DNA from: Acidobacteriaceae bacterium
GTDB taxonomy: Bacteria > Acidobacteriota > Terriglobia > Terriglobales > Acidobacteriaceae
Length of the DNA stretch: 64,000 nt
Reading direction: 5' to 3'
NCBI GenBank assembly: GCA_025462735.1
Contig: JAOAPC010000016.1
Coordinates: forward strand, 62,001-126,000
Shown here: positions 1 through 64,000 of the stretch, piece after piece
Layout: every line of letters begins with the position of its first letter
How positions within the stretch are numbered: position 1 is the first letter of the stretch
Translations under genes and position numbers: made by a program
The notes under the pieces: model-generated
The model's database searches: none
Told to the model about the DNA's origin: nothing
What the model saw: only the letters and a program-made list of their open reading frames with translations

Positions 1-722
1 AGTGCGGTTTTTCCGTGTGTTCGCTCGATCAATTGCTTCCAGAATCGCCGGAACATTTCGTGGCGGCTCGATTCTGCAAGCCGACTTTCTTGCTGCTGAG
101 TTCGGATTTTTGTTTCGTACTCTACAGCCTCTGGCAACGGTATGAGTTGCTGGATATCCATCAAAACCTGCCCATCAAGGCGATACGGTTTTAGCCGAAT
201 GCATGAGATGTCTAGGCCGCGTTTGTTAAGCCACAAGACTGCTGTTGTAAGCTCGACTGAGAAGTTGGCTGAAACCAGAACGATTTTCACTTCGTCGGAG
301 AGTTTTGCGTCGGTAGTTGATTCAAAATCGAGGAATCTCAAAATGGCTGATTGCGCCTTCTGGTGCGCATCTTCCCCGCCAAGGAAGTGAGCATGGGCAT
401 CCACCAGTTGTTCGAAGGTCATGCTGGAAACCATTGCAGCGTACCGAATCGCCTGCAATTCCATGTGCCCACCGTCCTCGGTTCGCTTTAGCTCCACGAC
501 CACGAGATGGGCTTCTTTATCCAAACACAGCAGGTCAATTCTACGGCTACTGTCCTCCCATTCTCTGTACTCCTCCTCAACGACCATGAGGTCAGTCGCC
601 AGTACTGAAATATCTGCCTTCAAAAGACGCTGAAGGTCATGCCGTTCGAGCACCTTTTCCTGCGCAAAAGTCGTCTCTGTAACTCTTTCGATTGAAGATT
701 CTGTGATACGAAAAATGGCCAT
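1..722 (-). CDS. Partial CDS (C-terminus off the left edge): DUF4268/NucS-like PD-(D/E)XK-type nuclease-fold protein
   Basis: Own translation of the minus strand from ATG at 722: MAIFRITESSIERVTETTFAQEKVLERHDLQRLLKADISVLATDLMVVEEEYREWEDSSRRIDLLCLDKEAHLVVVELKRTEDGGHMELQAIRYAAMVSSMTFEQL..., open to base 1. RIDLLCLD-x-VVVELKR fits the D...ExK nuclease core. Confidence 0.8.
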   Translation of the reverse strand, partial: MAIFRITESSIERVTETTFAQEKVLERHDLQRLLKADISVLATDLMVVEEEYREWEDSSRRIDLLCLDKEAHLVVVELKRTEDGGHMELQAIRYAAMVSSMTFEQLVDAHAHFLGGEDAHQKAQSAILRFLDFESTTDAKLSDEVKIVLVSANFSVELTTAVLWLNKRGLDISCIRLKPYRLDGQVLMDIQQLIPLPEAVEYETKIRTQQQESRLAESSRHEMFRRFWKQLIERTHGKTA

Positions 723-835
723 TTGCGGATGGTACGTTCCTCGGAGATTCAAGACAACCCAAAAAACGCCGATGCCTCAAGGCTAAGGGCGAACTGGTTT
801 AGAACGAATATACAAATATCGATCAATGATGATCT

Positions 836-1024
836 TTGGCAACAAACGACTCGTCGCGCTGTACGAATGTCGAGCGACTCGTGTCCAAGTTCCTTCGGGA
901 GTTCGCGGGTAGCTCACATCTAGACGTTTTTGCCGACGAATTCCATCGGTTGACGCGCGAGTCAAAGGGCAATTCACACGGCTGGAAATTCAATCGCGAA
1001 GAAATTCAGGATCGGACGCTTTGA
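836..1024 (+). CDS. Small hypothetical protein (low confidence)
   Basis: ORF with protein-like C-terminus (DVFADEFHRLTRESKGNSHGWKFNREEIQDRTL); no clear RBS; ends in the palindromic repeat at 1021. Confidence 0.3.
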   Translation: MATNDSSRCTNVERLVSKFLREFAGSSHLDVFADEFHRLTRESKGNSHGWKFNREEIQDRTL

Positions 1025-1268
1025 AAGGGCGCGGCTTCAGCCGCGCCGCAACATCCCCTTTCCTTTGTCATCCTAAGCGAAGCGGAATCATTCGCTTGAC
1101 GAATGATTCCGCGGAGTCGAAGGACTTGCTGTTTGCGTGCACCATACAAAGCCTCGTGAGTTCTCACGGTCCGCCTGTGCGCGTGGTCAACACCAGAAAA
1201 GCAGGTTCCTCGACTTCGAGGATCGTTCGCCTGGCGAACGATCCCACTCCGCTCGGAATGACAAAACT
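1021..1268. repeat. Intergenic palindromic repeat cluster
   Basis: TTGAAAGGGCGCGGCTTCAGCCGCGCCG (1021-1049) followed by two oppositely oriented GTCATCCTRAGCGRAG...GTCGAAGGAC elements with perfect inner hairpins (1082-1112 and 1220-1244). Confidence 0.8.
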
Positions 1269-1305
1269 TTAGAGAGGAATGAGAAAAGTTAAGGATTATT
1301 GAGAA

Positions 1306-3555
1306 CTAGTACTCTGCCAGTTCCTTCATCGCCAAATACAAATCTTGCACTTGCGGCAGGATCGCGCTTTCGAGCACCGGCTGATATGCGACGAAGGTGT
1401 CTTTCGCGGCGACCCGCTTCACTGGCGCATCCAGATTTTCAAATAATTCGTCGGCGATTCTCGCGGCAATCTCTGCGCCGTATCCCCAGCTCAGCGTGTC
1501 TTCGTAGGCGACAATCACACGACTGGTTTTCTGGACTGAAGCCGCAATCGTCTCCCAGTCATACGGATTCAACGAGCGCAGATCAATCAATTCGATCTTG
1601 ATCCCCGACTCGCGATCCAGCTTTTGCACTGCCTGTAACGCGCGTGGGACCACGGCGCCGTAGGTGATCACGGTCAGGTCCGTCCCGGGGTGGACGATTT
1701 TCGCTTTGCCGAACGGAATCATGTACTCCGGCCCTGGATACGCCGCCCGGCCATAGCTCTCCCGATAAAGGCGCTTGTGCTCAAGGAACATCACTGGATC
1801 ATCGCAGCGGATTGCTGTCCGCAACAGACCCGCCGCATCCAGCGCATTCGATGGAAAGATCACGCGCATTCCCGGCGTGTGGGTGAAGATGCTCTCGCCG
1901 CATTGCGAGTGATAAATGGCGCCGCCGGTCAGATATCCGCCAATCGGGACCCGCATCACGCAGGGCGCGGAAAAAGCTCCATTCGAGCGCCAGCGCATCA
2001 CCGGCAGTTCGTTGCGCAACTGCATCATCGCCGGCCAGATGTAGTCGAAAAACTGGATCTCAGCGACGGGTTTCAGCCCGCGTACCGCCATGCCGACAGC
2101 ACGCCCCACAATGCTGGCCTCCGCAATCGGAGAATTGAATACGCGGTCGGAGCCGAAATCGCACTGCAAGCCTGCGGTCAACTTGAAGACCCCGCCCTTG
2201 CCTTTGACCATCTTCTGACGCAGGTATTCTTCGCGGCTGCAGTCAGCTACGTCTTCGCCAAAGATAACAATGCGTTCATCGCGCTTCATCTCATCCCGAA
2301 GCGTCGCATTGATCAGGTCGGCCATCGTCTTCGAGGCGGATTTCTTCTCGTGGGCGGCCTGCTCAGCGGGAGTACGGGCGCCCTCGCCCGTGCTTACCGA
2401 ATTGTTACTGACAGCAACTTGGGTGTCGAAGGCCGTCGAAGTCGGGTCAAGATCAGGCGAATACAGATACTGCTTTATTGTTTCCGGTTGCGGCAGAGGC
2501 GCCGCGAGCACGCGATCCACTGCGGCCTGCAGCCCATCATCGACTTCTTTCTCAAGCCGATTGATTGCTTTCTCGTCCAGAATGCCTTCCCGGATGAGGA
2601 ACAACTGCATGCGCGAAATCGGATCACGGGCAGCGTCGCGCTGGCGTTCGACGTCGGGGCGATAAAGCTTTTCGTCATCGGAGAGAGAATGCGAATACGG
2701 CCGGATCACATGCGCGTGAACAAACGAAGGCCCAACTCCCGCGCGGCAATGCGCCACTGCACGCGACAAAGCCCCATAGCTTACAACCGGATCGGTCCCA
2801 TCAATCTCTTCAAAATGAAAATTGGGAAAACTTGCAACCAGGCGCGAAATATTGCCGCCAGCAGTCTGCACCTCGACCGGAACTGAAATCGCGTAACCAT
2901 TGTCCTCAACCAGGAACACGATCGGCAGCCGCAGATTCGCGGCAGAGTTCATCGCCTCCCAGAATTCACCTTCACTCGTGGTGCCATCGCCGAGCGAAAC
3001 GTAGGTGACCTCGTCGCCGTGAAATTGCACGTCTTTGAATTCGCGATAGTCGCCGGCTGCCTTCTGTCCCGCGTTGGGATGCAACATGAAGTACCGGCTG
3101 GCCTCGGCGCAACCCACTGCATGCAGAATCTGCGTGCCGGTGCACGACGATTGCGTAACCACGTTCAGCCGCTTGTACCCCCAATGCGAGGGCATCTGGC
3201 GTCCGCCGGAGCTGGGGTCATCGGCGGCGCCCACAGCCTGCAGCAACATTTCGTCGGGGGTCGTCCCCAAGGCCAGGCAAAGCGCACGATCACGATAGTA
3301 AGGAAAGAACCAATCGTATCCCGGCTTCATGGCGAAGCCGGCGGCCGCAGTCACTGCTTCATGGCCCGCGCCCGAAATCTGGAAGAAGGTTTTCTGCTGT
3401 CGCTTCAGCATGATCTCGCGATCGTCGAGGCGGCGCGAGGTATACATGACCCGGTACATGTCGATGAGCTGCTGCCGGGACAGGCCTTCATAGGTCTTGC
3501 CTGCCTTATTGGCCTCAGCAACAGCGCCGGATTTTCCGTGGCTCCGGGTAGGCAT
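1306..3555 (-). CDS. Fused alpha/beta E1 component of 2-oxoisovalerate/2-oxoacid dehydrogenase
   Basis: 749 aa; N-terminal E1-alpha (ThDP motif [36 protein letters not shown]), C-terminal E1-beta ([14 protein letters not shown]..., EAIL-type C-terminus). Confidence 0.93.
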
Positions 3556-3738
3556 CGTCAGGGTTCGGCGCGAATTGTTTTTCCGGCGCCGAACAATATT
3601 GTAAATCAGCCATCAGTTTTCAGCCGTCAGCAACTCTGCTTTTAGCTATCAGCTCTTAGCTCTGGAACATCCCCCCCGACGACCGGTGATTTTTAGCTGA
3701 TGGCTGACGGCTGATGGCTTCGTTGTTATTCTTTCTTC

Positions 3739-4422
3739 ATGCCTCGTTTCAACCGCCAGTTCGATCCTGGTTCGATGAAACTCGTGATTTTCGATTTGGA
3801 TGGAACTCTCATTGATTCCCGCCTGGATCTGATCCATTCAGTGAATGCCATGTTGCGCAACTTTCATCGCCCTGAGTTGCCAGGAGACGTTGTGGCTTCG
3901 TACGTCGGAGACGGCGCGCCCATGCTGGTGCGCCGAGCGTTGGGCGATCCCGACGACGAGAAATTCCTTAAACAAGCTTTGGAGTTTTTTCTTGCCTATT
4001 ACCGTGAGCACAAGCTCGATTACACGAAGGCGTATCCGGGGATTCCGGAGTTGCTCGAGCAGATTCAGTCGAATGGAGCGCAGCGAAAGATGGCTGTGCT
4101 GTCCAACAAACCAGTGAATCCGTCGCGGGCGATCATCCAGGCGTTGGGTCTGGCGGATTTCTTTGTGCAGGTGTACGGGGGCAACAGCTTTGAAACCAAG
4201 AAGCCCGATCCGCTGGGAGTAAAAACATTGCTGACCGAAACCGGCACTTCACCCGAGAACGCGATGATCGTTGGCGATTCCTCTATCGATGTACTGACCG
4301 GCCGCAATGCCGGAATCGCGACCTGCGGCGTTAATTACGGATTCGCGCCGCACACTTTATGTGAGGCGCCTCCGGATGTGGTGGTCGAAAGCCCTCGCGA
4401 ATTGGCAGAGTTGTTCGTGTAG
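3739..4422 (+). CDS. HAD hydrolase, phosphoglycolate phosphatase-like (start may be 3775)
   Basis: HAD motifs VIFDLDGTLIDS, VLSNKP, KKPDPLGV, VGDSSIDV. Confidence 0.9.
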   Translation: MPRFNRQFDPGSMKLVIFDLDGTLIDSRLDLIHSVNAMLRNFHRPELPGDVVASYVGDGAPMLVRRALGDPDDEKFLKQALEFFLAYYREHKLDYTKAYPGIPELLEQIQSNGAQRKMAVLSNKPVNPSRAIIQALGLADFFVQVYGGNSFETKKPDPLGVKTLLTETGTSPENAMIVGDSSIDVLTGRNAGIATCGVNYGFAPHTLCEAPPDVVVESPRELAELFV

Positions 4423-4519
4423 CGGTTCCCGGTTTCCGGAGCTTGTCCTGAGCGAAGTCGAAGGATGGCCTCTGTGGTTAACGCTTTTTGCCTGCCTCTT
4501 CCTTTAAACTCGGTCACGG

Positions 4520-5131
4520 ATGAACAATTCGAAAGAAAGCTTCACTCCAGCCGAACTTCGCAAACTGCGCAGCCTGAAAAACCCTTATGGGATCCAGCGA
4601 TTTCTGGACGACCAGCCGTACCATCTCGCAGACACGGCTTGGTCTCCGCGGCGTGTTCTGCGCGAAAACACCTCTCATTGTTTCGAAGGCGCAACGTTTG
4701 CGGCCGCTGCCCTGCGGGTCAACGGATATTTGCCCCTGGTGATCGACCTCGAGGCCGAGCACGACACTGATCATGTGATCGCCGTATACAAGCAACACGG
4801 CCATTGGGGCGCGATAGCGAAATCGAATTACACTGGATGCCGTTATCGCGAGCCGGTGTATCGCTCTCTGCGCGAACTCGCCATGAGCTACTTCGACGTG
4901 TATTTCAACCTGCGCCGCGAGCGCACGCTTAGAACTTTTTCTAATCCTGTAAACCTCGCCCGCTTCGACCGCCTCGGTTGGATGACCACCGACCAGCATC
5001 TCTGGTTCATCGCCGAGTATCTATTCACGATCCGCCACTTCCCGCTCCTGCCGCCGAAGATGGCAAAGCGCCTCCATCGCCTCGACGACCGCTCATTTCG
5101 CGCAGGATGTTTGGGAAGAGCGGAGAAGTAG
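4520..5131 (+). CDS. Conserved hypothetical, transglutaminase-like fold suspected
   Basis: 203 aa; SHCFEGATFAAAALR...HDTDHVIAVY resembles a Cys/His transglutaminase-like core. Confidence 0.7.
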   Translation: MNNSKESFTPAELRKLRSLKNPYGIQRFLDDQPYHLADTAWSPRRVLRENTSHCFEGATFAAAALRVNGYLPLVIDLEAEHDTDHVIAVYKQHGHWGAIAKSNYTGCRYREPVYRSLRELAMSYFDVYFNLRRERTLRTFSNPVNLARFDRLGWMTTDQHLWFIAEYLFTIRHFPLLPPKMAKRLHRLDDRSFRAGCLGRAEK

Positions 5132-5175
5132 AACCGTCACGGGCAAGATTATTTACCAAACTCCCAAAAACACCT

Positions 5176-5457
5176 TGTCATTCCGAACCGCTTTAGGGGT
5201 GAGGAATCTGCTTTTCGCATGCAGAGCTGACAACGCTGGGCAGGACTATTAGCAAAACAGATTGTCATTCCGAACCGCTTTAGCGGTAAGGAATCTGCTT
5301 TTCACATGCAGAGCTGACAACGCTGGGCAGGGACTATTAGCAAAACAGATTGTCATTTCGAACCTCTTTAGCGGTGAGGAATCTGCTTTTCGCATTCAGC
5401 GCCTGTAGGTGTGAAGAAAAGCAGATTCCTCAGACCTGAAGGCCCTCGGAATGACAT
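5176..5457. repeat. Tandem and inverted copies of an ~87-bp intergenic element
   Basis: TGTCATTCCGAACCGCTTTAGCGGTGAGGAATCTGCTTTT starts at 5176, 5263 and 5351 (periods 87/88); inverted end AAAGCAGATTCCTCAGACCTGAAGGCCCTCGGAATGACA finishes at ~5457. Confidence 0.85.
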
Positions 5458-5463
5458 ACTCCC

Positions 5464-8400
5464 TTAAAACGTAAACTTTGCCGCCAGCTGAATCCCGCGC
5501 GGGCCGCCGCCTCCGAGGAAGGGATTGCCAATGCCCACGTCTCCAGTGGCGCCCAGCGCATAACCGCTGGTCCCGACTTCGCGACTGCCGTTGAGAGCGA
5601 AGCCGTTCTGGGCCGGGTCTGCAATGAACAGTGGTAGGAACGGATTCGCAAAATTCGGATGATTCACAATGTTGAAAAACTCTGCGCGAAGTTGCATCTT
5701 GAGCCGTTCTGTTATGACCGTGTCTTTGTAGATTGCAAGGTCCCAGTTCTTGTACGAAGGGCCGATGAGCGAATTGCGGCGTTCGTTCCCAAAGTGCCGG
5801 GTGCCTGGGACGCAATCGGAAGCACTGCCGGTAGCAACAGTCACAGTGCAGGGCACCGCGAACGAGCTGAGGTCAATGAAGTTTCTAGGGTCGTTCTTGT
5901 GATACACGATCGGTCCGACCACATCAGGACGGTCGATGCCTTCTCCCGCGCCGCTGAAGTCGCTTTCGAAGTTGTAGTTCATCTGGAAAGGCTGGCCGGT
6001 TTGCAGCGTGACAGTGCTGGCAAAACCCCATCCGTTCCTGAGCCGGTTAGATCCTTGATTAGGAAGTTCGTAGCTAAAAACCCAGGTAAACCGGTTTCGG
6101 ATATCGAAATTGGAATTCCCATAGTCAAGATTCGGATGCGTGCTGTCGTATGGCTGCGCCGCGTTTGGCACGAAGTCTTCGCCATCGCTAGCTGTATCCT
6201 GAGAATGCGACCAGGCGTAGTTCACAATCGAAGTGATCCCATGCCACTGGTTCACGCGTAAGCTGGTTTGAAGCGCGTTGTAATTGGACTTAGCCGTTGA
6301 TTGTTCGCGCATTATGTAGAACGGGTAGTAGGGGGCTTGGAAAGGGAACGGCCGAGGCACACCGTAACTGATAACTCCATTCGCCAGGTCGGACGCCGTA
6401 ATTGTCGCTTGGCTCGGCTGGTTGACATCTACAAACTGCAACAGATGATGACCCTGCGATCCCGCATAGGTGACCTGCAATACAACTTTATTGGCGAGCT
6501 GTTGCTGCAGGTTTACGTTGTAATTTTCCATATATGGCGTGTGAATATGGCGGTCAACGGTGAAGATGTCGCATTCCACATTGCTGCAACCGCTCGCGCT
6601 GAAGACGGGCTGGCCGGCTACGATGGGTCCGATATTTGCTGCAGGGATGACTTGCGCCGGTCCGACTGGATTGTAAGCCGGTCCGGGATCAAAGAATGGC
6701 GGGTAGGGCAAGTGTCCGAGAAATAGATCCTGCGGAAAAGCGTCATAGAAAAGGCCCCAGCCGGCACGCAGAACGGTTTTGCCCCGGCCCGTGGCATCCC
6801 AAGCGAGACTCACGCGCGGCGAAAAATTCTTGTGATCGGGTTCGTACAGACGGCTAAGCCCCGGTTGACCTACTTGGGTCAGCACAAAATTTCCGGTGGC
6901 TGGATTAGCCGTAGTTGCATTGCTGAATAAGTTGTTCTTCTCTGAAACAACGCCGAAGTAATCCCACCGCAAACCATAGTTCAAAGTAAGGCGGGAGGTT
7001 GCGCGAAAGGTATCTTGAATATAAAAACCGTAATTATTTTCTGCCGTGTGGCGTCTTGTATTACCCGAATACTGGAAGCTGGCGCCGAAGCTCTGGCTTG
7101 GGGTGCCACTTTCGAAGCTCGTCAAGTCCGCAAAACTCAGCTTGCCTCGAAAATACTTATCAAAATATTGCTTGATTGTCGTTCGACGGTACTCAGCGCC
7201 AAACTTGATGTCGTGCTTGTTCGCTTTCCAAGAGAAGTTATCGATCAACTGATTGTTGGTATCGACGCGGCCGCGTGGGTCACCGCTCGTTGCACCCAGC
7301 TGTGCGAAACCGCTAACCAAAATAATGGGAAGGCCCGCATCCGCGAGTCCCGTCCCCACATTCAGCCCGATAGAACTCGGGTGAAAGCTGCTGTCTTGAG
7401 AAACAAAGTCTTCCGCAAATCGGTTCCAACCATAGCGGAGTTCGTTAACCTTGGAACCGGAGATCGTCCACACATGGGACAGTGAGACGAGTTGCACGCG
7501 CGTCGGCGTGAAGGTGTTGAATCCAGGGAGCTGACCGCCGCTGGCAGTAAGCGCTAAAGGAAATGCCTGTGAACTGTCCCCAAAGAAATAACGTCCAGTC
7601 AGCAAATTGTGAGAGTTAAGATTCTGGTCTATCTTCGCGATCATGCTATCGACGCGGTTGTAAGATGGGGAAATCACCGATGCGTTAAAAGATCCACTGG
7701 TTAGATTCGGTGCCGGCCACGGATGCCGCGCGATGAGCTGTTGAATCACAGGATTCGTAGCGTCGCTTGGGGCAAGGGACCCATCAGCCGCGGTGCCCGT
7801 GGGCACGTGAGCCAACGTCACTACCCCAACCCGCTCGCGCTGGCCTTCATAATTCAGATAAAAAAAAGTCTTGTCTTTGACAATCGGACCGCCAAGCGAT
7901 CCTCCGAATTGATTGTTGTGAAATTGCGCTTTGGGCTGAGTCGATGGATTGAAGTAATTGCGAGCGTCCAACGCACTATTTCTGAAATATTCGATCGCTG
8001 AGCCGTGCAAAGTATTGGTGCCGCTCTTGGTCACAATGTTTACCGCCGCGCCAGCGTTCCGCCCGTACTCCGGCATGAAGTTGGACACGATTTGCGTCTC
8101 CTCAATCGCGTCCACTGGCAAGATGGTAGCAGGCGTGCCGAACACACCCGCCTCATTGATCGCGGGATCGTTTCGGTAACCGTCGTTCATATCGGTGCCG
8201 TCGAGCAGGAAGTTGTTCGACCTGCCGCGCGCGCCATTCATGGAAAAGATTCCATATGATCCCGGCGAATCCGTGATCTGGTCTGGGGAACCCGCTACTC
8301 CGGGGGTAAGAAAGATCATCTTTTGAAAATCGCGCCCGTTGAGTGGGAGGTCTTTCGCCTGCTCAGCAGTAAATGTTGTGCCCAGCGTATCCGTCGTGGT

Positions 8401-8799
8401 TTCAACCTGGGGCAGCGATTCGGCCGAGACGCTCACGGTGTCAGAAGCTGTTCCGGTCTTCAACGCGACGTCAACGCGCTTTTCCGACGCCACGTTGACG
8501 CTCAGACCGCTGGTCACAGAAGTCTGAAAACCGCTTTGCGTCACGGTGACGGTGTAGGTGCCAATCGGCAACTCGGGGATGGCATAGCTGCCGTCTGCGC
8601 TCGTCTCGCTGGTTCGTTCCAGACCGGTATCGACGTTGCGGACCGTCACCTTGGCTCCCGCAACTACCGCGCCCTGCGGATCAGTAACAGTTCCTAAGAT
8701 CGTCCCGCGGAAGGTTTGCGCAACCAGCGAAGTAGAAATCAGCAGCAGCAGAAATCCAAGACTCGACCGCAGCTTCATAGAGCCCCCTTGCGATAACAA
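5464..8799 (-). CDS. TonB-dependent receptor-like protein with N-terminal carboxypeptidase-regulatory-like domain (Oar-type)
   Basis: 1111 aa; signal peptide; GTILGTVTDPQGAVVAGAKVTVRNVDTG; plug-like LPLNGRDFQKMIFLTPGV; C-terminal beta-barrel ending in aromatic F. Confidence 0.92.
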   Translation of the reverse strand: MLSQGGSMKLRSSLGFLLLLISTSLVAQTFRGTILGTVTDPQGAVVAGAKVTVRNVDTGLERTSETSADGSYAIPELPIGTYTVTVTQSGFQTSVTSGLSVNVASEKRVDVALKTGTASDTVSVSAESLPQVETTTDTLGTTFTAEQAKDLPLNGRDFQKMIFLTPGVAGSPDQITDSPGSYGIFSMNGARGRSNNFLLDGTDMNDGYRNDPAINEAGVFGTPATILPVDAIEETQIVSNFMPEYGRNAGAAVNIVTKSGTNTLHGSAIEYFRNSALDARNYFNPSTQPKAQFHNNQFGGSLGGPIVKDKTFFYLNYEGQRERVGVVTLAHVPTGTAADGSLAPSDATNPVIQQLIARHPWPAPNLTSGSFNASVISPSYNRVDSMIAKIDQNLNSHNLLTGRYFFGDSSQAFPLALTASGGQLPGFNTFTPTRVQLVSLSHVWTISGSKVNELRYGWNRFAEDFVSQDSSFHPSSIGLNVGTGLADAGLPIILVSGFAQLGATSGDPRGRVDTNNQLIDNFSWKANKHDIKFGAEYRRTTIKQYFDKYFRGKLSFADLTSFESGTPSQSFGASFQYSGNTRRHTAENNYGFYIQDTFRATSRLTLNYGLRWDYFGVVSEKNNLFSNATTANPATGNFVLTQVGQPGLSRLYEPDHKNFSPRVSLAWDATGRGKTVLRAGWGLFYDAFPQDLFLGHLPYPPFFDPGPAYNPVGPAQVIPAANIGPIVAGQPVFSASGCSNVECDIFTVDRHIHTPYMENYNVNLQQQLANKVVLQVTYAGSQGHHLLQFVDVNQPSQATITASDLANGVISYGVPRPFPFQAPYYPFYIMREQSTAKSNYNALQTSLRVNQWHGITSIVNYAWSHSQDTASDGEDFVPNAAQPYDSTHPNLDYGNSNFDIRNRFTWVFSYELPNQGSNRLRNGWGFASTVTLQTGQPFQMNYNFESDFSGAGEGIDRPDVVGPIVYHKNDPRNFIDLSSFAVPCTVTVATGSASDCVPGTRHFGNERRNSLIGPSYKNWDLAIYKDTVITERLKMQLRAEFFNIVNHPNFANPFLPLFIADPAQNGFALNGSREVGTSGYALGATGDVGIGNPFLGGGGPRGIQLAAKFTF

Positions 8800-9016
8800 T
8801 GAACGGATGGGACGCGATTGTAGCGCAAGTCAACGTGCGTCTTCCAGCAACAAAACTTGGGTGCGATTCAAGATTTAACGTAATAGATCGCAAGGACGCT
8901 ATCTAAACGTTTCTGCACGGGGTTATTTTTCGGGGATGAACGTCAAGCAAAGACTTAACAATGCCCTGGCGCAACGAGCGAGTCTCTCTATGAAAGCGGT
9001 TCCGGGGAAAGAGCGT

Positions 9017-10699
9017 CTAGAAGTTAAACGCTAGCCCGCCTCGCACGGCGCGGGCGGATTGCACCAGGTAAACGGTGCGGTGGTCCTGACCGAACACCGG
9101 AACATACCCCTGGGCGAGAAGGTTCCGGATTTCGACGACCACATCCATATGTCCCGCAAGAGAACGACCGCACGGAACTGGTTGCCGCAAGAAAACATCC
9201 AGGTAAGGATCTGCCTGTCCGGCAGAGGTATTGAACATGTCAACCTGCGTGAGTGCTCGACCACTTGTCCATCCGTAAGAGGCGATCCAGCGGGTCTTGC
9301 TGTGCGGGGTCGTGCCGCTCAACTTTCCTGAAAGCGCGTGCCGGTTTCGGACGGTGCTCTGGTCGCGCACACTCTCGAGAGTTGCGGCTTTCCCGCTCAG
9401 ATCAAGTACACCGCCGTAGCTGTAATTCACGGTGGCGGAGACGTCGGATGCGACCTTGCGTTCCAGAACCAGCCGCATTCCATGCGTATTCAGGTTTCGC
9501 CCTTCGTAGGTGAATGTTCCGGAATAGACATCCGGCAATACGTCTCCGGTGCTGGATGAAAATTCCCCGATGCCGGTAAGCGCCGGGTTGTTAAGCCGGT
9601 CAGCATATACGGCGAACTGCATGCTGGTATCGCTCTCGCGGTGGGACAGCGCGACTTCCTGATGGTGCGCCCGCTCGAGCGCGGGAGAAAAACCCGTCAT
9701 GCTTACGCGGGGATCCGATTCACTCAAATCGGCAGGAGCAGTCTCGAAGCCCTTTTCTTCGCGACTATTGGGACGCGAGCTCGAGTAACGATACTGGAGC
9801 ACCGTGTCCGGCGAAAGATGGGCGTCAACGCTTCCGAATGGCCGGAAGGCGGTAACCCTCCCCATGAACTGGATGGTTTGCAGCTCACTACCGAATTTAA
9901 GTTCGAGCACATCGCCAAGTGTGACGTCGTCGGAGGTGGTAAGAGCAAGCGCCTCGAGCTGCGCGTTGCGAACTCCTAGGTCCGGAGAAGACAACCGGCG
10001 AACGGTGAACGCAATCTCCGGCGTGGAGCCATTTGCCATACGGCGTTTATAGGAACTGCGCAGCACGGCATTGGGCAGAGCCGGCCCATAACCCACATCC
10101 CCATTGAAAGTTAAAGTCCCGGAAGCGAAAAGCGACTTCTCCACCCTGAAGCCGGTGCTCATATCGGAAATTGAGCCGAACCCCTTCGATGGTGCACCCG
10201 CAACAAAGGACAGAGTCCCTTTCAAATCCGTGGATGTCGACTTATCGGCGACCATCACTGGAGAGCCGTCAGGCAGGATGCGAAGAACCGGGCGATTGAC
10301 GCTCGAACGCAGCACCCAATCCCAATCGCCATCCTCGGAGGTCCCCCGCCGTGGCGTGAATTGAAGCGCGTCGAAGACTGTGGATAAGGTCAGGTTCAGC
10401 AGAATGCTCGCCCCAGCTTTTAAGCTGATCTTCTCTCGCAGGGTTGGAAGGAAGGCGGGGGCAGAGACCTTGACGCTGTAAACTCCCGGGACCAGGCCGA
10501 TTGCGCTGAAAAGCCCCTTATCGTCGGTGATGACTTTGAAAACCTGAGACGCCGTTCCCAACACTTCGACTACCGCGCCCGCCTGCGGCGCGCCGGTTGA
10601 ATTGCGCACGTAGCCGATTATCGAGGCCGATTTATCGGCGCACCACGACGGCAACGTCAAACTGAGCGCAACTACGAGATATCCAAGCTTACGCGTCAT
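9017..10699 (-). CDS. Carboxypeptidase-regulatory-like domain outer-membrane protein
   Basis: 560 aa; signal peptide; SIIGYVRNSTGAPQAGAVVEVLG; beta-barrel-like C-terminus GGLAFNF. Confidence 0.8.
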   Translation of the reverse strand: MTRKLGYLVVALSLTLPSWCADKSASIIGYVRNSTGAPQAGAVVEVLGTASQVFKVITDDKGLFSAIGLVPGVYSVKVSAPAFLPTLREKISLKAGASILLNLTLSTVFDALQFTPRRGTSEDGDWDWVLRSSVNRPVLRILPDGSPVMVADKSTSTDLKGTLSFVAGAPSKGFGSISDMSTGFRVEKSLFASGTLTFNGDVGYGPALPNAVLRSSYKRRMANGSTPEIAFTVRRLSSPDLGVRNAQLEALALTTSDDVTLGDVLELKFGSELQTIQFMGRVTAFRPFGSVDAHLSPDTVLQYRYSSSRPNSREEKGFETAPADLSESDPRVSMTGFSPALERAHHQEVALSHRESDTSMQFAVYADRLNNPALTGIGEFSSSTGDVLPDVYSGTFTYEGRNLNTHGMRLVLERKVASDVSATVNYSYGGVLDLSGKAATLESVRDQSTVRNRHALSGKLSGTTPHSKTRWIASYGWTSGRALTQVDMFNTSAGQADPYLDVFLRQPVPCGRSLAGHMDVVVEIRNLLAQGYVPVFGQDHRTVYLVQSARAVRGGLAFNF

Positions 10700-10714
10700 G
10701 AGTTCTCAAAACTA

Positions 10715-12475
10715 CTATTCCACCGCAAAGGTTGCAGAGGGATCCAATGTCTGCTTGGAGATATTGTCGTTAACCTTGATCTGAATGCGATATACACCGG
10801 GGTCGAGATTAGCGGCCTGCACGGTCTTCTGCAAAGTGACCTGATCGCCAAGGTTACCCATTTTCTCCGACGAATCCACCGCGTGCACGACTGCTTTATT
10901 CGTCGCTGCATTCACGATGTCGTACTGAAACGTGGCCGATGGCTTGTGGGTCTTTTCATCAAGGCCGAGATTATAAACCTGCATCCAGAAGTTCACCTTC
11001 TGACCCCGCTTGAATGACATTGGCTTGCCGTTCGAAGGCGCAACCCGCGGGCGCACCTTGGTTGTGCCAATCACGAACATCCCCGTGCCCACGCTCTTCG
11101 ACGGCACCGCTTCAACATCATCAGCCAGAATCAACGTCGAGCTAGCCAATTTGTCGTCCGAAAAATCCGGGACAATAATGCTACGGCTCCAGGTTCCCAT
11201 GCGATCGCCGTTTACGTCCTTTACTACCAGATCCAGGCGGTAACGTCCCGGGCGCAGGGGAACCGCTTTCCAATAGATTTTCGAGTTTTCTACTTCCCGC
11301 GGCAATAACTCCGCAGGGACATCGGCGGCCACGGTATCTTCGAAGGTCTGGGCCACTTTTCCCGCGAGGGTAGTCAACCGACCGAAAATATTCACTACTC
11401 CATGCTGCACGCCATCCTTATTAGTGAAGGTGATGTCGCGATTCTTAAGCTGCACCGTCACCGGCACCAATACAGTGTCGCTTGTGATCCTCACAAAATC
11501 GGTGCGCACATCAAAGGGCATGGAGTTGTATCTGATCTTGTGGCTGACAACTTCTTCAAGGTCCTTGAACTTCACCGTCGGCGCCTGGTTCAACTTCGCA
11601 AATTGTTCCAAGCGGTCAAACTGCTTCGCCTGCAAGCTGGAGGAATTCGGCCCTGCACCTAGCTGCTCCAATCCGCTGCCCGTAAACCTGTCCGCTTTCG
11701 ATGACATGCCCATTTGCTCGTACAAAGTCTGCCCGGCGCCCGGGACCATCTTCAGCGCATCTTTTTCGCTGCGGTCCATTGTCATGTGATAGTCGCCGCA
11801 CATGCAGGTATCGACGAACTCAATGATGATCTCCTGGCCAATGCCTTCGAGGTAGCGGTACCGCCAGGTTTCAAAAGGATATGTAGAGGTCGAGCCGCCG
11901 CCTTCTTCCATCGGACGCTCGTACGTACCGCCCGAAGGATGCGACTCAATTTCATCGGCCGCTCCGTAGACGATGTAAATGCGACCGCGGTCAGTCATCC
12001 ACCCGGCCTTGCCCGCAGGAAAATGTTCGTTGGCATATTCAATGCGGCGGTAGTGCTCGTCCTTAAATTCGTTGTCTTCGCTATCAGGATTCGGGTTGCG
12101 CCGCTGCCAGAAAGCCTCGATGAACTGGTCGCGCTCTTCGTTGTTCGAGAGCTGCATGAAGGCCTTGCGTTCGTCGTCGGTAATGATCCAGCGCACGTCC
12201 TGGTCCAGCCACTTCCTATACGAACCTTCCAGTTCCCGCTTTAGGGACTTGGCGTTTTGCCTTTTTTGTTTTTCGCTGAGCTGCCGTTTGAGCGGATCGT
12301 TAGACGGATTATCCGCGGCCTGGGCGTTCTTGTTTTGGTCAACTTGATTCGATTGGTTAGGAGTGCCCTGTCCATCAGCGGAAGGCGCGCCGGCAGCGAA
12401 CGCCGCCGAACTTAAGCTGAGGAAAAAAAAGCATGCGAAAGACGCAACTGCGCGCAACACTGGGAACCGGGACAT
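10715..12475 (-). CDS. GWxTD domain-containing protein
   Basis: Start moved to MSRFPVLRAVASFACFFFLS (signal peptide). Contains KAGWMTDRGRIYIVYGAADEIESHPSGG. Confidence 0.88.
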   Translation of the reverse strand: MSRFPVLRAVASFACFFFLSLSSAAFAAGAPSADGQGTPNQSNQVDQNKNAQAADNPSNDPLKRQLSEKQKRQNAKSLKRELEGSYRKWLDQDVRWIITDDERKAFMQLSNNEERDQFIEAFWQRRNPNPDSEDNEFKDEHYRRIEYANEHFPAGKAGWMTDRGRIYIVYGAADEIESHPSGGTYERPMEEGGGSTSTYPFETWRYRYLEGIGQEIIIEFVDTCMCGDYHMTMDRSEKDALKMVPGAGQTLYEQMGMSSKADRFTGSGLEQLGAGPNSSSLQAKQFDRLEQFAKLNQAPTVKFKDLEEVVSHKIRYNSMPFDVRTDFVRITSDTVLVPVTVQLKNRDITFTNKDGVQHGVVNIFGRLTTLAGKVAQTFEDTVAADVPAELLPREVENSKIYWKAVPLRPGRYRLDLVVKDVNGDRMGTWSRSIIVPDFSDDKLASSTLILADDVEAVPSKSVGTGMFVIGTTKVRPRVAPSNGKPMSFKRGQKVNFWMQVYNLGLDEKTHKPSATFQYDIVNAATNKAVVHAVDSSEKMGNLGDQVTLQKTVQAANLDPGVYRIQIKVNDNISKQTLDPSATFAVE

Positions 12476-12922
12476 AAAGGAAGAGTACTCCTTAAGACGC
12501 ACTCTGAGTGTCAACATTTTATGTGTTTGGCGACCGGAATACAAGCCAACGACCGGTAAGCACATAGAGAATTTGGCGCAAAAATCCCTATTAAGCCTGA
12601 TTCTCCGACACCCCGCATTGGTTGTCCTCGGAGTTGTAAAAACGTCAAGTGGAACCAAGTTGCTGCCCTGAACTGCTCAATTTGGCGCATCCAACAATTT
12701 CTACGGCAGGTATAATCGCTGGAAGCCGATGGGAGCAAAAGCTTCGCGAGCCGGAACTTTTCACCCCTAAGCGTCGTATCCAAAAGTGCGGTCCTATAAA
12801 AGCGCAACGAAAGCCCAAAAAACGGATAATACCCGGCTTTTAATGTGACCAAAGGGCGGCAAGCCCGTCCAATGGCGAGGGACTCAGAGCGATCCGTGCC
12901 CCCATCGAAGCAGGAGAACAGA

Positions 12923-13666
12923 ATGGCAACGGCAGAAGTAATCGGCATTCCCCAGCCGCAAGTGTCCGCCCCACCCGAATCATGCATGATCTGCACCTCA
13001 GATCTCTGGAAGACCTATGACATGGGTTCCGAGCAGCAGGTGCATGCTCTTCGTGGAGTAAATCTACAGATCCGACGCAACGAATACGTCGCGATCATGG
13101 GACCGTCCGGCTCGGGGAAATCGACGCTGATGAATCTGATCGGCTGCCTCGACAGTCCGAGCCAGGGCCAGTACTGGCTCAACGCGCAATTGGTCAGCGA
13201 ACTGGACGATGACGAACTCGCCCGAATCCGCAACAAGGAAATCGGCTTCGTCTTCCAGACCTTCAACCTGCTGGCCCGCGCTACCGCGCTGCACAATGTG
13301 GAGCTGCCTTTGATTTACGGAGGCGTGCCCGCGAGTGAACGCGCCGACCGGGCGAAGGGCGCGTTAACAGCGGTGGGGATGGAATCGCGCATGAACCATA
13401 AGCCGAATGAGCTCTCTGGCGGTCAACGCCAAAGAGTCGCAATTGCGCGCGCTCTGGTGAATCGTCCATCGATCATTCTTGCCGACGAACCCACCGGCAA
13501 CCTCGACTCACAAACCGGCAATGAGATCATGGCCCTCTTCGACCGTCTTCATTCCGAGGGCAACACCATCGTTCTAGTCACCCACGAAAATGACATCGCC
13601 GCCTATGCTCACCGCGTCGTCAACATCAAGGACGGAGTGGTCGAGCGCGATGAAGTGAAAAGGTAG
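12923..13666 (+). CDS. ABC transporter ATP-binding protein (LolD/MacB type)
   Basis: Walker [10 protein letters not shown], signature [15 protein letters not shown], Walker [22 protein letters not shown] at ~12911. Confidence 0.93.
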
Positions 13667-13732
13667 TTTGGTGTCCGGTTAATCTGTCCCGGCAAGTTAC
13701 AACCCTCGACATGCTCCCACCCAGCTCTGTCA

Positions 13733-13936
13733 TCCTGAGCGGAGTGTGATCTTTCGCTCGCGAAAGATCATGCGGAGTCGAAGGACCTGCTTAGGGAAGG
13801 GCACGGCTTCAGCCGTGCCAAATGGTGCCGTGTTTTGCGGCTTCAAGCCGCTGAGGTCGGCTCACTGCACGGCTGAAGCCGCCTCAACCAGGAAGAGGTC
13901 GCTAATCGGCACGACTGGAAGTCGTGCCCTTCCCGT
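13733..13936. repeat. Intergenic palindromic repeat cluster
   Basis: GTCATCCTGAGCGGAGTGTGATCTTTCGCTCGCGAAAGATCA...GTCGAAGGACCTGC followed by GGGAAGGGCACGGCTTCAGCCGTGCC...GGCACGACTGGAAGTCGTGCCCTTCCC. Confidence 0.8.
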
Positions 13937-13951
13937 CAGAAATGAAATCTG

Positions 13952-15223
13952 CTAGTCCGAAGTGTTAGTTTCGCGGACGGCGGCCGGGACCACCGGAGCC
14001 GGAGCCAAAGGCGCCGGAACTATAGGCCTGGCCAGGAAGAAATCGTGGCTGAAAAGGTTGTGGTACATGCGGCCGGCGATCTCCGCAGCTTTGGGACCGA
14101 AGGTGGGGCGTCCGCCTTCGAGGAAGACGACGACAACAACCCGGCCAAAACTGGTATTCGCATAGCTTGCAAACCAGCCGTAGCGAGTACCGGCGTGAGA
14201 GCAAGTGCCGGTCTTACCCAACACTTCCTCTTCGTTGAAATTCGCCAGCAAACGGCGCGCAGTACCGTATTCGACCGCGCCTGCCATCCCGTCAGAAATT
14301 TCAGGAATCAATCCAGCAATATCCAAATGGCGCTTCACGATTGGTTGGAAGTTGGTTACTTCGTCGGCCGTCCTGGGATGCTGCAGGTAATACATGGTGC
14401 CGCCGTTCGAAATCGCGGTCACCAGCGCGCCCAGTTGCAGCGGGGTCATGGAAACGCCTTCGCCAAACGAGCACATCTTGCCCACTCCGCCCAACTTCGA
14501 AGAAATTTCTTCTTCCGGATAAGTGCCCAGCTGTTCCCCTGCGATGTGATAACCGGCGCGCTCACCCAATCCATACATGTGTGCGTAGTGCGCGACCTTG
14601 TCGAACCCGAGCTGGCGGCCTAACGCTTCGAAGTATGCATTGTTGGAATGTGCCAGGGCCAGCGTCAGATTCATGTGGCTGCGGCCGCCGAGTCGAACCT
14701 GTGTTTCCTTGGTGATGATTCCTTCTTTGAGCGCTGCCAGAGCCACCGAGAGCTTAATGGTCGAGCATGGCTGCGCGCCGCTTGAGAGCGCCAGCTTCTG
14801 ATTGACCATGGCGAGAATGCGGCCGCTGGTCGGCTCAATCGCGAGGACGGTCCCATTCATGTTGCCAAGTGCATCGATTGCAGCCTGGCGCACAACCGGA
14901 TCTTCCCCGCCGGTCTTGTCGCCGTCCGTAATGTCACTGGCGAAAGAGCTGGCGTAGAAGTGTTCGTAATAATGATGGCGCTTGAGCGCAGTCACAGTAC
15001 GCGAGCGCACTCGCCGGCTGCGGGCCAAGTGATGCATGTGGCGGCGCGCGTGGCGGCTTTCAATAACTCTGCGGGGCTTCCGGCTCGAAGTCAGCGGACG
15101 AGTGCTGATAGTGGCGGCAATTCCGGCCTGGGCCAGCAGGACGAAAGATGCGAAGAAGACGACGAGGCGCGCACGGGTCAAACTTTTAACGGTCACGGAC
15201 GGTACCCACTTCCCGGGATTCAA
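13952..15223 (-). CDS. Penicillin-binding-protein transpeptidase domain protein
   Basis: 423 aa; PBP motifs STIK, SNN (AHSNNAYF) and KTGT; no transglycosylase domain seen. Confidence 0.88.
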   Translation of the reverse strand: MNPGKWVPSVTVKSLTRARLVVFFASFVLLAQAGIAATISTRPLTSSRKPRRVIESRHARRHMHHLARSRRVRSRTVTALKRHHYYEHFYASSFASDITDGDKTGGEDPVVRQAAIDALGNMNGTVLAIEPTSGRILAMVNQKLALSSGAQPCSTIKLSVALAALKEGIITKETQVRLGGRSHMNLTLALAHSNNAYFEALGRQLGFDKVAHYAHMYGLGERAGYHIAGEQLGTYPEEEISSKLGGVGKMCSFGEGVSMTPLQLGALVTAISNGGTMYYLQHPRTADEVTNFQPIVKRHLDIAGLIPEISDGMAGAVEYGTARRLLANFNEEEVLGKTGTCSHAGTRYGWFASYANTSFGRVVVVVFLEGGRPTFGPKAAEIAGRMYHNLFSHDFFLARPIVPAPLAPAPVVPAAVRETNTSD

Positions 15224-15442
15224 CAGCTACTTAGATTGCAAGAACCCGATTGCCGTTCCTAAGTTGGGCGAAGTTCCTGCAATTTTTTGATCTTACGGGA
15301 GTTAGCGAAATTACCGCAATTAGAAATTACAAACTAGACGACAGCACGGATTTCTTGTAAGTGGATGATACGACTGTACCTTAGGCGGATTTTTGCTTGC
15401 AGACCTGGGCCTTTGGTAATGACTGGTATGGTTACCCCGACC

Positions 15443-17245
15443 TTACTTGATCGGGATGGAGAGCAGTTGTGCGCCGGAGACAACGAAGTCCAGAGGCGCA
15501 GTTGCGGTCTCACTCACTGACGATTCGCCGAGGACCGTCATGTCCTGGGTGCCGCGCATTCCGTCCATAACGTTCATCACCGAGAGCGGCAGCGCGGGCA
15601 TGACTTTGTCGGCGACCATGGCCTCGGGAGCTTCGTCAAGGACAGAGACATACATGCGGTTGTTCACGTGCTGTTTGTTGAGCACGCCAATGGTCGAGGC
15701 CAGGTCGAGTTTCTGCGCAGAGGATGGGCCATGGCTCAAGCGGTCAAGCATTTCGCCGTCGCTGACCAGGATGTGGAGCGTGGAACCTTTTGAGGCCGAG
15801 AGCGGAATGCGCACGGGTACGTGTTCGATCACAGCTTCTCCGCGATAGGGACGGAGCAAAATTTCAACCGTGATCTCGTCTCCGGGACGGGCTTCGCTGA
15901 GATCGGTGCGCGCGCTTTCGAGTCGCGCCCAGCGGCGCTCGTTAGTTACCTCGAAATCTAGTTGCAGGCCCTTAATGTCAGGAGTGCTGTAGGGATTGTC
16001 GTAGATGCGTCCGAAGCGCTCGCCCACGGAACCGGCGGCCAGCATGGCAGCGGGTTGCATGCCATCGGCGCTCGAAAACATATCTTGCAATTTCACAACC
16101 GGGAAGCCTTCGACGCTGATGTCACCCTTCATCGCGTACGTGGTTTCGTCACCATATTCATTTACGCCGTGGAGCGCGTTATAAACCGTAGTAGAAATTG
16201 CGACCGGGCTGAGACGAGCGTTATTCAGAACTTCATAATGGAAGACTTTGGGTGCGGTGCCGCCGTGAATAGTGAGGGTCACCGGAATCATTTCCGGCTT
16301 CTTGCCGAACTCACCAAGAATTCCAGTGTGGCGGTCTTGAACGAATGTGCCGACCGTTTCGGTCGCGTTAACAATCTTGAATGCATTCAGCGGCGAAGGC
16401 AGCGTAGCCAGCACTTCGGCTTTGGTCATGGGCAGATCAATCATGCCGAACTGCAAAAGTGGATGTCCGCAAGCCAGCAGATGTTCTGCGTCGATGTACG
16501 TCACCGTGCAAGTGGCGGCGATGTTCATGTCGCCGCGAACCAGAACTGCGCTGACTGCGGAGCCCGGCTCCAGAGGATCAGGCTGCTTAACATCGGAAGC
16601 CGACCCCACTCCCATCACCGGCACGACGCCTTGGGAGGCAAACTGCGGCGCGAATTTCCGGACTGAGTCTTCAGTGAATCCGCTGAACACGAGCGGCGTA
16701 TCGATCGGCTTTAGATAATTCGCGAAACCCTCGGTCGCGGTACTTGGCAATCCGGGTCCGGAAGTTTTTGCTGCAAAAGAAGGGACCGACCTTACCTGCA
16801 CTGGAACGCTAGTCGGCGTGCTGTCGAGCGCGCTGATCTCGAGCATTTCGGAAATAGGAGTGACCCCGGCAATAGGCTCCTTCGAAAATTCGCCGATGCG
16901 GAACGCCACAGCGCCAGCAAGCTTTCCGTTGAAATAGACCGGGCTTCCGCTCATGCCCGCGACTACGCCGGTGTATTCGGCTTTGGCTCCGCCGAGGCGA
17001 ACCAAAATCACGTCGCCTTTCGGGCCATTGGCATTCTTCAAAATGCCCAGAACTTCAACCTCCATCGGTTCGGGCTTTGTACCTTGGAAGACCGTGTAGG
17101 CGACGCCACGCATGCCCTGGTGGATCTGGCTCACGGGGATGGTCTGGACAGGCTTCGCTGTTTGGGCGTAACTTTTTTGGGCGAAAGTCAGGAAGGAGAG
17201 TACAACCGAGTACACTACTACTGCCGTGAGAGCAAATCGTCTCAT
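15443..17245 (-). CDS. SpoIVB-type peptidase S55 domain protein
   Basis: 600 aa; signal peptide; IHQGMRGVAYTVFQGT...YTGVVAGMSGSPVYFNGKLAGAVAFRIG. Confidence 0.85.
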   Translation of the reverse strand: MRRFALTAVVVYSVVLSFLTFAQKSYAQTAKPVQTIPVSQIHQGMRGVAYTVFQGTKPEPMEVEVLGILKNANGPKGDVILVRLGGAKAEYTGVVAGMSGSPVYFNGKLAGAVAFRIGEFSKEPIAGVTPISEMLEISALDSTPTSVPVQVRSVPSFAAKTSGPGLPSTATEGFANYLKPIDTPLVFSGFTEDSVRKFAPQFASQGVVPVMGVGSASDVKQPDPLEPGSAVSAVLVRGDMNIAATCTVTYIDAEHLLACGHPLLQFGMIDLPMTKAEVLATLPSPLNAFKIVNATETVGTFVQDRHTGILGEFGKKPEMIPVTLTIHGGTAPKVFHYEVLNNARLSPVAISTTVYNALHGVNEYGDETTYAMKGDISVEGFPVVKLQDMFSSADGMQPAAMLAAGSVGERFGRIYDNPYSTPDIKGLQLDFEVTNERRWARLESARTDLSEARPGDEITVEILLRPYRGEAVIEHVPVRIPLSASKGSTLHILVSDGEMLDRLSHGPSSAQKLDLASTIGVLNKQHVNNRMYVSVLDEAPEAMVADKVMPALPLSVMNVMDGMRGTQDMTVLGESSVSETATAPLDFVVSGAQLLSIPIK

Positions 17246-17393
17246 TTTGTCCCGCCGGGACCAGTGGCAAGTCCCTAACTAAAATTTACTTCGCTGTTTC
17301 TTTTCGCCTGCGTGAAGAAAACATCCTGGCAAAACATCCCAATCGCGAAGTTCTGGCGTCTATACTAGCATAGGAGTTTCCAAGAGGCGCCCC

Positions 17394-18641
17394 ATGTTTT
17401 CCACGGTTTATACGCAGAAATACACGCGAAATGCACAATTCTGCGCACTTTTGCTATGTTTTCTGCTGATGCTGACTTTGGTAACCGGGTCAGCCGTTCG
17501 TGCCACTGCGCAGGACACTTCCGGCAAGCCCGCGAGCGCTCAGAGTCCGAACGCGCAGCAGAATCCGAATCAGCAGGAGGTTCCACCCGAGGCTGGCGGA
17601 CCAAATAGCGATACCGGACCCTATGCAATCCCCAAGAAAGGCGCCGAAGCGCCACCGCCACCTCCGCCGGAGCGACCCAAAAGAGTGGAGGGTATCCCCG
17701 ACTATTCCATCCACGTGGATGTACCGCTGGTGACCGTGCCGGTGATGGTTACAACTAAGAATGGCCAGTTCATCTCGACTTTGAAAAAGGAAAATTTCCG
17801 CGTATTCGAAGACGGAACACCGCAGAACATCTCCGACTTCAGGGTCGAGGAGGCACCAATAACGGCGGTGATGCTGGTGGAGTTTGCGTCAACCAGCTAT
17901 TCGCTCCTCGTCGACGCCTTGCGCTCTTCTTATATTTTTGCCAGCACACTAAAGAAAGATGATTGGGTGGCTGCCATCAGCTATGACATGCACCCCGACA
18001 TCCTGGTGGATTTCACTCAAGACAAGAATGCAGTAATGGCGGGATTGAACACGCTACGAATGCCTGGTTTTTCGGAAACCAATTTATTTGACGCCCTATA
18101 CGACACCTTGGACCGGCTCGACCGCGTTGAGGGACACAAGTACGTAATTCTCATCAGCACTGGTATTGACACCTTTAGCAAGTTGAATCTGGACCAGATC
18201 ACCAAGAAAGTGAAAAGCACGCACGACATAACAATTTTCCCGATCAGCATCGGCTGGCTGCTGCGTGAATATTGCGAGACCCGCGGCTGTACCGGTATGT
18301 CGCACGGCATGGCCAGCTACGGCATGCAGTCGATTGATTGGCTTCAGGCCGACAATGAAATGCAGACCTTCGCGAAACTTACCGGCGGACGCTTCTATCA
18401 ACCACGGCTCGAAGGGGATTTTGTGGACACCTTCAAAGACATCAGCAGCGACATCCGGCACCAGTACGCGATTGCTTATCATCCGACCAATGCAAAGCTC
18501 GATGGCACCTACCGCAAACTTAAGGTTGAGGTTGTAGATGGAGATGGAAAGCCGCTCAGGGTCCAAGACCAGAAACACAAGGACGTGAAGTATCAGGTGA
18601 TTGCCCGCGACGGGTACACCGCCAAACACACTGTGGATTAA
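17394..18641 (+). CDS. VWA domain-containing secreted protein (VWFA-related)
   Basis: Signal peptide; VPVMVTTKNGQFISTLKKENFRVFEDGTPQNISDFRVEEAPITAVMLVEFAS; YAIAYHPTN near C-terminus. Confidence 0.87.
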   Translation: MFSTVYTQKYTRNAQFCALLLCFLLMLTLVTGSAVRATAQDTSGKPASAQSPNAQQNPNQQEVPPEAGGPNSDTGPYAIPKKGAEAPPPPPPERPKRVEGIPDYSIHVDVPLVTVPVMVTTKNGQFISTLKKENFRVFEDGTPQNISDFRVEEAPITAVMLVEFASTSYSLLVDALRSSYIFASTLKKDDWVAAISYDMHPDILVDFTQDKNAVMAGLNTLRMPGFSETNLFDALYDTLDRLDRVEGHKYVILISTGIDTFSKLNLDQITKKVKSTHDITIFPISIGWLLREYCETRGCTGMSHGMASYGMQSIDWLQADNEMQTFAKLTGGRFYQPRLEGDFVDTFKDISSDIRHQYAIAYHPTNAKLDGTYRKLKVEVVDGDGKPLRVQDQKHKDVKYQVIARDGYTAKHTVD

Positions 18642-18647
18642 TATCCC

Positions 18648-18994
18648 CGTGTGGGTCGGACATTCTTGTCCGACAAGCGGTTTACGTGACGCCTCGTCTC
18701 GGAGGCTACTTGAGGGGATGCTCTTAGGATTCAGTTAGTGGTTTCTGTATCAGAGCGCGTCTTTAGACGTGAGACGTGCCGCATTTCGTCCGGACTAACA
18801 GGAAGCGAGCTTCAGCGAAGCCATGTTTCTATTCAGAATGCCGCAGGGGCTAAAGCCCCAAATCTTCCGCGGCCATGGCTGGCACGTCTAAAGACGTGCC
18901 CTGATACGACCCACGAATAACTAGTCCGGAATCGCGGGCGAGGGCGCCCGCGCCACACACGCACTTGTCGGACAGGAGTGTCCGACCCACACGG
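18648..18994. repeat. Nested palindromic intergenic element with ~31-bp terminal inverted repeats
   Basis: CCGTGTGGGTCGGACATTCTTGTCCGACAAG at the left and CTTGTCGGACAGGAGTGTCCGACCCACACGG at the right; inner pair TGTATCAG...GTCTTTAGACGTG (18746) / CACGTCTAAAGACGTGCCCTGATACG (to 18908); central GGGGCTAAAGCCCC. Confidence 0.8.
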
Positions 18995-18997
18995 CCA

Positions 18998-19723
18998 TCA
19001 GCGCACTAAGCGATCCAGCAAAAAGAACACCGCCACGCCAAGCAGCACTACCATCGCCATCTTCCCTCCTGGCTCGCGGTTTACTTCGGGCATCAGGTCT
19101 GACGCGGCAACATAGATTGTGACTCCGCCCGAAAGCGGCAGGCCAATCCCGACCTGTTGCTTCAACAGGGCCATGGTAAGGACTCCGGCAAACGTCGCCC
19201 CTCCCAACAGGACAGAAGCTCCCCATGCCAGCCGCTTGCTGCGGCCGCTGGCCAGCATCACCGAGGCTACGGTGAAGCCTTCGGGAATTTTGTGAAGAAA
19301 TATCGCGACAAAAATCACCCAGCCAAGCCGGTTCGAAATGATGAAGCCCGAGGCTATGGCGATTCCGTCGAAGAAGGTGTGGATCATTAGACCAAGCAGC
19401 ACTGAGAATCCTTTGTGTGCCGATACAAATTGGTCGTGGTGGGTCTCTTCGCCGAAGTGAAAGTGCGGAGTAACCGTGTGCTCGAAGAAATGGATGATCA
19501 GGTAACCAATAAGGATAAGTAATGCCGCGCTTCGGCCGCGCAGCTCCAGGCTGTCGGGAATGATTTCGATGATAGCGGTGGCGAGCATGAAACCCGCGCC
19601 CAGGGCCACGAAATACTTTAGATAGGAACGCTCCCACTGTCGCCGGACGATAATCGTCCCGCCAAAAACGTTCGCGGCTGCTGCGGTCAACCCGAGCAGA
19701 AGACTGAGCAGGATGGGGTGCAT
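18998..19723 (-). CDS. ZIP family metal transporter
   Basis: 241 aa, multiple TM segments; GLMIHTFFDGIAIASGF and LHKIPEGFTVASVML are ZIP TM4/TM5 signatures. Confidence 0.9.
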   Translation of the reverse strand: MHPILLSLLLGLTAAAANVFGGTIIVRRQWERSYLKYFVALGAGFMLATAIIEIIPDSLELRGRSAALLILIGYLIIHFFEHTVTPHFHFGEETHHDQFVSAHKGFSVLLGLMIHTFFDGIAIASGFIISNRLGWVIFVAIFLHKIPEGFTVASVMLASGRSKRLAWGASVLLGGATFAGVLTMALLKQQVGIGLPLSGGVTIYVAASDLMPEVNREPGGKMAMVVLLGVAVFFLLDRLVR

Positions 19724-19861
19724 CGAGAGTGGGCAATGATAGCAGAGGCGCAGCTATCAGCCATCAGTTGATGAACCGTTAGCCGTTAGCCGTCAACTGT
19801 TCACTTTCCCAGTTCACGTTCCCAGATCATTTTCCCAGATCATTCCAAACCCAAACGCCTT

Positions 19862-19964
19862 GTCATTCCGAACCGCTTTAGCGGTGAGGAATCTGGTGTA
19901 CCAAACGGCACTGGTGGCGAACGGAAAAGCAGATTCCTCAGATCTAAAGGTCTTCGGGAATGAC
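19862..19964. repeat. Single copy of the TGTCATTCCGAACCGCTTTAGCGG...GGAATGACA element
   Basis: Same ends as the array at 5176-5457, with a different centre. Confidence 0.75.
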
Positions 19965-20146
19965 ATCGTTTTCCCTGAAGTGATGTTTCTGATGGCTGAC
20001 GGCTGAGAGCTGAGAGCTGATGGCTGATGGCTGATGGCTAACCCAGCCCTCCTGTGCAAAACGGCACCAACTTTTATCTTTCTATCGTCGTGCGAATAAA
20101 GTTATAGTGAAACTGCTCAGCGGTTCCCACGACAACTGACCTGTTG

Positions 20147-21475
20147 ATGGCGCGAAGAAGCGGTACCACCATCCAGGAAGAGTTGTACCCGACGGCCGAC
20201 GACACGGCGCGCGAAGAACTGGACGACGCTCGCCTGCTCGACTTGGACGCGGAGAAGGAATCGCCATTCCTGCGGGCGCAGAAGCGCGTCTCTGTTCGCC
20301 GCAGCCCACTCCCGAAAAAAACTGCTGCCCGGCTGTTGTGGGTGGCCTTGGCCATTTTGGTTACCGGCATCGCTGCCATTGCAGCGACGATGCTGCATCA
20401 CTACGGCGAACGCTCGTGGCGTTTCCGGCTGGACTCGAGCGACAACATCGAACTGGCCGGCCTCAGCAACGTGACCCGCTCGCAAATTATGGAAGTCATG
20501 GGCGGCGACATTGGGCGCAATGTCTTCTTTATCCCTCTTGATCAGCGGCAGAAGCAACTGGAGCAGATTCCCTGGGTAGCCACGGCCAGCGTAATGCGCT
20601 TTGCTCCGAACCGGATCAGCATCCAGATTCACGAGCGCGCGCCCGTGGCCTTCGCCCGTGTGGGCTCGAAAGTCGCTCTGGTTGACGCGGGCGGCGTGCT
20701 GATGGAACTCACTAACAAGAAAAAGTTTTCGTTTCCCGTGATTGTAGGCATGTCCGCGAACGAGCCGCTTTCGACACGCTCCATCCGCATGAAAACTTTC
20801 AATGAGCTGGTGCGCCAACTGGACTCCAGCGGCGGTCATTATTCGCAAGACCTCAGCGAAGTGGATTTGACCGATCCCGAAGATGTGAAGGTGCTCACGA
20901 ACGATGCCGACGGCGAGGTGCTGGTGCACCTGGGGTCTTCGAACTATCTCGATCGCTTCAAAATTTATGTGGGACACCTGCGCGAGTGGCGGCAGCAGTT
21001 CGCAAAGCTTGAATCGGTGGATCTGCGCTATGACCGGCAGATCATTGTGAATCCGGATTTGCGCGGAGCGGCGCGCCAACCCATGCTCACGGCATCTGCG
21101 GCGAAAGCTGCAATTGCTGCAGGCGTAAAACCGAGCGCCCTGCTGAATCGCAAGGCCGTGAGGGCTTCCGCGCCGCACATAGTTTTTGTGAAGCCGGTGA
21201 AGAACACGAGGACGAAGACCTGGACGGCTTCGGCTTCGGCTTCGGCTTCCTCAACCGTTTCGCAAAGACCTCGTAAGCCCGGAACGCCAGCGGGAAGGAT
21301 CAAGCCTGCATCGATCCGCCGTCGGGAAAAGCAATGGCAGACACATAAACGGTGGGTGCCCGCGAAGCATGCGACGCCGAAGCCAGCAGCGGTTCCGGTG
21401 GCCTCGCAATTAAAACTCTCGCCAGGAATGCAGAAGCCAAGCCCTGCGATCGCGAAAGGACAGGAAACCCACTAA
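20147..21475 (+). CDS. ftsQ: Cell division protein FtsQ
   Basis: Single TM then POTRA-like FRLDSSDNIELAGLSNVTRSQIMEVMGGDIGRNVFFIPLDQRQKQLEQIPWVATASVMRFAPNRISIQIHERAPVAFAR; immediately upstream of ftsA. Confidence 0.88.
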   Translation: MARRSGTTIQEELYPTADDTAREELDDARLLDLDAEKESPFLRAQKRVSVRRSPLPKKTAARLLWVALAILVTGIAAIAATMLHHYGERSWRFRLDSSDNIELAGLSNVTRSQIMEVMGGDIGRNVFFIPLDQRQKQLEQIPWVATASVMRFAPNRISIQIHERAPVAFARVGSKVALVDAGGVLMELTNKKKFSFPVIVGMSANEPLSTRSIRMKTFNELVRQLDSSGGHYSQDLSEVDLTDPEDVKVLTNDADGEVLVHLGSSNYLDRFKIYVGHLREWRQQFAKLESVDLRYDRQIIVNPDLRGAARQPMLTASAAKAAIAAGVKPSALLNRKAVRASAPHIVFVKPVKNTRTKTWTASASASASSTVSQRPRKPGTPAGRIKPASIRRREKQWQTHKRWVPAKHATPKPAAVPVASQLKLSPGMQKPSPAIAKGQETH

Positions 21476-21477
21476 CG

Positions 21478-22695
21478 ATGCCGAAGCCGAATGAACAATT
21501 CTTGACCGCGATTGACGTTGGAAGCGCAAAGACTTGTGTGCTGGTGGCCGAGTTCACGGAGAACGGGCTGCGCTATCGCGGGCATGGGCTGGCGGACTCG
21601 CGCGGATCGCGCAAAGGCATCATTGTCGATTTGGAAAGAGCCGTGGCCACGATCCAGAAGGCGGTTGAACGGGCCGAGGACAGCGCCGGAATTCCGATTG
21701 AGCATGCATTCTTAGGGGTTTCCGGCTCTCATGTTCGCGGGGTCAATACGCATGGTGGGTTGGTCTTCAGTCGCGCCCGCGAGATTGGGCGAGAGGAAAT
21801 TAGACAAGCCGTCGATAAAGCCCGCGCTATTCCCCTGCCCCCGGATCGCGAAGTCCTCCATCTGTTGCCGCAGGAGTTCATCCTTGATGAACAACATGGC
21901 GTACATGATCCGCTGGGCATGATTGCGACCCGGCTTGAAGTTCGCGTGCATATGATCACTGCTGCGACTTCGGCAACGCAGAATGTGATTACGGCAGTGA
22001 ATCGAGCGGGCGTGCATGTGGACGATACGGTTTTCGAGCCGCTCGCCTGCGCAGATTCGGTCCTGCGCTCTGACGAACGCGAGCTGGGAATTTGCCTTGC
22101 AGATATTGGCGCGGGATCGACAAACCTGGTTGTGATTCAGGAGGGCGCGGTTGCGCACAGTGCGGTGCTGCCCGTCGGCGGCGACCATTTTACAAGCGAC
22201 CTTTCCGTGGGACTGTGCACACCGCTGATCGAATCGGAGAAGATCAAAAAACTCTTCGGCAACGCGATTGTCACGCTCATTCCAGAAGGAAACGAAGTCG
22301 AAGTTCCTTGCGTCGGGGACCGTCCATCGCGCATGGTTTCGCAGCGCCTGATCGGCGAAATCCTGGAACCGCGAGCCCGCGAGCTCTTCGAAATGTTGCG
22401 CGAGAACCTGCGTCACGCGGGAATGCTCGAAGTTTGCGCAGCGGGGGTGGTCATCAGCGGCGGCGGTTCGCGATTGCCCGGCCTTATGGACATTGCAGAT
22501 TCTGTGCTGCGCAAGCCGGTCCGCATGGCTTGGCCGGTCCCGATCGCAAAAATGCCTTCCGCATTGGCGGAACCCGAATTCGCAACCGTGCTGGGAATGG
22601 TCGTGTATGGGCACCGCGCACGCACGGCAAGAGGTGCGCTCGATGAGCGGTGGAGTTCGAAGTTGAAATCCATGCTGGTGGGAAAGGGAGCGTAG
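21478..22695 (+). CDS. ftsA: Cell division protein FtsA
   Basis: FLTAIDVGSAKTCVLVAEF..., LADIGAGSTNLVVIQEG, VVISGGGSRLPGLMDIA; ATG 2 nt after the ftsQ stop. Confidence 0.95.
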   Translation: MPKPNEQFLTAIDVGSAKTCVLVAEFTENGLRYRGHGLADSRGSRKGIIVDLERAVATIQKAVERAEDSAGIPIEHAFLGVSGSHVRGVNTHGGLVFSRAREIGREEIRQAVDKARAIPLPPDREVLHLLPQEFILDEQHGVHDPLGMIATRLEVRVHMITAATSATQNVITAVNRAGVHVDDTVFEPLACADSVLRSDERELGICLADIGAGSTNLVVIQEGAVAHSAVLPVGGDHFTSDLSVGLCTPLIESEKIKKLFGNAIVTLIPEGNEVEVPCVGDRPSRMVSQRLIGEILEPRARELFEMLRENLRHAGMLEVCAAGVVISGGGSRLPGLMDIADSVLRKPVRMAWPVPIAKMPSALAEPEFATVLGMVVYGHRARTARGALDERWSSKLKSMLVGKGA

Positions 22696-22729
22696 GGCAG
22701 TGGCGAGTGGTTAGTGAGCCCGTGCCAAA

Positions 22730-22875
22730 AAAATTCAGAAGTAAGAATGAAGAATGCAGAAGTAACAAGCCTGAAATCCAGGACCGACGACTGAAAGCGA
22801 CGACCGACAACAACGACCACAGGCCAACGACGAACGACCAACGACGCGGGACGAAAGACCAACTACCGAATCACA
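22730..22875. repeat. Degenerate short-oligomer repeats between ftsA and ftsZ
   Basis: GACCGACGACTGAAAGCGACGACCGACAACAACGACCACAGGCCAACGACGAACGACCAACGACG: iterated GACC(A/G)ACRACG-like words. Confidence 0.6.
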
Positions 22876-22887
22876 CGAGGTGAGGTA

Positions 22888-24099
22888 ATGAAAAAAGAGA
22901 GCAACAACGAAATTCGCATCAGCTACAATGACGATTCCCGCAACGACGCACGCATTAAAGTGATCGGCGTGGGCGGCGGCGGAGGCAACGCCGTAAACCG
23001 AATGATTGATGCCGGCATGGACGGCATTGAGTTCATCACCGCAAATACCGACTTGCAGGCGCTGCGTATGTCGCGCGCACCCATGAAAATTCAACTTGGT
23101 GTGAAGCTCACCAACGGCTTGGGTGCTGGCGCCAATCCGGAGATTGGGCGGAAAGCTGCCCTCGAAGATTCCGACAAGATCATTGAAGCGCTCGAAGGCG
23201 CAGACATGGTTTTCGTGACCACGGGCCTTGGCGGCGGCACCGGCACTGGCGCGGCTCCAATCATTGCGTCGCTGGCGAGCGAAATGGGCGCGCTTACGGT
23301 CGCGGTCGTGACCAAGCCATTCGCTTTCGAAGGCAAGCGCCGAATGCAGCAGGCGGAGCGCGGAGTCGCCGAGCTGATGGATTCGGTCGACACAACTATC
23401 GTGATTCCCAACGAGAAGCTGCTCGCCGTGGCACAGGATGCCGGCTTCTTCGAGTCATTCCGGGTGGCCGATGACATTCTGCGCCAAGGCGTGCAGGGAA
23501 TTTCCGACATCATCACAATCCCTGGGATCATCAACCGCGATTTCGCCGACGTAAAGGCGATTATGGCGCGCATGGGATACGCGGTGATGGGCACGGCCAG
23601 CGCCAACGGCTCCCGCCGCGCAACCGAAGCCGCGCAGAAAGCAATTGCCTCGCCGTTGCTCGAAGCCGGGGCCATCGATGGCGCTCGCGGAATCCTCATC
23701 AACATCACCGGATCGGCATCGCTCAAGTTAGCGGAGGTTCAGGAGGCGTGCAGCATCATTCAAAACGCCGCTCATGAAGACGCCAACATCATCTTCGGCG
23801 CCGTATTGGACGAAAAGATGAAAGATGCGGTGAAGATCACTGTCATCGCAACCGGGTTCAAAGAAGAAGACCGACCACGGCGGAAGAGCGAGTCCACGGG
23901 ATTCACCGTAAATTCAGATGACGACTTCGACTCGGAGCCCGCAGCGCCGTCGATGGTGATGGAAGCTCCACAGTCTGCCCCGTCGGCTTCGGGGGAAGTG
24001 ATCTCGCTCGACAACATGCGCACCGCCATGATCGCAAATTTCGAGCAGGCGGATTTGGATGTGCCGGCGTTTCTGAGAAAGAGAGGCGACTCGGCGTAA
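22888..24099 (+). CDS. ftsZ: Cell division protein FtsZ
   Basis: [16 protein letters not shown], tubulin signature [11 protein letters not shown]-terminal [15 protein letters not shown]. Confidence 0.98.
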
Positions 24100-24166
24100 C
24101 AGAGGTTCTGCCGGTCGCGGCGAACGGAACGCAGCTGACCATCACCGAGTATCTGGCGCTCACGGA

Positions 24167-24571
24167 TCAAGGCTTCAGCCAGATTATCGGGAAGCCATGA
24201 CCAAGGCGGCGAAAATCAGAATCGCTGGTAACCACTGTCGCCTTGTGCTCAAGAGCCAGCGCTGCGACGAAGCTGTCAACGTAATAGAGTTTGTATCTGG
24301 ATTTGATGTCCGCAGCCTGGATGGCCCGTTGCGGAGTGACGTCTACCAACCTGAACGGCAGCGGATACAACGCGCTCATGATTGCAGCGGCGCGATCAGG
24401 TCCGTGCTCCCGCAGGATTCCGCCGTAGACTTCGCCGTAATTGACTGCTGACATCCAGATCTCAGCCCGCCCTCGAATGGCTTCCTTCAAGATCGCGTTT
24501 ACCCTGTCTGCGGCGGACTTTTTTTGCAAGAAGGCAAACAGAGCGCTGGCGTCAAACACGTAAATCTTCAC
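24167..24571 (-). CDS. vapC: PIN-domain toxin, VapC family
   Basis: MKIYVFDASALFAFLQ...NYGEVYGGIL...YYVDSFVAALALEHKATVVTSDSDFR: PIN acidic residues present; overlaps the upstream AbrB gene by 4 nt. Confidence 0.9.
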   Translation of the reverse strand: MKIYVFDASALFAFLQKKSAADRVNAILKEAIRGRAEIWMSAVNYGEVYGGILREHGPDRAAAIMSALYPLPFRLVDVTPQRAIQAADIKSRYKLYYVDSFVAALALEHKATVVTSDSDFRRLGHGFPIIWLKP

Positions 24572-24813
24572 GACTTGGACTTACCCTCTTTACGGTGCTC
24601 GTCTTCCCATTTCGCCAGTAAATCCGGGCCGTCGGCCAGGCAACCCATAACTCGATCAATGTACTCCTCGGTGACAGGTTGCAGGACAATTCGGCCAAAC
24701 TGATCTTCCAGAAACTTCACGCGGGTCCCAGCCTGAATACCGTGCCGGCGACGGAGTTCGGCCGGAATCACGAGTTGGCCCTTGGATGTAAATGTAGCAC
24801 TTATTTCCTTCAT
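24568..24813 (-). CDS. vapB: AbrB/SpoVT-type antitoxin, VapB family
   Basis: SATFTSKGQLVIPAELRRRHGIQAGTRVKFLEDQFGRIVLQPV: swapped-hairpin AbrB motif. Confidence 0.9.
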   Translation of the reverse strand: MKEISATFTSKGQLVIPAELRRRHGIQAGTRVKFLEDQFGRIVLQPVTEEYIDRVMGCLADGPDLLAKWEDEHRKEGKSKS

Positions 24814-25001
24814 GGCTTACATACTATCATAAGTAAGACGTGCTGAGTTTTTGAGGTTAAGCCCATTGCGCATGCTTCGTCTCCCTACGTATTTGGTCGA
24901 AGAGGAGCTTCCTGGACATAGGCGCACAGGCGAATCTTTGTGCGCCGCCATCTCCTTTGTGGTCTAATCGTCGGGGTTCAATTTCCGATTCAGGAGGCAC
25001 T

Positions 25002-25619
25002 ATGCGGTCGTCAAGAACAAACCTTTTAGTCGCTGTCTTACTGTTGGCTGTTACCTCCGCGGCTGCCGCCCAGGAAAAGGCCGCGCCCATGAAGTCGCAC
25101 ATGCAAAAAGCAGAGGTTTCGGACGCGCAATACACAGCCCAGGCGCTCTCGGCCGCGCCGAAATCGATTGCAAAAGATGCTAGTGTGGTCCGCATGGACG
25201 AAGACGGCAAGATGCGGACCCTTCGCGAAGGCAAGAATGGCTTCACCTGCATGGTCATGGCGACCAACAAGATGTGCAATGACGCCAACAGCATGGATTT
25301 TTTTGGCGCCATGATGAAAGGCGAGTCCCCTACCGACAAACTCGGCATTTCTTACATGCTGGCCGGAGATGAAGGGGCCAGCAATACCGACCCGAAGGCC
25401 ACCAAGAAGACCGCCGACAATCACTGGGTGGTGACCGGGCCTCACATTATGGTCACGGGCGCCACGTCGAAGAGCCTGGGTTACACCGAAGCCGCCGATC
25501 CCGACCCCACCCAGCCATTCATGATGTGGGCAGGCACGCCGTATGAGCACGCGATGGTTCCCGTTGCAGGCTCGAAGCCGATGGCGAAGACTGCGATGGC
25601 AGAATCAGATAAGAAGTAA
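25002..25619 (+). CDS. Hypothetical secreted protein
   Basis: AGGAGG RBS then ATG at 25002; signal peptide MRSSRTNLLVAVLLLAVTSAAAAQ. Confidence 0.75.
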   Translation: MRSSRTNLLVAVLLLAVTSAAAAQEKAAPMKSHMQKAEVSDAQYTAQALSAAPKSIAKDASVVRMDEDGKMRTLREGKNGFTCMVMATNKMCNDANSMDFFGAMMKGESPTDKLGISYMLAGDEGASNTDPKATKKTADNHWVVTGPHIMVTGATSKSLGYTEAADPDPTQPFMMWAGTPYEHAMVPVAGSKPMAKTAMAESDKK

Positions 25620-25670
25620 TCAAGGAACAAACGCTTCGGTTGTGGCGTCGCACCGGAGCATTTTGTCCAT

Positions 25671-26795
25671 TCAGGCTGTGACCATCTTCGCGGACCAGCT
25701 CGTCACGAACTCTTCCAGACGGTCAAGTGCTTTGCCGAAGTTGTCTCCGGACGCGGCAAAACCGAAACGGAAATGCGAGGGCGCGTCGAAACAGTCTCCG
25801 GGCGCGAACAAGATTCCGCGCTCGGCGGCGGCCTTGCAGAAGGAACGGGTGTCCTCTCCGCTCACCAGCCACGGGAATCCCGTCATTCCGCCCTGCGGGC
25901 GGATCCAGCCGAAAACGTCGGTATGAGCGGCCATAAAGCGGTCCAATTGCTGAAGATTCCGGGTGGCGGCTTCCTGAGTTTTCTTGAGAACTACGGCGTG
26001 ATTGCGGATGGCGATCTCCGCAAGAATCTCGCCAGCGGTGTTGTTGCAGACCGAAAAATAGGCGCGCGCGGTCCAGTATTGCTCACGCCGCCGGGCGTCG
26101 CGCTCGATCATCCATCCGGTACGCGTTCCAGCTAGCGGGAAAGCTTTCGACAAGTCGTTGATCACCGTGGCGTGCGGCAGGCGCGCAGCGGATTGGCTTT
26201 CGCGACCGTGATAGATCGGGTGATAGACCTCGTCGCTAACGAGCTGAATGCCGCGCTGCGACGCGAACTCATGCAGGGCCTCCATTTCAGAGTCGCTCAT
26301 GGTGGCGCCCGTTGGATGGTGCGGACTGTTGACCAGGATCAGCTTCGTTCTCGAATCCGCGAGGCGTTTGATCTCGTCCAGATCAATTTGGAAGTTGTTC
26401 TCCCGGCGTACGCGGTAGAAACGTATCTCGATGCCCAGTGACTCGGGCAGCGCCGAGAACGTCGCGAAGCCGGGCAGCGGCAGGATCACGTTCGCGCCGG
26501 ATTCGGCGGCGAGCCACATAAGAACGGTCAACGCTTCGGATGCGCCGGTGACCACCTGCACGCAGTCCACGCTGACCCCCTGCATCTCGGCAATCGCTTC
26601 GCGCAAAGTGTCGGCACCTGCGGGGCGGCCGTAGACCACCTTGTGGTTCAGGTAACGCTCGCGAGCCTGCTCGCCACCGAGATCGAGGAGCTGGTTGGCT
26701 GTCCAAATCGGACCGGTGCTGGCGGCGAGATTGAACTCGATCCCGTGTTCGTAGGTGTCGAGCCAGGCGTCGAGGAGGAAGGGTTTCAACCGCAT
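25671..26795 (-). CDS. PLP-dependent aminotransferase class I/II
   Basis: VVTGASEALTVLMWLA, LVNSPHHPTGATM, SDEVYHPI, SKAFPLAGTRTGW (PLP lysine). Confidence 0.9.
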   Translation of the reverse strand: MRLKPFLLDAWLDTYEHGIEFNLAASTGPIWTANQLLDLGGEQARERYLNHKVVYGRPAGADTLREAIAEMQGVSVDCVQVVTGASEALTVLMWLAAESGANVILPLPGFATFSALPESLGIEIRFYRVRRENNFQIDLDEIKRLADSRTKLILVNSPHHPTGATMSDSEMEALHEFASQRGIQLVSDEVYHPIYHGRESQSAARLPHATVINDLSKAFPLAGTRTGWMIERDARRREQYWTARAYFSVCNNTAGEILAEIAIRNHAVVLKKTQEAATRNLQQLDRFMAAHTDVFGWIRPQGGMTGFPWLVSGEDTRSFCKAAAERGILFAPGDCFDAPSHFRFGFAASGDNFGKALDRLEEFVTSWSAKMVTA

Positions 26796-26948
26796 CAGGC
26801 CACCTCCGGGCAGATCGACGTTGCAGTTGAATATCCCGCGAATCTGCTTGTTACTCGATTCTAATCTAAGCCTATGCCCAAGAACGCGGCCGGCGCGCTG
26901 GCGGGGTGCCCCATTTCTCGCGTCTTCTGCGAGAAGTCGGCGCGGAAC

Positions 26949-27461
26949 TCATAAAGTCCAATCACTATATTTCAAGCGACGTTCAGCCGCATAATGCGGG
27001 CGATTAGTGAGCGCCAGGATGAGAGCAACCGCAGCCGTTGTAAATTGTCCCCTGGGCTCAACGTGTACATCTTTGTAATTCTTCGCAGAAAATTCTAAGT
27101 TCCCGCACAGGTCCTTCAATTTCTGGTCACTGAATGATGAGTGGACGTTGTGAGCGAAGACGTTTCGTATTTTCCGGACCTTTTCGCATTCCCGATACTC
27201 ATCTTCCGACAACACACCTAACGCAAAGGCCGCCAATGATCTCGCCGAAAGCGTGCCGAGCGGCGCATTAAACCCCTCCAGCAGACGACTTGTTTCCGGG
27301 TGATTCAGAAGAAAAGAACGTATGCATCGCCCCAAGAGATCTTCAATCATCGTCGCTGCAATGAGAGCGGCTCCGCGCTCTGACTCTTTGTTTAAAGCAT
27401 CAAGAAAAGCTTTAAACTCGCGCAAGTGAGGATAGGTTTCTTCAAATGGTCGCATAGACAT
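26949..27461 (-). CDS. MtlR/HEPN-like hypothetical protein
   Basis: Start moved to MSMRPFEETYPHLREF. ESERGAALIAATMIEDLLGRCIRSFLL...VRKIRNVFAHN resembles MtlR-family proteins and carries an Rx4H (RNVFAH) HEPN-type motif. Confidence 0.65.
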   Translation of the reverse strand: MSMRPFEETYPHLREFKAFLDALNKESERGAALIAATMIEDLLGRCIRSFLLNHPETSRLLEGFNAPLGTLSARSLAAFALGVLSEDEYRECEKVRKIRNVFAHNVHSSFSDQKLKDLCGNLEFSAKNYKDVHVEPRGQFTTAAVALILALTNRPHYAAERRLKYSDWTL

Positions 27462-27563
27462 GCTTACGCAGTTCAGCCCTCGACTTCTCTGCGGGGCCGG
27501 CCCACTCTTTGCGTTTTCAAAGGGTTGGGAATTGGCAGCGTCGATAAATAGTAGACTTTTTCC

Positions 27564-28709
27564 GTGGCGAACATAACACAAGGCGAGAAGCGCAGCCTCG
27601 AAGAGTTCCTGCAGATGGGTGGCGGGTACGTCCTCGACTTCTCGAACCGCACATTTCAGGAGTTTGTTTTCGAAAGCACGGGCTTGAATATCGACGAGGA
27701 GAGTGTTGGTGGCTCGGGGTCTAAGGCCAATCGCCTTAGGCACTTCTGGCGCAACCAACCAGACCATATTGTCGGCAAACTCCTGAAAGACCTGGTGGAG
27801 CACCGACATAATGGCGCACCACTAAAAGAGAAGTGTCAAAAAATCGCCGATCGGCTCCTCGAATCTGCACCTCTGCCTCCGGCACGCCGTTACTACGTTG
27901 CGAGAGCGCAGCCAGGAAGGCTCACGCTCCAAGGCATATATCGCAAACTACAACACTTGTATCTATTTTTTCGCGACAGGGACTATTTCAAAGAGACGGG
28001 GATTACGAAGTTGAGCCTTCCTGAAGCGATTAAGCACAAGGCGGCACTGTCTCTCTCGTTCGAAATGTTCCCAGTTACAAAATGGCCGACGCACGACGTG
28101 ACCGAAGACCACGTTTTTGAAGCGCTTGAGTTTCTTTATGACCACATTTCCCGCCCCGGAAAGCTCGTCGACATGACTACCGAAACAGGCTTCAACTACA
28201 CCGACTACGGTGGCTATGATGAAAGGGCCGGACGCGCTGAATTTAGGAAAGAGGTTAATGCGTTTCTTGCCGACTACAAGTCCGGGTTTGAATTGACGAA
28301 GGACGGGATTATTCTGGCGCTCGGTGCGGATGGGCTCCAGCATATCCTGGACGCAAAGATCGTCCCTTATGACGAGGCCAATGTTGATAGCAAGGTACGT
28401 AACGCCATCATTAAATGGAGAGACCGCCATCTGTCGCTTGAAGAAAAGAAAGCTGCAATACGAGAACTTGCTGACGTATTCGAATGGCTCAAGAAGACTA
28501 AGGGGCTATCAAAGATCCTAGATCGCAAGGACGATTCAGCAATATTCGAGCTCGCCAACAACTTCGCCCTGCGTCATCATAACCCGGACCAAAAGACGAA
28601 CTACGACCGAGTCATCTGGTACTCATGGATGTTTCATTTTTACTTGGCGACATACCATGCGGCAATTCGATTACTAATCAAACACGAGCAAGAGAGCGCC
28701 AAGCGGTAG
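27564..28709 (+). CDS. AbiJ-like / HEPN abortive-infection-type hypothetical protein
   Basis: 381 aa; FLQMGGGYVLDFSNRTFQEFVFESTGLNIDEE...GSGSKANRLRHFWRNQPDHIVGKLL plus ELANNFALRHHNPDQKTNYDRVIWYSWMFHFYLATYHAAIRLL at the C-terminus; family assigned from memory of similar proteins. Confidence 0.55.
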   Translation: MANITQGEKRSLEEFLQMGGGYVLDFSNRTFQEFVFESTGLNIDEESVGGSGSKANRLRHFWRNQPDHIVGKLLKDLVEHRHNGAPLKEKCQKIADRLLESAPLPPARRYYVARAQPGRLTLQGIYRKLQHLYLFFRDRDYFKETGITKLSLPEAIKHKAALSLSFEMFPVTKWPTHDVTEDHVFEALEFLYDHISRPGKLVDMTTETGFNYTDYGGYDERAGRAEFRKEVNAFLADYKSGFELTKDGIILALGADGLQHILDAKIVPYDEANVDSKVRNAIIKWRDRHLSLEEKKAAIRELADVFEWLKKTKGLSKILDRKDDSAIFELANNFALRHHNPDQKTNYDRVIWYSWMFHFYLATYHAAIRLLIKHEQESAKR

Positions 28710-28713
28710 AAGT

Positions 28714-28760
28714 TGGTAGAGGCGGCGGGAGTCGGACCCGCGTCCGATGGGCCTGTCACT
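28714..28760 (-). other. Orphan tmRNA (ssrA)-like or tRNA-like 3' end, possible integration-site remnant
   Basis: Minus strand reads CAGGCCCATCGGACGCGGGTCCGACTCCCGCCGCCTCTACCA: T-arm GCGGG-TCCGACT-CCCGC, 7-nt acceptor strand, discriminator A and CCA; no 5' tmRNA half alongside. Confidence 0.6.
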
Positions 28761-28835
28761 CGATTTTAAAGTGCGAACGTTGTCCGTGATACTCTGGTTT
28801 CAACGATTTCTCTTTCCTTCAAGAGGTCCACAATC

Positions 28836-31088
28836 TTGCTTCGTAATCTAGTAATCCTGTTGATTCTTTCTCTTTTCTCTGCCGCGGCCGGCTTTGCTGA
28901 AGGGACCCGCACCTGGCAACAATCTAAGTATGAAGATTTTCTAAAAGGCACCTCGCATGGGGTCGCCATTTCGAGTGATGGGTTCCTGCAACTTGCGCCG
29001 GCATTCAAGCTGGTCGCGAGCACGCCTTCGAGCGCCATATGGGCAACCGCGGTCGGACCTCAGGGCGAAATTTATGCCGCCACCGGCGCGCCCGCGCGAG
29101 TTTACCGCATTCTGCCCGGAGGGAAGGCCACCGCGATTTTTCAGCCACAAGAGCTCCAGGTACAAGCGCTTGTCGTCGGCAAAGACGGTGCGCTTTACGC
29201 CGCCACCAATCCCGATGGAAAGGTTTATAAGCTCGAGCCTGGAAAAGATACTGGAGCTTCAGGCGTCTCTAGCGCAGAGGGCGGGCGGGACACCCGTCGC
29301 TCCAACACGAAGCAAAGTGATCAGGCCAAACCTGATACCGACAGCACTTCAGGCGGGTGGAAGTCCTCCGTCTATTTTGATCCCGGCACGAAATACATCT
29401 GGAGCATGCTGCTCGATGAGAGTGGCAACCTCTACGTGGCCACTGGCGATCATGGACAAATTTTTCGGGTTTCGCCGAATGGGGAGCACTCGCTCTTCTT
29501 TAAGAGTGACGAGCCGCACATTCGAGTGCTGGCCTTTGATGCGCAAGGCAATGTAATCGCGGGTTCTGACGGCAGCGGTCTGATTTACCGGATTACGCCG
29601 AAGGGCGATGGATTCGTTTTGTATAGCGCTCCCAAGCGGGAGATCACGAGTCTCGCGATCGACAAGGCGGGGAATATCTTTGCGGCCGCTGCTGGAGAAA
29701 AACGCGGTGGAAGCGGACCGTCGAACGTTACGGTTGCAATTCCCGCGGCCAAACCACCGGATGCAGCAGCGCCTGCCAGTGGTCCGAATAATGCGACGCC
29801 ACCCGCCGAATCGGCAGTCACGCTAAACAGTTCGAGCGCGGCCATTCCCGGAGGCTCGGGCATTTATAAAATTGCGCCCGATGGCTCACCCTCGTTGTTT
29901 TGGAACTCGCGCGATGACTTGGTATATGCGCTGGCGTTCGATTCGCGAGGGCGATTGCTGGCGGGGACCGGCAACCGCGGAGAGATATTCGAGATCGGCG
30001 GGCGAGAAGACTATACCGAACTGGTGAAAGCCGAAGCCAATCAGGTTACGGCATTTGTCAAAGCTCCCAATGGCGGGCTGTATGCCTCGACCAGCAACCT
30101 GGGCAAGATTTCTCTGTTGAGCAGCGCGGCCGACGCCGAAGGCAGCTACGAAAGCGACGTATTCGATGCGCAGGTCTTCTCCAAGTGGGGACGCGCGGAG
30201 TTTCACGGTTCCGGCAATGTTGAGCTGTTTGCGCGCAGTGGCAATGTGGACAATCCCGACAGAAACTGGAGTACGTGGACGCGGGTCGATCTGCAGAAGG
30301 ACGCAAAAATAATCGTGCCGCCGGCGCGCTTTGTCCAGTGGAAGGCCATCCTGCATCCTGGAGACACCGCGCCCCGCCTGGATAGTATCTCGGTAAATTA
30401 CCTGCAAAAGAACGTCGCGCCTGAGTTCGATGACGTGGTGGTTACGCCGGGAATTCGGTATCAGCCAGTGCCTCGTCCGCTGAATCTCGATCCCGGGCAG
30501 CGATTCGATCCGCAACCCAGTCCCATTCATGATCGCGATTCGATTGGGGTAAAGTGGACATCGCGTGACCAGAACGACGATCAGATGGTTTATTCCATTT
30601 ATTGCCGTGGCGACGGCCAAACGCGATGGCTGTTATTGAAGGAAGGCCTCAACGAGAGGTTCTACTCGTTCGACGCTTCCCTGCTTCCTGATGGCGGATA
30701 CACGATCAAGGTGGCAGCTTCCGATTCTCCCTCGCACTCGCCCGGCGAAGCGCTGTCGTCCGAAAGAGAGAGCGACCGCTTTGAAGTGGACAGCACGCCT
30801 CCGCAGATTCAGGATTTAAAAGCAGCGGCTAGTGGCCGGCAAATCCACGTCCAATTCCGCGCCACGGATAGTTTTTCTACGATCAAGCGTGCCGAATATT
30901 CGCTGGATGCTGGCGAGTGGCACTTCTTAGAACCCGTAGGCCAGCTCTCGGATGCGAAGACCGAGAGTTATGACTTCGCTGTTGTGCTTCCCAGCGATGC
31001 ATCCGAAAGGGAGCACGTGGTGGTTGTCCGCGCCTACGATCACTACGACAACATGAATTCGGCGAAGACGGTAGTGTCGGGGAGGTAA
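28836..31088 (+). CDS. Secreted beta-propeller-like hypothetical protein
   Basis: 750 aa; signal peptide; repeated blades such as NLYVATGDHGQIFRVSPNGEH, NVIAGSDGSGLIYRITPKG, RLLAGTGNRGEIFEIG. Confidence 0.8.
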   Translation: MLRNLVILLILSLFSAAAGFAEGTRTWQQSKYEDFLKGTSHGVAISSDGFLQLAPAFKLVASTPSSAIWATAVGPQGEIYAATGAPARVYRILPGGKATAIFQPQELQVQALVVGKDGALYAATNPDGKVYKLEPGKDTGASGVSSAEGGRDTRRSNTKQSDQAKPDTDSTSGGWKSSVYFDPGTKYIWSMLLDESGNLYVATGDHGQIFRVSPNGEHSLFFKSDEPHIRVLAFDAQGNVIAGSDGSGLIYRITPKGDGFVLYSAPKREITSLAIDKAGNIFAAAAGEKRGGSGPSNVTVAIPAAKPPDAAAPASGPNNATPPAESAVTLNSSSAAIPGGSGIYKIAPDGSPSLFWNSRDDLVYALAFDSRGRLLAGTGNRGEIFEIGGREDYTELVKAEANQVTAFVKAPNGGLYASTSNLGKISLLSSAADAEGSYESDVFDAQVFSKWGRAEFHGSGNVELFARSGNVDNPDRNWSTWTRVDLQKDAKIIVPPARFVQWKAILHPGDTAPRLDSISVNYLQKNVAPEFDDVVVTPGIRYQPVPRPLNLDPGQRFDPQPSPIHDRDSIGVKWTSRDQNDDQMVYSIYCRGDGQTRWLLLKEGLNERFYSFDASLLPDGGYTIKVAASDSPSHSPGEALSSERESDRFEVDSTPPQIQDLKAAASGRQIHVQFRATDSFSTIKRAEYSLDAGEWHFLEPVGQLSDAKTESYDFAVVLPSDASEREHVVVVRAYDHYDNMNSAKTVVSGR

Positions 31089-31093
31089 GTCAG

Positions 31094-32875
31094 TCAGTCG
31101 GATTGGTCAGCGCCGACACCGATCCGCCGGAGCAAATTATCGAACCGCGGTTGGGTCCGCAGCGGATCCAGCCTCGGATCGCATTTACCGAAACAGGTCA
31201 GGAATATGGACCTTTCCCGCTGACCTCTTTCCAGGGAATTGATGGCCTCATCGAAGTCTCCGAGGCCTACCTGGATTAACGAAATGTGATATGGATCGAC
31301 ATAGACCGCTTGGCTCGGCTTGGCAAGCTGCCTAAGGATGTCCTCTGCCTCCGCCCTTCTCCCGGCACGAGCACACGCGTGGCCGTGAAATCCAATCGCA
31401 AAGGGCACATCCATGAGACCACGTTCACGGGCCTGCTGAAGAGAAGCTACAGCGGCCTCGTGCATCCCTTTTTCAGTACACGCAATTCCGAGCCAAAGCC
31501 TGCACAATGGAAAATTGGGTTCCATCTCCAACGCTTCCTGACAGTACGCCATGACTTGATCGTAACGGTGCGCATGGTAATGAACCCACGCAGAATGGTG
31601 GTGAAGCACGAGTGAGAGTGGATCGACCTGTTGTGCTTCGCGAATTGCGACGATGGCCTTGTCGGAAAGCCCCAATGCGGTTAGGCAAAGTGCGTACCAA
31701 CTTCTAGCCAGCGAATTATTTGGACCGAGTTGAATGGCCTGCAGGAAGGCTGATCTGGCTACTCTCCAGTCTCCGTCGCTGGTGCTAACGAAGCCGAGGA
31801 CGGTATATCCATCTGCCAGTTCCGGATCGATTTCCACTGCCTTTAGAGCCGCCGTCTTGGCCCGTTCGATCCCCTCTTTGGGTGTGAAGACATCGAACCA
31901 GGTTAGCAAGATGTAGCCCTCGGCCAAGCCTGCGTAGGCGAGAGCGTAATCGGGGTCTTCCTGAATTGCGCGCTGGAAATAAGGGAGAGCGCGCTTGAGG
32001 CTGTCTCCTGTGCGCCGAGCAGAGTGATAGCGTCCTTTGAGATAAAGCAGATATGCCTCGCGGCTCAGTGTGTGTTGTCTGAAGAGACGCTGCTTTTCCT
32101 CGCCGGTCAACTGCAGCCTTAGCGCCTCAGAAACCTTCGCTGCGATTTCTTCCTGCACCGCAAAGATTTCGGAAAGTTGCCGATTGTAGCGTTGCCCCCA
32201 CAGCTGTGCATCATTGGCCAGATCCACAAGTTCTGAGCAAACGACGAGACTCTCGCCTCGCTGAACTACTCTTCCCGTAACTACAGCGTCGACGCCGAGC
32301 TCTCGCCTTAGGCTAGCGAGATCGGAAGTTCGCGCCTTATACCGAAACGCCGTATTCCGAGGTACGACACGCAGTTTTGAGAGCTGAGACAGGTTGTTGA
32401 TGATCGCTTCGGTGATTCCTTCGCTGAGATAGTCCGTGCCGGGATCGCCGCTGGCGTTTTCGAAAGGCAGAACAACCAGGGAATTGATGGCGTTGGCTCG
32501 TCGGATCCGGTCGGCGCGCTCGTCTCCCGCTGTGAGATTTGAGGCAGCGGGTGCTCCATTGGCGAGAGGAACCCGCGTCAGTAACCGATACCCCCGCTTC
32601 GGGATTGTTTGAATGACTCTAGGTTCGCGAGCGTCGTCTTCAAAAACTCGCCGCAATTCGGAGATGCAGCGGGTCAGCACGTCGTCGGTGACGAACGTAT
32701 CGGGCCAAACTGTATGGAGAAGAGTTTCTTTCGAAAGAAGTTCGCCTGGACGCTGGGCCAAGCAGACCAACACCTCCATCACCTTGGGCTCGATGTGTAT
32801 TGTCGCGCCGTTGCGTGTGATGGCGTCAAGGCTCGGCTGTACCAGCCAGGTTCCTACTCGGAAGTCCCGGTCCAA
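31094..32875 (-). CDS. Winged-helix (OmpR/CadC-type) regulator with TPR repeats
   Basis: N-terminus TIHIEPKVMEVLVCLAQRPGELLSKETLLHTVWPDTFVTDDVLTRCISELRRVFEDD...IQTIPKRGYRLL; C-terminal TPR-like repeats. Confidence 0.9.
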   Translation of the reverse strand: MDRDFRVGTWLVQPSLDAITRNGATIHIEPKVMEVLVCLAQRPGELLSKETLLHTVWPDTFVTDDVLTRCISELRRVFEDDAREPRVIQTIPKRGYRLLTRVPLANGAPAASNLTAGDERADRIRRANAINSLVVLPFENASGDPGTDYLSEGITEAIINNLSQLSKLRVVPRNTAFRYKARTSDLASLRRELGVDAVVTGRVVQRGESLVVCSELVDLANDAQLWGQRYNRQLSEIFAVQEEIAAKVSEALRLQLTGEEKQRLFRQHTLSREAYLLYLKGRYHSARRTGDSLKRALPYFQRAIQEDPDYALAYAGLAEGYILLTWFDVFTPKEGIERAKTAALKAVEIDPELADGYTVLGFVSTSDGDWRVARSAFLQAIQLGPNNSLARSWYALCLTALGLSDKAIVAIREAQQVDPLSLVLHHHSAWVHYHAHRYDQVMAYCQEALEMEPNFPLCRLWLGIACTEKGMHEAAVASLQQARERGLMDVPFAIGFHGHACARAGRRAEAEDILRQLAKPSQAVYVDPYHISLIQVGLGDFDEAINSLERGQRERSIFLTCFGKCDPRLDPLRTQPRFDNLLRRIGVGADQSD

Positions 32876-33053
32876 GGCCTTCTCCGGCGAACCGCAGGAT
32901 TATATACCGCTTGTGCAGAATCGAGGCGTCGGGCCTCGGAAAAATCTCTTCCGAATTTCGTCTTTCCCTCAGGACTTTCCGCCAGAGAGTCGCGTAGAAC
33001 CGTGATCGTGGACGGAAACGGAGCGAGACTCCGATCCCTCAGGAGAAGTAATC

Positions 33054-33545
33054 ATGAAACACAAAGGCGTGGTGAATACTGTTGTGGTAATTCTTTTTAC
33101 AATGCTGGGCTTGGGGGAAGCGTCGTTGGCTCATGCGGCGCCATGCTCGCTGGCAAGCGTTGCGGGAAGGTGGGGATACACGTACACCGGATCGATCATC
33201 CTCCCCACGGGCGCCGTTCCTGTCGCGTCGGTGGGGAGCTTCAAGCAGGACGCGGCTGGAAATATTTCTGGTCGCCAAAATAGAAGCGTGGGGGGCAGCT
33301 CTGGTGTGGAGATGATCGCGGGAAATATTACGGTAAGTGCCGACTGTACGGGTTCCGCAACCATAAATGTGTACGACGATGCGGGGCATTTGCTCCGTTC
33401 AGCGGAGTTGGCTACCGTTTATGTCGATCGCGCGAGAGGACTTCGCTTAATTTTCCAATCACTGGTGCAAGTGGATGGCACGAACCTGCCGGTTGTCATA
33501 ACTGTTGACGCGAGGAAAATGTTTGCTGACGAAGAAAACGACTAG
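33054..33545 (+). CDS. Hypothetical secreted protein
   Basis: AGGAG RBS upstream; signal peptide MKHKGVVNTVVVILFTMLGLGEASLAHAA. Confidence 0.75.
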   Translation: MKHKGVVNTVVVILFTMLGLGEASLAHAAPCSLASVAGRWGYTYTGSIILPTGAVPVASVGSFKQDAAGNISGRQNRSVGGSSGVEMIAGNITVSADCTGSATINVYDDAGHLLRSAELATVYVDRARGLRLIFQSLVQVDGTNLPVVITVDARKMFADEEND

Positions 33546-34021
33546 AAATAGTGGCCGGCTAATCTCATGATTGGTCGGCCACTCCTCAAGACTTGGCGAA
33601 TCTCGTCTCGAGGAAGTAAGTGTCCGGTAGAAACTATCTCGTCCCCTCGTGAGTTAATGCCTCTCTTCGACACTAAGGTTGGCGAGATGCCCTTATGCTC
33701 GCAGCCGATAATCTCGTAACCCTATCGAAATTTCCTTCGATCGGACATCTGCGAAAGTCGCGCCAGTGACTTTATGGACTGCGCTGCAACTTCCCCAGTG
33801 ATGAGGCCCGCCAAAAGGCCAGTCTGGCGCGGAAATCCAGCTTGCAAATCAGGGAACAATGTGCGACAAAGGTTCGGCCCGATTTGGTCTGCTGAATCGT
33901 TTGCGCTGCTGGTTTTCTGAGCTACCTGGATGTCTAATCCCGCTGTTCGTGACCTCCCAACTCGGTAACCGGTCTGCGCTGATTGACAGAAGGCAGAATA
34001 CGGGAATTTGCGAGGATCCTT

Positions 34022-37000
34022 ATGCGTCGTATTTCTGTTCTGCAATTCTTCCTGAGTATCGCCGTAGTGCTCTTATCCACCGCGCCAGCTTGGGCGCAAT
34101 GGGCCACCCCAACCGTCGATGGTTCCATCGGAACCGGGGAGTACGGCACTAACAACTCCTTGCAGAATGCCGGCAATACTGGCCAGACCTGGTACATGAC
34201 TTGGGACGCCAGCAATCTTTATGTCGGGATTGTGAACGCCAATCTTGGCGAAGCGGCAGTCATATATATCGCTCCGAACCCGCAGAACCCACCGACTTGT
34301 TGTTCCAACTCAGATGGAAGTCGGGCGGGCTCCCCCTACGACAACACCGACTTTTCCTCGCTGCCATTTCGGGCGAAGTTTGTGACTTACGTCAAGGATG
34401 GCTATCGCGAATATCGCAACTCAGACGGCAACGGCGGCTGGGGTTCGTCGACCGCGTATTACGGAAGCTACGCCAGCAACGGCAGCAATCAGAACACCCG
34501 AGAGGTTGCGATTCCCTGGAGCGCAATTACAGGCGGAGGCATTCCGTCGTCATTCGTTTTCTTTGGCTATCTGACTTCCCCCGGCGGTTACGTTTATGGC
34601 CAGGCTCCGTCGGATAACCCGGGAACACCTATCGGAACCAGCGCAACTTATACGCAGTACTACGCAGTCCTGAATACAGGAAACGGGACCAGCACCCCGC
34701 CATTTTCTCTCGAACAGCCATCGGGATTTAGCGCCGCCGACAAGGCAGGCTTTTACCACAACACGTTCGATCCCTTTTATCGCGACCAGGAAGGCGCGGT
34801 GCCTGAAAATCGGGATGTAACGCTGCGATTCCGCACCTTACACGCGAGCGGCATTTCGGGCCTGAAGGTGCGCGCCTATCTTTTTGATACCGGTTCCGGT
34901 ACGACGACTGGTCCGGTCGATACCTCAATGCCGTGGGACCAGAACATCTTCATCAATGGAACGGAGTATGACGTCTGGAAGGCAACTCTGACCATGCCGT
35001 CCGCGCCTACGGTTTACTACTACAAGTTCGGAATTAATCGGGATACGGCGAATGGCTGGTACAGCGACGACTACCTGGACGACAACGACAACGTGCACAA
35101 AGATGGAACCGGCGCCGCGACTGATGGAGAACCATTCCCCTCGTTTCAAGTTACGGTTTACGATCCGAGTTTCCAAACGCCAGTCTGGCTCCAGAATGCG
35201 AATGTTTACCACATCCTGCCCGACCGCTTCCGCAATGGCGACCAGACCAATGATTACTGCCGCGCGGGATCAACTACTGGCTGCCCGAGTTTTTACGGCG
35301 CCGATCCCAGCACTGTCATTCACTACGACACATGGAATACGCAAATGTGCGATCCGCGTAACAGCGCCTCGGCCTGTTACAACAACTTCACTCAGTTTTA
35401 CAACGGTGATCTGATTGGCGTGAAGAATAAGCTCGACTATATTCAGTCGCTCGGGTTTGACACCATCTACATGAACCCGGTGTTCCAGGCCCGGTCCTAT
35501 CATCGCTACGATACCGACAATTATCTGCATATCGATCCCGCGTTGGGTGGAGACGCGGCGTTCACCTCTCTGATAACTGAATCGAACCGGCGCGGCATCC
35601 AGGTGATTCTGGACGGCGTGTTCAATCATGCGTCTTCGGACAGTCTGTATTTTGACCGCTATCACCGCTATTCAACTGATGGCGCCTGTGAGTCGCTGAC
35701 CTCAACGTGGCGAAGCTGGTTCCACTTCAATGACAACAACGTGCCCTGCGGTTCTAAAGATTACCCCGGTTGGTTTGGTTTCGACAGCTTGCCGACTTTC
35801 GATCACACTAATTCCGCGGTACAGAACTTTTTCTATCACCAGCCCTCCAGCGTGACTGCGTACTGGTATGGCCAGGGCGCGTCAGGATGGCGGTTCGACG
35901 TCGCCGATGACGGCAACTTTCCGCACGCCTGGTGGGCTGACTACCGGAGCTTCGCGAAGAGTTATAACGGCAATGGTCCGTTGATCGGCGAAATCTGGCC
36001 GAACGCCAGCCAGTGGTTAGCGGGCGATCAGATGGATTCGGTCATGAACTACCGCTTCCGCAAAAACATCACCGGTTTCGCGCGCAACGCAGAATGGCAC
36101 GATGACAACAATAACGGCACGAACGACATCCCTGGACTGACGCCCAGCCAGTTTGATCATGCAATTCGGGCTGTGCGCGACGATTATCCTCCGCAAGCGA
36201 CCGCCGCGATGTTAAACCTGCTTGATTCGCACGATGTGAATCGCGCGTTGTATGTGATGACCGAGGCGGGAGACACCGGCCTGAAGCAGGCCAAGCGACG
36301 ACTGGAACTTGCGGCGTTGTTCCAGTTCACTTACATCGGAGCGCCGATGGTCTATTACGGAGACGAAGTCGCCGTAAACTCTCCATCGAAGACCAGTTCT
36401 ACTAATGGACCGATGGGCGATCCATACACGCGGCCGCCGTATCCCTGGCTCGACCAAGCCGGCGACCCCACCATCTACGGTCCTCCGGACACCAGCGTCA
36501 AAGCGTACTACAGGAAACTGTCGCACTTGCGCAAGCAGTACCCGGTTCTGCGCAACGGATCATTTGTGACGCTTCTTACGGGCGATACGCAAGAACCTGG
36601 TGCGGCGCCGAATACTTATGCCTATGCAAGAGTGCTGAATGATCAGACGGCCGTGATCGCAATGAACAATGGTTCCGCGAGCAACGCGGCGACAATCCCA
36701 GTGAACGGCTTGTTGGCGGACGGCACGGAGCTTCAAGACGCAATAAGCGGTGCGAATTACACTGTGACGGGCGGAAATATTCCTATCACTTTGGCAGGGC
36801 TAAGAGGCGTGGTGCTGCTGCCATCGCCGGTCAACGTGGACCTGGTCGCGCCGATCGCTTCGATTAGCACGACCCCAGGAGCGAACGCAAAGGGTTGGAT
36901 CAACAGCAATAGCGTGACCGTGAACCTGAGTGCAACGGATTCCGGCAGTGGGGTCGAGCAGCTTCGCTACTGGATCAATAATGGACAAGTCACGGCCGTC

Positions 37001-37675
37001 GCGGGAAGTTCCGCTCAGACCAGCGTGAGCGGAGAAGGCTCTTATGCCGTGGGACTTCGCGCTCTCGACAACGCGGGCAATATCAGCAGCCTGTCCAGCC
37101 TCAGTTTTGGCATCGACGTCACGCCGCCGACTGTTAAAGTTACCGGCGTGATGATGGGAGCGATCTACAACCTGGGTTCGGTTCCCGCAGCAGGTTGCAC
37201 GACCAAAGACGCATTATCTGGAGTGGCGGTCAAAGCGACGGTGAGCATCGTTGGTGGAAATGGCTATGGTGAGGGTCAATTCACTGCAACCTGCAGCGCT
37301 GGCACCGATAATGCTGGAAATATTGCGGCGCCAGTTAGCGTGATTTACGACGTCGTGGCCAACGTTTCTTCCAGCGTTCATGTCCTCACCCAATTCCGCG
37401 CCACGAAATATACTTCCGCAACGCTGACAGTCAGAAATACCTCCGCGAACAACATCACCATTTATGGTCCGCTGCAAGTGGTCCTTACCCAACTAACTCC
37501 AGGCGTGACACTGACCAATGCAACTGGCAGTTACATGGGAAATCCCTACATCACCGTTCCGGGAGTGACCACATTGCCGCCCGGCGCCTCTGCGTCGGTT
37601 CAAGTGCAATTTAATAACCCTGGAAACGTGAAACCGAACTTCACGGCGGTCACGTACTCGGGGCAGTTCAACTGA
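34022..37675 (+). CDS. GH13 alpha-amylase family protein with N- and C-terminal accessory domains
   Basis: Signal peptide; GWRFDVADDG, GEIWPNASQW and LLDSHDVNRAL match GH13 catalytic Asp/Glu/Asp regions; Ig-like C-terminal repeats (VAPIASISTTPGANAKGWINSNSVTVNLSATDSGSGVEQLRYW). Confidence 0.92.
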   Translation: MRRISVLQFFLSIAVVLLSTAPAWAQWATPTVDGSIGTGEYGTNNSLQNAGNTGQTWYMTWDASNLYVGIVNANLGEAAVIYIAPNPQNPPTCCSNSDGSRAGSPYDNTDFSSLPFRAKFVTYVKDGYREYRNSDGNGGWGSSTAYYGSYASNGSNQNTREVAIPWSAITGGGIPSSFVFFGYLTSPGGYVYGQAPSDNPGTPIGTSATYTQYYAVLNTGNGTSTPPFSLEQPSGFSAADKAGFYHNTFDPFYRDQEGAVPENRDVTLRFRTLHASGISGLKVRAYLFDTGSGTTTGPVDTSMPWDQNIFINGTEYDVWKATLTMPSAPTVYYYKFGINRDTANGWYSDDYLDDNDNVHKDGTGAATDGEPFPSFQVTVYDPSFQTPVWLQNANVYHILPDRFRNGDQTNDYCRAGSTTGCPSFYGADPSTVIHYDTWNTQMCDPRNSASACYNNFTQFYNGDLIGVKNKLDYIQSLGFDTIYMNPVFQARSYHRYDTDNYLHIDPALGGDAAFTSLITESNRRGIQVILDGVFNHASSDSLYFDRYHRYSTDGACESLTSTWRSWFHFNDNNVPCGSKDYPGWFGFDSLPTFDHTNSAVQNFFYHQPSSVTAYWYGQGASGWRFDVADDGNFPHAWWADYRSFAKSYNGNGPLIGEIWPNASQWLAGDQMDSVMNYRFRKNITGFARNAEWHDDNNNGTNDIPGLTPSQFDHAIRAVRDDYPPQATAAMLNLLDSHDVNRALYVMTEAGDTGLKQAKRRLELAALFQFTYIGAPMVYYGDEVAVNSPSKTSSTNGPMGDPYTRPPYPWLDQAGDPTIYGPPDTSVKAYYRKLSHLRKQYPVLRNGSFVTLLTGDTQEPGAAPNTYAYARVLNDQTAVIAMNNGSASNAATIPVNGLLADGTELQDAISGANYTVTGGNIPITLAGLRGVVLLPSPVNVDLVAPIASISTTPGANAKGWINSNSVTVNLSATDSGSGVEQLRYWINNGQVTAVAGSSAQTSVSGEGSYAVGLRALDNAGNISSLSSLSFGIDVTPPTVKVTGVMMGAIYNLGSVPAAGCTTKDALSGVAVKATVSIVGGNGYGEGQFTATCSAGTDNAGNIAAPVSVIYDVVANVSSSVHVLTQFRATKYTSATLTVRNTSANNITIYGPLQVVLTQLTPGVTLTNATGSYMGNPYITVPGVTTLPPGASASVQVQFNNPGNVKPNFTAVTYSGQFN

Positions 37676-37717
37676 AGCTTGTTCCGCGACGTTAGAGGAA
37701 ATGGCACCAGATGGCGA

Positions 37718-37737
37718 AGCCGCCCAAGCGGGCGGCT
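37718..37737. terminator. Hairpin between convergent genes
   Basis: AGCCGCCC-AAGC-GGGCGGCT, perfect 8-bp stem; no clear U-tract, so a repeat fragment is also possible. Confidence 0.4.
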
Positions 37738-37760
37738 CCGTACCTGATCTTCCTATTTAG

Positions 37761-38216
37761 TTATTTCAAAGTTACTTCGCGGGCCAGTGAAGAGCTGAGA
37801 GTAGGCGCAATTTCGTTGCGCTTCTTCGCGGCATCCATCATGGCCTGGCGGCTGCCATAGTGCTTTTCCGAAATCGCCGCCGCCTTTTCTGCCATTTCAT
37901 CCAGAGTGCTCCAGTTCTTGTATTCGATTGCGATGGCGACACTCCAGTCGTCGGGATGAGCGGCCACCGGGTTGGTGTAGAACTTATAGTCAACAATCCA
38001 ACCCTGCTTTTTGAACTCGTCATAGATGGGTTTTGAATTCTGCCGAATGTCGGTCCAAAAAGCGTCGGCCATGCCGGGTTTCACGTCAACATAAGTGACG
38101 CGCCAAACGGGACCGTTGTTGTAATTGGGATTCTGCGCAACCAGCGTTGGACCCAGGGCGAGCAGCGTCAACGCCAAAGACAACAGCCACAGGATAGGCC
38201 TTTTCATCTTGGTCAC
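37761..38216 (-). CDS. Hypothetical secreted protein
   Basis: AAGGAGTGACC RBS; signal peptide MKRPILWLLSLALTLLALGPTLVAQ. Confidence 0.78.
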   Translation of the reverse strand: MTKMKRPILWLLSLALTLLALGPTLVAQNPNYNNGPVWRVTYVDVKPGMADAFWTDIRQNSKPIYDEFKKQGWIVDYKFYTNPVAAHPDDWSVAIAIEYKNWSTLDEMAEKAAAISEKHYGSRQAMMDAAKKRNEIAPTLSSSLAREVTLK

Positions 38217-38497
38217 TCCTTAATGCCTAGGATTAGGCCGTAAGAACAGAACGACGTATTTGCGACGGATGAAAAACGGCGAGGTAGCGTAACACGGAAT
38301 CCGCGCAGATGCCACTGCATGTTCGGCCTGGGAACTCGTGATGGTCGTTTACCCCGGAGATCACTAGGACAATTTGAACCCGGCGAAGCCGTGGGTCGGG
38401 GAAGTCAGTGTCCAGCTGGAACTTTCTCGTAGTCGCGAGCGTATTCAGCTAAGTGCGACAACCACGCGCCCGTCCTGAAAAATGTACAATTTGGACG

Positions 38498-39733
38498 ATG
38501 CTGGATATCTTCGCCCAAATCTTTCGCAACCTCTGGGCACACAAGCTGCGCTCGTTCCTGACCATGTTCGGAATCGCATGGGGCGTGGGATCGTTGCTGC
38601 TGCTGGTGGGGGTTGGCGAAGGCTTCCGATCAGGCAATAAGCGCGAATTGGCTGAATTCGGCAGGGACATCATGTTTATCTTTCCCGGCCGCGCGCCTGC
38701 GGTGAAGGGCAGCATGAATTCGGCGCGCTCTTACTTACTAACCTACGACGACTACTTAGATATTCGTAAGGCGCCCCACGTTCGCAACGCTGCGCCCATG
38801 ATTTCTCGCGGCGATCTTCACGAAATAAGTGAATTCGCCAATGCCAGCGGCGAGATCATTGGTACGGAGCCCCAACTCAACGAGATCAGTTATCTGCCGT
38901 TGAAAGAGGGACGCTGGCTCAATCAATTGGACGGCGAACAGAGGCGAAATGTAATCGTCCTGGGCAACGAACTGCTGAAGACATTGTTCCCCGGACGCCC
39001 AGCCGTCGGTGCATTTGTTCTGATTAATGGTCTCAGGTTCGAGGTCGTCGGCAGCATGCCACATCTGGGGCGAGGCGACAACATGTGGCTAAATATGCGT
39101 GGCTATATTCCGTACCAAGTGATGGCCTCGTCTTTTCCGATCAAGGGAGAAAATCACCAGAACTCCATTTCTTTTGTCGAATACCAGCCGCGCGTGACCG
39201 CTGAGCACCAGCTGGCGCAGAAGGATGTTCACCAGATCGTTGGACGTAATCACGGATTCGACGCCAGTGACCAAAATGCTTTTGACGAGTGGGATTCTAT
39301 TCAGGAATCAAAGATGGTGGGGACCATCTTTGACGTGATGAACCTGTTTCTGGGCGCGGTTGGGATGGTCACGCTAGCACTTGGAGCTATCGGCGTGATC
39401 AATATCATGCTGGTGGCGGTCAGTGAACGCACCCATGAAATCGGATTGCGCAAGGCGTTGGGCGCCACAAATCGTAATATCCTGTTTCATTTTTTCCTGG
39501 AAGGATTGCTTCTCACTTTGGGTAGCGGGCTGATCGGAATGGCCTTTGCAGGTGGTTTGATGGCGATGATGGGGACAGTCCAGGGACCCGGCGGATTTGA
39601 TCCTCCCAAGTTGGTGCCGATGTCGGCATTGCTGGCAATTGGCAGCCTCACGCTGGCTGGAGTCGTCGCCGGCCTTTATCCCGCGCGCAAAGCGGCAATG
39701 CTGCAACCGGTGGAAGCCCTCCGGCAGGAGTGA
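38498..39733 (+). CDS. ABC transporter permease, MacB/FtsX-like
   Basis: LRSFLTMFGIAWGVGSLLLLVGVGEGF; VSERTHEIGLRKALGATNRNILFHFFLEGLLLTL; AGLYPARKAAMLQPVEALRQE. Confidence 0.93.
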   Translation: MLDIFAQIFRNLWAHKLRSFLTMFGIAWGVGSLLLLVGVGEGFRSGNKRELAEFGRDIMFIFPGRAPAVKGSMNSARSYLLTYDDYLDIRKAPHVRNAAPMISRGDLHEISEFANASGEIIGTEPQLNEISYLPLKEGRWLNQLDGEQRRNVIVLGNELLKTLFPGRPAVGAFVLINGLRFEVVGSMPHLGRGDNMWLNMRGYIPYQVMASSFPIKGENHQNSISFVEYQPRVTAEHQLAQKDVHQIVGRNHGFDASDQNAFDEWDSIQESKMVGTIFDVMNLFLGAVGMVTLALGAIGVINIMLVAVSERTHEIGLRKALGATNRNILFHFFLEGLLLTLGSGLIGMAFAGGLMAMMGTVQGPGGFDPPKLVPMSALLAIGSLTLAGVVAGLYPARKAAMLQPVEALRQE

Positions 39734-39736
39734 TGA

Positions 39737-40978
39737 ATGTGGCGTGATCTGCTTCAGGAAGCCTATGCGGCCATGCAGCACAATCGGCGCCGCACCGCGC
39801 TCACCATGCTGGGCATGGCGTGGGGCATCGCGACGGTGGTCATGCTGCTCGCGTATGGCAACGGCTTCGGCCAGGCCTGCGCGAATATCTTCGCCAATTT
39901 CGGAACGAAGCTGGTCATCGTGGTGCCGGGTAAAACTTCCATGCAAGCCGGGGGTCAAAAGGCGGGAATTCCTGTCCGCTTCACGCTGGAGGATGTAGAG
40001 ACGCTTACCACCAACCTTCCCCAGATCGCGCATATCACGCCGGAGGTCAGTAAGTCGGCAAATGTTCAGTACGACACTAGGGTTTTCACGTGGCAGGTCA
40101 CCGGCAATGATCCTAATGTGCTCGACGTACGTTCTCTCAAGATGGACCAGGGCCGCTTCTACAACCTTGAAGACCAGGTCCAGCACGCCCGCGTTGCGGT
40201 GATCGGTTCGGAAGCCAAAGAAAAACTATTTTCTGGACGCACCGCGCTGGGAGAGCACATTCGGCTCGACGGACTCAGCTTCGAAGTAATCGGGATACTG
40301 AAGGGCAAGATGCAGGAGGGAAACGATGACATCAACCGCGTGGTTTACATTCCCTTTACCAGCATGAGCGATCTGAAAGATACACACTACCTGGACTCAA
40401 TCTGGTTCAACTATCAGACCCCGGAGTATCAGACGCTAGAGCAGGCGGTTCGCACCATGCTTGCCGTGCCGCACAAGTTTAACCAGAGCGATCACCAGGC
40501 GGTAAGAGTGTTCAACCTGATGACTCAGGTCCATCAGTTCGAAATTATTACTCTCGGGTTGAAAGTCCTGATGGGGTTCATCGGCACGCTCACGCTGGGC
40601 ATCGGCGGCGTCGGTCTGATGAACATCATGCTGGTATCGGTGACGCAACGCACGCGAGAGATAGGCGTGCAGAAGGCGCTCGGCGCACCGCGGCGGCACA
40701 TCCTGATGCAGTTCCTCGCTGAAGCTCTTACCATCACCTTCATCGGCGGCGTGCTGGGAGTGATATTGGCCTATGCGGTGGCTTTGTCGGTTGGGAGGCT
40801 CACCTTATATAGTGCCTTTGCTAAAAACGGCGAAGCCGGTGACATTCGCCTGATCATTGCGCCGGGAACGCTGATTGCGTCTACCATTATTCTCGGAGTG
40901 GTCGGACTCGTCAGCGGCATGATCCCCGCCGTCCGAGCTTCCCGCCTGGATCCGATCGAGGCGTTGCGACACGAATAG
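39737..40978 (+). CDS. ABC transporter permease, MacB/FtsX-like (second subunit)
   Basis: RRTALTMLGMAWGIATVVMLLAYGNGF; VTQRTREIGVQKALGAPRRHILMQFLAEALTITFIGG; PAVRASRLDPIEALRHE; starts 3 nt after the upstream stop. Confidence 0.93.
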   Translation: MWRDLLQEAYAAMQHNRRRTALTMLGMAWGIATVVMLLAYGNGFGQACANIFANFGTKLVIVVPGKTSMQAGGQKAGIPVRFTLEDVETLTTNLPQIAHITPEVSKSANVQYDTRVFTWQVTGNDPNVLDVRSLKMDQGRFYNLEDQVQHARVAVIGSEAKEKLFSGRTALGEHIRLDGLSFEVIGILKGKMQEGNDDINRVVYIPFTSMSDLKDTHYLDSIWFNYQTPEYQTLEQAVRTMLAVPHKFNQSDHQAVRVFNLMTQVHQFEIITLGLKVLMGFIGTLTLGIGGVGLMNIMLVSVTQRTREIGVQKALGAPRRHILMQFLAEALTITFIGGVLGVILAYAVALSVGRLTLYSAFAKNGEAGDIRLIIAPGTLIASTIILGVVGLVSGMIPAVRASRLDPIEALRHE

Positions 40979-41050
40979 GGACACGCAACCTGGAAGTTAT
41001 TGTTCGTCCGTAGGATTAGTACCGAGAAACGCGCTTGTGACCAGCACCAT

Positions 41051-43732
41051 CTACTTCAGGTGCTCCACAAGAAACAAATCAGACAAGTTTCGGATATAGC
41101 CAAAAACGTAGTGCTGCTCGTCGGCCGCGATGCGAGGGCAGGAGACGGCGTTCACCCCGGCCGTATCCGGTGGGGCCACGGTTTTCCATGGCTTTCTGGC
41201 GCCGGTTTGAAGGTCCAATAGCCAGACCGGACAAGATGTTTCGCCGCGCTGTCCAACCAATAACGCATTCCCGTCTTTAGCCCAGCGGAGGGGCGCGTCG
41301 GCGGGTTGTGAACCGTGGACCATTTCTGGTTCCCCGCCCCCGACCTCTACCGGAACCAATGCAATCCCATCACTGTTAAGTGCGGCGATTCGCTTGCCGT
41401 CAGGCGAAACCGAGTGTGGGTACGGTCCTAGAAAAAATCCCTCAGGAGTAAGGGGACGGGGTTGACCACCATCGATGCTCACAACATAGACACGTGAAGC
41501 GTGTCCAGGTTCGTGACCTGCGAACACCAGCCGTTTGGAGTCGAGGAAATGACCGAGAGAGGGAATCACGTTGCCGGTAGAGACCGCTCGTTGCTGTCCC
41601 ACACCAGTGGGAAGAAGTACGAAGTCCGGTGGGGACATGTTCTGTCGCAGAACCAAGGTCCACTTACCGTCGGGAGAAAACGAACTGGCAGAGCCCTGGC
41701 CCAGACGGACCGCAGACTTACCGTTCGTATCGCGGCTAAACACCGCATATTCTCCGCCCCCCGCTTCGCCAGCCTCGATAAACAGGATGAGCTTCCCGTC
41801 TTCCGAAATGTCGATAGGGACAGTCCAGTCTTGCCAGCTCAGATCGCGTTGTTTGTTTTCGCCGGGCGCCAGGCCGATGGCAACGGCGCGCATGGCGTCT
41901 CGCGAAATCAATGCCCGGCCGCCAGCGCCGACATCATGCAGAGTGAGGGTCCCTGGGGCGCTGAGCAGTTCGCGGACGGTGCCCGACAGAGTAACGCCTC
42001 GCAGCGAACGGCTGAAGCCGTTAGCGGTGGCGGTGAACCAGATTTCATCTCCGGAAGGCGACCACGCAGCACCGATGGCACTCGACCAGCGCTCAGTCAG
42101 GTCGGTCTTCTTGCCGTTCAGGTCAACAACACTGATGGCGCCGCCGTCATCTCCCAGGAGATTATGGTCGATGAATGCAAGGCGATCACCTTTGGGAGAG
42201 TAGCGCAAATCGCTGATCCAGCCGGAGGTTTGATAGAGCACTTTGCCAATGGGATACTCGACTCGGCTTTGGCCGCCGACGACGTGGACAACGCCGAGCG
42301 CTTCTCCAGTGGGTGTCCAACTCGCCGCTTCAACATTGTCCAGCAGGTCGCGTGGTGCATCCGCTCCGATGGACACCTGAGCCAGAGTCCCGCGATGACT
42401 GAAGTGATTGGGACTTATTCCGAAGTGCCGCAATACTGCCAACTGTCCCGCCGGCGAAACTGACAATATCTCCGTTTCAGGGAGGCTAAGATCGCGTGAC
42501 TCGGTGGAATTCGGAGAACTGATAAAGACCGCTTCCGCCTTGCCTTCCCAAGCGGCACTGTAAACAGCCGAACGCGGATCCGGAGAAAACCTGGCTGACT
42601 CTACCGTACCCCGGCTGAAGCTCAGCTCACGAAACGTGGGCACGGCCGGCTTCTCGGTGCGCCGGCCAAGCAGCAGACCGCCAACCGCACCGGCAAATAA
42701 CATGAGTAGCGCTACTCCGGCGAGGAGAGGAATTCGGGTGCGCTTCGCACCGGCTGCGCCTTCCGATTTGACGCTGGACATTGTACCCGCCGGTGCGACG
42801 GATGTCCCAGAGTCTGTCGTTGCAATCTGTTTTCGCGAAGACGGAAGCCAGTCGCGATGCAGGCGTTTGAGATCGGCGCGCACTTCGGCGGCGCTCTGAT
42901 ACCGCAAGTCGCGATCTTTTTCCAGAGCTTTGTTGACGATGCGCTCCAGCTCTGAAGGGAGTTCGGGATTCAACTGGACTGGCGCGATTGGGACCTTGTT
43001 GAGAATTGCATTGAAAATCGCCGCCGACGTGTTCCCCTCAAACGGCAAACGCCCGGTACTCATTTCATACATCACTACACCGAACGAGAACACATCGGTG
43101 CGTGCATCCAGTTCTTCGCCGAGCGCTTGCTCCGGGCTCATGTACGCCACTGTTCCCAGAGTCGAGCCGGGCGACGTCAGTTGCTCGATGCTGACTCCCG
43201 CCGTGGCTTCTACTGTGGCTCCTTCAGTGGCTCCTTCCGTTTCTAGGACCCGGCTGCGTTCCGCCATGACTTTCGCCAACCCGAAATCAAGGATCTTGGC
43301 GTGATTACGCTCGGTGACAAATATGTTTGCAGGTTTAATGTCGCGGTGAACGATGCCTTTGGAGTGGGCGGCGTCAAGCGCATCGGCAATCTCAATTGCA
43401 AGCGTGAGGAGCAGTCCGACCTCGAGCGGTCGTTGGGTGATAAGGTGCTTCAGGGTTGTCCCGTCCAGAAATTCCATGGCGATGAAGGACTGGGAATCGT
43501 GCCTGCTGATTTCGTAAATAGTGCAGATATTCGGATGGTTTAAAGCGGAAGCGGCGCGCGCCTCGCGACGGAAACGCTCGAGGGATTGTGCATCCTGGGC
43601 AACACCTTCGGGCAAAAACTTCATGGCCACAAAGCGGCCCAGTTCGGTGTCTTCGGCCTTATACACCACTCCCATGCCGCCGCCACCGAGTTTGCCGGTA
43701 ATTTTATAGTGGGAAAGGGTCTGGCCGATCAT
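41051..43732 (-). CDS. Serine/threonine protein kinase with PD40/TolB-like C-terminal repeats
   Basis: [47 protein letters not shown]-terminal [16 protein letters not shown]-type propeller repeats. Confidence 0.93.
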
Positions 43733-44285
43733 TGTTAATTGCAAGCTGTTAATTGCGAGCTCAAGAGATTGCAATCTTAGGCTGGGTCAAAGATGCAGTC
43801 AATTGGCGACCTGGGTAGGGTACAGCGACGGCAAAAGGCTCCCAGCTTGGTCCCCCGAGGTGAACTTTGTGCTAATCATGCGGTGCCGTAGGAATGCGTC
43901 AGCGATCAGGGTCGCAGCTCACCGGTGCAGAGGCGCTCCGGGAAGCCAACGTCTGATTTTCCAAGTTGGTCTTGAGCCATTCGCGAATGGGATCGTTGTG
44001 AGTTTTGTCCCCAAGCTCCCACAGCAAAGCAAATATTCAAAATTATCAATGTTGGTAAACGGAACACTATGGCACGCATACGAGCGGGATGATACACGGG
44101 GAACCCTACTCCGACAATGCCGAGGGGCTTTGAGATGTTTATAGACAGTCCCGGCGGCGAGCAATCATGAGCAAATGATCAACTGGCATAACATCCTCGC
44201 CATTTCACTCACGATTCGAGTTGTGACTGAAAACCGCCTGTTAACAAGAGCTATCATTTGCATATCGGATGAATTTGGAGGTTTG

Positions 44286-44495
44286 ATGGCGTTTCCGATA
44301 AAAGTTTGCAGTATCTGCTCAGAGGAGTTTGAACTAAGACCCGGCAAACCGGGCTTTGCCAACCGTTGCCCGGCGTGCAGCGAGCCCGAGTCGGCGACTA
44401 ATTCGGCGAATGCCACACAACGCGGCAGCAACAAGGAACTCGACCAGGAGCGCAGAAAAGCAATGCGTGACCTTCTGTACCGCAAAGACTCGTAG
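44286..44495 (+). CDS. Small zinc-ribbon-like protein
   Basis: MAFPIKVCSICSEEFELRPGKPGFANRCPACSEPESATNSANATQRGSNKELDQERRKAMRDLLYRKDS; CxxC...CxxC. Confidence 0.7.
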   Translation: MAFPIKVCSICSEEFELRPGKPGFANRCPACSEPESATNSANATQRGSNKELDQERRKAMRDLLYRKDS

Positions 44496-44571
44496 CCTTT
44501 GCTAGCCGTCGTGAGTTTAATTGTTATCACCGGTTGAGTGGGAATCCCAATCTCGACGGTAAACTGTGCAC

Positions 44572-45336
44572 ATGCCCAATCTGAAATCGGCGCTGAGAAT
44601 CGGAGCAGTTTTGTGCGTGCTCACTCTGGGTGTAGCATTCGGCCAATCGGACAATTTAGTAATCGATAATGATGACTACCATTACACGGCCAGGTTCAAT
44701 TCGGATCGCATTTCGCGAGGACGCCTGCGAGAATTGCTGCTCTTTAGCCCATATGATTTTGGGGCGGAGGGATGGGAAGTTGCACACCAGAAAATAAACG
44801 CTACACGGTCGGAGGCACCGGGCCGAATCGAAAAGGGCGCGATCGCTCTTTCAATCGAACTCTGCATTGATCATGACTCTCGATATCAAGCTTGTGGAAG
44901 CCGCGATATCTCGGACCCGAACTTCATCGCAAACGCAGAGGTCAACGTCGGCCTCAATGAGCAAGCCATGGCTGCACTGGACCAATTCACCGTGCCTGTG
45001 GAACTGGAGAGCGTTCTGCAGCAATTCCGTGAAGATCTCGCCTTCTACAGCATGGTTGAGCGGCTCCGACTTGAATACCTGCGCACTGGAAATATAGGAA
45101 CGCTCTCAACTCGAATCGGCACAATTGATCCATCAGTGAGTTGCGCTGCTGAGATCAAAGAACTGGAAGGCGCTGCGACACTCCCTCAGAGATACAAATT
45201 GTCACTGTATGGATGGCAAAACTGCCTGAACTCGGCATGGCAGCGAGTATCACCAGTGTATCCCCGGCTAGCGTGGCGCAGCTTCCTGGATGACTATGGC
45301 ATCACCGAGCATTTTACGTACAAAGCAGTGGATTAA
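44572..45336 (+). CDS. Hypothetical secreted protein
   Basis: Signal peptide MPNLKSALRIGAVLCVLTLGVAFG; no family recognised. Confidence 0.65.
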   Translation: MPNLKSALRIGAVLCVLTLGVAFGQSDNLVIDNDDYHYTARFNSDRISRGRLRELLLFSPYDFGAEGWEVAHQKINATRSEAPGRIEKGAIALSIELCIDHDSRYQACGSRDISDPNFIANAEVNVGLNEQAMAALDQFTVPVELESVLQQFREDLAFYSMVERLRLEYLRTGNIGTLSTRIGTIDPSVSCAAEIKELEGAATLPQRYKLSLYGWQNCLNSAWQRVSPVYPRLAWRSFLDDYGITEHFTYKAVD

Positions 45337-45413
45337 AGCTGCCTCGATTGGGTTCGTAAACGTGCGTTTAAACCTATCGTAATCATGAAGTACAGCAGTC
45401 TTGCACTTGCCGC

Positions 45414-45486
45414 CGGCAGCAACAAGGAACTCGACCGGGAGCGCAGAAAAGCAATGCGCGACCTTCTGTACCACAAAGACTCGTAG
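45414..45486 (+). pseudogene. Duplicated 3' remnant of the zinc-ribbon gene at 44286
   Basis: CGGCAGCAACAAGGAACTCGACCGGGAGCGCAGAAAAGCAATGCGCGACCTTCTGTACCACAAAGACTCGTAG nearly identical to 44423-44495; the 5' CxxC part is absent. Confidence 0.8.
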
Positions 45487-45599
45487 CAGATTGCTCCGGT
45501 TGTGAGTGCAATCGCCTGTTGTCACCACTTGACTGCCAATCCCAATCTCGACGATAAACTTTGCACAGGTCAAGTCGAAGTTATCGCTGAGAGAAGGCC

Positions 45600-46568
45600 T
45601 TACTTGCAAGTGGCGGTGAATCCATTCGTTGTGCCCGAAAAATCCAGCCCCATACCGGAAATCAGCCCCAATCTGGCACTAATCCCCGTAACTTGGGTGT
45701 GGGGCTCATTGGGAGCGGAAATTATTTTGAAAACACCCTTCTCATAAAGAAAGGCGGTTTGGATTGTTTGGAAACCTCCGCTGTTGGAGATAGTGTTCCC
45801 GACGATCACACCGGTATTGCTGGTTCCATTCAGTTCAGTCCAGACTGTGCTGTCAGGATAATCCAGCGTTGCCCATTGCCCATTGTGGTAGATGAAGCCG
45901 TGTTGCGAATAAAACGGGTCTTGCTGGCTGGACAGGAAGTAGCTACCCACGATGGTTCCACTGTCGTTGATTCCCGCTGGACTCGTTCCCAGGGCACCTG
46001 GGTAGTTGATCGCAGCGAATCCCCCGTTGTTGTAGCGCTTGAAGCCACGGAATGATGGATATGAGCCCAACAGATAAGCCCCGACGCTGCTGTTCCAGCT
46101 GTTGATGCCATAGACAAAGGTGGGCGATCCCGACTTCGAGATCGAAGTGAACCGCGATCCATTCAACAAGAATCCTGTTTCTTTGCCTGAGGTTTGATTG
46201 AAGTAGTAGCCGGTGCTAATGCCACTGTTATTGCGGTTAGTGAAGTTGGTGTCACCACCGTTCGGCGCGCTGAAGTAGGTGATGCCACCGCCCGAATATC
46301 GGATGAGGCCCTGGATGTTTCCGTGCGAGAAAAATCTGGAGCCAACCACCGTGCCGAAATCGTTGACCCCGCCCAGGGAAGAGGCGGTGTTGCTGGTGGG
46401 TGTATCGAGTTGGAAGATTTTGAATACGCAAGAAGCCTGCGTTTGCGCTTGAACTGTTGTGCTGAGTGTCAAGAGAACTGCGAAGAATCCAACTGTCCAT
46501 TGAGATGCGGGTGTCGAATCGCACATAGAATCAACGGAAAGCTGAATACAATCTGAGTCGGTAGACAT
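45600..46568 (-). CDS. HAF-repeat-like secreted protein
   Basis: Repeated G(V/I)N..G.(V/I)VG motifs (GVNDFGTVVGSRF, GINDSGTIVGSYF, TSNTGVIVGNT). Confidence 0.7.
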   Translation of the reverse strand: MSTDSDCIQLSVDSMCDSTPASQWTVGFFAVLLTLSTTVQAQTQASCVFKIFQLDTPTSNTASSLGGVNDFGTVVGSRFFSHGNIQGLIRYSGGGITYFSAPNGGDTNFTNRNNSGISTGYYFNQTSGKETGFLLNGSRFTSISKSGSPTFVYGINSWNSSVGAYLLGSYPSFRGFKRYNNGGFAAINYPGALGTSPAGINDSGTIVGSYFLSSQQDPFYSQHGFIYHNGQWATLDYPDSTVWTELNGTSNTGVIVGNTISNSGGFQTIQTAFLYEKGVFKIISAPNEPHTQVTGISARLGLISGMGLDFSGTTNGFTATCK

Positions 46569-46984
46569 AGGAAATCTCCTTGGGACCCGAACGCGAGACG
46601 TCAAAAATGCAGTCTGAGTCTGTGGAACAGCGATGCTTGGGAAAGCGGGGCCTCATATCGAGCGCGGCTCTGTTACGGTAGCTCGAGCTCGCTGAACGAA
46701 GATTGTTGGATGGCGATGACCGCTGCAGGGTGGTCTTATGGAGGGCCGCACCGGGATTGACAGCGTGCGCAGGGGCCTTAAAACAGCAATGAGAGCCTTC
46801 CTCAGTTAACACATTATCCCCATTTCACTCATCGCAGGTGTGTAATCGCCTCTTAACAGAAGTAATTCGGAAACGTCGTGGGGATTCGCCGGGCTTATAG
46901 CGGTGCTGGGAAATTCGCAGCGCTAGATAGCAATACCAACAGCTCAGCATTACTCTAAAATCGGGCGAGGACGTAATTCGCACG

Positions 46985-48520
46985 ATGCCCCAAACAGCAA
47001 ATGGCTTTGTTCTGGAATTGTTCGTTATCTTTGTTTGGGCAAAGGTCTTCGCCGAGGTCTTCGAGCAACTTTCTCTTCCCGCTGCACTAGGCGAGATTCT
47101 GGCCGGTGTCGTGCTTGGGCCCTACGCCTCGCGTCTCATCGTCCCTTCCGTTACAACCCATTCCATGGCCGAGATGGGCGCGATTTTTTTGTTGTTTGGC
47201 GTAGGTCTTGAAACACAACCTGCCGATTTGATCCGAGTTGGCCGGCAGGCCTTGGGTGTAGCGTTGGCAGGTGTCGCTGTCCCTTTCATCTTGGGCTTCG
47301 GCTACACGTTCTGGCGGGGGCTGTCGCTCCATGAGTCAACGTTCGTCGCTGCAGCAATGGTTGCCACTAGTGTGGGAATCACTGCGCGGGTGCTGAACGA
47401 TATGGGTGTGATAGCCAGTCGATCGGCAAGAATCATTCTGGGCGCCGCGGTATTTGACGACATCTTTGGAATGCTGATTCTTGCTGTCGTGGTCGGCCTT
47501 GCTTCGGCCGCCGGAGTGCAATGGATCCAGCTCGGAGTCTTGACGTCGGAAGCAGTTGCTTTTGCGCTATTTATGATATTCATTGCTCCTCGCGTCATTC
47601 AGCGTATCCGCCCCAGGATTGAAGGCATTTCCCTTCCCGATGCACCCCTGATTTTCGCCTTGGCAATATGCCTTGGACTATCAGTGGTGGCAGAAAAAAT
47701 TGGTATTGCCGGAATCATCGGCGCGTTCTTCGCGGGACTGGCCTTTGCCGAGTACGGTCCGGAGTGGCACATCAATAGCGCAGTCCGTGGTATCACCGAG
47801 TTCCTGACTCCATTCTTCTTCTTTACCATCGGCGCACGCCTGGATCTAAGTGTCTTTTCTCCCAGCATCCTGGGATTTTCGGTCGTTTTGTCAGTGCTGG
47901 CCATTTTCTCCAAAGTCCTGGGATGTGGGTTGCCTTTGGTGAAGGAGGGATGGCGGCCGATGCTTCAGGTTGGGATCGGCATGACACCTCGGGGCGAAGT
48001 AGCTTTCATCGTGGCCCTGCTTGGACTACAAATGCAGATGCTCTCTCAGTCGACCTACGCGATTGTGATATTCATGACCGCTGCTACGACTCTGCTCTCG
48101 CCGCCACTACTTCGATTTGCGTTCCGGGATGTTCAAGAACGCTCAATTGTCCGGTCTCCTCAATTCGATTTTCTCAAGGCACCAGTTTGGCGTCAGGTTT
48201 TGAGAACAATTCTTGGAGCCGTTTGTTGCGCCCTACTGGCTTGGATATCGGCACAAGTAGTGGGTGAACTGAAATCCAAAGATATGATCCCGCTATTGTT
48301 CGTTCCCGTAATTGTCGTCACGGCTGCAATTTTTGGTCGCAGCGCAGGGATACTCGGCTCCCTTGCGTCGGGCTTGATATTCGCGCTATTTTTGTTCGTT
48401 CCTCTTCACAGTTGGAGCGTGACTGAAACCGCCGCCAGAAATAATCTGGGCTGGATGCTGCTTGCTGGAATCGCATTGTCGTATTTCGTTGCCAAGCCTG
48501 CTCAAGAATCACGCCCATAG
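46985..48520 (+). CDS. Cation:proton antiporter (CPA2/NhaP-like)
   Basis: LPAALGEILAGVVLGPYA; multi-TM; AAVFDDIFGMLILAVVVG; GMTPRGEVAFIVALLGL. Confidence 0.9.
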   Translation: MPQTANGFVLELFVIFVWAKVFAEVFEQLSLPAALGEILAGVVLGPYASRLIVPSVTTHSMAEMGAIFLLFGVGLETQPADLIRVGRQALGVALAGVAVPFILGFGYTFWRGLSLHESTFVAAAMVATSVGITARVLNDMGVIASRSARIILGAAVFDDIFGMLILAVVVGLASAAGVQWIQLGVLTSEAVAFALFMIFIAPRVIQRIRPRIEGISLPDAPLIFALAICLGLSVVAEKIGIAGIIGAFFAGLAFAEYGPEWHINSAVRGITEFLTPFFFFTIGARLDLSVFSPSILGFSVVLSVLAIFSKVLGCGLPLVKEGWRPMLQVGIGMTPRGEVAFIVALLGLQMQMLSQSTYAIVIFMTAATTLLSPPLLRFAFRDVQERSIVRSPQFDFLKAPVWRQVLRTILGAVCCALLAWISAQVVGELKSKDMIPLLFVPVIVVTAAIFGRSAGILGSLASGLIFALFLFVPLHSWSVTETAARNNLGWMLLAGIALSYFVAKPAQESRP

Positions 48521-48743
48521 CCAAAACCGGACTTTCCCAAGGCGAGCCATAGCAAACGATTCTAACTAGATCGCATACGTCGCGCAGCCGATAGCGGGAG
48601 CGTTTGACTTTCGAGACCGGTGGTGAAATCATTGTTGGTATTAGACCGGATTCTCTCGCGAACTTGTTCTTTTCTCGCCCTTCGTGCGCATTTATTTATC
48701 GGTTAACTTTGCGCAGTCGGACGCCCCTTGAGAGGACCACATC

Positions 48744-49415
48744 ATGACACCCGTGGCAGCTGCCAAGAAAATCAGCAAATTTGATCCCCAAACATTCCTT
48801 TCGACCTTCAACGGCGGCAGGAAGATCACAGATTTTCCCAAAAAGCAGACGATCTTTGTTCAAGGTGACTTATCCGATGCTGTTTTTTATATACAGAAAG
48901 GAAAGGTAAAGCTCACCGTCGTGTCGCAGAGGGGGAAGGAAGCCACGATCGCCATTTTGGGCGAAGGCGAGTTCTTCGGGGAAGGTTGCCTCACCGGGCA
49001 GCCTCTCCGCCTGTCCTCCGCAACCGCAATGACCGATTGCTCGGTGATGCGAATCGAAAAGCACTCGATGATGGAAGTGCTTCACCGGGAACACGCGTTT
49101 TCCGATATGTTCGTGGCATATTTACTGACACGGAACATCCGTTACGAAGAGGATTTGGTTGACCAGCTATTTAATTCCAGTGAGAAACGACTGGCTCGGG
49201 TCCTTCTCCTGCTTGCTCACTTTGGCAAGGAAGGAAAGCCTGAAGTCGCAATTCCCAAAATCACTCAGGAAACTCTGGCCGAGATGGTGGGCACAACTCG
49301 CTCGCGGGTTAGCTTCTTCATGAACCGGTTCAGGAAATTGGGGTTCATTGATTATCAGGCCGGTGATGAACTGCAAGTTCACAGTTCACTTCTCAACATT
49401 GTTCTCCACGACTAG
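48744..49415 (+). CDS. Crp/Fnr family transcriptional regulator
   Basis: cNMP-fold FVQGDLSDAVFYIQKGKVKLTVVSQRGKEATIAILGEGEFFGEGCL; HTH TQETLAEMVGTTRSRVSFFMNRFRKLGFI. Confidence 0.92.
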   Translation: MTPVAAAKKISKFDPQTFLSTFNGGRKITDFPKKQTIFVQGDLSDAVFYIQKGKVKLTVVSQRGKEATIAILGEGEFFGEGCLTGQPLRLSSATAMTDCSVMRIEKHSMMEVLHREHAFSDMFVAYLLTRNIRYEEDLVDQLFNSSEKRLARVLLLLAHFGKEGKPEVAIPKITQETLAEMVGTTRSRVSFFMNRFRKLGFIDYQAGDELQVHSSLLNIVLHD

Positions 49416-49616
49416 AACTTCGTCGCGAAAAATGTGGCTATCCTCTCGTGCGGAACTAGCCACTCTCGGCTTCGCCATTTCCTTAACGACTTCGGCCAGA
49501 GTCGCTTTAGCCGATTGCTTTTTCTGTTTTCTTTTACCCATACACCCATCATTTCATGGCTCCAGGGCGTTTACAGGTCAATTTGGCTCAAGTGGGACTT
49601 CTTTATTACGGCTTCA

Positions 49617-50576
49617 TTACCGTCTTAACCCGCGAAGCAGGTCGGCGAGATCGTGTTTCATCAAGGAAACCTGATTCGCCAGATCAGCAAGCATCGCCGC
49701 TCGTTCGTTCATTAATTCAATATTGAGGTCCTTGTCAGCCGCGTTGGTGCTGGTGAGCAGCTCGATCCTCCGCTCCCACTTAGGAGAATTTGGGGGAGCG
49801 ATACGACCGGCGGCCACCCACCCTGCGAACATCTGCTCCTTTCTGGTAGCCTGCGAATCTGCTCCTGAGGGAGCAGTGTTGAGATAGGCCCAGACGTCGT
49901 CCGGGTAGTGGCTGTGCTGCTCCTCCGGCTGGCCGAGAAAGGCCGCTAACATGTTGGGAAGGACCCATGCCGGACGCTTCCCGCCATGTACCTGCCGGAA
50001 GCTGCGGATCGAGAACAGAGTAGAAATCCCGCCTGCAGCGAAGCCGACCGCGTTGCCCGCGCTTGAAGTGGTCTTGCTGAACTGCAGCAGACCACTCACA
50101 ATGCCGAGTCCAGTGCCAGCCGCCAGAACAGCGACGTTTGTGGTGCCGATTGCGCGGTCCCGTTTGTAACGCCATATACTTCGCAGCTCCACCGTTTGCT
50201 CCCGCTCGTAATCGATTTCGGCTGCGACGGAATCTACATCGAGACAAGCCACTATTACGGCGTCGTTGATCTGCTGGCGAAGGGATAATTCCTCAAGAGA
50301 CGGACCAGGTGCTGCGCCGGCTTCCTTCGCAGCGGATAAAGAGGAGAGCTTCTCGATGTCAGATTCGATTCCGATGATTCGGGCCATCTGCAACGCGTTC
50401 GGAGGAAGCTTGGAGCGCTCTCCTTCATTGCTCGGTTCATCAGCAACGCGGCGATTACTCTCAGTTGCCGCCGGAGGGCTTTCCTGGGCTGGGCATGTGG
50501 TGAAGAACAGGACCAACAGAAATCCTGAAACGGTCAGAGTACAGAGGGTGGTGGATTTTAGGATTTGCATAGCCAC
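49617..50576 (-). CDS. Hypothetical secreted/membrane protein
   Basis: Signal peptide MAMQILKSTTLCTLTVSGFLLVLFF; no family recognised. Confidence 0.7.
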   Translation of the reverse strand: MAMQILKSTTLCTLTVSGFLLVLFFTTCPAQESPPAATESNRRVADEPSNEGERSKLPPNALQMARIIGIESDIEKLSSLSAAKEAGAAPGPSLEELSLRQQINDAVIVACLDVDSVAAEIDYEREQTVELRSIWRYKRDRAIGTTNVAVLAAGTGLGIVSGLLQFSKTTSSAGNAVGFAAGGISTLFSIRSFRQVHGGKRPAWVLPNMLAAFLGQPEEQHSHYPDDVWAYLNTAPSGADSQATRKEQMFAGWVAAGRIAPPNSPKWERRIELLTSTNAADKDLNIELMNERAAMLADLANQVSLMKHDLADLLRGLRR

Positions 50577-50745
50577 CGTCGCCTCCTTTAATGATGTCCG
50601 CTACTTGGTTTCCCTGGCCGAGTCGTGGATAAGTCGTGCAGATGCCGCTTAGATTGTCTCTTCCCGCCATAAAGGTGGCCACAGACTCTCAGCTCGTGGC
50701 CGCGAGAATCCAAGCGGCAAACAGACTACTCCGAATCCAGTTGCC

Positions 50746-50774
50746 TTGACACTCCCGCCGCATAAGCCTAGGCT
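50746..50774 (+). promoter_or_regulatory. Candidate sigma70-type promoter upstream of 50879
   Basis: TTGACA-N17-TAGGCT; perfect -35, partial -10. Confidence 0.35.
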
Positions 50775-50878
50775 TGTTGTTGAGGTGGTTAACACCTTCT
50801 CCTCTTTCAGGTTTCCTGAACTAAGTCAGCCCATCTGAAGTTCTATCTCTTAGCAACCCCAACCTAAGGAGGTTGCCT

Positions 50879-51199
50879 ATGTTTGCACGCAATGTCTCAA
50901 TTCATCTGAAGTCGAATATGCTTTCCGATTACACCCGAACCTTTGAGAAGGACATCCTTCCTTTGCTTCGTCGACAGAATGGCTTCAAGGACGAAATCAC
51001 ATTCGCTGGTCCCGGCGGAGTGGACGTAACTGCAATCAGTTTGTGGGAAAACAAGACCGATGCCGAAGCTTACAACACCAATACCTATCCGGAAGTGTTG
51101 AAGACAATGGCACGATTTATCGAGGGAACCCCCAAGGTTCAGACCTCCGACGTAGTCACCTCGACCTGCCACAAGATTGCCGTTCACGCAGCAGCGTAG
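50879..51199 (+). CDS. Small dimeric alpha/beta-barrel (ABM-like) hypothetical protein
   Basis: AAGGAGG RBS at ~50866; MFARNVSIHLKSNMLSDYTRTFEKDILPLLRRQNGFKDEITF. Confidence 0.75.
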   Translation: MFARNVSIHLKSNMLSDYTRTFEKDILPLLRRQNGFKDEITFAGPGGVDVTAISLWENKTDAEAYNTNTYPEVLKTMARFIEGTPKVQTSDVVTSTCHKIAVHAAA

Positions 51200-51293
51200 A
51201 ACTGTGAGCTTTTCGCGCGGGAAGGCGGTTAACCTCCGCCTTCTCGGCCAAGAGCGCCGCAGTATTGGTCGTTCGACACCCGAGGCACTCTGC

Positions 51294-51620
51294 ATGAAAT
51301 CCCTTTTATTAGCCATTCTCGCTGTGTGCTTTGTCGTGAGCGCCGTCGCTCTCACGCCCCATGTTCGCATTCACGCGCCGCATAAGGCTCAGGCGAGCGC
51401 CGGGCTGACAATCATGATGGGTATAGTTCAGGACGGCGATAAATTGAGGTTTGTAACCGAGCAGAGAGCTTGGAATGTGGACAATCCGGAGACACTTAAA
51501 GGGCATGAAGGACATTACGTCCGAGTGACGGCTCACCTCTATCCGAGTAAGGATTCAATTCACGTCACCGAAGTGAACCTGCCCACCGCCAGTGAGAGCA
51601 GGAAGGATAACAGGAAGTAA
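51294..51620 (+). CDS. Small secreted hypothetical protein
   Basis: MKSLLLAILAVCFVVSAVALT signal peptide; DGDKLRFVTEQRAWNVDNPETLKGHEGHYVRVTAHL resembles a single OB/SH3-like domain. Confidence 0.65.
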   Translation: MKSLLLAILAVCFVVSAVALTPHVRIHAPHKAQASAGLTIMMGIVQDGDKLRFVTEQRAWNVDNPETLKGHEGHYVRVTAHLYPSKDSIHVTEVNLPTASESRKDNRK

Positions 51621-51974
51621 GTACGACGTCGGATACGGAGCGGAGAGTCCCGCATCGACTGCGTACCTGTGTTCTACGTCTTCGCCATTCTTTTAAAAAA
51701 TGTGCGGTATTGACGACCCTTGCCGTTTTTGACGGGCAGCCACGCCTTATTTCCTCCACGTCCCGGTTAACTCGCGAGCTGCCAGGCGCCTTAATCGCGC
51801 CATCCGTACATGTTCCGATTTCGTAACAAAACTAAAACGTCAGGCGCGGGTTTCATTTAGTTATCATTCGAAAATCTTAGGCTGCGGTGCCCAATTACCT
51901 CGGTAAGGTGCAGCCTATCGAGAGAAGGTGCGACAATTGTCTCGTAACGAACACTTCCCCTCGCAACAGATTCC

Positions 51975-52223
51975 ATGCGTTATCAGATCATTTCTCTGAA
52001 AAGTCCGGCAACGAGTCGTCGCATTTTTCTGAAAATTGCGCGGCTCCCACAGGCGCGACTTAAGACGTTCCGAGAGGTGGCCCAAGATCCAAAACTGCAA
52101 CGGGCGATACTGGCGATGATTGGCAAGCAGCTGAAACTTCGGAGCAAGTTTATATCGGAGTTGGCAAAAAATCCCAAAATGCTAAGGACAATTTTGAAGC
52201 TATCTAGCACCAAAGTGAGATAG
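51975..52223 (+). CDS. Small basic hypothetical protein
   Basis: 82 aa, 3' to a helical repeat-like pattern (FREVAQDPKLQRAIL / ISELAKNPKMLRTIL). Confidence 0.45.
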   Translation: MRYQIISLKSPATSRRIFLKIARLPQARLKTFREVAQDPKLQRAILAMIGKQLKLRSKFISELAKNPKMLRTILKLSSTKVR

Positions 52224-52329
52224 AAGGGTGCGCTTCGTCGGCATTCCGACCGTTAAAACTTAGCGCTGCATGACGCAAGGCGTGTGCTAGTTTTCGATAA
52301 TAACGCTCCGAAACACGCTGCTTCTTCTG

Positions 52330-52362
52330 AAGGCCGGGACACGTACGTGTTCCGGCCTTTCT
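52330..52362. terminator. Strong hairpin followed by T-rich tract
   Basis: AAGGCCGGGACACG-TACG-TGTTCCGGCCTTTCTT, near-perfect stem. Confidence 0.7.
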
Positions 52363-52499
52363 TCCAGGTTCCCGTTACAAGCGAGTCCAGCCGGTCCTTC
52401 CACTTCGCATAATGACGCTCAATTTTGAAGAAAACGTGCGATATTGAGAGGAAAATCGGGTTTTGACGTACTATTTCTGTGTCCGCTTGTGAGGGCAGT

Positions 52500-52736
52500 A
52501 TGCTTCATAAGGGCAAAGAGAGTGCGTCCCGTAGATTGGTATGGGTCGAAGGTCAGAGTTTCGCGGGATGGGGCTGCTCTGAATGCGCTTGGCTCTTTAA
52601 CTTTTCCGGCGCGCTCTCCGGCAAATCATTAGATGAAATGAAGCGGAATTTTCAGGTGCAACTCTCCGAAGAGTTTACATCGCACGCTTGCGCTGAGCAC
52701 CCTCGCACCAAAGGCGGAGAAGCTCTTTCCTCATAG
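52500..52736 (+). CDS. Small Cys/His-rich (zinc-finger-like) protein
   Basis: MLHKGKESASRRLVWVEGQSFAGWGCSECAWLFNFSGALSGKSLDEMKRNFQVQLSEEFTSHACAEHPRTKGGEALSS; CxxC...HxCxxH. Confidence 0.7.
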   Translation: MLHKGKESASRRLVWVEGQSFAGWGCSECAWLFNFSGALSGKSLDEMKRNFQVQLSEEFTSHACAEHPRTKGGEALSS

Positions 52737-52780
52737 TTCTTTGCAGCGCAAACAAGGACGACCGCACTTAGATCATTCGG

Positions 52781-53020
52781 GTGTGCGCTAGCGTGCAGAC
52801 GATACTTGATCACGTCCCCTACACTTCGGAATCTATGCCGCGAAGGTCACGAATAATTCCCGACTCAACTCGCGTTCTGGATTATCCGGCGAGCATGTCG
52901 GCTTACGAAATAGAAAGCCTCGCGGCAGAAGCTACACTTGCTGCAGAAGCTACACTTGCTAAAGAGAAAGCGAAACGGCGAAGGAAAAAGCGCAGTCCTG
53001 CCAAGCGCAAATCTGCCTAA
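52781..53020 (+). CDS. Small hypothetical with basic tail and 18-bp tandem repeat
   Basis: ...AAEATLAAEATLAKEKAKRRRKKRSPAKRKSA; start uncertain (internal ATGs likely). Confidence 0.35.
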   Translation: MCASVQTILDHVPYTSESMPRRSRIIPDSTRVLDYPASMSAYEIESLAAEATLAAEATLAKEKAKRRRKKRSPAKRKSA

Positions 53021-53042
53021 AACGGTTTTGGAAGAGCTAACG

Positions 53043-53183
53043 TTAGTGTGGTCGCTTGCGGGACTTGTCTTCGTATTCCAGTAGCCGGTCAAGCTCAATG
53101 ACAAGTGCCATCATTTTGATGGAGTCTTTTTCTTCACGGACTTCCTCGGCGACGCGACGCCAATCTCTAGGTTGTGGGGTCAT
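53043..53183 (-). CDS. Very small hypothetical protein (46 aa)
   Basis: Own translation: MTPQPRDWRRVAEEVREEKDSIKMMALVIELDRLLEYEDKSRKRPH; same pattern as the protein at 54632-54793. Confidence 0.6.
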   Translation of the reverse strand: MTPQPRDWRRVAEEVREEKDSIKMMALVIELDRLLEYEDKSRKRPH

Positions 53184-53204
53184 GGGAAACCGCCCTTCTC
53201 TACT

Positions 53205-53426
53205 TCAGGTTTCCTCTAAGCTACTCTGGTTCGAAATTGGCGTCTGAGCAATACTGCACATGCCGCACGCACAGAAGTACTCTGCGCAAATCGGGTGCTG
53301 ATTTTCAGCGATGGAAATTACTGGTGAACAAAAACGTAAAGAAGGCCAACGACAGAGACCCAGGACCATCGCAATAAATACGAAGGCTGGTAGTCCGTTC
53401 TTCTCGCGATTGGTTGCACGTTCCAT
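53205..53426 (-). CDS. Small hypothetical protein, TM segment plus Cys-rich C-terminus
   Basis: AAGGGG RBS upstream of ATG; NGLPAFVFIAMVLGLC...CAEYFCACGMCSIAQ. Confidence 0.45.
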   Translation of the reverse strand: MERATNREKNGLPAFVFIAMVLGLCRWPSLRFCSPVISIAENQHPICAEYFCACGMCSIAQTPISNQSSLEET

Positions 53427-53702
53427 ATTTATTCCCCTTGAAAGAGGCGGACTTCTCTATCCCTTCTGCTTCCAGCTTTACCGCCAGGAATAAAGAGCTG
53501 CCCGCACGTGCGGCCCCGCCACAATTAATTTGATCGGCTCGGGCCGGGGAACCGCTTGGCCGGGAAAATTACCACGTAGGTACTGTGTGCAATTGTGTAT
53601 GACCTTTTTTGATCAGCGGAGCGAGATTCATGAGCCGTATGATTTAGCCTCTTTTTCTATAGAAACGCATTCCACGTGGATTGATCGTGTCAAGGAAACG
53701 GG

Positions 53703-54377
53703 ATGGCGAAACAGACCCTCGGTTTCAGTTCCACAGTTTTTCGCAAAAAGTTCCGTGACGGGATGAGCGTACGGAACTACCGGGACAACGAGATCATTTT
53801 TTCGCAAGGGGATGCTGCCGATGCTGTGTTCTACGTCCAGAGCGGCACGGTGAAGCTCACGATAGCCGCCACACGACGCAAGAAAGCGATAATCGGCGTC
53901 TTGCTGCGGGGTAGCTTTTTTGGGGAAGGCTGTCTGGGAGGACAAACTCAGCGGGTTTACACAGCGAGATCAATTGGACAGTCCAATATCACTCGTCTGC
54001 AAAGGGAGAACACGATTCGAACACTCAAGCGCGATCCGCAGTTTGCAAGGCTGTTGATGGCATATCTGCTTTCCCGCGTTATTCGAGTAGAGGAAGACTT
54101 GGTAGATCAATTCTTTAATTTCAGCGAAAAGAGATTGGCGCGGGTTCTGTTGCTGTTTGGGCAAATAATCAAAGAATCAAAGCCGGAGCACCCCCTGAAG
54201 GTGAGCCAAGCAACCTTGGCGGAGATGGTCGGTACCACCCGCGCAAGGGTAAGTAAATTTATGGTTGCATTCAAGAAGAAGGGCTTCGTCAACTACAACG
54301 GAGGCTTGCAAATAAACAGCGAACTCATCATCAGTTTCCTGCAAAGTCGGCCCATGTCTGTCGTCACGGAAGCGTAG
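53703..54377 (+). CDS. Crp/Fnr family transcriptional regulator (paralogue of 48744)
   Basis: IIFSQGDAADAVFYVQSGTVKLTIAATRRKKAIIGVLLRGSFFGEGCLGG; LVDQFFNFSEKRLARVLLL; HTH SQATLAEMVGTTRARVSKFM. Confidence 0.92.
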   Translation: MAKQTLGFSSTVFRKKFRDGMSVRNYRDNEIIFSQGDAADAVFYVQSGTVKLTIAATRRKKAIIGVLLRGSFFGEGCLGGQTQRVYTARSIGQSNITRLQRENTIRTLKRDPQFARLLMAYLLSRVIRVEEDLVDQFFNFSEKRLARVLLLFGQIIKESKPEHPLKVSQATLAEMVGTTRARVSKFMVAFKKKGFVNYNGGLQINSELIISFLQSRPMSVVTEA

Positions 54378-54440
54378 GCCGGATGGGCTTTTTCCCGGAA
54401 CTGGTGCAGTTGACCACCTTTTTGTACGTGGAGGTCTTGC

Positions 54441-54591
54441 GTGACAAGAGAACTCGGTCCGAAGCAGGTAGTCGCTGTTCAGTGTCCGACTTGTGGGGCC
54501 GCTCCCGGAGGAGAAGTGTGAACTTACAAGCGGTCAACCTCGCACCTCGCCGCATCGCGACCGCCGATTGATCGCAAAAGACGAAGCCTAG
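54441..54591 (+). pseudogene. Small CPTCG zinc-ribbon-type gene with apparent +1 frameshift
   Basis: GGAGG RBS, GTG start: MTRELGPKQVVAVQCPTCGAAPGGEV* in frame; removing one G in GGAGGAGAAGTGTGA gives ...CPTCGAAPGEKCELTSGQPRTSPHRDRRLIAKDEA*. Length 151 nt. Confidence 0.7.
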
Positions 54592-54631
54592 CCACATCTG
54601 GTCAGCGTCCTGCGGTCCGCTCCAGCCATTC

Positions 54632-54793
54632 TCAAGAGAATCCAGAAAACGAAAAACATAGGTCGCGTGTCCCATCAGATTGCTCTCGCCTTAAGCGGTC
54701 TTCCTTCTCATCCAGCATTCGGGTGATCTCAGCGATGAGGTGCAATAACCGTTCTGGGTCTTGCTCGACTGCGGCCCGCTGGCACAGCGTCAT
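54632..54793 (-). CDS. Very small hypothetical protein
   Basis: MTLCQRAAVEQDPERLLHLIAEITRMLDEKEDRLRREQSDGTRDLCFSFSGFS; same WxxLxxxxxxExDxxxLxxLxxEIxxxLDE pattern as 53043-53183. Confidence 0.6.
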   Translation of the reverse strand: MTLCQRAAVEQDPERLLHLIAEITRMLDEKEDRLRREQSDGTRDLCFSFSGFS

Positions 54794-54824
54794 CCAGTGT
54801 TCTTTTTTTTTCGTGTTGCACGGC

Positions 54825-54977
54825 TTAGCTTGATTTCCTTGGAATTGGTTTACGCAACCGAATAGCCTCCTGCACTTCTCGCAGCTCTTTACAAGGCTGG
54901 CAATTAGGGTCGGAGCAATAAGGCGAACCGTGGGGTGGCGTTGGTTGGTTTGGTGGGGAACTGGAAGAGTTTGCCAT
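54825..54977 (-). CDS. Very small Cys-rich protein (50 aa)
   Basis: Own translation, AGGAGG RBS: MANSSSSPPNQPTPPHGSPYCSDPNCQPCKELREVQEAIRLRKPIPRKSS; CxxxxCxxC. Confidence 0.65.
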   Translation of the reverse strand: MANSSSSPPNQPTPPHGSPYCSDPNCQPCKELREVQEAIRLRKPIPRKSS

Positions 54978-55219
54978 AGGGCCTCCTGCTGAGACTCAAT
55001 CAGTCGCACAAGAGACCGACGCCCGACTGGGCGCGGCGGAGGGATGTGTAATAGACAAAACAACCCTATCACGTTGACGAATACGTGACCGCCTGTGGTC
55101 GAACCCTCCTGCACCGGCCAGGATTGCCGAAGCCGTGAAGGTGACCTTTTGAACAGCTTCACTGTGCTTATCCTCACAACTGGTCGGAGCATCTAAAAGC
55201 CACAGACGCTCAACCAGCC

Positions 55220-55984
55220 GTGACTCACAAAGGCAACATTACTGGGACAAGTACGCCGAGACTCATATTGCCAGTTCTCGTTTTCCTGGCAACCGTCCCT
55301 TCCTGGTCACAACCGCCTTCGTCTTCGCCATCGTCCACAGCTGAAGTCAACCCTCCCGATCTGAACCTAATAGTGCAATGCTTGGAGGAGGTCCAGCACC
55401 GGGACCCCGCTGAGTCTCGTTCCTATGAGGTGACGCGAGAGTACAAGGTGTTCCGCGGCTACGATAAGCAGCCAACCTCTGAGGTGATGGCGCAGATCAA
55501 TTTCGTTCCTCCTGACGTGAAGACATACAAGATTACGCAGGTGCGAGGAAACTCGAGGGGAGAAAAAATAGTTCGCGAGCTTCTCGAGCGGGAAACCGAG
55601 TCGGCGAAAAAGGGACCAGGGAGCGAAATCAGCAGGTTGAACTATGATTTCGTTTTTCTCAGGCAAGAGAACTTCGAGGTTCCTGAATACGTGTTACGGA
55701 TCGTCCCCAAGCGGAAGGATAAATATCTTTTACGCGGGCAGATCTGGGTAGATGCAAGCACATTCCACATCCGCCGAATCGAAGGGGTCCCAGCAAGAAG
55801 CCCTTCTTTTTGGATCAAGGATATTCATATCACTCTGCAATATGCGGAACTGGGCGGGATGTGGGTACCGGTTTCATTCGACGCTATCGCTACGGTACGC
55901 CTCTTAGGGCAGTTCACACTTGCCGGCCTCAACATCCGAAGCTCCGAGCCAGCATCCACTGCGACCAATCGCCATGCGCAATGA
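55220..55984 (+). CDS. Secreted protein, outer-membrane lipoprotein-sorting-like
   Basis: Signal peptide; KDKYLLRGQIWVDASTFHIRRIEGVPARSPSFWIKDIHITLQYAELGGMWVPVSFDAIATVRLLG. Confidence 0.75.
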   Translation: MTHKGNITGTSTPRLILPVLVFLATVPSWSQPPSSSPSSTAEVNPPDLNLIVQCLEEVQHRDPAESRSYEVTREYKVFRGYDKQPTSEVMAQINFVPPDVKTYKITQVRGNSRGEKIVRELLERETESAKKGPGSEISRLNYDFVFLRQENFEVPEYVLRIVPKRKDKYLLRGQIWVDASTFHIRRIEGVPARSPSFWIKDIHITLQYAELGGMWVPVSFDAIATVRLLGQFTLAGLNIRSSEPASTATNRHAQ

Positions 55985-56382
55985 AGACTGGCCAGTTTTT
56001 TTTGATTCGTGACTGTGTTTTGAAAAAAATCTGCAATTTCATATTGCAAAAAAGTTGGAATCATGGCATGTTCAATCATCTTCTTACGAAAGGACGCCCA
56101 AATTGGCGGATTTTAAAAATACAACGCTAAGCGGGCAACATCGGCCAATAACCAGCCGAGGTTGCTATAGGGCGTCGCTCCGGTTGCGCTAACCAGCTTT
56201 AACGGCTGACCTTCGGCGCTCTTTCCGCAAAACCAAAAACTAAAGTAGCAGGCGTGAGCCGTGGCGCTCGTTCGATCAGCGATCCATTGACCGCTCCTGC
56301 TTCAACGATAACCGTGTAGCGACTGGCATCCCCGCTCGTTCGCGGCCCTCAATTCCGGCGAGCGCCGGTTAGAAAATGAAAT

Positions 56383-57645
56383 ATGTTGGAACTTCTAAAA
56401 CGTATGCTGACCGGCGAGAACGCATTCGCGTCGGGCGGATTGTTGCTGATGATCATCGGCGGTGTAAGTGTCTGGTTGCGAGCGGTTCCGGAGAGAATCT
56501 GGTACTGGATCGTAAGGCAAGCGACCATGATGATCACCGTCAATGATGACGACGCCGCATTTGTGTGGGTGAAGGAATGGTTTCTGGAGCAAGAGTTTCT
56601 CAAGAGAATACGCCACGTGGATCTCGACACGACCATGCGTAACGAGCGCATTGCAATGATTCCGGCGCCGGGAATGCACTGGTTCTGGTACGAAGGCAGA
56701 CCGTTTCAGGTGTGGTTCTCGCGTACCGAAGAGTCGCATGAGCGAGTCACCAGGCGTATGGAATCGCTCACCTTTCGCACGCTGGGGAGGAAACGAGCCT
56801 TCCTGCAAAGGTTTGTGAATGACGTGGTGAGCTGCCACACGCGGCGAATGGGCGTGCAGTCGTACCTGTATTTCTACAACGATGGCTGGGATTACGTGGA
56901 AGGCTATGCACCGCGGCTGCTCGACTCGGTGGTGCTGCAACCTGGCGAGAAGGAGCATTTGGTCGAAGACGTGAAAAGCTTTCGCGCGTCGAAGCAACGG
57001 TATGCGCGACTGGGGATTCCGTATCATCGCGGCTACTTGCTGTATGGGCCTCCGGGAACGGGGAAGACTTCGCTGGTTTCGGCGCTGGCCGCGCACTTCG
57101 GGCTTTCGATCTACGTGATGAATCTTGCCGATTTCACCGATCGCAGTCTGATGAATGCCGTCAACCTGGTGCCTGCGAATTCGGTGTTGCTGTTCGAGGA
57201 TATTGACTGCGCGAAGAGCGGTAAAGCACGTGAGCCTACGAATTCGAGCGCGAGCCATGGAACGCAAACGCAAACCGAGAAGGGAACCGCTGCCGCGAAT
57301 GGCGTCACACTTTCGGGTTTGTTGAATGTGCTGGACGGATTCTATGCTCCGGCCAACGTGTTGTTCGTAATGACCACGAACCACATCGAGGTCCTGGACG
57401 AGGCGCTGTTGCGGCCCGGACGAATCGATTACCGGCTGTATTTGGGCAAGGCCACAGATCGCCAGAAGATTGAACTGTACCAGCGGTTCTTCCCCGAGGC
57501 TTCGGAGTCCGAGGCGCGGGAGTTGGTGGAGAGTTCGCGGTCGGCGGAAACTATGGCCGAGTTTCAGGGATTGCTGCTGGGGTTGGAGCAAGGGCGAGAA
57601 CGGCAGGAGTTAGTCGAAGCAGCGGTTCCGGAGTTGCAAAGATGA
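56383..57645 (+). CDS. BCS1-like AAA+ ATPase, membrane-anchored
   Basis: N-terminal TM; Walker A GPPGTGKTS, Walker B SVLLFEDIDC, LSGLLNVLDGFYAPANVLFVMTTNHIEVLDEALLRPGRIDYRLYLG is BCS1-like. Confidence 0.9.
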   Translation: MLELLKRMLTGENAFASGGLLLMIIGGVSVWLRAVPERIWYWIVRQATMMITVNDDDAAFVWVKEWFLEQEFLKRIRHVDLDTTMRNERIAMIPAPGMHWFWYEGRPFQVWFSRTEESHERVTRRMESLTFRTLGRKRAFLQRFVNDVVSCHTRRMGVQSYLYFYNDGWDYVEGYAPRLLDSVVLQPGEKEHLVEDVKSFRASKQRYARLGIPYHRGYLLYGPPGTGKTSLVSALAAHFGLSIYVMNLADFTDRSLMNAVNLVPANSVLLFEDIDCAKSGKAREPTNSSASHGTQTQTEKGTAAANGVTLSGLLNVLDGFYAPANVLFVMTTNHIEVLDEALLRPGRIDYRLYLGKATDRQKIELYQRFFPEASESEARELVESSRSAETMAEFQGLLLGLEQGRERQELVEAAVPELQR

Positions 57646-57658
57646 GAAAGGAGGTCCC

Positions 57659-57943
57659 GTGCCTGCTTTGGTTTTTGTTTTGCTATTCAGAATGGTTTTT
57701 GAAGCTGTTCGCGTGTTTCGCAATGCAGCACACGAAGCCAAGCCGGCACCGCTCTGCGCGGATTGCTTCTTCGCGCACGTGCAGTACGCGGCGAATGCAC
57801 GGCGTGCGATCTCCTGCACGTATGGCGGGGCAGTGCGTCCGATGAAGCTGGATGTGCTGTACTGCACTGACTATCGTGCTCGAGACATGCCGCTGCGTGC
57901 TGGTGTGATCGGGTTTGTGCACGAGATCGCACCGGTGGAGTAA
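57659..57943 (+). CDS. Small Cys-containing hypothetical protein
   Basis: AAAGGAGG RBS, GTG start just after the AAA gene stop; PLCADCFFAHVQYAANARRAISCTYGG...LYCTDYRARD. Confidence 0.65.
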   Translation: MPALVFVLLFRMVFEAVRVFRNAAHEAKPAPLCADCFFAHVQYAANARRAISCTYGGAVRPMKLDVLYCTDYRARDMPLRAGVIGFVHEIAPVE

Positions 57944-58101
57944 AGGGTGGAGCAGCGCTTCCAGCGCTGCGTCTAGGATTGCCCAAAGTGGACGGCTTTA
58001 GCCTCTGAGGTCATCACGGGGGCTAAAGCCAGGTCATAGACGGGCAACACTACTGCAAGCCTGAAGGCCTGCTCCGCCAGAATCAGAAGGAATGAGACGT
58101 T

Positions 58102-59436
<1,335 letters not shown>

Positions 59437-59499
59437 ACGGGGGAGGGCTGAAAGCCCTCTCCTACATCCGCGTGGTCGGTAGTGTTCAACTTCGGCTGA

Positions 59500-59916
59500 T
59501 CACGCGTAAGCCAGCACCAGGGCGCCGCTGAAGATCAGCAGCCCGCCGCACCAGTGATGCCACGTTAGTTTTTCATGAAGAAAAATTGCGGCTAAAGCGA
59601 TCGCAATCACCACACTCAGCTTGTCCACGGGGGCGACCCGTGAAGCTTCGCCAAGTTGTAAGGCGCGGAAATAGCACAGCCACGACAAACCGGTAGCAAT
59701 GCCGGACAGGACCAGGAAGGTCCAGGTTCGTGCTCCAATGGTCGCAATCGATACCGTGTTCGTGAAAAGAGCGACAGCCCAGGCGAATATCAGAATCACT
59801 ACAGTTCTGATAGCGGTTGCCAAGTTGGAGTTCACGTGGGCTACTCCAACCTTGGCCAGCACTGCTGTAAGCCCGGCGAAAAACGCCGAGAGCAAAGCCC
59901 AGATAAACCAGCTCAT
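59500..59916 (-). CDS. EamA/DMT-like transporter, single repeat
   Basis: MSWFIWALLSAFFAGLTAVLAKVG...LSGIATGLSWLCYFRALQLGEASRVAPVDKLSVVIAIALAAIFLHEKLT. Confidence 0.88.
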   Translation of the reverse strand: MSWFIWALLSAFFAGLTAVLAKVGVAHVNSNLATAIRTVVILIFAWAVALFTNTVSIATIGARTWTFLVLSGIATGLSWLCYFRALQLGEASRVAPVDKLSVVIAIALAAIFLHEKLTWHHWCGGLLIFSGALVLAYA

Positions 59917-60167
59917 GTGCTCGCTTTGTCCTTCTGCTTCATTGTTCTGCGTCGGATTGTAAAGCTTGACCAACCGCGCTATTATCCGAACATTACGGTC
60001 TGCGCGACCTAAGTCAGGTAATCAGGGGTGAGGTATCCCTGGCACAGTGGAACTCTCCATCCCCGCAGTTTAGTGCCTCTGATTCTACACTTCGGTATTG
60101 CAGCCCTGTCCGTCCCAGCACGCGCTTTAAGCACTTCCCGCCAGGTAAAACTAGCGAGGTAAATCCG

Positions 60168-63100
60168 ATGACCGCCGAGATGCGGAAGACCGGAATCGAC
60201 GTAGTGGGCGACATGCCTTGGGGTACACACTTTTGTGCCTTCTACGAAACAAAAGCGGACCTCCTCGAAATGACGGTTGCTTACTGCAGAGCTGGATTGC
60301 AAAGCCAGGAGTTCTGCCTGTGGGTAGTTGCCGAACCTCTTGCTGTCGAAGACGCAAGGCGGGCACTGAAAGAGGCCGTACCTGATTTTGATCGATACTT
60401 CGCTGACCGCAGCATAGAGATTGTCCGGGCTCACGACTGGTACTTACAGGATGGCACGTTTGACCTCAACCGAGTTATTCGTGGTTGGAATGAGAAACTC
60501 GCGCGCGCATCCGCCCGAGGTTACGCCGGCGTAAGGGTGACCGGCGATACCGCCTGGCTTGAGCAGCGGGACTGGAAAGACTTCTGTGAATACGAAGAGT
60601 CGCTCAACCAGGCGGTCGCCAATCAGCGTCTGGCGGTGCTGTGCACGTACCCGCTAGCCGCGTGCGGAGCTGCTGAAATCCTGGATGTGGTACGAACCCA
60701 TCAGTTTGCAGTAACAAAGAGACGTTCAAGTTGGGACGTTATCGAAACTGCCGGGCACAAGCAAGCCAAAGCAGAAATCAAGCGCCTGAATGAGGAACTT
60801 GAACAACGTGTGCTGGACCGGACCAGCGAACTGACTGTGGTCAATACGGCGCTGACAAAGGAAATACTTCAACGTCAACGCGCCGAAGAGGCCTTGCTTC
60901 GCAGCGAAGCCTATTTAGCGGAGGCGCAGAGAGTGAGCCACACCGGCAGTTTCGGGTGGAGCGTTTCCAGCGGGCATATCGTCTGGTCAGACGAAACGTT
61001 TCGAATTCTTGAATTCGACCCAGACATTGAACCTACAGTGGAACTCATACTGCAGCGAACCCATCCGCAGGACAGACCCTTCGTCCGCGAAACGCTCGAT
61101 CGCGTAGCACGAGACAGGAACGCGTTTGATTTTGAACACCGGCTGTTGATGCCAAATGGCTCGGTGAAGTGCATTCGAGTTGTGGGTCATCCCTCAATAA
61201 ACGATGAATCGGGCAGCGTCGAGTTCGTCGGAGCGGTGATGGACGTCACGGAACGCAAACGCGCCGAAGAGGCCCTGCAGCGCAGCGAAGCCTACTTGGC
61301 GGAAGCGCAGAAGTTAAGCCACACGGGCAGTTGGGCATGCAACATCGCGACTCGAGAGATGATCCACTCGTCTGAGGAACACCATCGCCTGTTTGGTCTC
61401 GATCCGGAGAGAGAGGGGGTACCTGCATTCGATGAATTTTACCAGCGCATTCATCCGGAAGATCGGGACCGGACAGTTGACGATCTCGAGAGGGCAATCC
61501 GCGCAGGAACTAATGTCGAGGCGCATTTCCGAGTCGTAATTCCGGAAGAGGCGACAAGATACATGTACGGGATAGGTCACCCTGTTGTCCGACCGTCCGG
61601 CAACGGCGGCGAATTCGTGGGTGCCGTGATGGACGTCACCGAGCGCAATCGGGCAGAGGCGCTGCGTGATGGAGAGAGCCGCATTTTGGAGATGATAGCG
61701 CGCGATGCTCCGCTCGAGGAAACGCTGGAAAACCTGGTGCGCGTCGTGGAATCGCAATTTGCCGGCTTGCTTTGCTCTGTCCTGCTCCTCGACGAGGACG
61801 GGCAACATGTGCGGCACGGCGCTGCTCCCAATCTTCCTAAGCCCTACAGCGAGGCCATCGACGGTCTTCGCATCGGACCGAAGGCGGGATCATGCGGCAC
61901 CGCCATGTATCGCAGAGAGCCTGTTGTGGTCACCGACATTCTTCAGGACCCACTCTGGGAGGACTACCGAGATGTGGCCGGCCGTTATGGGCTCCGCGCC
62001 TGCTGGTCCACTCCCATTCTCTCGCATTCGGGTAAAGCGATGGGCTCGTTTGCCATGTATTACCGTGAACCGCGCAGTCCGAGCCCGGCTGAGACCCGCG
62101 CCCTGGAAATGGCCACCCATCTCGCCGGTATTGCCATTGAACGCAAGCTGTCGCGCGAACAGCTACAGCGAAGCGAAGCTTATCTGGCCGAAGCGCAGAG
62201 GTTGAGCCACACCGGCAGCTGGGCTTTCAATGCTGGAGAGGCGATCTACTGGTCAGAGGAAAATTTCCGAATTTGGGGCTTCAATCCGCAGCAGGGTCTT
62301 CCGGATCGCGAAACCGTGTTGCACCGGATCCATCCAGAGGATCGCGACAGGGTGGTCGAAAGTGTCGAGAAGGCGGTACGCGAAAAAAGCGACTATGCTG
62401 TCGAGTTCAGAATCGTGCTACCCGAGGGAACAGTCAAACACATCCATGGGTTAGGCCATCCGGTGTTTAGCGCGAGCGGGGAGCTTGTTGAAGTCGTCGG
62501 TACGCAGCTCGACGTGACAGAACGTAAACGCGCCGAAGAAGAACGCGAGAGATTGGGGCAGCTACAGGCGGATCTCGCACACATAAACAGAGTGACCACC
62601 ATGGGCGAGTTGACCGCGTCTCTAGCGCACGAGATCAAGCAGCCCATTACCGCAGCCTTAACCGACGCCAAAACCTGCATGCGATGGCTTCGTCGCGATG
62701 AGCCCGACCTGGCAGAGGCGTGCGAAACCGCATCGAGAGTGGTTACAGACGTAACGCGCGCGTCCGAAATCATTAGCAGAATCAGCTTGCTGTTCAAGAA
62801 GGGCGCTCCGCAGCACGCGTTGGTTGATGTAAATGAACTGATTCGGGAAATGATTGTCCTACTGCGTAGTGAGGCCGCCCGGCACTCGATCTTGATTCGC
62901 TCCGAGCTCGCCGACGGTCTTCCCAACATCATGGCGGAGCGGGTTCAGTTACAGCAGGTGTTCATGAACCTGATGCTCAATGGCATTGATGCCATGAAGG
63001 ACGTATGCACCGCAGGTGAACTGACCATAAAGTCGCAGCAACTTAAGGAGAACCAACTGCTGGTATCGGTCAGTGATACTGGAGTCGGACTGCCGCAACA

Positions 63101-63314
63101 GCAAGCCGAACAAATGTTCAACGCGTTCTTTAGTACGAAGGCCCACGGTACGGGTATGGGACTGCCGATCAGCCGCTCCATCATCGAATCTCACGGGGGC
63201 CGTCTGTGGGCCACCTCCAACTCTGGCCGGGGCGCAAGCTTCCATTTCACTCTGCCAAGCAAGGGCGAAAGACGTACGACATCGGCACAGAGCGACATCC
63301 CTCAGAGCGCCTAG
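60168..63314 (+). CDS. MEDS-PAS-PAS-GAF-PAS sensor histidine kinase
   Basis: N-terminal MEDS-like GDMPWGTHFCAFYETKADLLEM; three LQRSEAYLAEAQRLSHTGSW PAS modules; GAF; H-box LTASLAHEIKQPITAALTDA; HATPase_c GVGLPQQQAEQMF...GTGMGLPISRSIIESHGG. Confidence 0.93.
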   Translation: MTAEMRKTGIDVVGDMPWGTHFCAFYETKADLLEMTVAYCRAGLQSQEFCLWVVAEPLAVEDARRALKEAVPDFDRYFADRSIEIVRAHDWYLQDGTFDLNRVIRGWNEKLARASARGYAGVRVTGDTAWLEQRDWKDFCEYEESLNQAVANQRLAVLCTYPLAACGAAEILDVVRTHQFAVTKRRSSWDVIETAGHKQAKAEIKRLNEELEQRVLDRTSELTVVNTALTKEILQRQRAEEALLRSEAYLAEAQRVSHTGSFGWSVSSGHIVWSDETFRILEFDPDIEPTVELILQRTHPQDRPFVRETLDRVARDRNAFDFEHRLLMPNGSVKCIRVVGHPSINDESGSVEFVGAVMDVTERKRAEEALQRSEAYLAEAQKLSHTGSWACNIATREMIHSSEEHHRLFGLDPEREGVPAFDEFYQRIHPEDRDRTVDDLERAIRAGTNVEAHFRVVIPEEATRYMYGIGHPVVRPSGNGGEFVGAVMDVTERNRAEALRDGESRILEMIARDAPLEETLENLVRVVESQFAGLLCSVLLLDEDGQHVRHGAAPNLPKPYSEAIDGLRIGPKAGSCGTAMYRREPVVVTDILQDPLWEDYRDVAGRYGLRACWSTPILSHSGKAMGSFAMYYREPRSPSPAETRALEMATHLAGIAIERKLSREQLQRSEAYLAEAQRLSHTGSWAFNAGEAIYWSEENFRIWGFNPQQGLPDRETVLHRIHPEDRDRVVESVEKAVREKSDYAVEFRIVLPEGTVKHIHGLGHPVFSASGELVEVVGTQLDVTERKRAEEERERLGQLQADLAHINRVTTMGELTASLAHEIKQPITAALTDAKTCMRWLRRDEPDLAEACETASRVVTDVTRASEIISRISLLFKKGAPQHALVDVNELIREMIVLLRSEAARHSILIRSELADGLPNIMAERVQLQQVFMNLMLNGIDAMKDVCTAGELTIKSQQLKENQLLVSVSDTGVGLPQQQAEQMFNAFFSTKAHGTGMGLPISRSIIESHGGRLWATSNSGRGASFHFTLPSKGERRTTSAQSDIPQSA

Positions 63315-63353
63315 TCAGTTCCAGAGCTCAAAGAACCTTCAAAGCAGGCACGA

Positions 63354-64000
63354 TTATCTCAAGCCAAGCTCGCCGTTGTATTGCTGGGTCATCTTGTAGC
63401 ACTCACAGGCGGAGTCCTCCAGTTTCTTGCGGTTCAGAATCGTGACCGCGCCACGCGTGTACTTGATAGTCTGCTCCTTCTGCAAAATGCTGGCGGCCAA
63501 AGTCACACTTGGTCTTCCTGTTCCCAGCATGGTTGCAAGAAAGTCATGGGTAATTGGCAGCGTCTCCGAATCGACCCTATCCTGGGTCATCAGCAACCAC
63601 CGCGCCAGGCGCTGCTTGATATCATGCAGCCGATTACACGCCGCGGTCTGCGCGATCTGCATTCCCAAGAGTACCGCGTAGCGGCACAAGTCCAACTGAA
63701 GGCCTGGAGCCGATTCCAAAATTTTCTGTAACGCTCCCACTTGTATGCGGAAGCCATCTCCCGGGATTTGTATTACCTCCCTCATCATGCCTGTGCCCAG
63801 GCCAACCGCCGCTGGTATTCCCGTAAAACCTTCATTCCCTACCACGCCGGTCTCGGCCGTCTTCCCATTTCTCATGGCGACAACCAGAGAAATCAAACCT
63901 CCATTCAGAAAATACGCATATTTTATTTTGTCACAGGCTTCGTGAATAACCAGATGGTGCGGCAGGTCGAGATATTCGAGATGAGGACGCAGTAAGCTGT
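63354..64000 (-). CDS. Crp/Fnr family regulator, N-terminus off the right edge
   Basis: Frame stays open past the ORF-track Met to base 64000: SLLRPHLEYLDLPHHLVIHEACDKIKYAYFLNGGLISLVVAMRNGKTAETGVVGNEGFTG...; HTH ITHDFLATMLGTGRPSVTLAASIL. Confidence 0.88.
   Translation of the reverse strand, partial: SLLRPHLEYLDLPHHLVIHEACDKIKYAYFLNGGLISLVVAMRNGKTAETGVVGNEGFTGIPAAVGLGTGMMREVIQIPGDGFRIQVGALQKILESAPGLQLDLCRYAVLLGMQIAQTAACNRLHDIKQRLARWLLMTQDRVDSETLPITHDFLATMLGTGRPSVTLAASILQKEQTIKYTRGAVTILNRKKLEDSACECYKMTQQYNGELGLR

Follow-up and report, generated by a model that had tools for sequence, protein, structure and literature searches.

The closest described relatives of the two genes analyzed here are proteins of, or linked to, the HEPN superfamily. 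In AbiJ-type proteins, an AbiJ_NTD4 domain (PF18863) is combined with a HEPN domain (Anantharaman et al. 2013, PMC3710099). MtlR, the repressor of the mannitol operon (PMC3710099), belongs to the MtlR/MltR family (PF05068; PDB 3brj and 6kcr), which has been placed in the same superfamily; ~60% of its members retain the HEPN motif, and the others have lost it (Anantharaman et al. 2013, PMC3710099). Those HEPN domains that lack the motif are regarded as mostly noncatalytic RNA binders (PMC3710099, PMC11077055). Plasmids encode a further type, annotated "abortive infection family protein," with an Abi_C HEPN domain (PF14355). PADLOC includes a candidate-defense model, PDC-S32 (PDLC04995); no paper naming PDC-S32 was found in a literature search.

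We analyzed a 64,000-nucleotide stretch of DNA (the window) that lies within contig C8 of the 4.36-Mb, 24-contig genome of an Acidobacteriaceae bacterium. A sequence-only reading had proposed that a divergent pair of HEPN-motif genes at positions 26949 to 28709 forms a defense or toxin-antitoxin-like unit. The divergent pair is real, with a gap of 102 bp where about 100 bp had been claimed (Table 1). Gene A begins at the ATG at 27461, and its stop codon ends at 26949. A longer open reading frame (ORF) listed for gene A, with a start at 27809, would overlap gene B; that start is unlikely because the ORF would run antisense through B. Gene B begins at the GTG at 27564 and ends at 28709. This GTG is supported by an alignment with relatives of B, whose N termini begin at the same residue (MAEIT.. 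versus MANIT..). A consensus scan of the 102-bp gap found no promoter-like site. The two genes also differ in style from those around them, as had been suggested: A has a GC content of 48.5% and B one of 50.9%, compared with 54 to 61% in the neighbors (the left-hand aminotransferase gene has 61%, the right-hand gene has 57%, and the ftsA- and ftsZ-like genes have 59%). A separate gene pair in the window, located on the minus strand directly 3′ of ftsZ (24167-24813), encodes a MazE-like antitoxin and a PIN-domain protein according to Pfam and is VapBC-like.

Table 1. Positions of features of the locus in the window
Feature	Position	Strand	Description
Islet segment	25660..28777	none	Missing at the same place in congener G001; holds the aminotransferase gene, A, B, and the tmRNA end
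Gene A	26949..27461	-	170 aa; MtlR-type HEPN protein with RNVFAH motif; predicted metal-independent RNase
A-B intergenic region	27462..27563	none	102 bp between divergent genes
Gene B	27564..28709	+	381 aa; AbiJ-like three-part protein
B residues 1-103	27564..27872	+	Mobile N-terminal domain, putatively sensory/regulatory; found in front of Abi_C HEPN or Mrr_cat nuclease in other proteins
B residues 107-261	27882..28346	+	AbiJ_NTD4-like, via relatives L013 and L090 and hhalign
B residues 262-381	28347..28706	+	C-terminal helical HEPN-like domain with IRH motif (R337-H338), from hhalign
ssrA 3′-end copy	28713..28747	-	35 bp; partial match to RF00023; probable att scar

B itself lies below Pfam detection, with no direct match, and its anatomy was derived from its relatives. 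At almost every one of 19 genome loci, B residues 107 to 381 correspond to a free-standing protein of ~275 aa. Two divergent relatives, L013 and L090, score above the cutoff for PF18863 (AbiJ_NTD4), and hhalign matched B residues 107 to 261 to AbiJ_NTD4 (95.9%; E value, 5.8e-9). With 16 Pfam-defined AbiJ_NTD4 proteins from genomes of the phylum as the target, the B family aligned with AbiJ_NTD4-HEPN proteins over the full length of residues 107 to 381 (96.8%; E value, 2.7e-10); the controls, one profile that was reversed and five with shuffled columns, gave E values of 0.1 to 0.7. The AbiJ_NTD4 match fell to 74% (E value, 2.8e-5) when the most divergent members of the B family were removed, and the C-terminal part of B alone reached only 39% (E value, 3e-4) against the AbiJ_NTD4-HEPN proteins. 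B also matched PDC-S32 weakly (8.5e-7 over 100 residues), and its relative L013 matched the same model over nearly its full length (4e-48). In contrast to B, this model, of 301 positions, has no counterpart of the N-terminal domain. Profile comparisons thus support the earlier description of B as AbiJ-like, with a predicted AbiJ_NTD4 domain followed by a putative C-terminal HEPN-like domain. AlphaFold models of B had mean pLDDT values of 78 and 79, with the lowest values around the C-terminal motif. Foldseek searches of the PDB with the full model and with the C-terminal domain returned nothing significant, HEPN chains appearing only among the nonsignificant matches, and a PDB sequence search with the B profile likewise returned nothing significant. 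Comparison of the C-terminal domain of B with the A family and with Abi_C by hhalign was also not significant; the same method misses the link between the A family and Abi_C too, so that this negative result is uninformative.

B differs from AbiJ-type proteins in having an extra, mobile domain in front. A tblastn search with residues 1 to 103 matched 116 plasmid records and, among the matches listed, most are annotated as abortive infection family proteins. In these plasmid proteins, the same domain of ~100 aa, with 38 to 54% identity to that of B, caps an Abi_C HEPN domain with the motif RN(N/D/K)xSxAH or close to it (seven Abi_C-fused proteins examined; Pfam run on two). Their effector is an Rx6H HEPN domain (RNNxSxAH or close), whereas B carries an AbiJ_NTD4/IRH unit in its place. 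On a plasmid of Leptospira weilii, a B-type N-terminal domain is fused to an Mrr_cat nuclease. The sole other genome with the fusion found in B has it at locus L050, at 71% identity and with a frame break. Methylobacterium indicum plasmid pVL1_5 (L088, 6004-7601) carries tandem genes 5 bp apart, the first encoding the N-terminal domain with an Abi_C HEPN domain and the second encoding a stand-alone B-like protein. A search for Abi_C in the genome that carries A and B gave no match, but the control genomes gave none either, and the result therefore does not speak for its absence.

The description of A and B as a pair of HEPN-motif genes was correct for A, whose motif is canonical, but not for B. 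The spacer of the Rx4-6H motif is missing in B and in all 31 relatives aligned with it (32/32), and the LRHHNPDQ... stretch of B is instead the conserved IRH motif of its own family, N-x-x-x-(I/L/V)-R-H, in which R-H is conserved in 32/32 sequences. In this respect, too, B differs from AbiJ-type proteins with Rx4-6H. Among the 16 AbiJ_NTD4 proteins, one group ends in a HEPN domain with RN(K/R)xGGH or close to it, whereas in a second group, of 8 proteins, the position of RN..GGH is taken by GIRHA, GIRHG, or a similar sequence. In the phylum, this GIRHA/GIRHG-type subgroup is represented at L135, L136, L138, L144, L147, L148, L154, and L156. In the full-length profile alignment, R337 and H338 fall on the catalytic R and H, respectively, of RN..GGH, with the spacer deleted. 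In the weaker, nonsignificant alignment with Abi_C, the His is kept and the position of the Arg is occupied by another residue.

The R and H of the IRH motif are invariant across very distant relatives of B, and the R-H pair recurs in the second AbiJ_NTD4 group (8 proteins); together, these observations suggest a role in an active site. They argue against a reading in which the C-terminal domain is a noncatalytic HEPN derivative that binds RNA or a partner and controls or targets another nuclease, with the R-H pair being structural. Most relatives of B are solitary, with no obvious nuclease partner, which also speaks against that reading. On the other hand, the absence of the spacer in 32/32 sequences, the tandem arrangement with an Abi_C HEPN gene in M. 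indicum, and the literature view of motif-less HEPN domains as mostly RNA binders (PMC3710099, PMC11077055) are what a noncatalytic domain would lead one to expect, and we regard it as possible, although not likely. We tentatively propose a more far-reaching reading, with some way to go before it could be called likely: IRH may be a spacer-less second form of the HEPN active site, common to the B family and the AbiJ_NTD4 subgroup, and the N-terminal domain may be a plug-in sensor that B took over from the "abortive infection family" HEPN proteins to serve a different effector.

Relatives of B are sporadically distributed in Acidobacteria, Chloroflexi, Bacillota, Nitrospirota, Spirochaetota, and others, and several Acidobacteriaceae metagenome assemblies are among the closest named genomes that carry one. 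The genes are usually solitary but are sometimes found beside restriction or other defense genes. At L067 (3819-8192), a B relative lies between genes for the type I restriction proteins HsdS and HsdR. Other neighbors include Mrr and DUF4365 (L064), a reverse transcriptase (L063), GmrSD (L098), AAA_21 and PIN (L053), PDDEXK_5 (L050), and SIR2/PIN (L093); these defense-like neighbors were picked as promising and represent an impression rather than an enrichment statistic. B matches PHROG 20667, and no match to B was found in viral contigs or phage records. The predicted link of B to defense rests on its family (AbiJ_NTD4 and PDC-S32), its sporadic distribution, and its neighbors. Since many relatives lie among housekeeping genes, B may have a role outside defense.

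The proposal that A and B together form a two-gene module was not supported. Of 395 other genomes in a sample of the phylum, 8 carry B and 7 carry A, and none carries both. Among 100 relatives, with the own genome set aside, B was found in G082, G092, G085, and G045 (N-terminal domain only) and A was found in G003, G031, and G087, and these sets are also disjoint; a weak association between A and B could go unnoticed with so few carriers. Searches with both profiles found no A near ~30 B loci, including L050, and no B near 18 A loci, within flanks of 5 kb at some loci and about 1.5 kb at most others, with linkage over greater distances checked by presence alone. If A and B were a dedicated two-gene unit, they should have been neighbors in at least one of these loci, and the co-occurrence expected of such a unit failed to appear. 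The HEPN toxin-antitoxin pairs known to us are encoded in operons on a single strand, whereas A and B are divergent genes 102 bp apart. Because A and B are not together in the other genomes searched, they are probably two separate defense genes. It is accordingly unlikely that they form one divergent HEPN unit of the defense or toxin-antitoxin-like type, for example, one in which A supplies the HEPN site that B lacks, even though they are adjacent, face away from each other across a short gap, and are both off-composition. The M. indicum tandem, in which a B-like gene lies 5 bp 3′ of a gene for the N-terminal domain with Abi_C HEPN and the motif is kept, also favors such a unit in that it indicates that B-like proteins can partner with a HEPN protein. 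That tandem is itself a better candidate for a two-gene unit than A and B.

Gene A had been called MtlR-like with an RNVFAH motif, and both points were borne out. A matches PF05068 (MtlR) with 25.8 bits against a cutoff of 25.2 (1.2e-5) and is below the own cutoff of the NCBIfam model PRK11001. Its only sequence relatives in the PDB are the mannitol repressors 6kcr and 3brj (E value, ~0.002); A keeps RNxFAH, whereas the aligned stretch in these solved repressors is degenerate. In a 12-sequence alignment of the A family, R101, N102, and H106 of RNVFAH are invariant, as are R31 and R98 among other columns, and RNxFxH is present in all 7 further members of the family in the phylum. The match to the MtlR profile, combined with an Rx4-6H motif that has a polar residue after the R, supports classifying A as a HEPN protein of the MtlR branch, with its predicted catalytic motif intact.

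Unlike the MtlR/MltR family as described, A has integrase- and phage-linked relatives. Integrase-like ORFs adjoin A relatives at L076, L081, L082, L087, and L111; the locus at L076, in the same genus, is next to tRNA-Ser and has a TIR-like gene, and the relative at L084 lies within a prophage tail-gene region (the integrase, TIR, and tail genes were identified by reading their translations rather than by searching for domains). A relatives are also present on viral contigs. At L084 (4404-5759), the A relative directly follows a small ORF with RNNLFH, such that two HEPN-motif ORFs are adjacent; no Pfam match was found for the first of these. On the basis of these comparisons, we regard A as a mobile member of the HEPN superfamily whose predicted active site is preserved. 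That A instead regulates metabolism in the way that E. coli MtlR does, outside any defense function, would agree with its Pfam/NCBIfam name and with repression of the mannitol operon by MtlR (PMC3710099), but it is improbable: no mannitol gene was noticed nearby, the motif is intact where that of 6kcr and 3brj is degenerate, and the relatives of A travel with integrase-like genes and phages.

In G001, which belongs to the same genus, the sequences flanking the locus (up to 25659 and from 28778) are contiguous, with ~32 bp between them; the 3.1-kb segment is either extra in this genome or lost from G001. The aminotransferase gene of the segment has a close relative elsewhere in G001 and G006, and in G002 a different gene occupies the position of the islet. 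A tRNA-like 3′ end had been noted beside B; it is real and corresponds to the 3′ end of tmRNA on the minus strand. A whole-genome search showed that 28713-28747 is identical at 33 of 35 positions to the 3′ end of the genome's own intact ssrA (G000:C16:117249-117283; E value, 9e-9). The copy starts 4 bp past the stop codon of B and stops ~30 bp inside the right edge of the 3.1-kb segment. Genomic islands commonly integrate at tmRNA genes (PMC11915505, PMC3146451). The 3′ flank of ssrA is variable within the genus. On contig C16 of the same genome, ~6 kb directly after the intact ssrA (L018, 9283-15278) is missing at that place in G001; this block opens with a DUF4365-like ORF, named by eye.

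The ORFs of 25660-28777 include no integrase gene, and the search of the genome turned up no further att copy apart from the intact ssrA on another contig. Judging by its identity and its place near the boundary of the segment, the tmRNA-end fragment is probably an integration (attachment-site) scar. At the other B and A loci, no tmRNA was detected with ARAGORN or by pattern matching, and the exact 32-mer of the tmRNA end had no match in viral contigs. The location of both A and B on foreign-looking DNA is supported. It is very improbable, and already refuted in part, that the tmRNA-like end arose by chance or is unrelated to ssrA and that A and B are native genes of odd composition. In favor of that reading, the match is just 35 bp long, its exact 32-mer is absent from viral contigs, and the islet has no integrase; against it, the genome-wide E value is 9e-9 with the ssrA 3′ end itself as the best match, the islet flanks are contiguous in G001, and the sequence 3′ of ssrA varies within the genus.

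We consider it fairly likely that A and B are two independent defense-type cargo genes on a small foreign, mobile islet, with A being a predicted HEPN ribonuclease of the MtlR branch and B being a stand-alone protein of the abortive infection type. B appears to be built from a mobile N-terminal domain, an AbiJ_NTD4 domain, and a HEPN-like effector with IRH. The analysis establishes the gene structure, families, motifs, and domain homologies, along with the signs of mobility and the missing linkage, whereas sensing, RNase activity, abortive infection, and IRH as a working active site are inferred. The N-terminal module or modules of B would restrain the helical HEPN-like effector until a phage-induced signal frees it; the freed effector would then cleave or bind RNA, and growth would stop before phage maturation. 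A would be a separate RNase, acting on its own.

The locus is ordinary in kind, consisting of defense-type cargo, with one unusual protein, B. If IRH is catalytic, annotation of HEPN RNases on the basis of Rx4-6H misses a widespread candidate defense group. One N-terminal domain of ~100 aa is swapped among at least three types of effector: Abi_C HEPN, Mrr nuclease, and AbiJ_NTD4/IRH. Such swapping points to an infection-sensing module, the trigger of which could be found once for all of these effector types.
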